Below are positions 1 through 51,062 of a DNA stretch of 51,062 nucleotides, in pieces. A model generated the notes under the pieces. That model did not search any database. It was not told the DNA's origin and saw nothing but the letters and a program-made list of their open reading frames with translations. How positions within the stretch are numbered: the stretch's first letter is position 1; every line of letters starts with the position of its first letter. Made by a program: the position numbers and the translations under genes. The stretch is from Methanolobus sp. (GTDB taxonomy: Archaea; Halobacteriota; Methanosarcinia; Methanosarcinales; Methanosarcinaceae): positions 5,209-56,270 of the forward strand of contig JARVGJ010000015.1 of NCBI GenBank assembly GCA_029762595.1, read 5' to 3'.

Positions 1-330
1 AAGTGCAATTGGAGCATTGTTTGAATCTGTAACGTTAATGGACTTGAACTGTTTACCTGGTTCAATATCAGAGATAGTGAGGTTTACAGGATCGTTCTCT
101 TGTGCTGTAGTCTTATCAGTAGTTATATTTGCACTACCGCCTACAACATCTGAAATATTGATGTTATAGAAATAATTGTTTTCAGAGGATAGAGACACTG
201 GAGAATCTACCGGTGACGCACTTGCAATGATCATAGGATTTAATGCCGAAAGAATTATGGAGATCGACAAGAATATCCTTATATAGTTCAATATTCCGTT
301 TTGTGTACTGTTTTTCATTAAAGGATGCAT
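1..330 (-). CDS. Secreted surface protein, N-terminal part (truncated by window edge)
   Basis: Reading the minus strand from an ATG at 330 gives an open frame of 110 codons that runs off the window. The first ~35 residues are a signal peptide: basic MHPLMKN start, a hydrophobic stretch rich in Ile/Leu/Ser, and a small-residue ASASP region suitable for cleavage. Residues ~60-110 (GGSANITTDKTTAQENDP and onward, ending in SINVTDSNNAP) resemble the beta-sandwich repeats of archaeal and bacterial surface proteins, in which a GG-x-V-x-x-DKTTA element starts each unit. The start at 330 has GGGTGAG 3-9 nt upstream; an in-frame ATG at 318 is possible. The role is probably cell-surface adhesion or S-layer association, but only the N terminus is visible. 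Confidence is high for an exported protein and low for function. Confidence 0.75.
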   Translation of the reverse strand, partial: MHPLMKNSTQNGILNYIRIFLSISIILSALNPMIIASASPVDSPVSLSSENNYFYNINISDVVGGSANITTDKTTAQENDPVNLTISDIEPGKQFKSINVTDSNNAPIAL

Positions 331-384
331 ACTCTCACCCTTGACAATAACATATGATCCGAGTCCGATGATATTTGCCAATAA

Positions 385-480
385 TTAAGGTTGGAGGTTG
401 CATACAACCACGAATACAACTCCGCTATTTGCTTTGCGGACATCTAGTGCTTTCACTGATGCCCCCACATTACTCCACAT
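385..480 (-). CDS. Possible 31-residue leaderless small ORF upstream of the surface protein
   Basis: An ATG at 480 opens a 31-codon frame (MWSNVGASVKALDVRKANSG at the start, VCNLQP at the end) closed by TAA at 385. The composition looks protein-like, with a hydrophobic FVVV segment. No ribosome binding site is present, but the TATA box at 499-510 is centred about 25 bp upstream of this ATG, which suits a leaderless transcript. It could be a small protein, a leader peptide for the surface protein gene, or a gene remnant. The region also contains GC-rich short inverted repeats, so structured leader RNA is an alternative explanation. Confidence 0.25.
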   Translation of the reverse strand: MWSNVGASVKALDVRKANSGVVFVVVCNLQP

Positions 481-498
481 TTTATCAATAGAGCATGA

Positions 499-510
499 TA
501 TATTATAAAA
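499..510 (-). promoter_or_regulatory. TATA box for the surface protein transcript
   Basis: The minus strand reads TTTTATAATATA here, inside a very AT-rich stretch. Transcription would start near 475-480, giving a leader of about 145 nt before the surface protein start at 330. Of the 404-bp gap 331-734, the rest holds AT-rich sequence and the two elements annotated next. Confidence 0.45.
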
Positions 511-640
511 GTTTTCAATTTAGCAATTTTTATAAATTATCGTGTATTAATATATTGATGAATAATATAGAAAAATACTCTCAAAAAGTAATCTAAAAAG
601 AAATTATCAACTATAATCGATCAATGTTTGCAATTTTGGA

Positions 641-666
641 ACTCCAGGTGAATACTCCAGGTGAAT
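641..666 (+). repeat. Perfect 13-bp tandem repeat in front of the CLC gene promoter
   Basis: ACTCCAGGTGAAT occurs twice head to tail (641-653 and 654-666). It ends about 12 bp before an AT-rich TATA-like element (AAATATATCTATA, 678-690). Its place just upstream of the TATA box is where archaeal activators or TFB-recruiting factors bind, so it is a candidate operator. Confidence 0.5.
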
Positions 667-677
667 ATTTATTCAAA

Positions 678-690
678 AAATATATCTATA
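678..690 (+). promoter_or_regulatory. TATA box for the CLC transporter gene
   Basis: AAATATATCTATA, about 50 bp upstream of the coding start. Transcription would begin near 705-712, leaving a short 5' leader. Confidence 0.4.
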
Positions 691-734
691 ACATACAAGT
701 TACATCTGCCATCCAGTAACAGAGATGAAACTTC

Positions 735-2510
735 TTGGATATAAAAAGAGCTTTCGAAAGATTTACTTTTAAAAGATTAAAGCAAGATCTTTTCCAGTGG
801 TTACAGACAGAATCACTGATATCCAATTCATTAGCTGTTATAGTAGGTGTTTTTACAGGCCTTGTCATAGCTTTCTATGGTACCTTGCTGGAACTGAGCC
901 ATAAGTTGTTCTTTGGAACGAATACAGAAGGACCAGGCTATTTTCTCATACTGGTACCTGCACTTGGAGGGTTGATCGTTGGCCTGATAGTCCATTTTCT
1001 AATACGTACACGACGTTATGACATTGAGGAAGTGATCGAGGCCACTGCACTCAAAGGCGGAAAAATGTCACCTCGGAGTGCGTTTCTTGAGGTACTTGCA
1101 TCTGCCGTATCCATAGGGTCCGGTGGGTCAGTAGGGAAGGAAGCACCTGTGGTCCTGGCAGGTTCAGGGGTTGGCTCTTCCCTTGCACAAATATTGAGAA
1201 TTCACGGTAGCAGAGTGAAAATACTTGTTGGATGCGGTGCTTCAGGGGGAATAGCTGCTGCTTATAATGCACCTCTTGCAGGAGTTGTATTTGTGGTAGA
1301 AGTGATCCTTGGTGAGCTAGAAGCAAGGACATTTATCCCTATTGTGATATCTGCGGTCTTTGCAACACTTGTCGCAAGCGTGGTATTCGATGTCAAAACA
1401 ATCGAAGTGGCCTCCTATAGCTTTGTTAACCCTTTTTATGAATCAATCCTGTACCTTGGCCTTGGAATCCTGGCAGGTCTAGCCTCTGTATTACTGATGC
1501 GTACTCTCTATGGAGTCCATGGATTCTTTGATTCACTCAATGTTCATCCAGTTATCAAACCCGCCATTGGGGGTTTATGTGTAGGTATTATAGGGTTTTT
1601 CTATCCACAGGTATTCGGTGTCGGATACGATGTCATCAGTGCTGCCCTTAATAACCAGCTGGTAATGGAGCTAATGCTCATACTGATATTCCTTAAAATC
1701 ATAGCATTCTCCTTTACGATGGGGTCAGGAGGATCAGGAGGATCCATTGTGCCAGCACTCTTTGTAGGAGCAATGCTAGGCGGTGCTTATGGATCTGTTG
1801 TCCATGACATTTTCCCGGGGATGACCGCAGAATCCGGTGCATATGCACTTGTTGGCATGGGTGCTGTATTTGCAGGTACAAGCAGGGCACCCCTGGCATC
1901 CATTCTAATTCTTTTTGAACTTACGCAGGACTATAACATGATACTGCCTATAATGCTTGCATGCGTGGTCAGTAATCTTGTATCCAGTTCCCTGAATTCC
2001 GAATCTATCTTTACCGAAGGATTGCATCGCAGAGGTTTCACCATTAGAAAAGGACGCGAGATAGACATCATGGAATCACTGCTTGTAAGGGATGCTATGA
2101 AGCATAACGTTCAGACAGTTTCAGAGAACAAGAACGTAGGAGCACTTATCTCCCTCATGCAATCCAGCAGGCATGCGGGATTCCCGGTACTTGATCCAAA
2201 CGGAAAACTATCTGGCATAGTTACCCTAAAAGATGTCAGGGACAAAGTGATTCATGACGAGCTTGACATGACGATCAATGAGATATGCAGCAAAGAAGTT
2301 GAAACTGCCTATCCTGACGAGACCTTGAACACTGTACTGAAGCGTCTTGCTGCAAAGGACATCGGCAGGCTACCAGTGGTATCAAGGTCCGAACGCACAA
2401 AACTCCTGGGAATAATAACCCGCAGTGATATAGTAAAGCTATATGATAAGAAAATCCTTGATAAAGTACAGAGACTGCAAAAAGAAAGCACACAATCAGA
2501 ATCTGAATGA
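735..2510 (+). CDS. CLC-family chloride channel/transporter with C-terminal CBS pair
   Basis: This 591-residue membrane protein carries the CLC fold over residues ~30-430 and two CBS domains over ~448-575, which in this family sense adenine nucleotides and regulate gating. Visible signatures are GSGGSVGKEAP (128-138) with the gating glutamate at about E136, NAPLAG (178-183), and GSGGSGGSIVPALFVGAMLGG-type helix N sequence near 329-349. At the position of the internal proton glutamate of E. coli ClC-ec1 the protein has Val (FVVEV, 186-190), and the usual GSGIP serine motif is replaced by RYDIE. It moves chloride or a related anion across the cytoplasmic membrane; channel versus exchanger cannot be decided. 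The start is a TTG with only a weak ribosome binding site, and I see no better in-frame start nearby. Confidence 0.9.
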   Translation: MDIKRAFERFTFKRLKQDLFQWLQTESLISNSLAVIVGVFTGLVIAFYGTLLELSHKLFFGTNTEGPGYFLILVPALGGLIVGLIVHFLIRTRRYDIEEVIEATALKGGKMSPRSAFLEVLASAVSIGSGGSVGKEAPVVLAGSGVGSSLAQILRIHGSRVKILVGCGASGGIAAAYNAPLAGVVFVVEVILGELEARTFIPIVISAVFATLVASVVFDVKTIEVASYSFVNPFYESILYLGLGILAGLASVLLMRTLYGVHGFFDSLNVHPVIKPAIGGLCVGIIGFFYPQVFGVGYDVISAALNNQLVMELMLILIFLKIIAFSFTMGSGGSGGSIVPALFVGAMLGGAYGSVVHDIFPGMTAESGAYALVGMGAVFAGTSRAPLASILILFELTQDYNMILPIMLACVVSNLVSSSLNSESIFTEGLHRRGFTIRKGREIDIMESLLVRDAMKHNVQTVSENKNVGALISLMQSSRHAGFPVLDPNGKLSGIVTLKDVRDKVIHDELDMTINEICSKEVETAYPDETLNTVLKRLAAKDIGRLPVVSRSERTKLLGIITRSDIVKLYDKKILDKVQRLQKESTQSESE

Positions 2511-2611
2511 AAAGCCCGGGATTATGAGACAGTTGACCAGGGACCGTATCGGGTCATATCTTATTTGATTTACCATATCTGATCTTATTTTATCATATAA
2601 ACTAGACCCGG

Positions 2612-3907
2612 CTAATCCGGACTTACGATCCTGGCAAGGAAATAACCCGGTGTTGCATCATATATGAACACACGGCAGGTAACACCCGGTTCTATATCAC
2701 AGCAAGGAATGACAACCGGCTTATATGAGTCCATGCGTGCCATCATACCTTTCTGTTTTGCAGTCTTTGAAAGGTATACATCAACTTCCCTGCCAATCAT
2801 CCCCGTCCTGGATTCAAGTTTGACTGCCTCGCAAACTTCATGCAAATCGTTGGACCTGTTAACGATTATGCGGGAGTCGATCTTGCGAAGTTCCCATGCT
2901 TTGGTCAGTGGCCTTGGGGTAAAGCGGGAGATGTTGACCTTTTCAGGCCTGTACTCTTTGACCCATTCAAGCGTCTTCCTGAAATCATCATCCGTTTCAC
3001 CAGGATAACCTGCAATGATGTCTGTAAACAAGGTCATCTGCGGAAAACGCGCTCTGAACCTTTCAATAATGTAATTGGCCTCTGAAATGGAATGATGCCT
3101 GTTCATGCTCTTCAGAATATCATCAGATGCAGACTGTATGGGAAGATGAAGGAACCTGTATATCTTCTCATTATCAAAGGCAACAAGCAAATCTTCAAGT
3201 ATAGGGGTCACTGAAAAAGGATTCATCATTCCAACCCGTATCTTGAACTGGCCCGGTATCCTGCATATCATCTCAAGAAGCTGCGGAAGTAATACATCCC
3301 TGTCGGTCCCGTACTGGCCGTTGTCCTGGGAAGTGAGCCATACCTCACGGCAACCTTCGTCAACTGCTCTTTTAATGTCATCAACTATCTCATCAGGCGT
3401 GAATGAGCGCAGATGGCCCCTTGCAATTGTCACGATACAATACGCACATGAATAGTTACAGCCTTGTGAAAGCTGGCAGATATGGATATTGGGATTATAG
3501 CGAATTCTTGGAACACTCTGGAAACCTTCCGGATCCGGCAGGAATACCTTGAATTTCTCCTCAGAACTGCCTTTTGAAGGTCCCATTAAAGCAAGTACCT
3601 GACCCAGCCTTGATATGGAATTCACACCCAGTATATGTGCACCGGGATTCTGCTGCATTATATCTTCAAGCTGAACTTCTGGCATGCAGCCCGTGACTAT
3701 TACCCCGGTCCCTTTTTCACCAAGCTCTCTTATTTTATGAAGTATCTTCTGTTCTGTGGTATACTTGACAGTACAGGTATTGATAACGACCACATCGGCA
3801 TTTTCTGCAGGAACAAGCTCATGTCCGCTGTCCCGTACACTTGCCTTCATTATTTCTGCTGATGCCTGATTTGCAGAACAGCCATAAGTTGATATATGTA
3901 CCTTCAT
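2612..3907 (-). CDS. Archaeal MiaB-like tRNA methylthiotransferase (t6A to ms2t6A)
   Basis: A 431-residue radical-SAM methylthiotransferase of the archaeal/eukaryotic Cdkal1 (e-MtaB) branch. It would add a methylthio group to N6-threonylcarbamoyladenosine at position 37 of tRNAs reading ANN codons. Domains in order are the N-terminal UPF0004 region with three cluster cysteines (C10 in STYGCSANQ, C46 in INTCTVK, C79 in VTGCMPE), the radical-SAM core with the CxxxCxxC motif in QGCNYSCAYC, and a C-terminal TRAM domain for tRNA binding ending about ten residues before the stop. Length is normal. It is convergent with the CLC gene. The KEOPS subunit gene cgi121, needed to make the t6A substrate, lies two genes upstream on the same strand, so both steps of one tRNA modification map close together. 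Confidence 0.92.
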   Translation of the reverse strand: MKVHISTYGCSANQASAEIMKASVRDSGHELVPAENADVVVINTCTVKYTTEQKILHKIRELGEKGTGVIVTGCMPEVQLEDIMQQNPGAHILGVNSISRLGQVLALMGPSKGSSEEKFKVFLPDPEGFQSVPRIRYNPNIHICQLSQGCNYSCAYCIVTIARGHLRSFTPDEIVDDIKRAVDEGCREVWLTSQDNGQYGTDRDVLLPQLLEMICRIPGQFKIRVGMMNPFSVTPILEDLLVAFDNEKIYRFLHLPIQSASDDILKSMNRHHSISEANYIIERFRARFPQMTLFTDIIAGYPGETDDDFRKTLEWVKEYRPEKVNISRFTPRPLTKAWELRKIDSRIIVNRSNDLHEVCEAVKLESRTGMIGREVDVYLSKTAKQKGMMARMDSYKPVVIPCCDIEPGVTCRVFIYDATPGYFLARIVSPD

Positions 3908-3923
3908 TTACGGTGCAGCATAC

Positions 3924-5021
3924 TTATATAAATCGAAGGGGCGTTTTTTCCTTGTCGTTTATGTAAATGGTATCTGAGAACTTGACAACACCCGAGCTCC
4001 CCATGGTCAGGCTATGTACCCTGGAATCACCCTCTCCGAAAAGATTAACTCCCCTCAGTAGCGAACCGGGAGTGACACCAGTAGCTGAGAAAATAATGTC
4101 CTTCCCAGGGGCCAGGCGCTCTGTATCAAGCACATCATTGATGTTATCTTCTGTTATGCCCATTTTCTCAAGCCTTGGCATCTTTTCAGCCTTTTCCGTT
4201 GTAATCTCTTCAGGTGAGGCAACGTTTGCCACTGTGGGCAGGACAAGTCTTGCAAGTATCTTGCCTCCAAGTATCTTAATTGCAGCTGCCGTAAGTACTG
4301 CCTCCCCGGACCCACCTGCCCCGAGGACCATATGCACGCCAGATCCGCGGATTGCTGTTGATATACCTGGCATCAGATCACCATCACTAATCAGGTTCAC
4401 CCTGGCACCTGCCTCCCTTATCTCCTTTATTTTTCCCTTGTGTCTGCTCCTGTCAAGAATGACAACAACAAGTTCATCCACCGTCCTGTTGAGGGCCTTT
4501 GCAACTATCTGCAGGTTATGAAGTACAGGTGCATCAAGGTCTATCCTTTGATCTGGGTGTTCTCTCTCATATTTCACCACTTCTGAACCGACCACTATCT
4601 TATCCATATAGATGTCCGGGCCATGGAACAGGCCGCCTCTTTCTGACATGGCCATTACAGATATGGCACCGGGGGTTCCGTTGGCTGCCAGGTTGGTGCC
4701 TTCAAGGGGATCAACTGCAATATCTACCTCAAGGTCCCCGTTTCCAGTACCCACCTCTTCCCCGATGAAAAGCATGGGTGCTTCATCACGTTCCCCTTCA
4801 CCTATCTTAATTATGCCTTTCATGTCAAGGCAATTAAGCATCCTGCGCATGGCTTCCACAGAGACCTGGTCTGCATACTCCTTGTCGCCCCGGCCCATCT
4901 GGTAGGAAGCTGCGATTGCTGCTGCTTCAGTAACATGTAATAATCTGGGCAAAAGAGAGCACTCAATAGGTCCTGCACATTTTATAATATTTTCAGCTGT
5001 TTCGGGGTGAGACATAATCAT
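3924..5021 (-). CDS. glpX: Class II fructose-1,6-bisphosphatase (GlpX type)
   Basis: Hydrolyses fructose-1,6-bisphosphate to fructose-6-phosphate, a late committed step of gluconeogenesis, in the cytoplasm. Family motifs are clear: GEGERDEAPML with the metal-binding acidic residues, AVDPLEGTN (the inositol-phosphatase-like DP(L/I)(E/D)GT motif), and GAGGSGEAVLTAAA. The longer open frame begins at 5138, but the extra N-terminal residues are cysteine-rich and not typical. An ATG at 5021 has AGGAA five bases upstream, and a second ATG follows at 5015; I chose 5021, giving 365 residues. GlpX is mainly bacterial, and many methanogens use the bifunctional aldolase/phosphatase instead. Here it pairs with the class I aldolase at 18.8 kb. 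A mile-long 5' leader is unlikely because TATA-like sequence lies within ~100 bp upstream. Confidence 0.88.
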   Translation of the reverse strand: MIMSHPETAENIIKCAGPIECSLLPRLLHVTEAAAIAASYQMGRGDKEYADQVSVEAMRRMLNCLDMKGIIKIGEGERDEAPMLFIGEEVGTGNGDLEVDIAVDPLEGTNLAANGTPGAISVMAMSERGGLFHGPDIYMDKIVVGSEVVKYEREHPDQRIDLDAPVLHNLQIVAKALNRTVDELVVVILDRSRHKGKIKEIREAGARVNLISDGDLMPGISTAIRGSGVHMVLGAGGSGEAVLTAAAIKILGGKILARLVLPTVANVASPEEITTEKAEKMPRLEKMGITEDNINDVLDTERLAPGKDIIFSATGVTPGSLLRGVNLFGEGDSRVHSLTMGSSGVVKFSDTIYINDKEKTPLRFI

Positions 5022-5163
5022 ACATTTCCTGGATTGTTCCTTGATACTAGAGGATTTAACAGCACATGTATTAATGTTTACTATATTAGATTTTCGCGGG
5101 AAGGCAATGAAGCAGATCATATTGCAATGCAAACACATTAAATGTACTAAAAAATATACAAAC

Positions 5164-5673
5164 CTACTTCAAAACATCAACCAGAGCCACTCTTTCCATA
5201 ACTAGCCAGGGTATCATCTCCTCGCCAGCTATCTGAAGCTCTCTTTTTGTTATCGAAAACTGTTCTGTTAGAGCAATTGTTTTATGTGCACTATATTCTA
5301 TCACTGGTTTCTCTTCAACCATCTGTTTAAGGGCCTGGACAGACAGATCAAGATTCCCGCTTTTTGAAAGTACTACAAAGACCACATTCATCCGGCCTTC
5401 GCGAAGACCCATGGAAAAAGCTTCTCCTATCTGTCTTTTACCCGAAGCGTACCTCATGATCTCTATACCCATATCACGTGCAACACAACAACCGCTCTCT
5501 TTTGCACGCTGTGCCATTTGGACAGCAAAGCGGATGTGGTCCTCACCTGCAACCCTGTCAGCATCCATTGCCTGGATGATGGTGTTGTGAGCGGAGGATA
5601 TTGACCTTACTTCCTGCAGAAACTGTGATATGTTATTGATACAGACCGAGCCGCCTACTAACTTGAATTCCAT
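5164..5673 (-). CDS. cgi121: KEOPS complex subunit Cgi121
   Basis: A 169-residue protein matching the CGI-121 family: MEFKLVGGSV start, a helical DADRVAGEDHIRFAVQMAQRA segment (split over residues ~34-54), the conserved RYASGKRQIGEAF-like core, and a C-terminal IEYS-x-HKTIALTEQFSIT region. In KEOPS, Cgi121 binds Bud32 and recruits tRNA by its 3' CCA end, stimulating t6A synthesis by Kae1. The open frame extends to 5715, but the extra 14 residues (hydrophobic, Cys-rich) are not part of the family, so I start at the ATG at 5673, which lacks an obvious ribosome binding site. It lies 140 bp upstream of glpX on the same strand. Confidence 0.88.
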   Translation of the reverse strand: MEFKLVGGSVCINNISQFLQEVRSISSAHNTIIQAMDADRVAGEDHIRFAVQMAQRAKESGCCVARDMGIEIMRYASGKRQIGEAFSMGLREGRMNVVFVVLSKSGNLDLSVQALKQMVEEKPVIEYSAHKTIALTEQFSITKRELQIAGEEMIPWLVMERVALVDVLK

Positions 5674-5805
5674 GTATGAATTACAGAGACACATAAGAAT
5701 AAGTATAACGGTCAACAGTCCGGGAAATCTTCACAGAATTTTAGCTTATTGTAACGATAATATATATCAACCCATAGAAGCAATGTTATATCGGGAGTAC
5801 AGACT

Positions 5806-5961
5806 TTGAACAAACATAACGATGATATACATACAGGAGAACGTTATCATTGCCATAATTGCGGCTTTATCATGGAAGTCGTAAATCCCTGTCATAGCTG
5901 TGGTGAAGGGGAGGTCAGATGTCCTTTCTGCGGAGAACAGATGATAAGGAAATGGAAATGA
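5806..5961 (+). CDS. 51-residue zinc-ribbon protein
   Basis: A TTG at 5806 opens a 51-codon frame with six cysteines in three CxxC pairs: CHNC, CHSC and CPFC, plus histidines. This is a compact double zinc-ribbon/rubredoxin-like arrangement. GGGAG lies 7-8 nt upstream and a TATA-like TAATATATATC is at about 5757-5767, so the gene has its own promoter and ribosome binding site. The protein is too small for enzymatic function and probably binds zinc as a nucleic-acid or protein partner; the partner is unknown. The Cys pairs are hard to explain by chance in a non-coding stretch. Confidence 0.7.
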   Translation: MNKHNDDIHTGERYHCHNCGFIMEVVNPCHSCGEGEVRCPFCGEQMIRKWK

Positions 5962-6285
5962 AACTTTAAAAAACATACCTGGCTAAAAAAATATCTTTTG
6001 CAGTTAGTGCTTTACAAAGAAACGCAGACAGATGTATCGTTGTTGTTTTTCCGTTTGTTTTATGTAGGTTGTTATTTATTACCACATTAAACAAAAATAA
6101 TCAATTAATCAATCAATGTATCATCTGAAGCTTTCTTGCCGGTAGTCCTATGTGCATATGTACTATGTGCCTTAATAGGAAATGATCGTCTTTCAGGATG
6201 AGTGCAGAAACTTAATATCAGACATGAATGATTTTATTTATTAAACTCTTGCGTTTATTATGCCCCGGTGTGAGAGGTGCCAACA
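5962..6285. other. Intergenic region with the leuS promoter
   Basis: These 324 bp hold no recognisable gene. An AT-rich element, TTTTATTTATTAA (about 6232-6244), lies ~45 bp before the leuS start and is the likely TATA box. I looked for a structured leader or tRNA and saw none. Confidence 0.4.
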
Positions 6286-9174
6286 ATGGAACAGGATTAC
6301 GATGCACATAGGATAGAGAACAGATGGCAAAGCCATTGGAATGAGAGCAGTATATTTGAGCCTGAACCTGATGAAAGGGAAAAGTTCTTCATTACAATAC
6401 CTTACCCATACCTTAACGGTAATTTACACGCCGGGCACACAAGGACATTTACCATCGGGGATGTCATTGCCAGACACAAAAGAATGCTTGGATACAATGT
6501 GCTCTACCCAATGGGATTCCATGTCACCGGAACACCCATAGTAGGCCTTGCAGAGCTTATTGAGAACAGGGACCCACAGACAATGAATGTCTATTCCCGT
6601 CTGCACAGGATACCTGATGATATACTGGAAACACTTACAACACCTGAAAGAATAGTGGATTATTTCAGCGTGGAAGCAGAAAAGGCCATGCGATCAATTG
6701 GTTATTCCATCGACTGGCGCAGGAAGTTTACAACCACCGATGACACATACAAAAAATTCATCGAATGGCAGTTCAATCTTCTGCATGACAAGGGACTGAT
6801 AGTTAAAGGTGCGCATCCCGTTAAATGGTGCCCAAATGACAACAACCCTGTTGAAGACCATGACATACTTCATGGTGAAGAAGCCACCATTGTGGATTAC
6901 ACCCTCATCAAGTTCACACATAAGAACATGGTCTTGCCATGTGCAACCCTCAGGCCCGAAACCATCTTTGGTGTTACCAATCTCTGGGTTAACCCGGACA
7001 TAGAACATGCAAAGATAAAAGTTAGCAAGGAAGGCTGTGAAGAGATCTGGGTCGTAAGCCAGGAAGCCTACAGGAAACTTACCTTCACCGACAGGACAGT
7101 AGAGTTCATAGAGAACGTAGCCGGAAAAGACCTGGTTGGTATCAAAGTTAAGAACCCTCTTTCAGGAAAAGAGATGATCACGCTTCCTGCATCCTTTGTA
7201 AAACCTGGAAATGGCAGTGGTATCGTCATGAGTGTTCCTGCACATGCGCCTTATGATTATCTTGCACTTAAGGACCTCTACGACAAAGACCTGTCAGAGT
7301 ATGGGATAACAGAAGACTTGCAGGAAATTGAGCTGATATCCCTCATTGAAGCAAAGGACTTCAAAGAATATCCGGCTGTTGAAGCTGTTGAACAATTGGG
7401 AGTCAAAGACCAGAATGATCCAAAGGCAGAAGAAGCAACAAAGATCGTATATCGCCGTGAATTCCACAGTGGTATCCTTAAAGAGAACACCGGGAAATAT
7501 GCCGGTGTAGCAGTTTCAAAGATCAAGGACATTCTTACACGTGACCTGCTTGATGAAGGCATTGGAGAGGTGTTCTACGAGTTCAGCGAACCTGTGGTCT
7601 GCCGCTGCGGAACGTCATGTGTTGTGAATATGGTAAAAGGACAGTGGTTCCTTAACTATTCCAATCCTGATTGGAAAGACAAGGTCTACAAATGTATAGA
7701 GAATATGAACATCATCCCTGAAGAGATAAGGGTCGAGTTCAATAATAAAGTGGACTGGCTCAAGGATAAGGCATGTGCCAGGAAGAAAGGACTTGGAACC
7801 AGGTTACCATTTGATACTAACTGGCTGATCGAATCCCTCGGTGATTCCACCATTTATATGTCATACTACATCACAAACAAATTCTTTGCCCAGGGAATAA
7901 AAACAGAGCAACTTACACCCTCACTTTTCGATTATGTGCTACTTGGAAAGGGATCTGTACAGCAGACCGCAATAGACACCGGCCTTGCCGAAACACTGAT
8001 TGCGAATATAAAGTCAGATTTTGACTATTGGTACCCCGTAGACCTGAGGTCTTCAGGAAAGGACCTGGTACCAAACCACCTGCTGTTCTTCCTGTTCCAC
8101 CATGTGGCAATATTTGAGAAGGATAAATGGCCACGTGCTCTTGCAGTCAATGGGTTTGTGTCCCTGGAAGGGCAGAAGATGAGTAAATCCAAGGGCCCCA
8201 TACTAACACTAAGAGAAGCCGTTGACACCTATGGTGCCGACGTCTCACGCATGTATATCCTTTCAAGTGCAGAACAGACGCAGGACGCAGACTGGCGAAA
8301 TGCCGGAGTCGAAAGTGCCAAAAAACAGGTGGAAAGGTTCTATAAACTTGCAAAGGAGATAATAGATTCCGGAGCCACCAGCGGGATCGAAGGGGAACTC
8401 AAGCTTATTGACCGCTGGATGCTCAGCAGGCTTCAGCAGTGTGTAAGGGAGACGAACAATGACATGACATCCATCCGGACAAGAGGAGCACTCCAGAATG
8501 CATTCTTCCTGCTCTATAATGATTTAAAATGGTACCAGAGAAGAGGTGGAAGTGCAGTCCTTTATGATGTCCTTGATGTATGGGTGCGCCTTATGGCACC
8601 ATTCACCCCACATATTTGCGAAGAGATATGGTCTGCAATGGGTCATGAAGAAGGGAATTTTGTTTCCCAGGCAGCTTATCCGATATTCTGTCCGCGCTTC
8701 ATTGACAACGATGCCGAGCTTGCTGAAGAGCTTATGTGCAGCACGCTTTCAGATATAGAAGAGATAATCAAGGTCACAAAACTAACTCCGAAAATGGCTG
8801 TACTTTACACTGCACCCCAATGGAAAGTAACTGCTTTTAAGATAGCACTTAAAATGAAACACAACGAGGATCTCAATGCCGGAAAGCTCATTAAGACATT
8901 GATGGCAGATCCTGATAACCGAAAACATGGAAAGGAAATACCAAAGTACGTCCAGAAGATAGTTCCAGACATTTCCAGCATGAAGACCGAAAGGTTTGAA
9001 ATGCTGCTTGGAATGAGACTTGATGAAACAACCATCCTTAGAGAGAATATCGGCTGCCTTTCTAATGAAATCGGTTGTCCCATACAGGTATATAATGCCG
9101 ATGAACCGGAGTATGACCCTGAGAACAAGTCAAGATTTGCATTACCTCTGAGACCTGCTATCTATCTTGAGTGA
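6286..9174 (+). CDS. leuS: Leucyl-tRNA synthetase
   Basis: A 962-residue class Ia aminoacyl-tRNA synthetase of archaeal type, charging tRNA-Leu. The Rossmann catalytic core has HAGH (48-51) and KMSKS (631-635) in the context GQKMSKSKGP. A large CP1 editing domain lies between (roughly 160-500), with the TxxGVTNLWVNP and VPAHAPYDY segments seen in LeuRS, and an anticodon-binding helical domain plus archaeal C-terminal extension follow. I start at the ATG at 6286 because GAGAGGTG sits 7 nt upstream; the GTG at 6277 lies within or next to that site. It is transcribed alone and is convergent with the nitrilase-family gene. Confidence 0.96.
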   Translation: MEQDYDAHRIENRWQSHWNESSIFEPEPDEREKFFITIPYPYLNGNLHAGHTRTFTIGDVIARHKRMLGYNVLYPMGFHVTGTPIVGLAELIENRDPQTMNVYSRLHRIPDDILETLTTPERIVDYFSVEAEKAMRSIGYSIDWRRKFTTTDDTYKKFIEWQFNLLHDKGLIVKGAHPVKWCPNDNNPVEDHDILHGEEATIVDYTLIKFTHKNMVLPCATLRPETIFGVTNLWVNPDIEHAKIKVSKEGCEEIWVVSQEAYRKLTFTDRTVEFIENVAGKDLVGIKVKNPLSGKEMITLPASFVKPGNGSGIVMSVPAHAPYDYLALKDLYDKDLSEYGITEDLQEIELISLIEAKDFKEYPAVEAVEQLGVKDQNDPKAEEATKIVYRREFHSGILKENTGKYAGVAVSKIKDILTRDLLDEGIGEVFYEFSEPVVCRCGTSCVVNMVKGQWFLNYSNPDWKDKVYKCIENMNIIPEEIRVEFNNKVDWLKDKACARKKGLGTRLPFDTNWLIESLGDSTIYMSYYITNKFFAQGIKTEQLTPSLFDYVLLGKGSVQQTAIDTGLAETLIANIKSDFDYWYPVDLRSSGKDLVPNHLLFFLFHHVAIFEKDKWPRALAVNGFVSLEGQKMSKSKGPILTLREAVDTYGADVSRMYILSSAEQTQDADWRNAGVESAKKQVERFYKLAKEIIDSGATSGIEGELKLIDRWMLSRLQQCVRETNNDMTSIRTRGALQNAFFLLYNDLKWYQRRGGSAVLYDVLDVWVRLMAPFTPHICEEIWSAMGHEEGNFVSQAAYPIFCPRFIDNDAELAEELMCSTLSDIEEIIKVTKLTPKMAVLYTAPQWKVTAFKIALKMKHNEDLNAGKLIKTLMADPDNRKHGKEIPKYVQKIVPDISSMKTERFEMLLGMRLDETTILRENIGCLSNEIGCPIQVYNADEPEYDPENKSRFALPLRPAIYLE

Positions 9175-9220
9175 TAGTTATTGAATATTTCCCGGAGAGG
9201 ATAGAAAGCAAACAACATAT

Positions 9221-10009
9221 TTAGTATAAGTAGGGCCTTCTGTCTTTGAACACCGGGATGTTTTCCCTTACATATGAAGTCATTTCAAGTTCAAGTTGAT
9301 GAAGAAGTACTACTTCCTCATCTCCTGCCTCTGCCCCCACATTCCCAAGTGCATCAGTTATGACAGAACCACCGAAGAATGATGAATCGTAACCATTCCC
9401 AACCCTGTTGCAGGCAATATGCGGGATCTGGTTCTCTATTGACCTGGCTATTGCCAGGGACTTCCATATATTCTGTCTTGGAGCAGGGAACTCGGCAATC
9501 GTCACAAGGATATCAGATCCCTCCAAAGCGAGTTTTCTGGCAACTTCCGGAAACCTTATCTCATAACATATCTGAAGACCGATTGTAAGGTCTCTTCTCT
9601 TTAGCACAATAGGGCATATTGTATCCCCGGGAGAAAAGTATTGTTTTTCCCTTTTAAATGGATGTGTTTTTCGATATATTCCCACAATATCCCCATCTTC
9701 CATACAGACCCCAAGATTATAATAAGCGGAGTCATTAGACATGTTTTTTTCAATTATAGAAAAAACAAGTATGCATCCATGTTTTTTTGAGAAATCTGAC
9801 ATTTTAGCTAATGTGTTGCCTTTTAATGACTCTGCAGACCCTTCCATATCCAGATAACAGAAACCAGTGGAAAAAACTTCAGGAAATACAAGAAGTTCAG
9901 CACCTTTTAATACTGCTTCCTCTGCCATTGCAATTGCCTTTGAGATATTGGTTGGTTTATTGCACTCAAGTACATCCATCTGGATGCAAGCTACATTTAT
10001 GAAATCCAT
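9221..10009 (-). CDS. Carbon-nitrogen hydrolase (nitrilase superfamily amidase)
   Basis: A 262-residue cytoplasmic enzyme with the Glu-Lys-Cys triad of the superfamily: E44 in LLVFPEVFSTG, K114 in YRKTHPF, and C148 in GLQICYEIRFPE. The fold is the four-layer alpha-beta-beta-alpha sandwich. These enzymes cleave non-peptide C-N bonds of amides such as omega-amides or N-carbamoyl compounds; the natural substrate cannot be assigned. The ATG start at 10009 fits the conserved first beta strand (INVACIQMD). It is transcribed toward leuS. Confidence 0.88.
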   Translation of the reverse strand: MDFINVACIQMDVLECNKPTNISKAIAMAEEAVLKGAELLVFPEVFSTGFCYLDMEGSAESLKGNTLAKMSDFSKKHGCILVFSIIEKNMSNDSAYYNLGVCMEDGDIVGIYRKTHPFKREKQYFSPGDTICPIVLKRRDLTIGLQICYEIRFPEVARKLALEGSDILVTIAEFPAPRQNIWKSLAIARSIENQIPHIACNRVGNGYDSSFFGGSVITDALGNVGAEAGDEEVVLLHQLELEMTSYVRENIPVFKDRRPYLY

Positions 10010-10194
10010 AGCAGATCAGTTAACCCTTCTAAACCTTAAAGATCGATTTGCGTTTTTATATCCTGCACAGAAATTTAATTGGCAGCACCAGGGCCTTTCA
10101 CATCAAAAAAGGTCCAACATCCATTTATTAACACATCCTACGAGACACAGCATATTCATTCTGCCTGTGATGCCCATTATTGGGGCGAATGATA

Positions 10195-10806
10195 TTATCC
10201 AAAGTCCGTTATAGCTGTAGACTTGGTCTTTGGAATCAGTCCGCTTAGGTCAACAGAACTCCTGACTATCTTGATGAATATGCAATTCGAATTCTTTATT
10301 ATATCTAAGTTAACATCGTTAAGCTCATAGGCAGGCTCACCCTGCGAAATTTTTATTTTAGTGATGCCTGCAGCATACTCCTTAGGATTCTTATCTGTTA
10401 TCCTGAGTGAACAGTTTGAAGATGATAGATAATCTGCCAGAGCCTTTGGACTGAAACCAATTTTGATCAACTCTTCTTTAAATACAGGTCTTTGAAGTGT
10501 TTTTGACAGGACATAAGTAGCTACACTGATCATCAGGGATGGTTCAACAGTTCTTATATGTTCACCTATCAATGAATAGATATCCTCATTATCACTTTTT
10601 TCTGTTTCCAGAATACTGTATACCTTTGAAGGAGGAATTTCAACTTCATTTAAGATCCTCAGGTCCCTGAGTGCTCGCAGGTACCCTGTCATAACAAGGC
10701 GATGCTCATCTATTCCCCTATCTTTTAGTTCACGGGTCACGCCACTTATAGAAAGCTGCCTTCCCCTGAGAATTTCATTGATGAGTTGGTAGATATTATC
10801 ATACAT
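10195..10806 (-). CDS. Winged-helix protein of unknown function
   Basis: A 203-residue protein, not recognised as a named family. The N-terminal 60 residues (MYDNIYQLINEILRGRQLSI then GVTRELKDRGI and RALRDLRILNEVEIPPSK) look like a winged helix-turn-helix: helices followed by a recognition segment and a wing. The middle (~80-140) appears to be a second helical or wHTH-like unit with FSPKALADYLSSSN. The C-terminal ~50 residues contain IKISQGEPAYELN. The start could be the TTG at 10860; I chose the ATG at 10806 because TATA-like sequence (AAGTATATCC) about 35 bp upstream suits a leaderless message. A DNA-binding or RNA-binding role is inferred from the fold only. Confidence 0.65.
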   Translation of the reverse strand: MYDNIYQLINEILRGRQLSISGVTRELKDRGIDEHRLVMTGYLRALRDLRILNEVEIPPSKVYSILETEKSDNEDIYSLIGEHIRTVEPSLMISVATYVLSKTLQRPVFKEELIKIGFSPKALADYLSSSNCSLRITDKNPKEYAAGITKIKISQGEPAYELNDVNLDIIKNSNCIFIKIVRSSVDLSGLIPKTKSTAITDFG

Positions 10807-11003
10807 ATTGACTTTATCATAATTGATAACAAACCGGATATACTTTACGGTACTTCCCAAAGAAAATATGAAATGATATCCCCATATACAATATACAATA
10901 TAGGCAGGTTTAAAAACAATAATGACGTTATAAGTGTCCCTTACATGGTTAAAGAGAAATACATAGCAAATATGAAATTCATTTATCCAATCTATAAATA
11001 AAT

Positions 11004-11066
11004 AACCCTTGTCATTATGTAATCGGCGGCATTTGCAACTTTGCTTACTTTACCTATGACAAGGTT
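11004..11066 (+). promoter_or_regulatory. Long-range inverted repeat upstream of the dys-like gene
   Basis: AACCCTTGTCAT (11004-11015) and ATGACAAGGTT (11056-11066) are complementary over 11 bp with one bulged C, separated by 40 nt. The pair sits about 110 bp before the deoxyhypusine synthase-like gene in a 313-bp gap (10861-11173) with no gene of its own. It could be an operator, a factor-dependent terminator for upstream transcription, or a leader structure. A TATA-like ATAATATATAATA follows at about 11109-11121. Confidence 0.35.
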
Positions 11067-11173
11067 TTGATATTAGTCCCGGGAAACTGAAAACTTTCGT
11101 AATTCAACATAATATATAATATCCCATATCCCGGATTCAAATTATTTGTCGTTTGTAAATATAGGAGAATAGA

Positions 11174-12208
11174 ATGCAGATACCGATATTCACCCAGAAC
11201 CCTACGCGCCCGGTGGAGATAGGAGACAAGTCCGTCAGTGAACTAATGGATGCTATGCAATATACGGGATTCCAGGGAAGGAAACTTGCAGAGTCCGTAA
11301 AAGCATGGGAAAACATGCTTAAAGAAGAGAAAGTGACAATTTTCATGGGACTTAGTGGAGCAATGGTACCAGCAGGTATGAGAAAAACCATTACATACCT
11401 GATAGAGAAACGGCTTATAGACTGTCTTGTAAGTACCGGTGCAAATGTATTCCACGATTGCCATGAGGCTCTTGGACTGAAACACTATGTTGGTTCCCAT
11501 ATGGCAAATGATGAAGAACTCTTTGAGCATGGCGTTGACAGGATATATGATGTCTTTGCCTATGAGGAAGAATTCAGGAATACCGATCATTTCATTGCAG
11601 AATTTGCTAAAAAACACGATGGAAGACATTATTCATCCAGAGAGTTCATTCACCTGCTTGGAAAGGAGATATCAGAGAAAGGCGACAAGCAATCCATCAT
11701 ATCCAGTGCTTACAGGCATAATGTACCTATATTCATACCTGCACTTTGCGATAGTTCAATCGGCATAGGCCTGACAATTGCCAGAAGAATGGGCTGTAAT
11801 GTCAATATAGACCAGATAAAAGATGTTGACGAGATCACAAGGATGGTAGAACTCTCTGAAAAAACAGGTGTGGTCTATGTAGGCGGAGGAGTACCAAAGA
11901 ACTTCATCCAACAGACCGAAGTAGTTGCTTCGATAATGGGCCATGATGTCGCCGGACATGAATATGCAATACAGTACACTACCGACGTCCCCCATTGGGG
12001 AGGACTTTCAGGATGCACATTCGATGAAGCAGTCTCGTGGGGCAAAATTGCTAAAGAAGCAAAGAAAATTCAGGTCTTTGTTGATGCAACGATTGCACTT
12101 CCAATCGTGACCCATGCCCTGCATGAAAAAACCAAGCATGTGAAAAGGAATATACCTTCTTTCACCTGGGATGCTGGGGTAGCAGAGATATGTTTTGAAA
12201 CATTATGA
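11174..12208 (+). CDS. dys: Deoxyhypusine synthase family protein
   Basis: A 344-residue enzyme of the deoxyhypusine synthase superfamily, which transfers an aminobutyl group from spermidine (or, in some archaea, an agmatine-derived group) to a lysine of aIF5A using NAD. The nucleotide-binding GANVFHDCHEALG region (89-101), PIFIPALCDSSIG (186-198), and the catalytic lysine K291 in DEAVSWGKIAKEA are all present; human DHS uses the equivalent Lys329. Methanosarcinaceae often carry two paralogues, and the second may make homospermidine-like products, so the exact reaction is open. The start has AGGAGAA 4-10 nt upstream. A hairpin follows the stop. Confidence 0.88.
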   Translation: MQIPIFTQNPTRPVEIGDKSVSELMDAMQYTGFQGRKLAESVKAWENMLKEEKVTIFMGLSGAMVPAGMRKTITYLIEKRLIDCLVSTGANVFHDCHEALGLKHYVGSHMANDEELFEHGVDRIYDVFAYEEEFRNTDHFIAEFAKKHDGRHYSSREFIHLLGKEISEKGDKQSIISSAYRHNVPIFIPALCDSSIGIGLTIARRMGCNVNIDQIKDVDEITRMVELSEKTGVVYVGGGVPKNFIQQTEVVASIMGHDVAGHEYAIQYTTDVPHWGGLSGCTFDEAVSWGKIAKEAKKIQVFVDATIALPIVTHALHEKTKHVKRNIPSFTWDAGVAEICFETL

Positions 12209-12268
12209 AATCACAACACATTTATTAAGTTTAACCTCCAATATGATAGGTACTAAAATGAGCAACAA

Positions 12269-12286
12269 GTGAGAATAAGTTCTCAC
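12269..12286 (+). promoter_or_regulatory. 7-bp hairpin between dys and the regulator operon
   Basis: GTGAGAA TAAG TTCTCAC is a perfect 7-bp inverted repeat with a 4-nt loop, 61 bp after the dys stop and 69 bp before the next start. It has no T-run, so it may be an operator for the downstream regulators or a transcript 3' end. Confidence 0.4.
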
Positions 12287-12354
12287 ATGAACAAGGTAAG
12301 AAGTTCAATTGTGGCTATTTATACCAGGTCCGTTGATATAAATGAGGTAATTAG

Positions 12355-12870
12355 ATGAGTAAACGAACAAGAATTATTAATGACCCTTCAGAACTCGTAC
12401 CTCTGCTTCAAGTTTTTGGATCCAAGAGACACAAAAAAGTATTTGATTCACTTCTGAACCTGTGGATGACAAAGGAAGATTTGGAAGGACTTCTAGAGAC
12501 CGATGTAACAAAAAGCATCAATGTTCTCAAAAAAAGCGGTTTGATAGAAAGTCAGTGGCATATGCCAGAACCTGGTAAAACCCCTGAAAAAGAATACCGT
12601 ACATCCTATTCTAAGGTCCAGACGAATTTTCAGTGCTCTTTTGAAGATATGAGTGATATTATAATGCTGACCTTCATGCCCTATGAAGAAGTAAAAGATG
12701 CCATTGAGGAATTGGAAGTATTGGTGGAACAAGGCAACGATTCCATGAGCAGCCTTACAAGAGCATTAAATAAGAGTCCTTTGTACATCCGTGCAGTTGC
12801 ACGCAGGTCTGACAAGCTTTCGGTCATGGGACAAAGACTGAAATATATAAATGAAGGGGAAGCAGAATGA
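12355..12870 (+). CDS. Winged-helix (ArsR-like) transcriptional regulator
   Basis: A 171-residue protein. Residues ~15-75 form an ArsR/MarR-like winged helix: GSKRHKKVFDSLLNLWMTKEDL as two helices (shown here as LQVFGSKRHKKVFDSLLNLW then MTKEDLEGLL), the recognition helix TKSINVLKKSGLIES, and a wing with EYRTSYSKV. The C-terminal half is helical (EEVKDAIEELEVLVEQ). The gene has TGAGGTAATTAG before the ATG. Its stop overlaps the next start by four bases (ATGA), so the two regulators are translated together. The target is unknown. Confidence 0.78.
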   Translation: MSKRTRIINDPSELVPLLQVFGSKRHKKVFDSLLNLWMTKEDLEGLLETDVTKSINVLKKSGLIESQWHMPEPGKTPEKEYRTSYSKVQTNFQCSFEDMSDIIMLTFMPYEEVKDAIEELEVLVEQGNDSMSSLTRALNKSPLYIRAVARRSDKLSVMGQRLKYINEGEAE

Positions 12871-13655
12871 TAGAACTTCTTCACAGCAAAAGCGGCATAA
12901 CAAAATTCCAGATTCTTATAGAAGTAGCTGCACACCAGCCAAATGTAAGACAAAAGGAGATTGCTGAGAAGATAGGAGTTACACCCCAGGCAGTATCAGA
13001 ATACATTAAAGAACTGGTTGCTGAAGGGTTGATATACTCAGAAGGAAGAGTGAGGTACAGAATAACGAAACAGGGTGTTGAATGGGTACTTGAGAACGCT
13101 GCTGACATGAAAAGATACGCACGCTATGTGATGAGTGATATAATAAGCCATGTATCCACCTGGACAGCAATTGCCCGGGAAGAACTCGAAGAAGGTAAAG
13201 AGGTCTACCTGAAAATGGATAATGGACTGCTATATGTGAGTACCACAGATGTGACAAATGCAACCGGAACTACCATATCCGGAGCAAAAGAAGGGGAAGA
13301 TGTCGGAGTTACCGACCTTATGGGCCTTATTGACCTTGAAAATGCAAGTATCACCATTTGCAGGATACCAAGGGTTGAAAGAGGAGGTTCACGCAATGTA
13401 GATGTGGAACGTTTGAGGTCACTTGCAAAGTCAAAATCATATATTGCAACAGTTGGTGTCGAGTCCCTGATATCCCTTAAAAGAATAGGACTTGAACCTC
13501 ATGTAATGTTCGGGGCAAAGGAATCGGTCATAGAAGCTGCTTACCATGGACTTTCTTCACTGGTACTTGCAATCGATGAAGAGGTACCTTCCATTCTGAG
13601 CAGGCTTGAAACAGAAAATCTTGAATACGAGCTTGTTGACCTGACTATACAATAA
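12867..13655 (+). CDS. Predicted archaeal transcriptional regulator with winged helix (COG1497-like)
   Basis: A 262-residue protein. The N-terminal winged helix (residues ~8-75) is clear: KFQILIEVAAHQPNVRQKEI, then AEKIGVTPQAVSEYIKELVA with the recognition helix, then the wing RVRYRITKQGVEWV. The remaining ~180 residues are an alpha/beta domain that may bind a small-molecule signal. The organisation matches archaeal regulators of the COG1497 group; ligand and regulon are unknown. It is translationally coupled to the preceding gene and is followed after 14 bp by a phosphodiesterase gene, forming a three-gene operon. Confidence 0.8.
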   Translation: MIELLHSKSGITKFQILIEVAAHQPNVRQKEIAEKIGVTPQAVSEYIKELVAEGLIYSEGRVRYRITKQGVEWVLENAADMKRYARYVMSDIISHVSTWTAIAREELEEGKEVYLKMDNGLLYVSTTDVTNATGTTISGAKEGEDVGVTDLMGLIDLENASITICRIPRVERGGSRNVDVERLRSLAKSKSYIATVGVESLISLKRIGLEPHVMFGAKESVIEAAYHGLSSLVLAIDEEVPSILSRLETENLEYELVDLTIQ

Positions 13656-13669
13656 TAACAGCTGATAAA

Positions 13670-14203
13670 ATGAAGATAATACTAATATCAGATACTCACC
13701 TGGAAACGGATACAATTCCTGATTACCTTTCTGATATATTTGAGCCCTATGAGATGATAATCCATGCAGGTGATTTTGATTCGCTCTCTTTTTTCAAGGC
13801 TCTTGATGCAACTGGAAAACTTAAAGCTGTACACGGTAACTCAGATGAAACTGAACTTAAAACCATACTTCCTGAGAAACTTATTTTTGAAGTAGAAGGG
13901 ATTAAGATAGGAGTAGTCCATGAGCCTGCACTTTCAATTGTAGACAATACAGCAAGCAGATACATGGCCCTGGAAATGGGGGTTGATGTGCTTGTTTTCG
14001 GGCACCTGCACAGGCCAATCATAGAAAAAAGTGATGTCATTCTTATTTGTCCGGGCTCCCCAACAAAACCAAGGATGTCTGATCCATGTGCTGTTGAACT
14101 GGAAATTGAAAACGGGTCCATAAAGACCAACATCATACCTATCACTGGTCAATCCTGTGGATATATTGACTTTTCCCGCAAGCTAGGTGGAAAGGGCGAG
14201 TGA
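13670..14203 (+). CDS. YfcE/MJ0936-type metallophosphodiesterase
   Basis: A 177-residue calcineurin-like phosphoesterase. All metal-binding motifs are visible: SDTHLE (7-12), HAGDFD (~32-37), HGNSDE (~55-60), the VHEP segment (~84-87) and FGHLHRP (~106-112). MJ0936 from Methanocaldococcus hydrolyses phosphodiesters in vitro with Ni or Mn; the in vivo substrate is unknown. At the third motif most relatives have GH(G/D), here VHEP. It follows the regulator gene by 14 bp and ends 4 bp before the convergent small gene. Confidence 0.9.
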   Translation: MKIILISDTHLETDTIPDYLSDIFEPYEMIIHAGDFDSLSFFKALDATGKLKAVHGNSDETELKTILPEKLIFEVEGIKIGVVHEPALSIVDNTASRYMALEMGVDVLVFGHLHRPIIEKSDVILICPGSPTKPRMSDPCAVELEIENGSIKTNIIPITGQSCGYIDFSRKLGGKGE

Positions 14204-14207
14204 GAAG

Positions 14208-14441
14208 CTAGTTCTGACCATTTACAGTTTCTGTTTTAAACATGACACCGGTACCTTTCAGAGTCATCTGGATCTTGTCTGTGAATTGAAGAATGTCACT
14301 CAGATCTACATTGTTCCCCCATTCATAAACATAGTCGTAGTTCCCCTGTACAGGCTTGAAGCCAAGAGACATAAGACTTCTGTCAATTTCTGAAGGCATG
14401 GCACCATTACTATTAAACCAGAGCACCAGATATGTTTTCAT
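14208..14441 (-). CDS. Conserved small protein of unknown function (77 aa)
   Basis: A 77-residue acidic protein beginning MKTYLVLWFNSNGAMPSEID. It has strong gene signals: GGTAGGTG five bases upstream of the ATG, and a stop only 4 bp from the convergent phosphodiesterase gene. The pattern of a first beta strand (TYLVLWFN), a helix (EIDRSLMSLGF), then WGNNVDLSDILQFTDKIQMT suggests a small ferredoxin-like alpha/beta fold. I do not recognise a named family. Confidence 0.72.
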   Translation of the reverse strand: MKTYLVLWFNSNGAMPSEIDRSLMSLGFKPVQGNYDYVYEWGNNVDLSDILQFTDKIQMTLKGTGVMFKTETVNGQN

Positions 14442-14560
14442 ATAAACACCTACCTAATCCAACTATGCTGACGTTACTTATGGTACTTTTGGTTGGAAAA
14501 AGGAAAAAAAGGAGAAAATGTGTTTCTTAAAGACACAATATTTATGTCCTTTATAAAATG

Positions 14561-15127
14561 CTAGTAAGTTTCCTTCAGGGACCCCAATGCCTGGGAGACC
14601 ATTAAAGAATAATGCCTGGGGTCCGTATTATAGTATTCCTTTGCTCTCTGCGAATTACCAGATTCACTTTCAAGAGCATTTACCCTTTCAAGAGTGCACT
14701 TTGCAGTCTCAATCACCCACAAATCCCTTGTCTGCCCGTCTACCACATATATAGACTCAGGACGTACTGAGGTAAGCACATCACCTTCACCGGTTGTATA
14801 TGTACTGGGTTTGCCCACCACCGCAACAAACGCCGGTGTTTCACATTCTGCAAGCACCTGAGCAGCTTCGGGTTGATACTGTCCAGCATATATCAGGAAA
14901 GAACCGGTTGGATCTGTGACACGACCGCGCCAGTACTCTGAATCAGTACCTATGTCTTCTTTCTCTATCAGTGTGCCGACAATGAATACACGATTGACTT
15001 TTGCACCTGTAGGTGTCAATAGATACTGTGGTGCATACTGGTCATCACCATCCTTGAAACTCAGATTGGATTCCCTGAACTCCTGGGCAAACACCCTTCT
15101 TGCAACCTCTCTTGAATATCCGGACAT
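14561..15127 (-). CDS. RPA-associated protein (archaeal Rpap family), short form
   Basis: A 188-residue partner of archaeal replication protein A. It holds a single OB-fold (residues ~40-130): PTGAKVNRVFIVGTLIE, then YWRGRVTDPTGSFLIYAGQY and a C-terminal VVDGQTRDLWVIETA helix lead. The ATG at 15127 directly follows the TGA of the RPA gene (15130-15128), so the two are translated as one unit. A homologous, longer copy lies at 20.5-21.4 kb with the same VNRVFVVG and WRGRISDPTGAF segments. It should bind the RPA subunit and help coat single-stranded DNA in replication and repair. Confidence 0.88.
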   Translation of the reverse strand: MSGYSREVARRVFAQEFRESNLSFKDGDDQYAPQYLLTPTGAKVNRVFIVGTLIEKEDIGTDSEYWRGRVTDPTGSFLIYAGQYQPEAAQVLAECETPAFVAVVGKPSTYTTGEGDVLTSVRPESIYVVDGQTRDLWVIETAKCTLERVNALESESGNSQRAKEYYNTDPRHYSLMVSQALGSLKETY

Positions 15128-16057
15128 TCAAATCACCTCTGATGCAGCTATTAATTCATCCAGCCCGGATTTATCATAAGAAAATACTGGATCTATGCTA
15201 TCTACAAGCAGATACCTTTCCACCTTGGAGCCGCTCATACGATAATATTTTCCAACCAGCTGGTTCTTCATTTGCTCAAGTACAACTCCCTGGTCAAGAG
15301 CATCTGCAGCCATGGCAATAGCATCCTCAAGTTTCAGACCTGTAATCTCTTCTACCTGATCCCTCTTAAGTATTGCATCCTGTACGAAATTACCATCGTC
15401 CATGACAGCCTTTATACGCAGATCATAGACACCATCTACTTTACCATGCTCCATGCATGCGCCCTTTGTCAAAGCACGATTACAATGAGGGCATCTTTTT
15501 ATCAGACCAGAACCTGCCTGTATATCCACCATTGCACCTCTGAACTCCACAGTTGCAGTACCTACTTCAATATCCTCATTAATTGACTCAAGAGAACTGC
15601 TCTTATTCACATTAAGCTCAAACTTCCCATTCCATTCATTCACTACAACATTCTTGAAAAGGTAACTTTTGCCTTCTTCTACAGGACCTACTCCGGCACT
15701 ATCCCATACGACGAACTTAGAGGTTCCCGTCTCATCCCCCATCAAACCAACCTGGGATATGGATTCATGATTGTTGTCCCACAACTGGACCACTCTTGCT
15801 CTGACATTCAGCCATTTACCGTCTTCTGTTATATCTGAGATTCTTACAAGAGGGGATTCGGACTGACCAGTATAAAATTCACCCCTATTAATGTCATGTA
15901 ATTTCAAAAAATAATTAACAACGCTTCTTCGGGCTTCTTCTTTTGGCACCTTGAACTTGTTTATCATTTTGTCAAGGCGTTCTTCAATCTCTTCGATCGG
16001 AATCTCCACTCCAAGTTCATTGAACCTTGTATTAATTTCCTGTGCTAATTGTCTCAT
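15128..16057 (-). CDS. Replication protein A, single-stranded DNA-binding subunit (shorter paralogue)
   Basis: A 309-residue RPA with two OB-folds and a zinc finger. The first OB (~55-150) contains RVVQLWDNNHESISQVGLMG; the zinc module is CPHCNRALTKGACMEH (Cx2C..Cx3H); the C-terminal OB has YDLRIKAVMDDGNFVQDAIL. The open frame starts at a TTG at 16102, but the ATG at 16057 has GAGGAA six bases upstream and begins with the usual helical MRQLAQEINTRF region, so I use it. It protects ssDNA in replication, repair and recombination, and works with the RPA-associated protein encoded next. Confidence 0.9.
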   Translation of the reverse strand: MRQLAQEINTRFNELGVEIPIEEIEERLDKMINKFKVPKEEARRSVVNYFLKLHDINRGEFYTGQSESPLVRISDITEDGKWLNVRARVVQLWDNNHESISQVGLMGDETGTSKFVVWDSAGVGPVEEGKSYLFKNVVVNEWNGKFELNVNKSSSLESINEDIEVGTATVEFRGAMVDIQAGSGLIKRCPHCNRALTKGACMEHGKVDGVYDLRIKAVMDDGNFVQDAILKRDQVEEITGLKLEDAIAMAADALDQGVVLEQMKNQLVGKYYRMSGSKVERYLLVDSIDPVFSYDKSGLDELIAASEVI

Positions 16058-16207
16058 ATTGATTTCCTCAAGCCTCTTGTTTGTTTCTCTCTGGAGAGGC
16101 AATATAGACTAGGTATTAGTACTATTTAATACAGCCCCAAGCACGGTGAAAGTATTAAACCCTGTTGACCAGAAATCCTCAGGGAATGACAAGAAAATCA
16201 GGAAATC

Positions 16208-18436
16208 TTATTTTTCCCGTCGTACCCTGAGATTAAGCTTGTTTAATTTCTTCAGCAGCATATTGTTCAGACCTTCGGAAGAAAATGGCTTATGCTTTTT
16301 TATTATTAATACAGGTCCTTTATAACCTTTAGTCAGTACATAAGGAAGGTCACCTATCAAAGAGATTTTGAACCTTTTACTGGAATCACCTATTATCAAA
16401 AGATCATCCTCATTAAGGAAAGCGAATATAGCACTTTCTGAAGAAACACCTTCGATCAGATGGACCTCCATACCAAAGACAGATGAATCATTTCTGATTT
16501 CTTCAAGTTCATTCAAAAGTAAAGTTTTTGTATCATCATCTGTGTCGGGCTTTATGATCCGTACTAAATGCAGCTGGGCACCGGTACTCTTTGACAGCCT
16601 CTTAGCAAGGTACAGGCCATATACAGAATTAGCTTTCCCGTTATACGCAACAACTATCCTCTTTATCTTATCTGGTAGATATCCATTAAGAACAATGATA
16701 TTATTCTTCGCAGATGAAAGCACCTTATGTGCGACCGTTCCAATGGATGGGTGGAAGCGATTGACCTCATGCCACCCCATAATGATAAAATCCACATGAC
16801 CCAGTTCTGCCTGCTCTAAAATAGAATTATGGATGCTGTGGTCATAAGCTATTATATATTCCCTTTCATGACCTACTATTATGGGGAACTGCTCAAACTT
16901 ACCTCTTAATATCCCATCAATAGCCATTCTTTTATCATGGAAAGCCTCCCTTGCATCTGACAAACCCGTCTGCTGGGGAACCTTGATCACATTAAGACCT
17001 ATTATCTGATCACCAAGATTATCTGCAAGATAGAGCAGATCGGTTTCATGCCGGGGATTGGCAATGGGAACAAGTATCTTGATCTTTGAGCTGTCTTTAG
17101 GAGGAGCGGGATGAATGTTGTTTTCAAGTATATCGAAAATATCATACTTTGGAAAAGCTTTCTTTCTCCCATAAAATTGATACCATGACAGGCCTATAAC
17201 AATGACAAACATCGAGAATACTATTGATAATGTTCCCATTGAAGGCAACAAAGCCAGACAGAAAACGATACCAAATATCTGGGTAACTGGGAAGAAAGGA
17301 TCACGGAAAACGGGTTTATATTCTTCAAGGGACCTGTGCCTCAGGATTATGACAGACGCGTTGATCAGAATGAATATCAGCAAATTGAAGGTACCCCCAA
17401 GCTTTGCCAATTGCTCCACATTGAATAAAAACAAAAGCAAGAGCATTACAAAACCGGTAACAACTATGGCATTATACGGAGTATCATGTTTTTCATGTAT
17501 CCGAACAAACCATTTTGGTATGAGGGCATCCCTACCCATTGCAAAAGGAAAACGTGATGATGAGAGAATGGCTGCATTTGCGGTTGATAGCGTGGCAAGT
17601 AACCCTGCAATTATTATCATCAGTTTACCGACATCCCCTGCCATAATAACGGAAACATCTACAAGGGGAGTGAACGTATTGAGAGATTCCTCAAGCGTTA
17701 AAGTACCACTTACAACCACCATTACCCCCACATAAATAAGAGTTACAACACCCACTGAAGCGATCATAGCCCTTGGGAGATTTTTTGATGGATCCTTAAC
17801 TTCCTCAGATATAGCTGCCAGTTGTGTTATCCCGAGATAGGAGATAAAAATAAGCCCTGTCGTTGCAAATATGGAACTATATCCAAATGGCATGAAAGGA
17901 GTGAATTTATCGGTCTCGAACATGAAAGTCCCTTTAATTATGAACACTGCAAGGATCACTAGAAGGAAGATAACAATCAGGTTCTGAAGGGAACCACTGC
18001 TTCTGGCACCACGATAATTAATAAACAATAAAAGCAGCCCTGCCACAACTGCAGTGAGCATTATAGGGATTGGTACCAGTACGAACAGATAATCCGCAAG
18101 TCCTATCAATGCAAAAGAACCCTTGAATACCAGTGCAAGCCATGCACCCAAACCTATAACTGCACCAAATGCCGCGCCCATTGCCCTGCTGATGAAATAA
18201 TAGCTGCCACCTGCTTTAGGCATCCCTGTGGCAAGTTCAGCCATACTGATGGCTGTTGCCATGGAGATGATGCCGCCCAGAAGAAAAGAAAGAATTGCCG
18301 CCGGGCCGGCTGCAGATATTGCAAGCCCGGGCAATACAAATATACCTGCACCGATCATAGTGCCCGTGCCTATAGCAAATGTCTGGAAGAAGCCCAGACT
18401 TCGTCCAAGACTTTCTTTAGTTCTAATCGTGCCCAT
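16208..18436 (-). CDS. APC-superfamily amino acid/cation transporter fused to two UspA domains
   Basis: A 742-residue membrane protein. Residues ~10-430 form a 12-helix APC permease: GTGTMIGAGIFVLPG is the substrate-binding TM1 motif, and KAGGSYYFISRAMG and ISYLGITQLAAISEEVKDPS match TM2-3 and TM6 regions. Residues ~455-600 and ~605-735 are tandem universal-stress-protein domains (ILVPIANPRHETDLLYLADN; GDLPYVLTKGYKGPVLIIK), which often bind ATP or other adenosine nucleotides and may gate transport. The start is the ATG at 18436 because the GTG at 18448 is part of the ribosome binding site GTGAGGT. Substrate unknown, probably an amino acid or related amine. Confidence 0.9.
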   Translation of the reverse strand: MGTIRTKESLGRSLGFFQTFAIGTGTMIGAGIFVLPGLAISAAGPAAILSFLLGGIISMATAISMAELATGMPKAGGSYYFISRAMGAAFGAVIGLGAWLALVFKGSFALIGLADYLFVLVPIPIMLTAVVAGLLLLFINYRGARSSGSLQNLIVIFLLVILAVFIIKGTFMFETDKFTPFMPFGYSSIFATTGLIFISYLGITQLAAISEEVKDPSKNLPRAMIASVGVVTLIYVGVMVVVSGTLTLEESLNTFTPLVDVSVIMAGDVGKLMIIIAGLLATLSTANAAILSSSRFPFAMGRDALIPKWFVRIHEKHDTPYNAIVVTGFVMLLLLFLFNVEQLAKLGGTFNLLIFILINASVIILRHRSLEEYKPVFRDPFFPVTQIFGIVFCLALLPSMGTLSIVFSMFVIVIGLSWYQFYGRKKAFPKYDIFDILENNIHPAPPKDSSKIKILVPIANPRHETDLLYLADNLGDQIIGLNVIKVPQQTGLSDAREAFHDKRMAIDGILRGKFEQFPIIVGHEREYIIAYDHSIHNSILEQAELGHVDFIIMGWHEVNRFHPSIGTVAHKVLSSAKNNIIVLNGYLPDKIKRIVVAYNGKANSVYGLYLAKRLSKSTGAQLHLVRIIKPDTDDDTKTLLLNELEEIRNDSSVFGMEVHLIEGVSSESAIFAFLNEDDLLIIGDSSKRFKISLIGDLPYVLTKGYKGPVLIIKKHKPFSSEGLNNMLLKKLNKLNLRVRREK

Positions 18437-18561
18437 TAAATACCTCACATAGAATAGACGAATGCATATGATTTCAGGGATGATTTAAATATTTATCATT
18501 GGTTTTTTTGAAGGGATCCTGTTTGACTAAAGGTTAACATCTGGTAGAGATATGATACCTC

Positions 18562-18585
18562 AGTAATCGAATCAAGTAATCGAAT
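18562..18585 (+). repeat. 11-bp direct repeat upstream of the aldolase gene
   Basis: AGTAATCGAAT occurs at 18562-18572 and again at 18575-18585, a 13-bp period. A TATA-like TTATATAAATATTA follows at 18607-18620. The 336-bp gap 18437-18772 between the divergent APC and aldolase genes contains no other gene, so this looks like an operator for one of them. The spacing to TATA resembles that of the tandem repeat before the CLC gene. Confidence 0.4.
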
Positions 18586-18772
18586 ATGTGTCAAAATGCC
18601 GCTGTTATTATATAAATATTACATAATCTGCCTTTCTTCAAGCCTTTACCAGGCTTGCACTCTTCAGTAATCACACAATCTTTAAAATAGAAAAACGTGA
18701 TTATGATACTTGCACAATAAAAACAATATACTAACATCAATTATCAGAAAATATAAAATTTAAGTGATAAAA

Positions 18773-19696
18773 ATGCTTATTATAAAAGAAGAAGACATTA
18801 AAGTCCCATTGGATGTATCGCAGGAAGCACGTGAAACATACATAAACAATTACATGGAGATTACCCGCAATACCGGCAAATTGATGTTGTTTGCAGGTGA
18901 CCAGAAGGTAGAACACCTCAATGATGATTTTTTTGGTGATGGTGTGCCTTCAGACGATAATGATCCGGAACATCTTTTCAAGATAGCTGCTAACTCCAGG
19001 ATAGGAGTATTTGCCACGCAACTGGGCCTTATTGCCAGATATGGCATGGATTACCCTGATGTACCATATCTTGTGAAGATAAACTCCAAATCACATCTTG
19101 TAAAGACAAAGCAGGACGATCCATTCAGCACGCAATGGTATGATATAGAACAGGTTGCAAGGCTGCGCGATAACAGCGGCCTTAAGATACTTGGCATTGG
19201 CTACACCATATATCTTGGAAGTAAGTACGAGGCAGAAATGCTCTACCAGGCCGCACAGCTGATCTATGAAGCTCATCAGTACGGATTATTGACAGTACTT
19301 TGGATATACCCCCGAGGAGTTGCCGTAGAGAATGAAAAGGACCCTCATCTCATTGCAGGGGCCACGGGCGTTGGAGCATGTCTTAACGCAGACTTTGTGA
19401 AGGTCAACTATCCAAAGGCTGAGGGAATGAAGACCGAGGAAGCATTCAAAGAAGCAGTACTTGCCGCCGGAAGAACAAAGGTAGTTTGTGCCGGCGGGTC
19501 AAGTGATGATCCAGAGGTTTTCCTTAAAAAGCTCCATGCACAGATACACGTCAGTGGTGCACATGGCAATGCAACTGGAAGGAACATACACCAGAAAACC
19601 CTAGATGAAGCTGTCAGGATGTGTAATGCCATCTATGCTATCACAGTTGAAGATGCATCTGCGGAAGACGCCCTCAGAATATACAAAGGAGAATGA
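18773..19696 (+). CDS. Archaeal class I fructose-bisphosphate aldolase
   Basis: A 307-residue aldolase of the archaeal class IA (DhnA/FbaB-like) type, joining dihydroxyacetone phosphate and glyceraldehyde-3-phosphate to fructose-1,6-bisphosphate in gluconeogenesis. The TIM-barrel pattern shows AGDQKVEHLND near the N terminus, WIYPRGVAV, the Schiff-base lysine at about K210 in DFVKVNYPK, VVCAGGSSDDPE for phosphate binding, and GATGRN-like HGNATGRNIHQ. The GTG at 18764 overlaps the ribosome binding site (AGTGAT), so I choose the ATG at 18773. Its product is the substrate of the class II FBPase at 3.9-5.0 kb. A T-tract terminator follows the stop. Confidence 0.9.
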   Translation: MLIIKEEDIKVPLDVSQEARETYINNYMEITRNTGKLMLFAGDQKVEHLNDDFFGDGVPSDDNDPEHLFKIAANSRIGVFATQLGLIARYGMDYPDVPYLVKINSKSHLVKTKQDDPFSTQWYDIEQVARLRDNSGLKILGIGYTIYLGSKYEAEMLYQAAQLIYEAHQYGLLTVLWIYPRGVAVENEKDPHLIAGATGVGACLNADFVKVNYPKAEGMKTEEAFKEAVLAAGRTKVVCAGGSSDDPEVFLKKLHAQIHVSGAHGNATGRNIHQKTLDEAVRMCNAIYAITVEDASAEDALRIYKGE

Positions 19697-19706
19697 GAAT
19701 ACAGGA

Positions 19707-19733
19707 GCATGCACTTTGCATGCACCTTTTTTT
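19707..19733 (+). terminator. Intrinsic-type terminator after the aldolase gene
   Basis: GCATGCA CTT TGCATGC forms a perfect 7-bp stem with a 3-nt loop and is followed by a run of seven T (19727-19733). It begins 10 bp after the aldolase stop. Confidence 0.75.
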
Positions 19734-19793
19734 GTTTATGAATATTCAAATATAAAAAACAATCATGTGCATGAAGCACAAATGTTACAGTCT

Positions 19794-20381
19794 TTATTCA
19801 CATGAGCAATCGAAATCAAAACCTAGAAGGAATGTACCTGTGCCATGGAGATTCTCAAGTCCCATCTTCTCCTTAAGGTACTCATCGGTTGGCGGAGAAG
19901 GGGATGCTAACACTGCATTACATACATTGTCAACACACTCCACATCTTTACATGGTTTTGGAGGCAATACAACGATCAACGGATTATTCTTTACATCCAT
20001 CTTTTTAAGGATACTTACGTCATATATAACAATGTTACCTATCACCAGTTTATCCTTGCAGGACTTTATCTCTTCAAGTTTTGCATCGTCATCGAGATCC
20101 TGACCAACAACACAATCGTTGTGCATAAGGATGACATTTGGACCCTCTGGCCAGGAAAAATCCATGTTCGTGGTGAAAGCGAAGATCACATCATTTTTGA
20201 GGACGGCCTTTACACCTTTGTTATCCCCTCTGCCAAGACCCATGAGCGTCATTTCATCCGCCTTTTTCTCGAGTTCCCTGATAATCTCCCTGTCCTCTTC
20301 ATTTAGTAAGAGCGTATTTCCTACGCCCTTTATCTGCATGATACTATTTTTTACATTTTCTATGATTTCATCATGTGCCAT
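19794..20381 (-). CDS. Conserved methanogen protein of unknown function (195 aa)
   Basis: An acidic 195-residue soluble protein I cannot name. The N-terminal third is helical (AHDEIIENVKNSIMQIKGVG, EEDREIIRELEKKADEMTL). The middle forms an alpha/beta pattern (VKAVLKNDVIFAFTTNMDFS, NVILMHNDCVVGQDLDDD, VIGNIVIYDVSIL). The C-terminal half has five cysteines (CKD, CVDNVC, CSC at the extreme end), which could bind metal. The ATG at 20381 is preceded by GGAGTGGTG, whereas the GTG at 20390 lies within that site. It stands alone between the aldolase gene and the second RPA operon. Confidence 0.65.
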   Translation of the reverse strand: MAHDEIIENVKNSIMQIKGVGNTLLLNEEDREIIRELEKKADEMTLMGLGRGDNKGVKAVLKNDVIFAFTTNMDFSWPEGPNVILMHNDCVVGQDLDDDAKLEEIKSCKDKLVIGNIVIYDVSILKKMDVKNNPLIVVLPPKPCKDVECVDNVCNAVLASPSPPTDEYLKEKMGLENLHGTGTFLLGFDFDCSCE

Positions 20382-20490
20382 GGGCACCACTCCTGAGGTA
20401 TACAGCTGATGTGTTAATTACTTATGAGGACTAATATTTTTGCATATATAAGCATATCGCGTGCAAAGAAGCATTAGCTGCAAAAAGACC

Positions 20491-21366
20491 CTAGCGGACA
20501 ACCTTGAAAATACCTGCCTTTGGTTCATAGATGTATCCTTTTGCAAGCAGGGACTTCAGAGTTGAATCTGCAATGTTTGGTGGAATATTTGCTGAAACTG
20601 TTCTTTTTATGTAATCCTGATAATCAAAGCCAGTACCATCAGCGAGACTTTCAAGCATAGACAATACTGTATGCTCATAATCCACAAAATCGTCCTTCTT
20701 ATCTGAACATCTGATAGAGCAAAGTGCTTTTTTTACATCCTGCTTTAATGAATCGTAGTATTCAATGCCCAGATGATAATAATCCAGTGAGAGATACATC
20801 CCACCTGCAAAATCCTTTGTTACATCACATGAGATTACCCTGTCCATCAGTTTTCCATCTATGTTGTCTGAAGAAAAGAACTTCTCAAATGCTTCCAGAC
20901 GCTTGAGGGTCATTTCCGCTGTATCCACGATCCATCTGTCGCGTATTGCTTCCTCCACATAGTTGATCTCTTCCAGACGCAGTGACAGGTAAATGGAGCC
21001 ATCGCCTGGTTCATATGAACGAACTTTCCCAAGGGCCATTACATATGAAGGGACCTTTACGTTTGCAAGGAACAATGATGCTTCCGGCTGGTAGCTTCCT
21101 GCGTAGACCGTAAATGCCCCGGTTGGGTCGGAGATGCGCCCCCTCCATAATTCCTTATCCCCACCTTTCTGATCAGTGAGAATGTCAGTTTCTGTAATCA
21201 CACCTACAACAAATACCCTGTTAACCTTCAAGCCTGTGGGACTTATCAGAAAATTGGGAGAATATACATCCTGATCACCATTTATCGTGGAATTTGATTG
21301 CAGATTAAAGCTGGAATCGTTGAATTCCCTTGCAAACATCCTGAATGCAACTTCTCTTTCAACCAT
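20491..21366 (-). CDS. RPA-associated protein, long form with C-terminal extension
   Basis: A 291-residue paralogue of the protein at 14.6 kb. The N-terminal OB-fold (~50-150) shares PTGLKVNRVFVVGVITE and WRGRISDPTGAFTVYAGSY with it. Residues ~160-220 are helical, and the last ~70 residues (ALCSIRCSDKKDDF, HTVLSMLESLADG, TLKSLLAKGYIYEPKAGIFK) look like a winged helix, as in the C terminus of eukaryotic RPA32, where it recruits repair proteins. Its ATG overlaps the TGA of the RPA gene by one base (TGATG), so they are translationally coupled. Confidence 0.87.
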   Translation of the reverse strand: MVEREVAFRMFAREFNDSSFNLQSNSTINGDQDVYSPNFLISPTGLKVNRVFVVGVITETDILTDQKGGDKELWRGRISDPTGAFTVYAGSYQPEASLFLANVKVPSYVMALGKVRSYEPGDGSIYLSLRLEEINYVEEAIRDRWIVDTAEMTLKRLEAFEKFFSSDNIDGKLMDRVISCDVTKDFAGGMYLSLDYYHLGIEYYDSLKQDVKKALCSIRCSDKKDDFVDYEHTVLSMLESLADGTGFDYQDYIKRTVSANIPPNIADSTLKSLLAKGYIYEPKAGIFKVVR

Positions 21367-22673
21367 CAGTCATCACACCTTACATTCAGTTTTTCCAGGA
21401 GGTTATCAATACGATCACAGATATCATCGTCTGGAACCCATGCTGACCTGGCTACTAGAGAAACACCGAATTCATTCTTTGATGAATTACCACGGACTGC
21501 GAGATACTTACCTGTCAATACTTTTTTAATATCCTCCAATACTACATCAGAAGACAGGGACTCCCTTGACATTTTTTCTGCATCATGGATATTTTTACCA
21601 TAAATGGCTTCAGAGAGCTCACGATTTAGCATTAGATGAACAGCACCCGTCCCATCATCAAGAATAGCTTTTATGCGCATATCCACCAGGCAATCTACAT
21701 CTCCATGAGATCTGCATATAGATTTTTGAGTCACACGATTACATACGGGACATCTCTCTATCAGACCCGAGCCAGGCCTGATAGAGATTATATTCCCTTT
21801 TACGGTTATGTCGAACATACCCTCTTTTTCAAGTACTTTTTCAATTTCAACAGGTGCACCTGCCCGATTGACCGATTCCATTGTGAAGGGCAAATTCTCG
21901 GGAAAATCCATTTTATTGATAGATGTCTTTTCATTGAAATTGATAGATGGTAAACCTCTGAATATCTTCACGGCAGCACCCTCAAAATCAATATAATCAC
22001 CTATATCGGCTGTTCCTAAAGAGACCCAGGAAGTGAATGGGAGTTTTGCAGTCTCATCTGCAATCACCCCTTCTACAACAGTCGACTTCTCAGCTTTTAG
22101 GATGATCTCCCGATGATACATCTCTACAATGATCACCGAAGAACTTACCAGGACATCAGCAGGAACAATCTCCCCTAGTTTTTTTACATTCTGGTTGGAG
22201 ATTTGCCCGGCTTCAGGAAGATCAGTATCATGCAGATATATAATGGCAGACCTTTTTCCAAAATAAAGCTCCGGCCTGTTATTCCACATACGAGTGTATG
22301 CATTCTTTATCTTTATAGCATCACCGGATTTCAAATTCAGATCATCCCAGCACGTAAAAGAACATATCCCGGTATCATCACCAAAGGTCCCTGCGAAAAT
22401 CGTTTTCTGCTCCCCCTGAATAGATACCGTTTTTTCTATAATGTCAATAATGCGACCTGAAATCTCTATCCCGTTTAGTCCCGGAGATAGATCTTTTACC
22501 TTCAAGGAATTAATTGTTGGGGATGTATATTTATTTTTCAGGATCGTTTTTGCTTCTTCAAGAGGGACACGATACCTAAGTAATTTATCCAGTTCCCTTC
22601 TTATCTCTTCCTTACTTATGTTTCCAAGCGCCATGGTTAATTCATCAATGTGTGGCGCAATCCTATCATCCAT
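21366..22673 (-). CDS. Replication protein A, larger paralogue (three OB folds plus zinc finger)
   Basis: A 435-residue archaeal RPA. Successive OB-folds occupy about 55-165 (GIEISGRIIDIIEKT, CSFTCWDDLNLKSGDAIKI), 175-270 (LPFTSWVSLGTADIGDYIDF) and 295-400, the last carrying the zinc finger CPVCNRVTQKSICRSH (Cx2C..Cx3H). It should bind ssDNA with its partner encoded immediately downstream. M. acetivorans also has several RPA proteins of different OB count, so two operons are normal for the family, although here they lie only ~5 kb apart. The ATG at 22673 starts the conserved MDDRIAPHIDEL helix. Confidence 0.9.
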   Translation of the reverse strand: MDDRIAPHIDELTMALGNISKEEIRRELDKLLRYRVPLEEAKTILKNKYTSPTINSLKVKDLSPGLNGIEISGRIIDIIEKTVSIQGEQKTIFAGTFGDDTGICSFTCWDDLNLKSGDAIKIKNAYTRMWNNRPELYFGKRSAIIYLHDTDLPEAGQISNQNVKKLGEIVPADVLVSSSVIIVEMYHREIILKAEKSTVVEGVIADETAKLPFTSWVSLGTADIGDYIDFEGAAVKIFRGLPSINFNEKTSINKMDFPENLPFTMESVNRAGAPVEIEKVLEKEGMFDITVKGNIISIRPGSGLIERCPVCNRVTQKSICRSHGDVDCLVDMRIKAILDDGTGAVHLMLNRELSEAIYGKNIHDAEKMSRESLSSDVVLEDIKKVLTGKYLAVRGNSSKNEFGVSLVARSAWVPDDDICDRIDNLLEKLNVRCDD

Positions 22674-22874
22674 GTGAAGTCTCCATAATTTGAAGTGTAA
22701 TATTGTATTTGCTGATAGGCAATAAAGATAACCTTAGCCAGTGATCCTAATCTTGTTTCCCGTTATCTGGAAATGTTTATCAATAATCAAAAAACATATT
22801 ATTTTGGCCATTTCATCTGCCGGTTCAGACGTGCGATGATGGTCGACACATAGACCAATAAGGGGAGCAGAAAA

Positions 22875-23315
22875 ATGCCAAAAATTGCAATTGTATATCT
22901 AAGTACACAGGGAAGCACGAAGATGATGGCTGAAGCTATAGCAGAGGGTGTACGTGAAAAGCATGTAGATGTCGACATCAATAATTTCTATGAATGGGAT
23001 CCTTCTGATGTTGCAAAATATGATGGAATTTGTATTGGTTCATCCACATTCTACTATACAATGCTTGAGCCGATTGCCAAGTTCATAGATAAGCTCATCA
23101 ATGCCGGTATCGAAGGGAAGATAGGTGCAGCCTTTGGATCATACGGCTGGAGTGGTGAAGCCCCTGTACTAATAGCTCAAAAGATGAGAGATGCTGGTGT
23201 GGATGTCATTGACCCGGTCCTGAGAATACAATATATACCTAATGAGAAGGACCTTGCTGAATGCATCCGGCTTGGAAAAGACCTGGCGATCAAAGTCAAA
23301 AAGAAGACTAAGTGA
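22875..23315 (+). CDS. Stand-alone flavodoxin-like protein (FprA C-domain type)
   Basis: A 146-residue flavodoxin fold. The FMN phosphate loop is STQGSTKMMA (11-20), the isoalloxazine loops are GSSTFYYTM (~55-63) and FGSYGWSGEA (~91-100). The sequence resembles the flavodoxin half of the F420H2 oxidase FprA but lacks the metallo-beta-lactamase domain. It probably carries electrons as a free FMN protein, for example in place of ferredoxin. GGGGAG sits 5-10 bases before the ATG. It diverges from the second RPA operon. Confidence 0.88.
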   Translation: MPKIAIVYLSTQGSTKMMAEAIAEGVREKHVDVDINNFYEWDPSDVAKYDGICIGSSTFYYTMLEPIAKFIDKLINAGIEGKIGAAFGSYGWSGEAPVLIAQKMRDAGVDVIDPVLRIQYIPNEKDLAECIRLGKDLAIKVKKKTK

Positions 23316-23400
23316 TACATACCAAAGCAAAAATCCCCGGATAATAAAAAACGGATTCATTTAAATAGAGATTTTTTAAAGAGAAATATTTGTTAAAAAA

Positions 23401-23410
23401 CTATATATAG
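23401..23410 (+). promoter_or_regulatory. Strong TATA box for the histone gene
   Basis: CTATATATAG in AT-rich context, followed by a 5' leader of ~45 nt before the histone ATG at 23478. The near-consensus box suits a highly expressed gene. Confidence 0.6.
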
Positions 23411-23477
23411 GTTATTTTGCTAATTAATAGATGAAATTCAATTAGAAATAAAATCAAAGACATATACGAGGATATTT

Positions 23478-23690
23478 ATGACAATAATACCATTTGCACC
23501 TATTGAGAGAGTCATCAGGAATGCAGGAGCACAGAGAGTAAGTGAATCTGCAGGAATGGCACTTACCGAGATCCTGGAAGAATACGGACTGGAAATATCC
23601 AGAGAAGCTATCAAGCTGGCAGAACATGCCGGACGCAAGACAGTAAAAGCTGAAGACATTAAGCTTGCAAAGAACATGCTGGGCAAGTAA
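23478..23690 (+). CDS. Archaeal histone (HMf family)
   Basis: A 70-residue minimal histone fold, the usual length for HMf-type proteins. Typical features are IPFAPIERVIRNAGAQRVSE at the N terminus (first helix and DNA-binding Arg), the long central helix around SAGMALTEILEEYGLEI, and AGRKTVKAEDIKLA (loop L2 with the RKT DNA contact). It dimerises and wraps DNA. It has its own promoter, and GAGGAT lies 5-10 nt before the ATG. Confidence 0.96.
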   Translation: MTIIPFAPIERVIRNAGAQRVSESAGMALTEILEEYGLEISREAIKLAEHAGRKTVKAEDIKLAKNMLGK

Positions 23691-23731
23691 TGCCCTTTGA
23701 TATTTTTTGAGATCTTCCAACCTTTTTGTTA

Positions 23732-24235
23732 TCAAAGAAGATCAAGGATGCTTATTCCTGTCAGGGTGACAGCACTTACAATAAAACCTGCTATCAGCAC
23801 TCCTGCAAGTATCGCCAAAAGAGCGTGTCTGAACTGTATTCCAAAAACAAAAGCTGCTGCACAGCCGGTCCATGCACCTGTGACAGGCAGTGGAACGGCC
23901 ACAAAGAGAGTTAAGGCAAGAGTACCATATTTTTCAAACCTCTGGGAATGGTTACGATGAGTTCTTCCGAAAAGCCATGAAAAGAATTTATCAAATAATG
24001 CGTAACGTCTAAGATATTTTGAAACCGGCTCCAGGTAAAGAAGTAAAGGGACTACAGGAAGCATATTTCCGGTTACAGCAAAAAGATAGGCAGTTGCAGG
24101 ATGCATCCCATAGGTCCATAGGGCAATGGGGATAGCACCCCTTAGTTCGAATATAGGCATTGCACCTATTATCATAGTAGCAAGCCAGTGAGGTACTGAA
24201 GAAAGTATCCCCAACACCATTAATTCAAGACTCAA
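23732..24235 (-). CDS. Small multidrug export-like membrane protein (COG2426)
   Basis: A 167-residue protein with four or five membrane helices. Recognisable segments are PHWLATMIIGAMPIFELRGA near the N terminus, AYLFAVTGNMLPVVPLLLYL, the basic cytoplasmic loop RRYALFDKFFSWLFGRTHR, and VPLPVTGAWTGCAAAF. These match the putative small multidrug export family; a transport role is inferred from the family name only. It begins 2 bp after the rfcS stop on the same strand and is probably cotranscribed with it. Confidence 0.82.
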   Translation of the reverse strand: MSLELMVLGILSSVPHWLATMIIGAMPIFELRGAIPIALWTYGMHPATAYLFAVTGNMLPVVPLLLYLEPVSKYLRRYALFDKFFSWLFGRTHRNHSQRFEKYGTLALTLFVAVPLPVTGAWTGCAAAFVFGIQFRHALLAILAGVLIAGFIVSAVTLTGISILDLL

Positions 24236-24237
24236 TG

Positions 24238-25194
24238 TTATTCCTTTCCTGATAGCGCAAAGTGTGCCAGAAGGGACTCCAGTTGTATTCTCTCATTAGC
24301 ACCTTCCGTGAGTCGGAAATCGATCTCACCAATGATGTCTATGAGTTCAACCATCCTCCTTTCAGGAATATCGATATCGAACATGGCCCTGTATATCTGC
24401 CCCACAACATCCTCGCCTGAAAGACCCTGTTCAAGCAGAAGGACATCAAGATGCTTCCTGGCAGCGCTGAAGTTACCATCGAGGGCCGTTTCTATGAGCT
24501 CGCGAATCTGTTCGGGACGTGCTGTTGCAGTTATCTTGTATATGGCATCCTTGTGGATGGTATCTGCAATGAGAGCTGCAGCCTGAAGAGCATTTATTGC
24601 TTTCCTCATATCCCCCTGGGCAACGTACTTGATGGCATCAACACCATCTTCTGCAATGTCCAGTCCCTCGTTCTGTGCCACAAAAAGAACACGTTCTGCA
24701 ACAGCTTCGTCAGAAAGCGGGCGGAACCTGTAGACTGCACATCTTGACTGGATGGGCTCGATGATCTTGGAGGAATAATTGCATGAAAGGATAAAACGAC
24801 AGTTGTTGGTATAACGTTCCATGGTACGCCTGAGTGCTGACTGGGCATCTGATGTCAGAGCATCGGCCTCATCAAGGAAGATTATCTTAAAGTCAGCACC
24901 GCCGATTGGAGTTGTTTTTGCAAAATTCTTAATCTTTGTCCTCACAACATCTATACCCCTTTCATCGGAAGCATTGAGCTCCGTGAAATTCTCACGCCAC
25001 GAATCCCCAAAAAGCTCCCGCGCAATAGACACGGATGTTGCTGTTTTACCAACACCGGGCGGGCCTGAGAAAAGAAGATGAGGAAGATTTCTCGTTTTTA
25101 TGTACGATTTTAACCTTTCTACAGCCTCTTTCTGGCCGACAACATCGTCGAGCTTAAAGGGCCTATACTTTTCAATCCAGATCTCTTCTTTTAT
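24238..25194 (-). CDS. rfcS: Replication factor C small subunit (clamp loader ATPase), apparent ATA start
   Basis: A 318-residue AAA+ ATPase that, with RFC large subunit, loads the PCNA clamp. The N-terminal part (WIEKYRP, then Walker A GPPGVGKTATS) lies upstream of any ATG, GTG or TTG in this frame; the first standard in-frame start is the GTG at 25032, which would delete Walker A. Walker B is IIFLDEADAL, and SRC motif LRRTMERY precedes sensor 1 SCNYSSKI. The frame is open back to a TGA at 25209-25207. An ATA at 25194, 6 nt after GGAGGG, gives a start (ATA-K-E-E-I-W) that aligns with the usual MKEEIW-type beginning, so an ATG to ATA change, or a 1-nt error in GGGTTTGG, is likely. Confidence 0.88.
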   Translation of the reverse strand: MKEEIWIEKYRPFKLDDVVGQKEAVERLKSYIKTRNLPHLLFSGPPGVGKTATSVSIARELFGDSWRENFTELNASDERGIDVVRTKIKNFAKTTPIGGADFKIIFLDEADALTSDAQSALRRTMERYTNNCRFILSCNYSSKIIEPIQSRCAVYRFRPLSDEAVAERVLFVAQNEGLDIAEDGVDAIKYVAQGDMRKAINALQAAALIADTIHKDAIYKITATARPEQIRELIETALDGNFSAARKHLDVLLLEQGLSGEDVVGQIYRAMFDIDIPERRMVELIDIIGEIDFRLTEGANERIQLESLLAHFALSGKE

Positions 25195-25280
25195 TCCAAA
25201 CCCTCCTCATGAAAGTGCACATTAATGTAATGAATTAAGATTATCATCTTTTAAGCTTTCGTTGAAATAAAAATATAATG

Positions 25281-25303
25281 GAAAATACCATAGAGGTATT
25301 TTC
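25281..25303 (-). terminator. Hairpin terminator of the rnf operon
   Basis: GAAAATACC and GGTATTTTC form a perfect 9-bp stem around a 5-nt loop, 7-29 bp after the last gene of the operon. On the minus strand AT-rich sequence with TTATATTTTTATTT follows. Confidence 0.65.
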
Positions 25304-25309
25304 ATATGT

Positions 25310-25642
25310 TCACTGATATATCAATCTGTAAGCATAGGCACCCAATACAGGAATCTTCAGAAGCATACCCCTGTATGCGATAAAAGCAAATACAGGAACC
25401 AGGAACAACGCAAAGAATCCCAGGAAATCGGCAATTATCCATCCAATATACGGTATCCATGCCACTATAAGGACCAACAATGAAAGTGGTAGAAATAATA
25501 ACAGTGATTGCATTGCATGGAATCTGGCAAATTTATTATCTTGCTCTATCAACAGAATCATTATACCGGTGATCCAGAAACCTAAATAACTCAATGCTGC
25601 CACGATGTTCTCATCAAAGCCCAGTTTTGTTTTATATGTCAT
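25310..25642 (-). CDS. Small membrane protein at the end of the rnf operon (DUF4870-like)
   Basis: A 110-residue protein with about three membrane helices: ENIVAALSYLGFWITGIMIL, FHAMQSLLLFLPLSLLVLIV and a glycine/Phe-rich third segment. The EQDNKFARFHAMQS loop between helices 1 and 2 is the hallmark of the DUF4870/Tic20-like family. The open frame runs up to 25789, but the ATG at 25642 has AGGTGAT just upstream and starts the conserved part. In M. acetivorans a small membrane protein gene also follows rnfB; a role in assembly or stability of Rnf is inferred from position only. Confidence 0.75.
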   Translation of the reverse strand: MTYKTKLGFDENIVAALSYLGFWITGIMILLIEQDNKFARFHAMQSLLLFLPLSLLVLIVAWIPYIGWIIADFLGFFALFLVPVFAFIAYRGMLLKIPVLGAYAYRLIYQ

Positions 25643-25646
25643 ATGA

Positions 25647-26447
25647 TCACCTGATAGAAATTGTATTCTGCGGACATTTTTCCACACATATCCCACAAGC
25701 AGTACATTTGTCCTGGTCGATAACAGCAAGGAAGTCAGTAACTGTGATAGCGTCTTCAGGACAGTTCTTCGCGCATATCTTACAACCAATACAACCGACA
25801 GTACATGACTCCTTTACAGCCTTGCCTTTATCATGTGACATACAGAGCACATGCACTCTCTCAGATTCCTTTGAGAACACAAGGATGTCGTTAGGACATG
25901 ATGCTATACAGAGACCACAGCTTGTACAGAGGTTCTTGTTCACATGTGGAAGGCGATCCTCACCTATGGAAAGGGCATCAAAGGGACATGCACGTACACA
26001 GGTACCTCTGCCCATACAGCCATAGTTACATCCCTTTTCCCCATCCGAGAGCATCATAACAGCATTGCAGTCCTCAAAACCTATGTAATCAAAGCGGTCA
26101 ACACAATTTACACCACCGTTACAAAGCACAAAAGGATACTCCTTTTCACTTTCCGATACATTCTGCCCTAACATTCCTCCAATTTCCCTGGCAACCTCAA
26201 AGCCTCCCACCGGACAACCGTCAATGGGTGCATCCTCATTAACCACACCCTCTGCAAAGCCAGAACATCCGGGGTAACCACAAGCACCGCAGTTAGCTCC
26301 CGGAAGGATACTGATTATTTCTTCAACAAGGGGATCGGTTTCAACCTTGAATTTCTTTGATGCTACAACAAGCATGATACCAACGACCAATCCAAGTCCT
26401 CCAAGGATTGCCATTGCTTCTATCAATATTGTGCTGTATTCGCTCAT
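25647..26447 (-). CDS. rnfB: Rnf complex ferredoxin-like subunit RnfB
   Basis: A 266-residue electron-input subunit. A single N-terminal membrane anchor (residues ~5-27) is followed by the NCGACGYPGCSGFAEG cluster domain and then a cysteine-rich region with CxxCxxCxxxC motifs (CTSCGLCIASCPND, CIGCKICAKNCPED, CTACGICVEKCPQN), plus CNYGCMGRGTCVRACP. Several [4Fe-4S] clusters are expected, taking electrons from reduced ferredoxin. The ATG overlaps the rnfA stop (ATGA). It is the last core gene of mmcA-rnfCDGEAB. Confidence 0.93.
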   Translation of the reverse strand: MSEYSTILIEAMAILGGLGLVVGIMLVVASKKFKVETDPLVEEIISILPGANCGACGYPGCSGFAEGVVNEDAPIDGCPVGGFEVAREIGGMLGQNVSESEKEYPFVLCNGGVNCVDRFDYIGFEDCNAVMMLSDGEKGCNYGCMGRGTCVRACPFDALSIGEDRLPHVNKNLCTSCGLCIASCPNDILVFSKESERVHVLCMSHDKGKAVKESCTVGCIGCKICAKNCPEDAITVTDFLAVIDQDKCTACGICVEKCPQNTISIR

Positions 26448-27031
26448 ATAGGAATCACCCAGAAATAATTAACAAAAGCCAGGGAAAGTAATGTCGCTAT
26501 AAAGAATCCCAAAGGCAGACCCTTTATTGCTGAGGGGACGTTCAGTATGGCCGAACGCTCCCGGATAGCGGACATCAGGAGCATTACGATCATAAAACCG
26601 ATACCTGCTGAAGCACCAAAAACAACAGTCTGTGCAAAGTTGTAAGTGGAATTAACACTAAGCAACACAACACCTAAGACCGCACAATTGGTTGTGATCA
26701 ATGGAAGGTAAATACCAAGCGAGCGATAAAGAGACGGGATATTTTTCCTTACAACGAATTCTACCAGCTGTACAAGTGATGCAATTACAACAATAAAACT
26801 TATTACGTCCAGGAATTCCATTCCAGTAGGGACTAATACATATGTATATACTAAATACGTTACAAACGATGCCAAGGTCATTACAAAGATCACGGCAGCA
26901 GATATTCCGGCTGCACTCTTGACATCCTTTGTGACGCCCATGAAAGGACAAAGACCAAGGAACTGTATCAGAATGAAGTTCTTGATGAAGACCCCATCCA
27001 TGAAAATAGCAAATAATTCTTTTTCAACCAT
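26444..27031 (-). CDS. rnfA: Rnf complex membrane subunit RnfA
   Basis: A 195-residue integral membrane protein with six helices. Typical features are FILIQFLGLCPFMGVTKDV (with the conserved Cys of the membrane [2Fe-2S] site shared with RnfE) and TTNCAVLGVVLL (second conserved Cys). It forms, with RnfE, the membrane core that links cluster reduction to Na+ movement. I start at the ATG at 27031, two bases after the rnfE stop, with GAGGTGGT upstream; a GTG at 27040 lies inside rnfE. Confidence 0.92.
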   Translation of the reverse strand: MVEKELFAIFMDGVFIKNFILIQFLGLCPFMGVTKDVKSAAGISAAVIFVMTLASFVTYLVYTYVLVPTGMEFLDVISFIVVIASLVQLVEFVVRKNIPSLYRSLGIYLPLITTNCAVLGVVLLSVNSTYNFAQTVVFGASAGIGFMIVMLLMSAIRERSAILNVPSAIKGLPLGFFIATLLSLAFVNYFWVIPI

Positions 27032-27032
27032 T

Positions 27033-27647
27033 TTAACCACCTCTTGCTCTCTTCTTTGCTCTCTGGTAGTTCACTATAGCCATTAAGATACCAATGGTCA
27101 GGAAGGCACCGGGTGGCAATATCATTGTTGTGATAGAGGGATCTATCGGCATGGTGAACAAAGTATTACCAAATGTAACTATCTGACCTGTTCCAAACAA
27201 TTCCCTGATGCCGCCGATCAGGACCAGGACAAGCAGGAAACCAGTAGATATACCTAAGCCGTCTATGAAAGAATAAAATACATTGTTCCTGCTCGCATAT
27301 GCCTCTGCACGACCGATGATTATACAATTAACCACGATAAGTGGTATGAAAACACCTAAAGCCGCATACATCGGAGGGAAATATGCCTGCATTACCATCT
27401 TGACAATGGATACGAATGTGGCTATGATGATAATGAACATTGGAAGTCTCACTGTTGCAGGAATCTGTTTTCTGAGGGAAGAGATAAACACGTTAGAACA
27501 TACAAGCACAAATGCAGTAGCTGCAGACATACCTATTGCGTTTTCCACCGATGTGGTCACTGCCAGTGTGGGACAGAGACCCAGGACAAGTCCAAAGATC
27601 GGATTATCTCTTGTAATACCACGAATATATTCACTTAAAGGATCCAT
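27033..27647 (-). CDS. rnfE: Rnf complex membrane subunit RnfE
   Basis: A 204-residue membrane protein homologous to RnfA, with about six helices. The cysteine-containing FGLVLGLCPTLAVTTSVENA and VNCIIIGRAEAYASRNNV segments match the cluster-ligand regions of the RnfA/RnfE/NqrD/NqrE family. It ends in a basic tail (RAKKRARGG) whose codons carry the ribosome binding site for rnfA. Start ATG at 27647, 7 bp after the rnfG stop. Confidence 0.93.
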   Translation of the reverse strand: MDPLSEYIRGITRDNPIFGLVLGLCPTLAVTTSVENAIGMSAATAFVLVCSNVFISSLRKQIPATVRLPMFIIIIATFVSIVKMVMQAYFPPMYAALGVFIPLIVVNCIIIGRAEAYASRNNVFYSFIDGLGISTGFLLVLVLIGGIRELFGTGQIVTFGNTLFTMPIDPSITTMILPPGAFLTIGILMAIVNYQRAKKRARGG

Positions 27648-27654
27648 AAAATCA

Positions 27655-28227
27655 CTACTCCTCTTCCTCTCTTACTTCACGTATTTTTGTATTAAGAGCA
27701 TCTACTACTGCATTTGAGGACACGGTTGCACCAGTTATAGCATCAATTGATCCACCAGAACTGGCAAGTGCAAGTGATTCGACTGGCAGATCCACAAACT
27801 GATCCCTGAATTGAGGATCTTCTATTTTTGAACCCACACCAGGTGTTTCTTCGTGGGTTAGAATATTCATTCCTTTAAGAGTGGTAAATGAAGAGTCCGT
27901 GCCCCCTGCAACAAGGATAGGACCACCATATCCGGGATACCGATTAAAGAAAGCATAACCAATGATATTTCCAGTATTGTCCTTTACACGATAGTAAATC
28001 ACTTCTCTTTCACCATCTGGGTCGAGTGTATCTCTTTCTACAGGCTCGAAGTCAATATTATCTTCCGGGAAAAGGTCACTTAGAATTTCCTGTTTAGCCA
28101 GTTCTTCGTTGAGTTTTATCTGTGCAGATGTGGGAACATAAGTGATACCCAGTAGTATTGCCGCAACAACAGCCACAATGACCAGTTTTCCTATTACTGA
28201 CAGCGTTTCCTTGTTCGATCCGGTCAT
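27655..28227 (-). CDS. rnfG: Rnf complex FMN-binding subunit RnfG
   Basis: A 190-residue protein with one N-terminal membrane helix (residues ~12-32) and an extracellular FMN-binding domain. The flavinylation motif is DAITGATVSS, in which T168 should receive FMN covalently through a phosphoester bond. The transferase ApbE is encoded 4.5 kb away in the divergent unit at 32.7 kb. In M. acetivorans RnfG has been reported to bind FMN covalently. ATGA overlap with rnfD indicates translational coupling. Confidence 0.93.
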   Translation of the reverse strand: MTGSNKETLSVIGKLVIVAVVAAILLGITYVPTSAQIKLNEELAKQEILSDLFPEDNIDFEPVERDTLDPDGEREVIYYRVKDNTGNIIGYAFFNRYPGYGGPILVAGGTDSSFTTLKGMNILTHEETPGVGSKIEDPQFRDQFVDLPVESLALASSGGSIDAITGATVSSNAVVDALNTKIREVREEEE

Positions 28228-29234
28228 TTGATCACCTCGAATTTTAGTGATTCAGGTACTTTTGCTTTAATACGCCCATATATCCTCTCAATAAAAGACG
28301 CATTTCCATAAGATGTGGGTCTTGTATTCATTTCTATGAAGGATGATACACAGCTTGCCAGAAAGATACCATACAATGTTCCTTCAACGTAATTACCAAA
28401 GTAACCGTATATGAAAACAAGCAAACCACAAAGCATCCCGTATATAAGGCGTCCGTTCTTTGTAACAGGTGTTGTGGGCGTATCTGTTGCCAGGAAAATT
28501 ATTCCAAAGAATAGTACACCCACCATTGCATAAGGCAGCTCAGGACTAATGCTCAGGAAAGCAAATAACTGTGACAGATACATCAGCGGATTCAGGACTC
28601 CATGTTGTATAAGACCATATACTCCTGAAAGGAATAGCAATGTTTGAGGTATCAGGACTATCGTAGCAAAGAAAGAAACAGGGATTCGCCATTCGATATA
28701 TCTTTTGTGGATCAGATATAACCCAGCAATTAACGCGATCGGTGAAACATCGACAAGCATACCCGCGCCACTCTCAAGAATGAGATCCGATAATTGACCT
28801 GTGTTAGGAAGTGATAAAGCAGTCATATGAGTAGCCCATGCACTTCTCATGAAGATCCAGGATACCAGTACCGGACTGAATATGTATGAACCAATTCCAC
28901 CAAAAACATGTTTTCCAAATGCTATGGCAAAGAACCCACCAAAGACAGGTATCCACAAAGGAGCTTCCGGAGGGATGAGCAATGCCAGCATCAAACCTAT
29001 CAAAGCTGCATGACCATCACCAATAGTTACCTTCTGCTTGAAGATCTTCTGTATTCCCAGTTCAGTAATAACGGCTGCCAGAACTGTTGTGATAATAAGT
29101 TGTATAGCTGGGACACCGAAGAAGTATATGGCTACAAGACATAGAGGGATCAGAGCAATTATCTTGCCCATATTCAATTTCTGTATGTCAATTCTTTCTT
29201 TTTTATGAGGGGGAGCTGAAATTACATATGTCAC
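28224..29234 (-). CDS. rnfD: Rnf complex membrane subunit RnfD
   Basis: A 336-residue membrane protein with ~9-10 helices. Family segments are GDGHAALIGLMLALLIPPE, FGKHVFGGIGSYIFSPVL and FLATDTPTTPVTKNGRLIYG. The open frame extends to 29381, but that part overlaps rnfC. I start at the GTG at 29234, which is preceded by GGAGGTGA located at the end of rnfC; the proteins are nearly contiguous (rnfC stop at 29236). I see no S/T-GAT flavinylation motif in the middle loop, unlike RnfD of many bacteria. Confidence 0.9.
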   Translation of the reverse strand: MTYVISAPPHKKERIDIQKLNMGKIIALIPLCLVAIYFFGVPAIQLIITTVLAAVITELGIQKIFKQKVTIGDGHAALIGLMLALLIPPEAPLWIPVFGGFFAIAFGKHVFGGIGSYIFSPVLVSWIFMRSAWATHMTALSLPNTGQLSDLILESGAGMLVDVSPIALIAGLYLIHKRYIEWRIPVSFFATIVLIPQTLLFLSGVYGLIQHGVLNPLMYLSQLFAFLSISPELPYAMVGVLFFGIIFLATDTPTTPVTKNGRLIYGMLCGLLVFIYGYFGNYVEGTLYGIFLASCVSSFIEMNTRPTSYGNASFIERIYGRIKAKVPESLKFEVIK

Positions 29235-29235
29235 T

Positions 29236-30585
29236 TTATTCACCTCCACAGGCACTACCTGCCTTTGGACCGGATGCTGATTCAGAAGGTACGCCTTCAT
29301 AGGCCAGACCGATTGATTGTTTTGCATACCTGATAAACTGAAGTATGTGTATCCTGGAGGGACAGACTGCAGCACAATCACCGCATTCTATACAATTCTC
29401 TATATGCAATTTCCTGCACTCATCAAATTGTCCCTTGTCAGCCATAACAGCAATCCGGCTTGGCAGAAGTTCAACAGTACATACATCTACACAGCGTGCA
29501 CAATGTATACAGTGGGTCGACTCATCGATGAGTACATGTTCTGGTTTTTGCAAGGTTATTCTTGTAGTTCCTTTTGTAACAGGCACCTGATCAGTATATT
29601 GAGCTACACCAGTCCTTACACCATTAGCAATTATCTTACCGATCTTTCCATTATACCCACATGCTTCGATTATATCTTTGAACAGGGTACCTATCTTCAC
29701 CTGTATATGGTCTGTTTTCCCATCGACACCTTCAAGTGATACAACAGTCTCATAATATGGTTTCCCAGAATGGACCACATCATAGAGGGCTTTTGCGGAC
29801 TTAACACCACAAATAGCAACTCCAACATCTGTGGGATCACATCCGGATCCTACTTTTCTTCCAGTTACATTGTATGTGAAAAAATTAAGTATCTTCTTCC
29901 CGTAGATTCGTTTCTGTGACACTACCACTACATCAGAACCCTGCTCTTTGTAATAGTAGTCCAGTTTACGACCACCAACAAGCGGAGCAACTACAATTCT
30001 TCTATTATCGACCTTAATACCATCGAATGCTTCTATGGATTCTCTGTCATCGGTCCTGAGAACAATTGCACCTTTTGATGCCCCTGAGGTTTTCATTAGC
30101 AATTTCAGGGCATCCATCATCTGATATGCATATTCTTCAGGATTCTTGTATTTACCACCGATCCATTCAGAAGATGTAGCGTTGATGAGCACGATATCTA
30201 TTTTCTTGCCCTTGGGTCTTAGAACGGCATGAGTCGGAGCACCATAGTGTTCAACTATTCCACAGTCCTTGATGATATCTGCAAGTTCATCGGATGAAAG
30301 ACTTTGGGAAGATGAGAACTCAACTCTTTCATCAGATTGTTCTGGCTGGATCACAACACTCATTACTTTGTTACCATCCGGATTTGCACATTGTTCTATG
30401 GCAATAACTTCCCCACAGACACTTGAGTGAACTGCAGATGAGACATATTCCTCGCTTTGTCCTATCTTCTGACCGACAAGCACCCTGTCACCTTTTTTCA
30501 CAATCGGGTCACATACAGCACCTATATGCTGCTTTAGGGGAATTATTACCTTTTCAGGTAATATATCCAATGTTTTTATTTCCAC
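29236..30585 (-). CDS. rnfC: Rnf complex peripheral subunit RnfC
   Basis: A 449-residue soluble subunit. The N-terminal barrel-like domain (KVIIPLKQHIGAVCDPIVKK then GDRVLVGQKIG) resembles Nqo1/NqrA-type proteins. The C-terminal part contains two [4Fe-4S] motifs: CIHCARCVDVC and CIECGDCAAVCPSRI. In bacterial Rnf it binds NADH; in methanogens no NADH is involved, and the cytochrome MmcA and methanophenazine receive the electrons, so the nucleotide site may be unused. It starts 2 bp after the cytochrome gene. Confidence 0.92.
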   Translation of the reverse strand: MEIKTLDILPEKVIIPLKQHIGAVCDPIVKKGDRVLVGQKIGQSEEYVSSAVHSSVCGEVIAIEQCANPDGNKVMSVVIQPEQSDERVEFSSSQSLSSDELADIIKDCGIVEHYGAPTHAVLRPKGKKIDIVLINATSSEWIGGKYKNPEEYAYQMMDALKLLMKTSGASKGAIVLRTDDRESIEAFDGIKVDNRRIVVAPLVGGRKLDYYYKEQGSDVVVVSQKRIYGKKILNFFTYNVTGRKVGSGCDPTDVGVAICGVKSAKALYDVVHSGKPYYETVVSLEGVDGKTDHIQVKIGTLFKDIIEACGYNGKIGKIIANGVRTGVAQYTDQVPVTKGTTRITLQKPEHVLIDESTHCIHCARCVDVCTVELLPSRIAVMADKGQFDECRKLHIENCIECGDCAAVCPSRIHILQFIRYAKQSIGLAYEGVPSESASGPKAGSACGGE

Positions 30586-30586
30586 T

Positions 30587-32179
30587 TTATTTTCCCCCCA
30601 GAAGGTTGCTTATGATTCCTTTGAAAGCAGGTTCTCTTTCAATTTCAGTTGGCCTTTCACCGGGTTTTGTCACATCTATCCTAATAGAATTGAAATCAGT
30701 CGGGGGGTCTGTCTCTGCCGGGTCCTCGTCATAACCAAGGGCCTTCCAGTCCATCGCCGGAACAACACTGTGACAGTCTGAGCAATCCCTTGGATCATCT
30801 GCAAAGTGAACATTCTGGAGAGTTTCAGAAGCTGATACACCATGACAATCACCACAACCCAGTGGTGCAGCAAGGCCTGTGCCGGATCCGGCAATATTAT
30901 GACTTGCCTGATAGTACATCTCCACCTCTCTGAGAACAGCATTCGGATAGTCAGGAGAACCATCCTGATTTTGATCATATGAACGCATCTCTGCCTCGGT
31001 AACGACCCCGTCACCATCCGCATCTGCAAGAAGTACAATAGCAGGATCAATTGGGTTACCTATAGATGGACTGTTATTAGGATCTGCGAGTACTTCCTCG
31101 TCAATACCTGAATCCCACCAGATACCTGTTATTATATTGAACGGCTTTAACAATGAATCGCTTTCCCGTTCCTGTGCGGTTGGAAGCCTGTCATGGTAAA
31201 CACCTGCAGACCACCCCAGTGTGGGAGTGAACTCTGACTCATAGATAATATCCTCACGCACACCATTTGCCCAGCTGAACTGCCTGATCACCGGAGTGAC
31301 CGTGATGTCAGTTCCCGGAAGTGCCGGAATATGACATGACTCACAGTTCATGAATGAAAGGTGGGCATCGGCCATTGCACCATGGGATATACCCTCATGA
31401 CAGCCTGATGAATCACAATCCCTTACTCCGACCTCATTTTCCATGTGTCCTGAACCTGAAGCAAAAAGGGTCTTTATACCACCGATATTATGTTCTTTGA
31501 CCTCATGACAATCCTGACAATCAAGCCCCGCATGTACATCATAGGAACCGTGATCCTCGATTGCCCATGTTACCGCAGTTGTGGCGGCATCGCCTGCGTG
31601 GCAGCTACTTCCACACAGTGCTCTGTTTGTTGAGCCCATAATGTGATCATGTACCTCCATCACAACTGGAAGTGGCGTCAGAACATCAAGCATATAACTT
31701 GTTACGTATAGGGGGCTTTTCTGCAATTTTTCTCTTTGTTCAGTTATTGCAGCCTCATTTGCATATGCAAAATCCCCGGAAGCGATCTTTTCTGCACGTG
31801 CCTGGAAATCGTATCCACCCACTTGTTCATGGCATATCATACAATCAATATCAACGCCCTGATCTGCCATATGACCTCCACCTGGATGTACCTGACCATA
31901 AGTAACTAGCATACTATCATAATCAATGCTATCAACATCAACACCATGTTCAATAATGGAAGACCATTTCCGCAGGTCTTGTTCAACATGGGATGAAAAG
32001 GCAACTTCCTGATAAACACCCATATGACATCCTCCACAAGAACTGTCAGCCCATTTCTGTTCAGTCATATAATGAACAGAAAAAGCTTGGTTGCCACTAT
32101 AGCCGATGTAGGCATAAACACCAGCTGTTGCAAACATAAAAATAAATATTCCAATAAGAATCAAATTAAATCTGGTCAT
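30587..32179 (-). CDS. mmcA: Multiheme cytochrome c of the methanogen Rnf complex (MmcA type)
   Basis: A 530-residue exported cytochrome with an N-terminal uncleaved or signal helix (residues 5-28). Heme motifs: six CxxCH (C48, C113, C221, C279, C442, C466), one CxxxCH (CGSSCH, C189) and one CxxxxCH (CDSSGCH, C255), so up to eight hemes. Between hemes 6 and 7 is an insertion (about 300-430) with a canonical EF-hand loop, DADGDGVVTEAE (386-397), and a second DxNxDG stretch, suggesting calcium binding. In M. acetivorans MmcA links Rnf to methanophenazine and to extracellular electron acceptors. It is the first of the mmcA-rnf genes, preceded by the unknown gene at 32.2 kb. Confidence 0.92.
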   Translation of the reverse strand: MTRFNLILIGIFIFMFATAGVYAYIGYSGNQAFSVHYMTEQKWADSSCGGCHMGVYQEVAFSSHVEQDLRKWSSIIEHGVDVDSIDYDSMLVTYGQVHPGGGHMADQGVDIDCMICHEQVGGYDFQARAEKIASGDFAYANEAAITEQREKLQKSPLYVTSYMLDVLTPLPVVMEVHDHIMGSTNRALCGSSCHAGDAATTAVTWAIEDHGSYDVHAGLDCQDCHEVKEHNIGGIKTLFASGSGHMENEVGVRDCDSSGCHEGISHGAMADAHLSFMNCESCHIPALPGTDITVTPVIRQFSWANGVREDIIYESEFTPTLGWSAGVYHDRLPTAQERESDSLLKPFNIITGIWWDSGIDEEVLADPNNSPSIGNPIDPAIVLLADADGDGVVTEAEMRSYDQNQDGSPDYPNAVLREVEMYYQASHNIAGSGTGLAAPLGCGDCHGVSASETLQNVHFADDPRDCSDCHSVVPAMDWKALGYDEDPAETDPPTDFNSIRIDVTKPGERPTEIEREPAFKGIISNLLGGK

Positions 32180-32190
32180 GCTTACCTCTT

Positions 32191-32598
32191 TTAATCCTTC
32201 TTTACCACATCTTCAAGACTTTTAATGACAACTATAATTGTGTTCCTAAGGTTTTGCTCATTTTCGATCCTCATGTCGTCAGAAATGAATTTACCAATCT
32301 CGAACGACTTGCGCACTACGCGTACATTAAAATCGAATACTTTATCAAGAAGACCTTTTTGCGGAGTTATTCCTAAAAAGTCCACATCCATGTGATTGCC
32401 AAGTACATTTGCCTTAAGTTCAATTTTGTCAAGAGGGGAACCCTGTTTCACATAAATTATATGGTGTTTCACGGAACCAAAGTGTTTCTCTATGCCCCTC
32501 CAGCCATATTCCTCCATTAACTGATGAAGGGCGACAACAAGATATTTGTCTTTACTTGAACTTGCGCCAGTACCTGATACTGTGCTGGGATTGCTCAT
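32191..32598 (-). CDS. Unknown 135-residue protein leading the rnf operon
   Basis: A soluble protein I do not recognise, 11 bp upstream of mmcA on the same strand. After a Ser/Gly/Thr-rich start (MSNPSTVSGTGASSSKDK) it has a helical YLVVALHQLMEEYGWRGIEK, a beta-rich middle (HHIIYVKQGSPLDKIELKA) and a C-terminal helix RNTIIVVIKSLEDVVKKD. The ATG at 32598 has AAGGAAG seven bases upstream; the longer frame to 32631 lacks this. No signal peptide, cysteine or histidine cluster is seen. Its place ahead of the electron-transport genes suggests a regulatory or assembly role, which is inference. Confidence 0.7.
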   Translation of the reverse strand: MSNPSTVSGTGASSSKDKYLVVALHQLMEEYGWRGIEKHFGSVKHHIIYVKQGSPLDKIELKANVLGNHMDVDFLGITPQKGLLDKVFDFNVRVVRKSFEIGKFISDDMRIENEQNLRNTIIVVIKSLEDVVKKD

Positions 32599-32633
32599 AC
32601 TAATACTTCCTTGGGATGATAACAAATACAACA

Positions 32634-32653
32634 GAAGGAAATTCCCTTCCTTC
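32634..32653. promoter_or_regulatory. Palindrome in the divergent rnf/apbE promoter region
   Basis: GAAGGAA ATTCCC TTCCTTC is a 7-bp inverted repeat with a 6-bp spacer. It lies in the 104-bp gap between the divergent starts at 32598 and 32703, so a factor bound here could control both the Rnf complex and its flavin transferase. It could also be a hairpin in the minus-strand leader. Confidence 0.4.
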
Positions 32654-32702
32654 TTTTTACTGGTACATAAGTTTAATATTAATTACCCCATTTGATACCA
32701 GC

Positions 32703-33722
32703 ATGAAGTATAAAACTGTTGCCATTGCATTGATTGTGGTTTTCACCATATTATTGATGACAGATTATATGCCATGGCAGATTTCCAATGATAATGAAAT
32801 AGAGGAGATCTACACCCAGACAAGAATCCTGATGGATACCACAGTCACATTATCAGTGGCCAGTTCTGACCAAAAACATGCCTATGAGGCTATTGACAAT
32901 GCCTTTGCAAGGATGTACTCTGTTGAGATGAACATGAACAAACATGACAACAATAGCCAGGTCACCATACTTAACGACCAGGGATTCATACCTGGAGCAG
33001 ACCAGGAACTTGTCGATGTGATAGAACGCTCCGGATATTATTACAGGGTAAGCGGAGGAGCTTTCGATATATCCATACAACCGATCCTTGACCTGTGGGC
33101 AAGTAAGTACAGACCCGGAGGAACATACCAGGATCCAACATCTGAAGAAATAAACGAAACATTAAAGCTGGTAAACCATTCTGAGATCATCTTCAAAGGG
33201 AACAACATAAGCCTTGCGCCGGGAATGAAGATAACCCTTGGAGGAATTGCAAAGGGATATGCAGTAGACATTGCAATTGATTCGCTCAAAGAGGACGGGA
33301 TCACCTCAGGCTTTGTCAATGCCGGAGGAGATGGAAGATATATGGGGAGCAAACCAGACGGTACCATGTGGAGAGTCGGTTTGCAAAATCCGGAGAAAAG
33401 CGAGGATGTAATAACAATCATGAGAATCGAGGATGCAGCTGTTGCCACAAGCGGTAACTATGAACGCTATTTCAGCGATACGGCAAAAGTATCACACATA
33501 GCTGACCCCCGGACAGGCTATCCCTCCAGTAAACTTATAAGCGCAACTGTAGTGGCCAGAACTGCAATGGATGCTGACGCATTTGCAACTGCCGTATTCA
33601 TTCTTGGGGAGGATGAAGGCATAGATATGATAGAAGAACTTGATGATGTAGAGTGCCTGATCATCACAACAGACAAAAGAATAATCCGCTCCAGCGGCTT
33701 TTCATTCTATGAGAACAATTAA
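32703..33722 (+). CDS. apbE: FAD:protein FMN transferase ApbE
   Basis: A 339-residue enzyme that moves FMN from FAD to a threonine of target proteins such as RnfG, outside the membrane. It has an N-terminal signal anchor (residues ~4-22), a DTTVTLSV start to the fold, GGIAKGYAVD with the FAD-binding lysine, VNAGGDGRYMG (Mg/FAD loop), and SHIADPRTGYPSS with the DxxTG-like metal site (ADPRTG). The upstream extension to 32616 is non-family sequence, and the ATG at 32703 follows a TATA-like TTTAATATTAA at about 32671-32681. Divergent from the rnf operon, its likely partner. Confidence 0.92.
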   Translation: MKYKTVAIALIVVFTILLMTDYMPWQISNDNEIEEIYTQTRILMDTTVTLSVASSDQKHAYEAIDNAFARMYSVEMNMNKHDNNSQVTILNDQGFIPGADQELVDVIERSGYYYRVSGGAFDISIQPILDLWASKYRPGGTYQDPTSEEINETLKLVNHSEIIFKGNNISLAPGMKITLGGIAKGYAVDIAIDSLKEDGITSGFVNAGGDGRYMGSKPDGTMWRVGLQNPEKSEDVITIMRIEDAAVATSGNYERYFSDTAKVSHIADPRTGYPSSKLISATVVARTAMDADAFATAVFILGEDEGIDMIEELDDVECLIITTDKRIIRSSGFSFYENN

Positions 33723-33733
33723 GGCAAGTAAAT

Positions 33734-34276
33734 TCACTTAAGACTGACCTTATGAAGGGTCTCATAAACAGGCCCTTGTGGGGTCAGAGTACTTTTTTTC
33801 AATTTTATTGAATCTACCTGCATCTTCCCAAGCTCAACATCCTTTAATTCATCCAGCAGCTCTAAGAACTCTGTTTTTTTCTTTTTAGGAAGATACTTGA
33901 CCCTTGCAAGGGTAGCATGTGCACTGAAATTATGAAGATTTGGCTCAAATACAAATGAAGCAAGTGAATTGTTCACAGAATCTGATAGCTTATCAAAGCC
34001 ACCGTCGCAACCCAGCCAAATGACCTTTGCGAATTTCGGTTTAGGAAAAACACCAACTCCCCTCACATGTGCCTCAAATGACCCACAATCTATATGATCA
34101 AGTGCATTGGAAATATCCGCCACCTCACCATCAGGGACATCACCCAGGAATTTCATGGTAATATGAACTATACCAGGGTCTACAAACTTGAATTTAAAAT
34201 CATTGAACCTGGACTGAACATCGGCAATTTTATCATGCAACTCCCTTGGCAGGTCTACAGCAACAAAAGCTCTCAC
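33734..34276 (-). CDS. thpR: RNA 2',3'-cyclic phosphodiesterase ThpR (LigT family)
   Basis: A 180-residue 2H phosphoesterase with both catalytic motifs: HITMKFLGDV (near residue 40) and HATLARV (near residue 125). The family opens 2',3'-cyclic phosphates and has RNA ligase activity in vitro; the RNA end-processing role in archaea may connect with tRNA splicing. I start at the GTG at 34276 (MRAFVAVDLP), with GGTGAT 7 nt upstream. It is convergent with apbE, 11 bp from its stop, and divergent from dacZ. Confidence 0.87.
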   Translation of the reverse strand: MRAFVAVDLPRELHDKIADVQSRFNDFKFKFVDPGIVHITMKFLGDVPDGEVADISNALDHIDCGSFEAHVRGVGVFPKPKFAKVIWLGCDGGFDKLSDSVNNSLASFVFEPNLHNFSAHATLARVKYLPKKKKTEFLELLDELKDVELGKMQVDSIKLKKSTLTPQGPVYETLHKVSLK

Positions 34277-34413
34277 CAAATATATCACCAATTACCATTT
34301 ATATTTGATGCATAAATTAATAACGCTACTGAGCAAGTTTATTTATAAAATATGGATATATAATATAATATCTTTCGATCACTTTAACGTTTAGATGAAT
34401 CTGAGGGGATAAT

Positions 34414-35286
34414 TTGGACAGTACGGAAGTAGTAGTCAGCGCTGCTGTAAAGATTGCAGAAAGACTGGAAGCCAGGGCCATAATAGTATCCGGAGACATT
34501 AATTTAGAGAAGGTAGAAACACACATACCTGTGTATTTTACAAGCCGTAAACAAAAGAATCTAATCGATCACCTGGTGGCAAGCAGCAAAACAAAGGAAG
34601 AGAATTCAAAGGAGATACTGGATAAGTTAAACCAGCAGGCTGCCGGAAAAACAGAACAGATAGAAAACCTCTCAGCCATTGGTTTCATGACAGAAGATGT
34701 AGATGAGGGAAATGTAGTCGGGATAATAGAAAGCAAGGAGTCATATGCAATAGTGATCCACAACCTGGCTTACAATCGTATGCTGAAAACACTTAAAGAA
34801 TGCGAGGAAAGGATATCAGCAGGAATACTGCGCACGGTACTGAAAATAGCCTTTGACATATCAGATAGCGGGCGCGAAGGCAAAAAGATCGGTACTGCAT
34901 TTATACTCGGTGATGTCGAAGAGGTGTTGACGCGTTCTCACCAGATGATACTTAATCCCTATACAGGACAGGCAGATGATGACCGTAACATACTGGACCG
35001 GAAGAATTGGGAATCCATAAAAGAATTTGCACAGCTTGACGGAGTTTTTGTCATATCGGAAGAAGGCATGATAGAGGCTGCCGGAAGATATCTGGACGTG
35101 GATGCCAGGAACATATCCGTAGATAAAGGCCTGGGCGGACGACACGTATCAGCAGCTGCCATCACAAGAGACACAGTAGCAATCGCAATAACTGTTTCGG
35201 AATCAGGAGGAGTGATGCATATATACATGGACGGAAAGGAGGTCATACATATAGAATCAACTGAGCGGGCCTTGCGTTGGAGATGA
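34414..35286 (+). CDS. dacZ: Diadenylate cyclase DacZ (c-di-AMP synthase)
   Basis: A 290-residue archaeal diadenylate cyclase. Residues ~1-120 are the DacZ N-terminal region (AAVKIAERLEARAIIVSGD), and the C-terminal ~130 residues are the DisA_N catalytic domain with LDGVFVISEEG (DGA motif as DGV) and GLGGRHVSAAAI (RHR motif as RHV). It makes cyclic di-AMP, an archaeal signal controlling osmotic balance and potassium transport. The start is a TTG preceded by GAGGGGAT. It is the only gene in its unit; a 499-bp gap follows. Confidence 0.9.
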   Translation: MDSTEVVVSAAVKIAERLEARAIIVSGDINLEKVETHIPVYFTSRKQKNLIDHLVASSKTKEENSKEILDKLNQQAAGKTEQIENLSAIGFMTEDVDEGNVVGIIESKESYAIVIHNLAYNRMLKTLKECEERISAGILRTVLKIAFDISDSGREGKKIGTAFILGDVEEVLTRSHQMILNPYTGQADDDRNILDRKNWESIKEFAQLDGVFVISEEGMIEAAGRYLDVDARNISVDKGLGGRHVSAAAITRDTVAIAITVSESGGVMHIYMDGKEVIHIESTERALRWR

Positions 35287-35785
35287 AGTGATACATTGGA
35301 TCTTAAAATTATAGGAGATAACGACAATTGGCCCTGAATTGTATTATAAAGAGGACTTTTGTTCAATTGAAGAGCAAATTAAAAATAAATCTAAAGAGTC
35401 GTGCATAAACCTGTATCAATACGAAAAAAGTACTGGTCTGCACAAAATTCAGCGTTGAGATGGGGAGTTACGACAATTATTTATAGTTGTGGCTAGCTGC
35501 TTAATTATGGAAGGTAAGAGTGCGCCGGGGAGAGTATGGTTCTTTGAACTCAAAAAAGGGCAGATGAGAACATAGGAATTGTTCAGGACGTAGAATTGCG
35601 GCCTTTAAAGGAAAATGAGAGATTTAATTTCCAATAAAGTGCACATAAAAAACGGTAGTTTCAAAACCGTCATTGATCATGTGTTCAAGCCTGAACTCTG
35701 CGGCCGTAAAGATCAATAATACAGGCATGTGGATTTAGTATCGGACATGCTTTTAAGAGCTTTAGAATTCCGGAAGGTATGAGTT
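35287..35785. other. 499-bp gap with no recognised gene
   Basis: No credible ORF over 35 codons was found. A short GTG frame (about 35401-35496, with KKYWSAQNSALRWGVTTIIY) reads somewhat protein-like but lacks a ribosome binding site and could be a relic. A small hairpin (ACGGT..ACCGT, ~35653-35671) and a GC-rich patch near 35520-35545 hint at an unannotated RNA, which I cannot identify. Confidence 0.4.
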
Positions 35786-36094
35786 TTGGCCCCATGGATC
35801 TTCACAATAGCTGAAAAAGAGCTAAACGATGGTGAAAAGAAATTAGTGATACTGGAAAACAATAAACTGCTGCTGCTGCGACAGAAGGGTACATTCTATG
35901 CAATGTCAAACAAGTCCCCACATATGGACTGCCCTCTTTCAAAAGGGACATTTAAGGAATATGTGGTAGAGTGCCCATGTCATGACTGGCACTTCGATAT
36001 AAGAAATGGCGAGTTTATCGATGCAAAGGAAATAAAGGCCCCAATCTATGAAACAAAGGTAGAAGATGGCAACATTTATGTGAATATCGAATAA
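35786..36094 (+). CDS. Rieske-fold protein with a Cys-to-Ser change in the cluster site
   Basis: A 102-residue Rieske ferredoxin-like protein (FTIAEKELNDGEKKLVILEN start, NIYVNIE end). The second ligand box is intact: CPCHDWHFDIRNGEF (Cys and His of CxxH). The first box, normally CxH, reads NKSPHMDCPLSKG, so Cys is Ser (TCC) while the His remains; another Cys lies three residues on. The usual [2Fe-2S] with Cys2His2 ligands would therefore miss one cysteine unless the neighbouring Cys replaces it. It is the length of a NirD-like or dioxygenase-ferredoxin protein. The TTG at 35786 follows GGAAGGTATGAG. Partner unknown. Confidence 0.82.
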   Translation: MAPWIFTIAEKELNDGEKKLVILENNKLLLLRQKGTFYAMSNKSPHMDCPLSKGTFKEYVVECPCHDWHFDIRNGEFIDAKEIKAPIYETKVEDGNIYVNIE

Positions 36095-36269
36095 TGAACT
36101 ATAATTGAACTTACAATGCCCTATTAAAAGATCATGCTGAACATCCTTCTCACTTCTTTCAAGTTGGATAGTAACCACCACTATAATCCCAAAGAGAGAC
36201 GATATTGGTACAATAAAGAGAAGGATTGGGAGAAGGATTTAAGTCTATTTGAAATATGAGGTGATGAAA

Positions 36270-36641
36270 GTGGATACAAAGAAAATCATAGAGGGGCTCA
36301 AACAGGCTATCAAAGTTCCAGGCCATAATGCCTCAACTGACGGAAAATCAGGAGATTTGCCACCTAAGCAAGGCGAGGGACTAGAAACAGAAAGAAAAGA
36401 AGTGATCATATATGCCCTAAGTACCTGCCCATGGTGCAAGAAAGCAAAGAAATTCTTCACGGAAAAAGGAGTTGATTTCGAATATATAGAGTATGACAAG
36501 GCAGACGAGGAAACCCGTAAATACATACAGGAAGACTGCAAGGCCTATACAGAAACATTGGGTTTCCCTATTGTTAAAATAGGCGATGATGCAGTGGTCG
36601 GTTATAATACCAAGAAATATTCAAGTCTGCTGGACAGGTGA
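36270..36641 (+). CDS. Glutaredoxin-like thiol oxidoreductase with N-terminal extension
   Basis: A 123-residue protein: a ~45-residue N-terminal extension with a Gly/Pro-rich linker, then a glutaredoxin/NrdH fold with the CPWC active site (C53, C56) in ALSTCPWCKKAKKFF and the cis-Pro TLGFPIVKI region. Methanogen proteins of this kind are reduced by the ferredoxin:disulfide reductase encoded next door. I start at the GTG at 36270, preceded by GAGGTGAT; the ATG at 36264 overlaps that site. Ten bases separate its stop from the start of the next gene. Confidence 0.88.
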   Translation: MDTKKIIEGLKQAIKVPGHNASTDGKSGDLPPKQGEGLETERKEVIIYALSTCPWCKKAKKFFTEKGVDFEYIEYDKADEETRKYIQEDCKAYTETLGFPIVKIGDDAVVGYNTKKYSSLLDR

Positions 36642-36651
36642 GGTAATACCC

Positions 36652-36993
36652 ATGGATACAAAGAAACGCATGGAACAATTAAGGACAATGTTCCAGAGGG
36701 TCATAGACCCGCTGGGGTACAAGTTCAGCCCCGATGAAGAGATCGTTGAGTTTCTGCTGGAGCAGGAAGTTATGATCGAAAAGGAGAAAGGTAGTCCTTT
36801 CTGCCCCTGCCAGGGACTGACCGGGGAAAGGGAGCATGATATGAAACTTGTATGTCCGTGCATACCCTTCCACAGGGAACATTACGATGCAATGAAAAGA
36901 TGTTGGTGCGGACTTTATGTCCATAAGGATGTTAATGATCCCGATGAGCTGTTCCAGATATCAAAAAAGGAATTTGAAGCATCAAGGAAATAA
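36652..36993 (+). CDS. Ferredoxin:disulfide (thioredoxin) reductase catalytic subunit
   Basis: A 113-residue FTR beta-type subunit. The six cluster/active-site cysteines form CPC (51-53), CPC (68-70) and CWC (84-86) with spacings x14 and x13, giving one [4Fe-4S] cluster and a redox disulfide. It reduces its partner thiol protein with electrons from ferredoxin, here very likely the glutaredoxin-like product of the preceding gene. The ATG at 36652 has GTGAGGT upstream; the longer frame is inside the preceding gene. Confidence 0.92.
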   Translation: MDTKKRMEQLRTMFQRVIDPLGYKFSPDEEIVEFLLEQEVMIEKEKGSPFCPCQGLTGEREHDMKLVCPCIPFHREHYDAMKRCWCGLYVHKDVNDPDELFQISKKEFEASRK

Positions 36994-37053
36994 GATGAAA
37001 AGGAGCAAAAACACCATTATACTAAATGGCTTGTGATCTTATTTTATAAAAAT

Positions 37054-37073
37054 GGGACTTAAATACAAGTCCC
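37054..37073 (+). terminator. Hairpin after the glutaredoxin/FTR operon
   Basis: GGGACTT and AAGTCCC pair around AAATAC (7-bp stem) about 60 bp after the FTR stop. No long T-run follows. The gap 36994-37426 contains this and the aceP-side terminator. Confidence 0.5.
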
Positions 37074-37356
37074 TCATTAACAGAGGATCTTAGTTTCCAG
37101 TTGCCCTTGACCCGGGACCAGGTCTGCATTATATAAAATAGCCTTTTGACTGAGATGTATATGCTTGAAGTCATCTGAAATATGCGGCACTATATTGCCT
37201 TCAGGATTTGTGCGATTCCCGTCACACTGGGGTAAAGATTTCCAGACTGTAGCAGACCATCTTTTAGATATGTGTATCAACCATTTGTGACTAACTTCCA
37301 GTACATTCAGAGTTACATGGAAAATTGTACATCGTTTCGGCGTGTTAGCAGAAAGC

Positions 37357-37386
37357 AAAAAAAAGTTGGCTGGTCCCTACCAGCCA
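37357..37386 (-). terminator. Intrinsic-type terminator of the YaaH transporter gene
   Basis: On the minus strand TGGCTGG and CCAGCCA form a 7-bp stem with a 6-nt loop, and the sequence continues AACTTTTTTTTGC with eight T (37364-37357). It lies 40-70 bp after the transporter stop. Confidence 0.75.
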
Positions 37387-37426
37387 GTGTTCCTCAAAGA
37401 TCCATACTACTATGCTTATCTGATAA

Positions 37427-38005
37427 TTACTCACCTGGTGGGCACAATCCCGGACAGTTGAGCTTACCAACCTCATTCATGATTATTGCAATAGCAGTGT
37501 AGAGTGAAGCAAGACCAAGGAGAAGGGTAATTACACCTGCAACTACTCCGCCTATCAAAGCAAGACTGAAGAAAGTAAGGTCCAGCAATATGAAGGTCAC
37601 TATGATTGCTTTCAAGCCGATCTTAAAGGTCACAATGGTCAACAGGGTTGCTATGATACCCCATATTATTAGATACCAGAAACCTGCAGAAGCACTCATT
37701 GCCTCCATGACACCGCCGAATATACCTATTGTAGTGGCTATCTGGATGAATGCCCATGAGAACCAGAATAATGCGAAGGCACCAAATGCAGATGCACCAA
37801 AAGTATCTCCTTTTTTCCATAGCTCAAAGCTGGCGAACAACTGGGCAAAACCACCCAGAAAGATAGCTGTCGATATGACCATAACAGCATCATCGAAAAT
37901 ACCCAGTACCAGTAATCCAAGGAATGTTGCTGCAAATCCCAGGCCAAAGAAACCCAATGGCGCAGGGCTTGCAGTTGTATCTTTAATTGTAATTTCTCCA
38001 TCCAT
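37427..38005 (-). CDS. GPR1/FUN34/YaaH-family transporter (acetate uptake, AceP type)
   Basis: A 192-residue protein with six membrane helices. The family N-terminal motif N-P-x-P-L-G is present as SPAPLGFFGLGF (residues 13-24), followed by AIFLGGFAQLFASFELWKKG with the conserved small-residue helix and charged loop, and FGAFALFWFSWAFIQI. In Methanosarcina the homologue AceP has been linked to acetate uptake; ammonium or succinate transport is possible in other lineages. The ATG has GGGAAGTGAT 6-15 nt upstream. The last residues (NCPGLCPPGE) carry two cysteines. Confidence 0.85.
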   Translation of the reverse strand: MDGEITIKDTTASPAPLGFFGLGFAATFLGLLVLGIFDDAVMVISTAIFLGGFAQLFASFELWKKGDTFGASAFGAFALFWFSWAFIQIATTIGIFGGVMEAMSASAGFWYLIIWGIIATLLTIVTFKIGLKAIIVTFILLDLTFFSLALIGGVVAGVITLLLGLASLYTAIAIIMNEVGKLNCPGLCPPGE

Positions 38006-38510
38006 AGTTTATCACTTCCCTAATATAATTAATGTATAAATATTAAACAATTCTATTTGCACATAATTGTTTAGTACTGACTCTAAAAGAAACTGTCAGA
38101 AAATTAATTCAATTGGTTTTGTAAATAATTTAATAATTGCTACCTCCTTCTAATTATACCAATTTCACCTCCACATAAGTGCTTTAAAATAGAGGTATAT
38201 ATCATTTTTGATTGTTAAAAAAATTTATAGTTTCTCATAAGCGTTTGTTTACAAATTAGACGAACAAAAGAAGGTATAAAGGAAAATAGAGCTAATTTAG
38301 TTACTTTTTATTCCTAAAACACTAAAAAGAACCTATTCAGCGTTAAATAAAAAATTACATTTGCAATATATAAAGAAAGTGTGTTTGTATTTATCGGTTA
38401 TGCATGAAAGGTACAAACATATCCCGGAAAGAATATATAACATAACCAAGTAAATAATTGGCCTTGTATAAAATAAATAGAACACCAGACAAGCATAAAA
38501 GTCAGCCGAA
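38006..38510. other. 505-bp AT-rich gap with the transporter leader
   Basis: No gene seen. On the minus strand a TATA-like GATATATACC (~38197-38206) would start a transcript near 38175 with a leader of ~165 nt. That leader holds two strong Shine-Dalgarno-like motifs, GGAGGTGA (~38166-38173) and AAGGAGGTAG (~38141-38150), with no ORF longer than a few codons after either. Confidence 0.4.
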
Positions 38511-39551
38511 TTAAATCTTAAAGCGTAGCAGTGCGGCAATCCCACCAAGTGCAAGCAGCTTCTGTCCTGGTTCGAATATAGTACTGAAGACTACGATCTT
38601 GCCCTGGATGTTCTCAACATCCTGCAGGAATGAGTCAATACCACCTTTTTCACGCTCGATCCTCAACATCTCATCAGCCACCAGAAGCACTTCAATGGAG
38701 CCATACTCAAGAGCATTCCTTACCTCTTCGACCCCATAGGCAGCCTTTCCATCCATAGAGATCTCCCTGAGCAGATCATCAATTAGGCGGGACTCACGGG
38801 CTATGCGTGATTCCTCCATTATCCGGTCCACTGCACCGCGCCTGAGAACCTCCTGAAAACCTGACATGCCTATGGAAGATGTATCCTCGGTGATTACCCG
38901 GGAAACCAGCTCAGGGTCCTTTGAACTTAAGTATTTCATAAAGTCATCTTTTGTGAATCCCGGTCCTGAAACCACAATTGCTTCAGACTCCGCTGCGGCA
39001 TGAACGAGCTGGTCCAGTATGTCCTGGAAAAATACCTCCCGCAGAGTTCCTTCACCTTTACCTGATGACTGGCTGATATGAGAATATGTTTCAATACCAT
39101 AATGTCGCACAAGACCAATATCCGCGTCTCCCTCTTCAATAGCAACTATGACAACCTTCGGACGTTTTGAACATGCTTCTGCTTCATCGATACGCTCAAG
39201 CTGGTCCTTTTTCCAGGTCTTAATGATCGAAATATCCAGCCCCTTCTCCACATTGAAAGTATGATAATGACCTGCATCCATACCATGCTCAATGGGACCA
39301 TGTATCCTCAAACGATTTGAGAATTTGTGGAATTCTAGTTCTTCTACCCTTACACCAAGTCTAACTGTTTTCTTCTCTACCTTTTCAGGTCGGATTTTAT
39401 CTGCTACTGAATCGGCTTTCCTTTTGGTCAGCGCAAATACGAGGTCACCTTTCTCTATGATATATTTCAGGTGCCAGAGGTCGTCAAGTGTTTCAGGGAC
39501 AAGTCTGATCTCACCCTCTCTGCCTTTTAGATACCTTTTAATTACCCTCAT
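38511..39551 (-). CDS. pelA: mRNA surveillance factor pelota (aPelota/Dom34)
   Basis: A 346-residue ribosome-rescue factor. The N-terminal Sm-like domain begins MRVIKRYLKGREGEIRLVPE and contains ETLDDLWHLKYIIEKGD; the central eRF1-like domain shows VVIVAIEEGDADIGLVRHYG (no GGQ motif, as expected for pelota); the C-terminal domain has GAVDRIMEESRIARESRLID and the eL30-like AAYGVEEVRNALEYGSIEVLL. With aEF1A-GTP it recognises stalled ribosomes with an empty A site. Directly upstream in the same operon is the NFACT/RqcH homologue. Confidence 0.95.
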   Translation of the reverse strand: MRVIKRYLKGREGEIRLVPETLDDLWHLKYIIEKGDLVFALTKRKADSVADKIRPEKVEKKTVRLGVRVEELEFHKFSNRLRIHGPIEHGMDAGHYHTFNVEKGLDISIIKTWKKDQLERIDEAEACSKRPKVVIVAIEEGDADIGLVRHYGIETYSHISQSSGKGEGTLREVFFQDILDQLVHAAAESEAIVVSGPGFTKDDFMKYLSSKDPELVSRVITEDTSSIGMSGFQEVLRRGAVDRIMEESRIARESRLIDDLLREISMDGKAAYGVEEVRNALEYGSIEVLLVADEMLRIEREKGGIDSFLQDVENIQGKIVVFSTIFEPGQKLLALGGIAALLRFKI

Positions 39552-39563
39552 ATTTACACACCA

Positions 39564-41558
39564 TTACTGCCCTTTTACGTCAGACTCACCCGGAGGTAAC
39601 ATCATTGCAATCTTATCCGGGGAAGCTATCTGCTTGACAAAATTAGGCTCTTTTAATTTATCAACATATATTTTGTATATCTTTTTCGCTACATCATTCT
39701 GGTTGAACTTTCCGGGAACCACCTCAACAACATGTCCCCCATGCTTACTCACTGCAGACAGGGGACCACCTATGACCCGCATACTACCCTCAAGTTCAAG
39801 AGCTACAGCAGCACCTACTTGTACGTCCCTGAAATAGTTCCTCTCTCCCCGGATAACAAATGAGCCTTTCTTAAGGTACTCCCCTGATTCAGGGGTCTTG
39901 GAAACCTGCTCCGGCCGTATCCAGTAGCAATCCCCACTGAACTGACCTGATTTCCACACACTTGAATATGAGACCACATATTGTGCAGTCTCATAAAGGG
40001 TCTGTTCCGGAATATCGTTGCCCATGGTCTTGATTATCGTGATAGGGGCACCCGGGTTCTGAGTATGGAACACTATATCCCGCTTTTCCATATATTTCTT
40101 CACAAGTTCCTCGTTACTGTCAGCATCCCTTCCGGCAACCACCAGAAAACCATCCGAGGAAATAAACCACCTGAAACGTTCATACCAGTATCTCTTTGTA
40201 CTGATCTTACGCTTCCCGGATACTTTCTTTTCCCTCTTCTGCATTGCCAGCTTAGTATCCTCAATGGCTTTCAGGGCCCCTTCCCTCTTCCGGTTTAGCT
40301 TCTTTGCCTTATCATAGTAGACCTGTGCATTCTGAGGAATGGTCAGTTTGATATCGATACTGGCATTTGTCCCATCCAGATCAAGGACAATGTTGCCGGC
40401 TGCAGAGTCAATTGAAGTTATCCTTTTTGCCGCCGGAACAGATTCTTTTGCTTTTTTGATTATGGACTTGATCTCATCCCATGAGTAACCTTTTGCACGG
40501 GCTTGCTTGAGTATATCGACCACTTCTTCTATCTCAATATAGTGGGCATATATCTTTTCCGCAACAAGGGTCTGCTTTTCAGCATCCTTGCCGAATTTAT
40601 CGATCGCATCATTTTGTTTTTGAAGCCTGCGTTCAAACACATCCACTTTTTCCTTTTTGACCGCAAGCACCTGCTCCTGAAAAGAATCTGTGGACATTTT
40701 ACCAAAGAATGAATCAAGTGCAGCATTAAATGTGGGATGGAACTCCTTTTCATACTCCCTGTAAATATCAAGCTCAAAGGGGAGGACATCAAATACCTGT
40801 TCTTCACCTTTTATCTCTTTTTTTACCAGGCAGGGCTTCAGGTCGCCTGAAAGAAATGGAGAGAAAACGTCCTTTAATGCCGCAATGATAGCAATAATGG
40901 CATCTGAACCTGCATCCTTTGCTGCTTTAGCCTTGTTGACGCCTGACCTTGCACATACCTCTTCAGCAAGGACGCCCCCCAGATTGAACTTTGTGGCAAT
41001 GGTCCTGACAATATCCGCATCCGAGCTGGCAAATACCTTTTCAAGGTCTTTGGCCTCAGCATCCACCGGACTGATCTGGGATTCAGGATAATGGTAGACC
41101 TCACCACTTCGTATCCTTCTTCCCTTGAAAGTGACGGGCTTCATGGGCAGTATTATTTTTCTTTCCGAATCAAGAAGGACAATATTTCCAGGAGAAAACA
41201 GTTCGACCACCAGGACAGTATCCACGCCTCCACGTACAATCCCTATCTCCAATATCCTGTCAAAATCATACTGGTTGACAAATGTGATACGCCCCCCCAT
41301 CACATGCTTCCTAAGAAGCATAGGGAATGCCTGGGGGATCTTTGGACTGGGACGTATATGCTGGCTCATATGAGCCCGCTTCCCGGCCTCTATCACGAGG
41401 TTATCCCTGCCTTTGTTGTAAACAAAAAGATTAACCCGGATCTCATCAGCTGCCGGCTGATAAATCTTTGCGATCTTGGCATCTATAATTGATGTTTCAC
41501 CGGAGCTAAGCTCAAATGCAAGGGCGGCTACATCAGCACTTGTCATTTCTTTCTTCAT
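39564..41558 (-). CDS. rqcH: NFACT-family ribosome quality control protein (archaeal RqcH/Rqc2 homologue)
   Basis: A 664-residue protein. NFACT-N (~1-180: MTSADVAALAFELS, IAKIYQP, ITFVNQYDFDRILEIGI), coiled-coil middle (~270-470: KKEKVDVFERRLQKQNDAIDK and KKLNRKREGALKAIEDTKLA), NFACT-R (~480-590: RYWYERFRWFISSDGFLVVAG, and HTQNPGAPITII) and a C-terminal basic region. In bacteria and eukaryotes these bind split 60S/50S subunits with peptidyl-tRNA and add C-terminal tails. The ATG at 41558 follows a TATA-like CTTATAG at a leaderless spacing; the longer start at 41603 is less likely. Its stop is 12 bp from pelA, so rescue and quality control are co-expressed. Confidence 0.9.
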   Translation of the reverse strand: MKKEMTSADVAALAFELSSGETSIIDAKIAKIYQPAADEIRVNLFVYNKGRDNLVIEAGKRAHMSQHIRPSPKIPQAFPMLLRKHVMGGRITFVNQYDFDRILEIGIVRGGVDTVLVVELFSPGNIVLLDSERKIILPMKPVTFKGRRIRSGEVYHYPESQISPVDAEAKDLEKVFASSDADIVRTIATKFNLGGVLAEEVCARSGVNKAKAAKDAGSDAIIAIIAALKDVFSPFLSGDLKPCLVKKEIKGEEQVFDVLPFELDIYREYEKEFHPTFNAALDSFFGKMSTDSFQEQVLAVKKEKVDVFERRLQKQNDAIDKFGKDAEKQTLVAEKIYAHYIEIEEVVDILKQARAKGYSWDEIKSIIKKAKESVPAAKRITSIDSAAGNIVLDLDGTNASIDIKLTIPQNAQVYYDKAKKLNRKREGALKAIEDTKLAMQKREKKVSGKRKISTKRYWYERFRWFISSDGFLVVAGRDADSNEELVKKYMEKRDIVFHTQNPGAPITIIKTMGNDIPEQTLYETAQYVVSYSSVWKSGQFSGDCYWIRPEQVSKTPESGEYLKKGSFVIRGERNYFRDVQVGAAVALELEGSMRVIGGPLSAVSKHGGHVVEVVPGKFNQNDVAKKIYKIYVDKLKEPNFVKQIASPDKIAMMLPPGESDVKGQ

Positions 41559-41655
41559 GCGGGGACTATAATGCAGATGGTGACTATAAGGTTTATGACG
41601 CATTAAACAGATTTAATATCAAACATTATTCCCGGCCAGGAGATACAGGCATCAG

Positions 41656-42831
41656 ATGAATGAAAGTACAAGAAGATATGTAGTATCCGCATTCCAGAAA
41701 TATTACTCCGCCGCAGATATAAGACTGCCACCGGAGTTCACTGCAAGGGAATGGGGATTCATTGAATTTACCAGCGAGCAGGACACTTTCATGAAAAGGC
41801 ATCGTGCCTTTGGCTCAGCCGGTGAACTTCAGGACTATCTGAGAGGTATAGCTCCCGCACACGCCTACTACTCAGTAGCTTACTACGAATATCCCGGCGC
41901 TCCGAAGATGAAAGAGAAGAACTGGCTGAAAGCAGACCTGATATTTGACATTGACTCCGATCACCTTCCCGGCGGCATCAATTCATATGCAGATATGCTG
42001 GAAAAGGGAAAGAAGGAAACCCTGAAGCTCCTCGATTTTCTCATAGAGGATTTCGGTTTCAGCGAAAATGAGGTACACGCCGTTTTTTCAGGAGGCAGAG
42101 GCTATCATTTCCACATAAGCGAAGAGTCGGTCCTGTCATTGGGTAGTGCAGAAAGAAGGGAAATTGTGGATTATGTCAGCTCCAAAGGTCTTGACACAGA
42201 ACGCATATTCTCCAAGAAGGACATTTCAGGCGATGCAGGGACAGAATCTGCCAAGATGGCAGTATTTCCCTCCCAGGAAGAAGGAGGCTGGGGAGGAAGG
42301 ATCAATCATTATCTTATAAGCTATCTGTCTTCTCTGGCCAGGGATGAAGATGCCATCAGAATACTGACAGGTTTTAAGGGAATTGGTGAAAAGACCGCAG
42401 AAAAGCTGATAGAGCTTTTCATGGATGAATCGCGTGTTTCTGCCCTGAAAAAAGGGAAAATGGATGCACTTGGGTCCATCAAAAAGGAGATACTGGAGGG
42501 CATAGTCAAGCAAGGAGTTTCAGAGATGGCTGCATGTGTTGATGAGCCGGTTACAGCAGACATCAAACGCCTTATACGCCTTCCAGGTTCATTGCATGGG
42601 AAATCAGGGATGAAGGTCACAGCCCTTTCCATCGATGAACTGGAGAGCTTCGAACCGCTTAACGATGCTGTGGTGTTCGGGGATAAATCGGTAAGGATAA
42701 AAGTGATGAAACCTTTTGCTGTGCAGATGAAAGGAAAGGACCTTATGGTCGAAGAAGGCATACAGGAAGTACCGGAGTATGCCGCGGTGTATCTTATGTG
42801 CAGGGGCGTGGCAGAATATGGATCGCACTGA
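41656..42831 (+). CDS. priS: DNA primase small (catalytic) subunit PriS
   Basis: A 391-residue archaeo-eukaryotic primase making RNA/DNA primers with PriL. Catalytic acids are in LKADLIFDIDSDHLPGG (D98, D100), followed by AVFSGGRGYHFHIS (the S-G-x-R-G-x-H nucleotide-binding motif), and a later conserved RLPGSLHGKSGMKV region. The length is normal. The start ATG at 41656 has AGGAGAT about 8-14 nt upstream. It diverges from rqcH by about 100 bp, and its 3' end overlaps the gins51 start by 14 bp. Confidence 0.95.
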   Translation: MNESTRRYVVSAFQKYYSAADIRLPPEFTAREWGFIEFTSEQDTFMKRHRAFGSAGELQDYLRGIAPAHAYYSVAYYEYPGAPKMKEKNWLKADLIFDIDSDHLPGGINSYADMLEKGKKETLKLLDFLIEDFGFSENEVHAVFSGGRGYHFHISEESVLSLGSAERREIVDYVSSKGLDTERIFSKKDISGDAGTESAKMAVFPSQEEGGWGGRINHYLISYLSSLARDEDAIRILTGFKGIGEKTAEKLIELFMDESRVSALKKGKMDALGSIKKEILEGIVKQGVSEMAACVDEPVTADIKRLIRLPGSLHGKSGMKVTALSIDELESFEPLNDAVVFGDKSVRIKVMKPFAVQMKGKDLMVEEGIQEVPEYAAVYLMCRGVAEYGSH

Positions 42832-43516
42832 ACTGAAGAATGTGCTCAGGGAAGAGAGCAGCTCAACGCTCAAAGCGATGCACCCGGGTTTTTACCCTGA
42901 TGTGGAAAAGTATGTCAAGGAACTGGAAGATGAGATACAGAACATAAGTAATCCCCGCTCTGTTGAATCTAAAATGCTTGAAGATGAGCTACAGAGCGCC
43001 ATCACAGACGTAGAAGTGATATTCATACGGCGCATCCGGAAATTAATAAGCTATGCAACGAACAATGCCTTTTCGAGCATGCCACCGTCCCAGGATATGA
43101 GTAAACTGCTCCCGGAAGAGAAAAGAGTATATGATGCAGTGCTGTCGGCCATAAATACAGCAAGGAGAGAATTACTTGTACCTATACTTGATCCGCAGGC
43201 GATGACAAGGAAAGAAAAAGCTGTTGCAGTGAAAATTGATGAGGACACAGCACATGAAGGTAGCATGCAATCGGTTCAGCAATATGGGCAGGCACAGATA
43301 CCTGAAAAACCGACAGTTAATAACAGTGAAAAAACAGAAATGGGCAAAAGTAATATAAATAAAGAATTCGTTGTTGTGCGAATACTGGATAACCTGCCTA
43401 CTTTCAAGGCTATGGATAATCGCAATTACACATTATATGCCGAAGACGTTGTCGCTTTACCGGCCCTGAATGCAAACGGGCTGATCAAACGCAACGTGGC
43501 ACAAATAATCCTGTAG
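42818..43516 (+). CDS. GINS complex subunit (Gins51/Gins15 type)
   Basis: A 232-residue replicative helicase accessory protein. The helical A domain is N-terminal ([33 protein letters not shown], and [18 protein letters not shown]) and a small beta B domain is C-terminal ([39 protein letters not shown]), the A-then-B order of Gins51. A linker rich in Gln/Glu/Ser (~145-185) separates them. It activates MCM and bridges to primase, whose gene precedes it with a 14-bp overlap. The longer frame from 42779 is inside priS, so I start at the ATG at 42818. Confidence 0.9.
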
Positions 43517-43545
43517 AAGAGATCAAACTTATCAAGGTGAAGATA

Positions 43546-43824
43546 ATGAAGATTCCAAAGAGATTCAGAACACATTGCCCTTCCTGTAAAAAGCACACAG
43601 AGCATGTTGTGGAGAGAGTAAAGAAGGGTAAGGCATCGTCACTTACACACATCGAGAGACAGAAAAAGCGTCAGACTGGAATAGGGAACAGTGGAAAGTT
43701 CTCAAAGGTCCCGGGTGGCGACAAACCAACAAAGAGAATATGGCTCAGATACAGATGCTCAGAGTGTAGTAAGGCACACCAGAGACCATGTTTCAGAGCA
43801 AAGAAATTCGACTTTACGGAGTGA
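43546..43824 (+). CDS. rpl44e: Ribosomal protein eL42 (L44e)
   Basis: A 92-residue large-subunit protein near the E site. The zinc ribbon is formed by [10 protein letters not shown] near the N terminus and [12 protein letters not shown] near the C terminus. [19 protein letters not shown]-like basic residues in between contact rRNA. The ATG at 43546 has GGTGA 6-10 nt upstream; the GTG at 43537 is part of that site. Confidence 0.96.
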
Positions 43825-43829
43825 TGTAA

Positions 43830-44009
<180 letters not shown>

Positions 44010-44025
44010 ATGAAAGTGATTAATA

Positions 44026-44823
44026 ATGGATGAGAACAGTTGGCCGGAAAGTGGGGACTTTGTTGTTTGTACGGTAAAGAACGTTACGGACTTCGGCGCA
44101 TATACGAGCCTTGAAGAATTCGATGGAAAGGAAGGTTTTATCCACATATCGGAGATTAAGGCCGGATGGGTGAAATATGTAAGGGACCATGTTCGTGAAG
44201 GACAGAAAATAGTATGCAAAGTACTGAACGTAGACTCTTCACGCCGTCACATAGACCTGTCCCTTAAAGATGTCAATGAGCATCAGAAGCGTGCAAAGAT
44301 ACAGGATTGGAAGAACGAACAGAAAGCATTCAAGTGGCTTCAGTTCGTCGCTGAGGAGACAGATACCAGTAATGATGAGATGGAAATGATCAAGCTCAAA
44401 ATGCTGGAGAACTTTGGAAGCCTGTATTCAGCATTTGAAGAAGCGGCCATTAACTCCGAGGATGCTTTTAACGACGTCAAGCTGAAGAAAAAGCTAGTTA
44501 CAAGTATTGTAAAGGTCGCCCAGAGCAATATAAAACTCCCATATGTGGATATCGCTGGTTTCATAGACCTCAATTGTTACCTCCCTGATGGAATAGAGAT
44601 AATCAAGCAGGCGCTTGAAGCAGGGAACAATATTGAGGAAGAGGGAGTAAGAGTGGAAATCAGCTACACAGGTGCCCCCAGATATCGCATAAAAGTGATA
44701 GCTCCAGATTATAAGAAAGCTGAATCCATATTAAAGATATCTGCAAATGCAGCCATCGATACTATTGAGAAGCTTGGCGGGAAAGGCGAATTCCATAGGC
44801 ATAATAATACAGTAAAGGCGTGA
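44026..44823 (+). CDS. eif2a: Translation initiation factor aIF2 alpha subunit
   Basis: A 265-residue subunit of the heterotrimer that delivers initiator tRNA. The N-terminal S1 OB-fold shows WPESGDFVVCTVKNVTDFGAY-type sequence (residues ~5-25) and GFIHISEIKAGWVKYVRDHV; a helical middle domain (KAFKWLQFVAEET) and an alpha/beta C-terminal domain that binds the gamma subunit (ISYTGAPRYRIKVIAPDYKK) follow. Length is normal. It lies between S27e and Nop10. Confidence 0.96.
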   Translation: MDENSWPESGDFVVCTVKNVTDFGAYTSLEEFDGKEGFIHISEIKAGWVKYVRDHVREGQKIVCKVLNVDSSRRHIDLSLKDVNEHQKRAKIQDWKNEQKAFKWLQFVAEETDTSNDEMEMIKLKMLENFGSLYSAFEEAAINSEDAFNDVKLKKKLVTSIVKVAQSNIKLPYVDIAGFIDLNCYLPDGIEIIKQALEAGNNIEEEGVRVEISYTGAPRYRIKVIAPDYKKAESILKISANAAIDTIEKLGGKGEFHRHNNTVKA

Positions 44824-44830
44824 GATTCCT

Positions 44831-44995
44831 TTGGGACATAAGATACTAATCTGCAGGAAGTGTGGCAAATATGCACTTGAAACAGCATGCAGCAAATGCG
44901 GCTCGAAAACCGCCAAGCCACAACCTGCAAGGTTTTCTCCGAAGGACTCGTATGGTAAATATCGCAGGTTAGCAAAGAAAGAGGGAAATCTATGA
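44831..44995 (+). CDS. nop10: H/ACA snoRNP protein Nop10
   Basis: A 54-residue protein with a zinc ribbon (CRKCGKYALETACSKCG) and the C-terminal linear motif PARFSPKDSYGKYRRLAKKE that binds Cbf5. It is part of the pseudouridine synthase RNP. The start is a TTG 7 bp after the aIF2alpha stop, with TGAGAT as a weak ribosome binding site. Its TGA overlaps the next ATG (ATGA). Confidence 0.95.
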   Translation: MGHKILICRKCGKYALETACSKCGSKTAKPQPARFSPKDSYGKYRRLAKKEGNL

Positions 44996-45771
44996 AGGAA
45001 ATAGAAGTAATTCGTATCAAAGAGGACGTTCAGCTTAATGACCCTGTATTTATCGTGGGACTACCCGGAGTCGGACATGTTGGAAAACTTGTTGCTGAAC
45101 ATCTTGTCGAAGAACTTGATGCAGAGAAGATACTGGAAATATATTCCCACCATTTCCCACCCCAGGTGCTTGTAGATGAGAACAGCGAGACACACCTTGT
45201 CAAAAATGAGATGTATGTATGCAGGACAGAAAAGCATGACATACTGGCACTCATAGGTGATCATCAGAGTTCTTCCACTGAAGGACATTACAAGCTTTGC
45301 GCACTATACCTTGACATTGCACAGGAATATGGGGTTGAGAGGATCTATACGCTTGGCGGCTTCCCTACCGGACAGCTGACCTTTTCTGATGAGGTGCTAG
45401 GTGCAGTTAACAACACAGTACTTACAGAGGAACTCAAGGAATACGGAGTCATATTCAAAGAAAATGAACCCGGAGGAGGCATAGTTGGTGCCTCCGGACT
45501 TTTGCTTGGCCTTAGCAAATTAAGGAACATAGATGCTGCCTGCCTTATGGGGCTTACATCAGGCTACCTTGTTGATCCGAAGAGTGCGCAGGCATTACTC
45601 AAAGTGATCAGTAAGATCTTTGATATAGACATAGATGTGGGACCACTTGAAGAACGTGCCAAGGAAATGGAAAAGATCGTTGCAAGGCTCAAGGAAGTGG
45701 AACAGCAGCAACAGGGATCAATGCACGACACGAACACCGCAAAGGATGATGATCTCAGATATATTGGCTAA
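44992..45771 (+). CDS. PAC2-family proteasome assembly chaperone homologue
   Basis: A 259-residue PAC2 family protein, relatives of which (PbaA/PbaB) help assemble proteasome components. The conserved VFIVGLPGVGHVGKLVAEHL strand-loop-helix, LALIGDHQSSSTEGHYKL and YTLGGFPTGQL segments are present, along with GGIVGASGLLLGL. A charged, Gln-rich helix (EERAKEMEKIVARLKEVEQQ) forms the C terminus. It is translationally coupled to nop10 by an ATGA overlap; an adjacent position to Nop10 is usual in archaea. Confidence 0.9.
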   Translation: MKEIEVIRIKEDVQLNDPVFIVGLPGVGHVGKLVAEHLVEELDAEKILEIYSHHFPPQVLVDENSETHLVKNEMYVCRTEKHDILALIGDHQSSSTEGHYKLCALYLDIAQEYGVERIYTLGGFPTGQLTFSDEVLGAVNNTVLTEELKEYGVIFKENEPGGGIVGASGLLLGLSKLRNIDAACLMGLTSGYLVDPKSAQALLKVISKIFDIDIDVGPLEERAKEMEKIVARLKEVEQQQQGSMHDTNTAKDDDLRYIG

Positions 45772-45775
45772 GTAA

Positions 45776-46996
45776 ATGTTGATAAATGCCGATCTTCACC
45801 TGCACTCCAGATATTCGATGGCCTGTTCGGATAAAATGGAACTGCCGGTAATGGCGCAAGAAGCAGCAAAAAAGGGTATAGAGCTGGTTGCAACAGGAGA
45901 CTGTACACACCCGCAATGGCAGAAAGATATAAAAAAAGCTGCTGTGGATGATGAAACAATTGTTATCGGAAAAACCAATTTTATAATCAGCACTGAAATA
46001 GAGGATTGCAACCGCGTACACCACCTTCTTCTTTTACCATCCATATCCAAGTCTGAAGAGCTTTCTGAAAGACTCGAAAGATACGGGGATCTGGAGGCTG
46101 ACGGAAGACCCACTGTCCGACTCAACGGATGTGAGATCGCTGAAATCTCAAAGGATATCGGTGCACTGATAGGCCCATGTCATGCATTCACTCCATGGAC
46201 AGCTTTATACGCATACCATGACTCTCTTGAAAGCTGTTATGGCGATATGACCGATTATATTTCATTCCTGGAACTTGGCCTGAGTGCCGACAGCGATTAT
46301 GCTGACAGGATTGAAGAACTTCACAGACTGACCTTCCTTTCTAATTCAGATGCCCATTCACCATGGCCCAACAAACTTGCAAGGGAATTCAACCAGCTCA
46401 ATGTACCCGATGTTTCATTCCAGGGACTACGAAAAGCAATCCTCAGACAGAACGGATATGGCGTTACCTGTAATGCAGGATTCTACCCGCAGGAAGGCAA
46501 ATACAATGAATCCGCATGTATAAAATGCTTTACACATCATACACTTGAACAATGTATCGAAGCAAATTGGAAATGTACGGCCTGTGGCGGTTCAATAAAA
46601 AAAGGTGTAAAGGACAGGATAAATGAACTTGCCAACTTTGACATAGCAAAACATCCCCCTCACCGACCCCCATATCTACACCTTATGCCCCTGTCGGAAA
46701 TAATCATGACCGCTCTGGGACATTCCAGTATAAACACAAAGGGCGTACAGACAGCCTGGAACGGACTGATGGAAAGATATGGAAACGAATTGAACGTGCT
46801 GCTTAATGCCAATGTAACAGACATGGATTTCCTGGACAGCCGTATAGTAAGTGCGATAATATCATTCCGGGAAGGAAAACTGATAATCCACCCCGGTGGT
46901 GGAGGTCAGTACGGACGCATCGAAATTCCGCATGAAACAAAAAGAACAGGAACAGACCCACAGAAGAAAAGCCAGAGTTCCCTTTTTGACTTTTAG
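45776..46996 (+). CDS. Endonuclease Q (PHP-domain DNA repair nuclease)
   Basis: A 406-residue PHP-superfamily nuclease of the TIGR00375/EndoQ group. Metal ligands are visible in NADLHLHSRYS, the ATGDCTHP motif, FIISTEIED, GPCHAFTPW and SNSDAHSPWP. The Zn finger is CIKCFTHHTLEQC..CTACGG. EndoQ cuts DNA 5' of deaminated bases (uracil, hypoxanthine) and abasic sites. The gene follows pac2 by 4 bp as the last member of this operon, with its own weak GTAA ribosome binding site. The dedicated repair enzyme sits with primase and GINS genes in one transcript. Confidence 0.88.
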   Translation: MLINADLHLHSRYSMACSDKMELPVMAQEAAKKGIELVATGDCTHPQWQKDIKKAAVDDETIVIGKTNFIISTEIEDCNRVHHLLLLPSISKSEELSERLERYGDLEADGRPTVRLNGCEIAEISKDIGALIGPCHAFTPWTALYAYHDSLESCYGDMTDYISFLELGLSADSDYADRIEELHRLTFLSNSDAHSPWPNKLAREFNQLNVPDVSFQGLRKAILRQNGYGVTCNAGFYPQEGKYNESACIKCFTHHTLEQCIEANWKCTACGGSIKKGVKDRINELANFDIAKHPPHRPPYLHLMPLSEIIMTALGHSSINTKGVQTAWNGLMERYGNELNVLLNANVTDMDFLDSRIVSAIISFREGKLIIHPGGGGQYGRIEIPHETKRTGTDPQKKSQSSLFDF

Positions 46997-47008
46997 GCAA
47001 TCCCTCGA

Positions 47009-47020
47009 TATATATTTAAG
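47009..47020 (+). promoter_or_regulatory. TATA box for the tRNA-Ser gene
   Basis: TATATATTTAAG, about 26-37 bp upstream of the tRNA 5' end, a standard archaeal promoter distance. Confidence 0.6.
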
Positions 47021-47045
47021 ATATTAAGACCTTCAAAGCCAGTGT

Positions 47046-47161
47046 GCCGAGGTGGCAGAGCGGACTAATCCGGTGGCAAATGTGCCCCGGAGTCCAAACG
47101 CGACCGGCTCGAGACCGGTTTCTCCGGGAGGAGTGCTTGGGTTCAAATCCCAACCTCGGCG
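47046..47161 (+). tRNA. tRNA-Ser(CGA) with a 30-nt insertion in the D arm
   Basis: Acceptor stem GCCGAGG/CCTCGGC with discriminator G (47161) and encoded CCA (47162-47164); anticodon stem ACCGG/CCGGT with loop CTCGAGA (anticodon CGA); a long variable arm typical of serine tRNA; T arm TTGGG-TTCAAAT-CCCAA. The D region is too long by 30 nt. Removing about 47070-47099 restores a GCA/TGC D stem and an 86-nt tRNA. The insert region folds: GGAC (47062-47065) pairs with GTCC (47092-47095), then a 3-nt TAA bulge, then a hairpin (TCCGG/CCGGA with GGCA/TGCC), and AAA follows GTCC. This is the shape of a relaxed bulge-helix element, so a tRNA intron at an unusual place is likely. Confidence 0.88.
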
Positions 47162-47239
47162 CCAGCTTCACAGTCAAACGCCCTACACTTTCACCCTGCT
47201 TATTTTCAAGATATATACAGGGAAAAGGAAGTATTGGAT

Positions 47240-48448
47240 ATGGGACTATATGACTATAAGAAGAACATAGAATCTGCTGAAAAAAGGATAATAGAAGCAG
47301 CATATTCACAAAAAAACAAGGATATTATTTTTGCTTTTGTGAATGTATTGTATGCAGAAGGGCTGTCGGATGCAAGGATTCTCAAATATCTTAGCCAATT
47401 AAATATCCTCAGCGAAAAGTTTGGCAAAGATTTCGACCAAGTCACGATGGCCGATATGTACCGGTTTCTGGCTGAGCTAGAGAGATCTGATAAGAAACCA
47501 TGGACAAAGCAGGGATATAAGGTCACACTCAAGCGTTTCTTCCGCTGGCTTAACGGCGGAAAAGAACCAGAGATGACCGAGTGGATCAAGACACCAATAA
47601 AACAATCAGATCAGATGCTTCCAGAGGAACTGCTTTTAGAAGAGGAATGCATGAAAATGATAGAATGTGCTGATCACCCCCGAGATAAGGCAATGATAGC
47701 AACATGGTACGATGCAGGAGCAAGAGTGGGCGAAGTTGGAGAAGCTAAGATAAAACACGTGGTCTTTGATGATATTGGTGCATTTGTAATGGTTAAAGGA
47801 AAAACCGGAATGAGAAGAGTAAGGTTGGTTTTTAGTGCACCGTATATTGCCAAGTGGTTAGACATCCATCCAAAAAGAAGTGATCCCGGTGCTCCACTCT
47901 GGGTGAACATTGGGAATCGCAATTTTGGAAATCAAATGAATTATGGCGGTATTCGAAAAGTAATAAAATCCACAGCAAATAAAGCAGGTATTAAAAAAAG
48001 AGTTTATAATCACCTGTTCCGGCACTCCAGAGCAACGGATTATGCAGGCTTTATGTCACAAGCACAACTTGAAATGCACATGGGATGGAAACATGGGACA
48101 AGGATGTCTGGAACATATCTTCACCTACAGGGAGGACAGGTTGACAATACGATCCTTGAGCACTATGGACTTAAACAGAAAAAAGAAAAGCCATCAGAGC
48201 TTATTCCACGCAAATGCCCAAGATGCAAAACAGTGAACGGACCAACTTCCGACTTCTGCTGTAGTTGTGGGATGGCCCTTAATGCAGTTGCAGCGACAAA
48301 TATCGATGACATGCAACAACTGGGTATGAAATTGCTTCTTGAGATCGGTGCAACGGACCCAAAAGATGCCCGGGAATTGCAGGGATACCTTGGGAGATTA
48401 AAGGAAGTTCTGTCTGGTAATGATGCAAATTCAATAAGTGAAGAATGA
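47240..48448 (+). CDS. Tyrosine recombinase/integrase with C-terminal zinc ribbon
   Basis: A 402-residue phage-type integrase. The SAM-like N-terminal domain (~40-115) is followed by a catalytic domain with R162 (GARVGE), H258-L-F-R261-H262 and the nucleophile Y293 (SGTYLHL); Lys in KGKTGMRR probably completes the set. The C terminus has a zinc ribbon (CPRCKTVNGPTSDFCCSCG, ~325-343) as seen in archaeal XerC/D-like proteins. The ATG at 47240 follows GGAAGT by 7 nt; a TTG two codons earlier is possible. It begins only 78 bp after the tRNA-Ser gene, the classic target of such integrases. Confidence 0.9.
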   Translation: MGLYDYKKNIESAEKRIIEAAYSQKNKDIIFAFVNVLYAEGLSDARILKYLSQLNILSEKFGKDFDQVTMADMYRFLAELERSDKKPWTKQGYKVTLKRFFRWLNGGKEPEMTEWIKTPIKQSDQMLPEELLLEEECMKMIECADHPRDKAMIATWYDAGARVGEVGEAKIKHVVFDDIGAFVMVKGKTGMRRVRLVFSAPYIAKWLDIHPKRSDPGAPLWVNIGNRNFGNQMNYGGIRKVIKSTANKAGIKKRVYNHLFRHSRATDYAGFMSQAQLEMHMGWKHGTRMSGTYLHLQGGQVDNTILEHYGLKQKKEKPSELIPRKCPRCKTVNGPTSDFCCSCGMALNAVAATNIDDMQQLGMKLLLEIGATDPKDARELQGYLGRLKEVLSGNDANSISEE

Positions 48449-48669
48449 GATATCTTAATAATATAGAATTAAAGCGACATTTGCTCCCATTCGGTAAATC
48501 TTCTTTGTACAGCTTAGGCAATGTTTTTTTCAATAAAAAAAGACTTCATAGCATGATGATGGAAGCTACCATTGTCTGCCTACGCTCCACAAAGGTTCCT
48601 GCCAGAAAGACCAAAAGCACCAGAATCACATAGGTTTGAGTATAAACAGCACATCAGTTGTAACATATT

Positions 48670-48863
48670 GTAACTATTCAGCCTGGTAGAATCACTATCG
48701 ATAACCGTTATGTTAAAAAGATGATTCTCAAACTTTGTGAGAATGACATATTTCAATTGTGTCTAGTGCTTGCTTTTTTAGTTTCAAACAAATTTAGGAC
48801 TAATCACATCGAATTTAATCAAATCATTACCAATCGGCTGAAATAGGTAGGCTGAATAGTTAC
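48670..48863. mobile_element. 194-bp MITE-like element with perfect 15-bp terminal inverted repeats
   Basis: GTAACTATTCAGCCT (48670-48684) is the exact reverse complement of AGGCTGAATAGTTAC (48849-48863). The interior has no ORF, but contains a 7-bp hairpin (ATTCTCA..TGAGAAT, 48724-48744) and a near-repeat of the terminal motif (TTTCAGCCG in reverse). No target-site duplication is evident. Size, AT richness and inverted ends match non-autonomous elements; a structured RNA is the alternative. The gap 48449-49003 is otherwise empty. Confidence 0.55.
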
Positions 48864-49003
48864 GAATTGTCACCTTAATTTTAAATTGATATCAAAGTCT
48901 ATAGTCTTTGAGATTCGTAAGATTGTTTCAAAAAGAAGATATACTATATCTTAACAAGTTTATTTGTGAAACTGTACCGAAAAGTAAGGACTATGATTCG
49001 TAA

Positions 49004-49654
49004 ATGAAATTTGCATACAAATTAATGGTGGGTCTAATTGTTATTCTGTTGTTGTCTGCATCATCTGCAACCATGGATAGCTATATGGGGACCACTACAT
49101 CTGCCACAACCGAGGATGCAACATCAGGTGCTTATTCTTCATTGATCAAAACGAATGATGAAGATAAAGAACAGTTTTTGCAATACATTGATAAAACTGA
49201 ATTATCTACAGTGAAAAAGACACAATTAAAGGATGATGTTTTAAATGCTTGGGACCGTTATCCAGATGAGACTACAAAAGAAGATTATCTTTTATTTGAA
49301 GAAGTAGGCACTTTGATAATAGAAACAGCACAAAAAACAAAAACAGATAAAAAAGAACCAGTAGTTGAACCTCTTCCTAAATCTACTATCAAAGAACCTC
49401 CGACCTATGCTGATGAGCGCTATGGTTACTTACTCAGAGCAGGTTCCAAAGAGCAAGCGGTCTTATTTGAATATATAGATAATTGTTATGCGTCTGAAAA
49501 GGAAAAGCAAGAGATGAAGGATTCAATGAAGGATATTTGGGAACGATATCCTGACGAAATAACAGAACAAGACTACACGACTCTTAGCTATGTTGAAAAG
49601 AAAACAGCGGAATATCTAAATGATCAATATTTTAGCAATTGTGATTCATCATGA
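49004..49654 (+). CDS. Secreted protein with two internal repeats
   Basis: A 216-residue protein. Residues 1-22 are a signal peptide (KFAYKLMVGLIVILLLSASS). The mature protein has a Thr/Ser-rich spacer, then two ~57-residue helical repeats separated by a Lys/Pro/Glu linker: one around residues 52-108, the other around 146-205. Each has an F/L-x-x-YID core, a KD or KDS helix and the signature W-x-R-Y-P-D-E-x-T-x-x-D-Y (WDRYPDETTKEDY and WERYPDEITEQDY). I do not recognise the family. It lies between the MITE-like element and an insertion sequence, an accessory context. Confidence 0.68.
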   Translation: MKFAYKLMVGLIVILLLSASSATMDSYMGTTTSATTEDATSGAYSSLIKTNDEDKEQFLQYIDKTELSTVKKTQLKDDVLNAWDRYPDETTKEDYLLFEEVGTLIIETAQKTKTDKKEPVVEPLPKSTIKEPPTYADERYGYLLRAGSKEQAVLFEYIDNCYASEKEKQEMKDSMKDIWERYPDEITEQDYTTLSYVEKKTAEYLNDQYFSNCDSS

Positions 49655-49694
49655 GAAATCTCAGCAAAGTAGTAATTTTCATGTTTATTGTTAC

Positions 49695-50977
49695 ATTCAG
49701 TAGTTCTCTAATTTTCCCTCCATCTTGTTCCTGCTACTATTGAATTACCTTAAACATTGCACTACTAACTGAATTCTTAACTTTCTCCTAAGCCATTCTT
49801 CAACAAACAGAATAAACCTGGCAAATCTGAACTTGTCTTCATCAATGGATATTGGGCCTGGTTTTACTATTGTGAAATGTTTTTTCTGGAGACCGAGCCA
49901 TGCATTTCTCAGCAGGAACGATATTAGTGTTAAGAAGTATCTAAAAGTTACATCTTTTGTTGATGTTCTTGGTTTAACGATATTTCTCATCCGATATGAT
50001 GACTCGATAGCAAACCGTCTTCTATAGACGTTACTAACCTTCCTTTGAGACCAGTTGATTCCATAAACAACAAAAGCAAGGTTCTCATACCCATATTTGC
50101 CTCTTTTACCTTTCAGATACTTCACATCAATTACAATATCCAGATGAACTTCTTTCTTTTGAGCATTCTTCATTACATATTCAGTAGACCTTGCTTTTCT
50201 CCCTTTAAGCAGTTGCTTGATTGTTTTTCCTCTTCTTCTACTGGTGTAATGTGAGGGATATCTTTGTTCTGTAAGAACTCAAACACATCAACTGAATAGA
50301 ACTCCCTATCCAGACAAAGCACCTTGATATTGAAATGCAGTTCCTCGATAAGATTTATGAAATAAGTGAGGTAGTCCACCTTTGTTTTATTCCTTTCAAC
50401 AGGAATAACTGCAAGAGTATATCTCTCGTTCTTGTTTATGATAGACAGTGATACATATGAATAAAAAGAGTTAGTGGATTTCTTGGCCCGACTACGTATC
50501 ACGTAGTCTTCATTGGATGAATCAACTTTTCCATAATATGGATCATTTGTAAAATCGATAGCAAACTCATACTTTTTCTCTGTCTTTAGAGTACTGACAG
50601 AACTTTGAAGAAGAATGCTTTGATTTGCCTGAATAAGCTCTTCAAGACTTAATTTCCTGAGATGGTACCGTAAAGATGTCTCACAGGGAATCTCTTGATA
50701 GTGTTTTGACGCAGAATGAACTGAACTTTTATCCACTGCCATACATATGACAGTGTTAAATATATCTTTAGAGCTAAGTTGACCGTTTATCTTGATATCG
50801 ATATTATCTATAAGCGGTTTGAGAACAGCATCAATACATTGTTTTGGTCTTAATTCAACCTTATTACAGGCCCTTGAATTGAATGGTAGAAATGACATAT
50901 GGCGGCTTTCCCGCCGCATATAAAGCTATCGGAAAGCATAATTCGGTGGCCTATTCAAAATTAGCGAAGTACTGAAT
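49695..50977 (-). mobile_element. IS4-like insertion sequence (about 1.28 kb) with imperfect 21-bp inverted ends
   Basis: Left end ATTCAGTAGTTCTCTAATTTT (49695-49715) and the inverted right end ATTCAGTACTTCGCTAATTTT (minus strand, 50977-50957) match at 19 of 21 positions. They enclose one broken transposase gene on the minus strand. I could not identify a target-site duplication. The right end is 24 bp from the start of the next gene. Confidence 0.8.
49745..50898 (-). pseudogene. Frameshifted DDE (IS4-type) transposase
   Basis: Two overlapping frames make one transposase. The first (from the ATG at 50898) carries MSFLPFNSRAC, the first catalytic Asp in FAIDFTNDPYYGKVD, and the second in CLDREFYSVDVFEF, and ends at 50173. 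The second frame continues homology with RRRGKTIKQLLKGRKARS-like sequence (~50230-50185), LDIVIDVKYLKGKRGKYGYE and the catalytic Glu in YRRRFAIESSYRMR. The switch is at CCAGTAGAAGAAGAGGAAAAAC (near 50230-50245), a -1 step. A 1-bp deletion is most likely, so the gene is probably inactive; programmed frameshifting is an alternative. A GC-rich 5-bp hairpin (50902-50917) lies just before the start, as in elements that block read-through translation. Confidence 0.82.
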
Positions 50978-51001
50978 ATTTTGTAATGCAGTGTGGTTTA
51001 A

Positions 51002-51062
51002 ATGAAAAAACGGTTACTTGATGTTATATGTGCTTCAGATAAGAGAAAGAATATGCTATTAT
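51002..51062 (+). CDS. Start of an Msr-type (FilR1/DUF1724) winged-helix regulator, truncated by window edge
   Basis: The last 61 bp encode MKKRLLDVICASDKRKNMLL, which is the characteristic first helix of the methanogen HTH regulators related to MsrA-MsrE, the activators of methanol methyltransferase genes (pattern MKKxLLDxIFxSEKRKxxLL). Only 20 residues are visible, so the assignment rests on this motif. The insertion sequence ends 24 bp upstream, replacing its native promoter region. Confidence 0.65.
   Translation, partial: MKKRLLDVICASDKRKNMLL

Follow-up and report, generated by a model that had tools for sequence, protein, structure and literature searches.

A very probable D-arm intron in the tRNA-Ser(CGA) gene of Methanolobus and its relatives

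A serine tRNA gene in the stretch of Methanolobus DNA analysed here (51,062 nucleotides, hereafter the window) carries 30 extra nucleotides in its D arm, which raises the question of whether an archaeal intron is spliced from this position and, if so, where the cuts fall. Reviews place euryarchaeal tRNA introns at position 37/38 within a canonical bulge-helix-bulge (BHB) motif, which homodimeric (alpha2) splicing endonucleases are described as needing (PMC4090602, PMC4033280, PMC7714728, PMC6379350). Non-canonical introns, including those in the D loop, are an established kind (PMC6379350), and PMC3218864 allows them in three thermophilic euryarchaeal methanogens.

By sequence inspection, window positions 47046-47164 (+) constitute a tRNA-Ser(CGA) gene, with the acceptor pair GCCGAGG/CCTCGGC, discriminator G, an encoded CCA at 47162-47164, the CGA anticodon at 47110-47112, a long class-II variable arm and an intact T arm. 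The D arm alone departs from this order, as the initial annotation had stated, and runs GGCAGAGC-GGAC-TAA-TCCGG...CCGGA-GTCC-AAA-CGCG. Joining the exons yields a complete 86-nt class-II tRNA-Ser whose D arm is identical to that of intronless orthologues. The features of the gene are as follows.

47046-47067, + strand: 5' exon, comprising the acceptor 5' strand, G10 C11 A12 (5' strand of the D stem) and the D loop to A21; read from the sequence and matching the 5' part of intronless orthologues.
47062-47065, + strand: GGAC, the exon side of the central 4-bp BHB helix; predicted by folding and paired in 47/47 sequences.
47066-47068, + strand: TAA, the 3-nt 5' bulge, with the predicted cut after its second base; from folding, with TAA, CAA or AAA in relatives.
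47068-47097, + strand: putative 30-nt intron, with in-bulge cuts at 47067/47068 and 47097/47098; junction set by the intronless orthologues, GGACTAACGCG.
47069-47091, + strand: intron hairpin, its TCC/GGA base conserved and the remainder variable in the alignment.
47092-47095, + strand: GTCC, the intron side of the central helix; from folding and alignment.
47096-47098, + strand: AAA, the 3-nt 3' bulge, with the predicted cut after its second base; from the alignment, with AAA, ATA or TAA in relatives.
47098-47164, + strand: 3' exon, comprising A22 C23 G24 C25, the CGA anticodon arm, the class-II variable arm, the T arm, the acceptor 3' strand, discriminator G and CCA; from the sequence and the 86-nt spliced tRNA.

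The initial annotation's assignment to Methanosarcinales proved correct, the genus being Methanolobus. The host genome (2.43 Mb in a 58-contig assembly) contains 41 tRNAs according to Rfam, and ARAGORN decodes no serine tRNAs other than TGA, GCT and GGA, none of which has an intron. Both programs missed the tRNA-Ser(CGA) gene, most likely on account of the D-arm insert. A second copy, which the initial annotation had said would speak against a functional intron if intact while this one is silent, was not found: a whole-gene search of the 58-contig assembly returned one match. Separately, ARAGORN calls a tRNA match at locus L086 (G000:C7:1863-1950) a putative tRNA-Gly(TCC) with an 18-nt intron, although an ordinary tRNA-Gly(TCC) is also present.

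The insert lies at tRNA position 21/22, in the D arm and not at the canonical position 37/38. Folding of the whole gene gives -54.9 kcal/mol (z = -2.5 against shuffled sequences) and predicts the helix 47062-47065/47092-47095 together with an inner hairpin, the bulge 47066-47068 between them and AAA at 47096-47098 unpaired. Sequence and folding agree here with the architecture first described for the 30 nucleotides, namely GGAC/GTCC, a TAA bulge, an inner hairpin and AAA. Two 3-nt bulges of constant length are separated by a 4-bp helix throughout the alignment. Three of the four central pairs are invariant among the 47 distinct sequences, and the outer pair is G-C in 21/47 and G-U in 26/47. 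The first inner pairs, TCC/GGA, are also kept, while the next pair varies between G-C and A-U. Loop length and sequence vary around this constant core, and the intron measures 17-38 nt across 63 aligned genes. Invariant pairs alone provide no covariation support; the case for the motif is made by a constant BHB core beside a variable loop.

The insert is not a product of chance: it occupies the same site in all 27 Methanolobus genomes searched (26/26 others and this one), with a BHB core that is invariant or pair-conserving in 47 sequences. It does not match the catalytic core of a group I or group II self-splicing intron, being 30 nt long and giving no Rfam match. Positions 47068-47097 almost certainly represent an archaeal tRNA intron removed by splicing. 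We are highly confident in the fuller reading, in which this is a functional, vertically inherited intron at the non-canonical position 21/22 of the single tRNA-Ser(CGA) gene found in the genome.

Where the intron is cut bears on an A12-C23 mismatch in the D stem. Cuts at 47067/47068 and 47097/47098, within the bulges, leave A12-C23, whereas cuts at 47069/47070 and 47099/47100 leave A12-T23; the arithmetic of the initial annotation for both candidates was correct. Its suggestion that the mismatch might point to a non-standard cut was not supported. The intronless tRNA-Ser(CGA) genes of families f3 and f5 read GCCGAGGTGGCAGAGCGGACTAACGCGGCAGG... (L043-L045, L048, L050, L203, L204), and in-bulge joining of the window exons produces the same GGACTAACGCG as in these orthologues. 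Because the intronless genes encode both A12 and C23, the mismatch gives no reason to invoke a different cut, and comparison of the genes indicates that it is native to this tRNA. All 105 distinct genes have A12, with C at position 23 in 80, T in 25 and a purine in none; these genes comprise intron-bearing and intronless forms and are related in sequence, so the counts are not independent. This pattern fits a tolerated A.C pair and is also compatible with C-to-U editing.

The alternative that survives best is that the intron is spliced in the bulges and C23 is then edited to U, so that the mature tRNA pairs A12 with U23. It would account for the invariant A12 and the constant pyrimidine at position 23, with or without the intron, and positions 12 and 23 are paired in Ser(TGA), Ser(GCT) and Ser(GGA) of the same genome. 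Against it, C23 has been retained in many independent lineages, as expected of a tolerated A.C pair, and T23 genes occur without obvious consequence. The initial annotation had raised base editing as an explanation of the mismatch; editing is not required, since the intronless orthologues encode the mismatch, and we consider it unlikely. To our knowledge, the sole C-to-U editing of an archaeal tRNA is at position 8 in Methanopyrus. A wider proposal, in which C23 becomes U after splicing across the phylum, would define a second archaeal C-to-U site in tRNA, tied to a re-pairing D arm and a broad-specificity alpha2 endonuclease; this seems quite improbable.

Splicing at 47069/47070 and 47099/47100, off the standard bulge position, would restore a perfect D stem with A12-U23. 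The inner helix begins with T in 47/47 aligned introns, so U23 would result from the shifted cut in every one of these genes. However, its 5' cut would fall within the inner helix and its 3' cut past the bulge, unlike known EndA cuts, and the intronless orthologues encode C23, so that a C23 tRNA is evidently acceptable. The shifted cut is rejected on the evidence of these orthologues and retains very little probability. Least credible of all is retention of the insert as an enlarged D arm in the mature tRNA, or decay of this gene copy, given that no other tRNA-Ser(CGA) was found in the genome, that the insert varies in length around a constant splice motif and is exactly what some orthologues lack, and that the acceptor, anticodon and variable-arm helices of the exons are fully paired (100% of cells in the alignment of 47 distinct sequences).

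For the preferred reading, an intron spliced within the bulges, the machinery is present in the genome. Its EndA is a single 355-aa protein with two PF01974 domains, closest to the solved A. fulgidus-type enzymes, and RtcB is also encoded. Both EndA domains lie in one open frame in 60/60 class genomes with a match, and alpha2 is the only type found. The precursor would fold with exon GGAC paired to intron GTCC and 3 nt bulging out at both exon-intron borders. Homodimeric EndA would then cut each bulge after its second base, at 47067/47068 and 47097/47098, and the RtcB ligase would join the exons. The D arm would refold with G10-C25, C11-G24 and the native A12.C23 mismatch.

The outer part of the motif is less regular, consistent with the earlier description of a splice motif whose outer helix is weak or missing. 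The inner helix is present, and with the mature D stem kept no outer helix lies directly beside the central helix, an HBh'-like arrangement. In the folding predictions an outer helix forms only if G15-C16 re-pairs with G24-C25, giving a 3-nt bulge and a 4-nt 3' bulge. Predicted energies are -52.6 kcal/mol with the D stem, -52.1 kcal/mol with neither, and -51.8 and -50.9 kcal/mol for the outer-helix variants. The outer-helix folds are thus at most 1.7 kcal/mol above the D-stem fold, and the states are so nearly degenerate that the energies do not tell which fold EndA sees. Because re-pairing costs almost nothing in predicted energy, the precursor may switch its D-arm pairing before and after splicing through the G15-C16/G24-C25 helix.

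Published specificities bear directly on this step. The alpha2 EndA is described as cleaving the canonical BHB only (PMC4033280, PMC7714728), and relaxed motifs as being cut efficiently only by (alpha-beta)2 and epsilon2 enzymes (PMC6379350); homodimeric enzymes are also reported to cleave BHL-like motifs (PMC8707768). The canonical-only specificity published for alpha2, together with the lack of a strict outer helix beside a kept D stem, counts against the intron reading.

The distribution of the insert reaches well beyond Methanolobus. A pattern search found it in named genomes of Methanococcoides, Methanohalophilus, Methanohalobium, Methanosalsum and Methanomethylovorans, as well as in the ANME-2 cluster, Ca. 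Argoarchaeum and one Methanothrix record. Among 160 class genomes searched, a covariance model built from the 47 distinct sequences scores above 110 bits in 59; its matches in f6, the family to which Methanothrix must belong, have a longer gene. The intron occurs in most Methanosarcinaceae, in f2 (ANME-2), in f4 (GoM-Arc1) and in f6, and similar D-arm inserts appear elsewhere in the phylum, in families f8 and f33. It is absent from f3, f5 and f7, the last having a 16-nt intron at 37/38 instead (L195, L196).

Comparison with other Methanosarcinaceae, as proposed in the initial annotation, located the insert in most genera of the family, contrary to its expectation that a D-arm intron would be unusual in this lineage. 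For tRNA-Ser(CGA) in the class, the D-arm intron is the rule, present in most of the class, and the exceptions are Methanosarcina and a few related families. Because the BHB core is shared, an ancestral intron that was precisely lost more than once is favoured over repeated gain at one site, in a history that leaves out G027, G034 and G035.

In g7 and g11 (large Methanosarcinaceae genomes, presumably Methanosarcina), tRNA-Ser(CGA) reads GCCCAGGTAGTCTAGCGGTAGGGCG... (L197-L200, L210). Over the first 26 nt it agrees with Ser(GGA) at 23-24 positions, and the remainder is close to no single serine tRNA. This mosaic suggests that the intron-bearing half was replaced in g7 and g11 through gene conversion or gene replacement. 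Overall identity, at 60-70% to every candidate, does not settle the origin of the Methanosarcina gene.

Further inserts occur in serine tRNAs of these groups. In relatives of Methanothrix (f6), all 20 loci read (L181-L194, L211-L215, L139) have both the D-arm intron and a T-loop insert, GGGTTCAA...AATCCC, which makes a two-intron tRNA within a class having alpha2 EndA. Loci L234-L236 (f8) combine a short D-arm insert in tRNA-Ser(CGA) with about 30 extra nt in the variable arm. Anticodon-loop introns are found in serine tRNAs at L237-L239 (f18), L195-L196 (f7) and L240 (G273); L240, apparently a tRNA-Ser(TGA), seems to carry D-arm and anticodon-loop inserts together. In ANME-2 (f2), extra broken tRNA-Ser(CGA)-like copies (L040, L042 and L049; G056:C87, G040:C106 and G052:C178) lie close to the gene itself, which is intact or partly read, and are split by a two-hairpin element of about 60 nt, TCGAAAATCG-N-CGATTTTCTTATC...CCTCAG. 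Two genomes have this element in the anticodon stem, the remaining one in the T arm; in six genomes its first hairpin was found only in these broken copies.

Downstream in the window, a tyrosine recombinase gene (PF00589) spans 47234-48448 and starts 70 bases past the tRNA; complete or partial relatives are likewise found after this tRNA in Methanomethylovorans and several more Methanolobus. Use of the tRNA as an integrase attachment site was considered and rejected, as searches of the window, and of 20-60 kb of downstream sequence from three other species, found its 3' end repeated nowhere; the only match was 13 nt long (E = 0.1). Two adjacent reading frames at 50173-50919 and 49745-50173 (-) resemble a broken transposase, the first with a weak PF01609 match.

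Comparison with known systems shows what this intron shares and where it differs. Like the canonical 37/38 introns of tRNA-Tyr and tRNA-Met in this genome, it has 3-nt bulges, a 4-bp helix and central pairing of exon with intron, and EndA and RtcB are present; unlike them, it lies in the D arm, where an outer helix would have to compete with the D stem. As described in PMC6379350 and PMC3218864, introns in the D, T and acceptor arms of Crenarchaeota and Thermoproteales similarly lie outside the anticodon loop with a relaxed-looking BHB. Those hosts possess an (alpha-beta)2 EndA whose specificity is widened by a loop, whereas the class studied here has only alpha2 EndA. The three thermophilic methanogens of PMC3218864 provide a euryarchaeal parallel outside 37/38; in contrast, the Ser(CGA) intron occurs in mesophilic and psychrophilic as well as other methanogens and in methane and ethane oxidisers, at one fixed site conserved across a class.

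No description of the Ser(CGA) D-arm intron was found in the literature searched; GtRNAdb and SPLITSdb lay outside its scope and may list it. Non-canonical D-arm introns are a known kind, and what stands out here is the age of this one, its alpha2 EndA host and the A12.C23 question. A D-arm intron across a class with only alpha2 EndA contradicts the generalisation that ties euryarchaeal introns to position 37/38 and a canonical BHB, and the Ser(CGA) precursor offers a ready substrate for testing EndA specificity. Because ARAGORN and Rfam fail to detect the gene, annotations of such genomes may list tRNA-Ser(CGA) as missing. Methanosarcina, the model genus behind current expectations, is itself the exception in its class.
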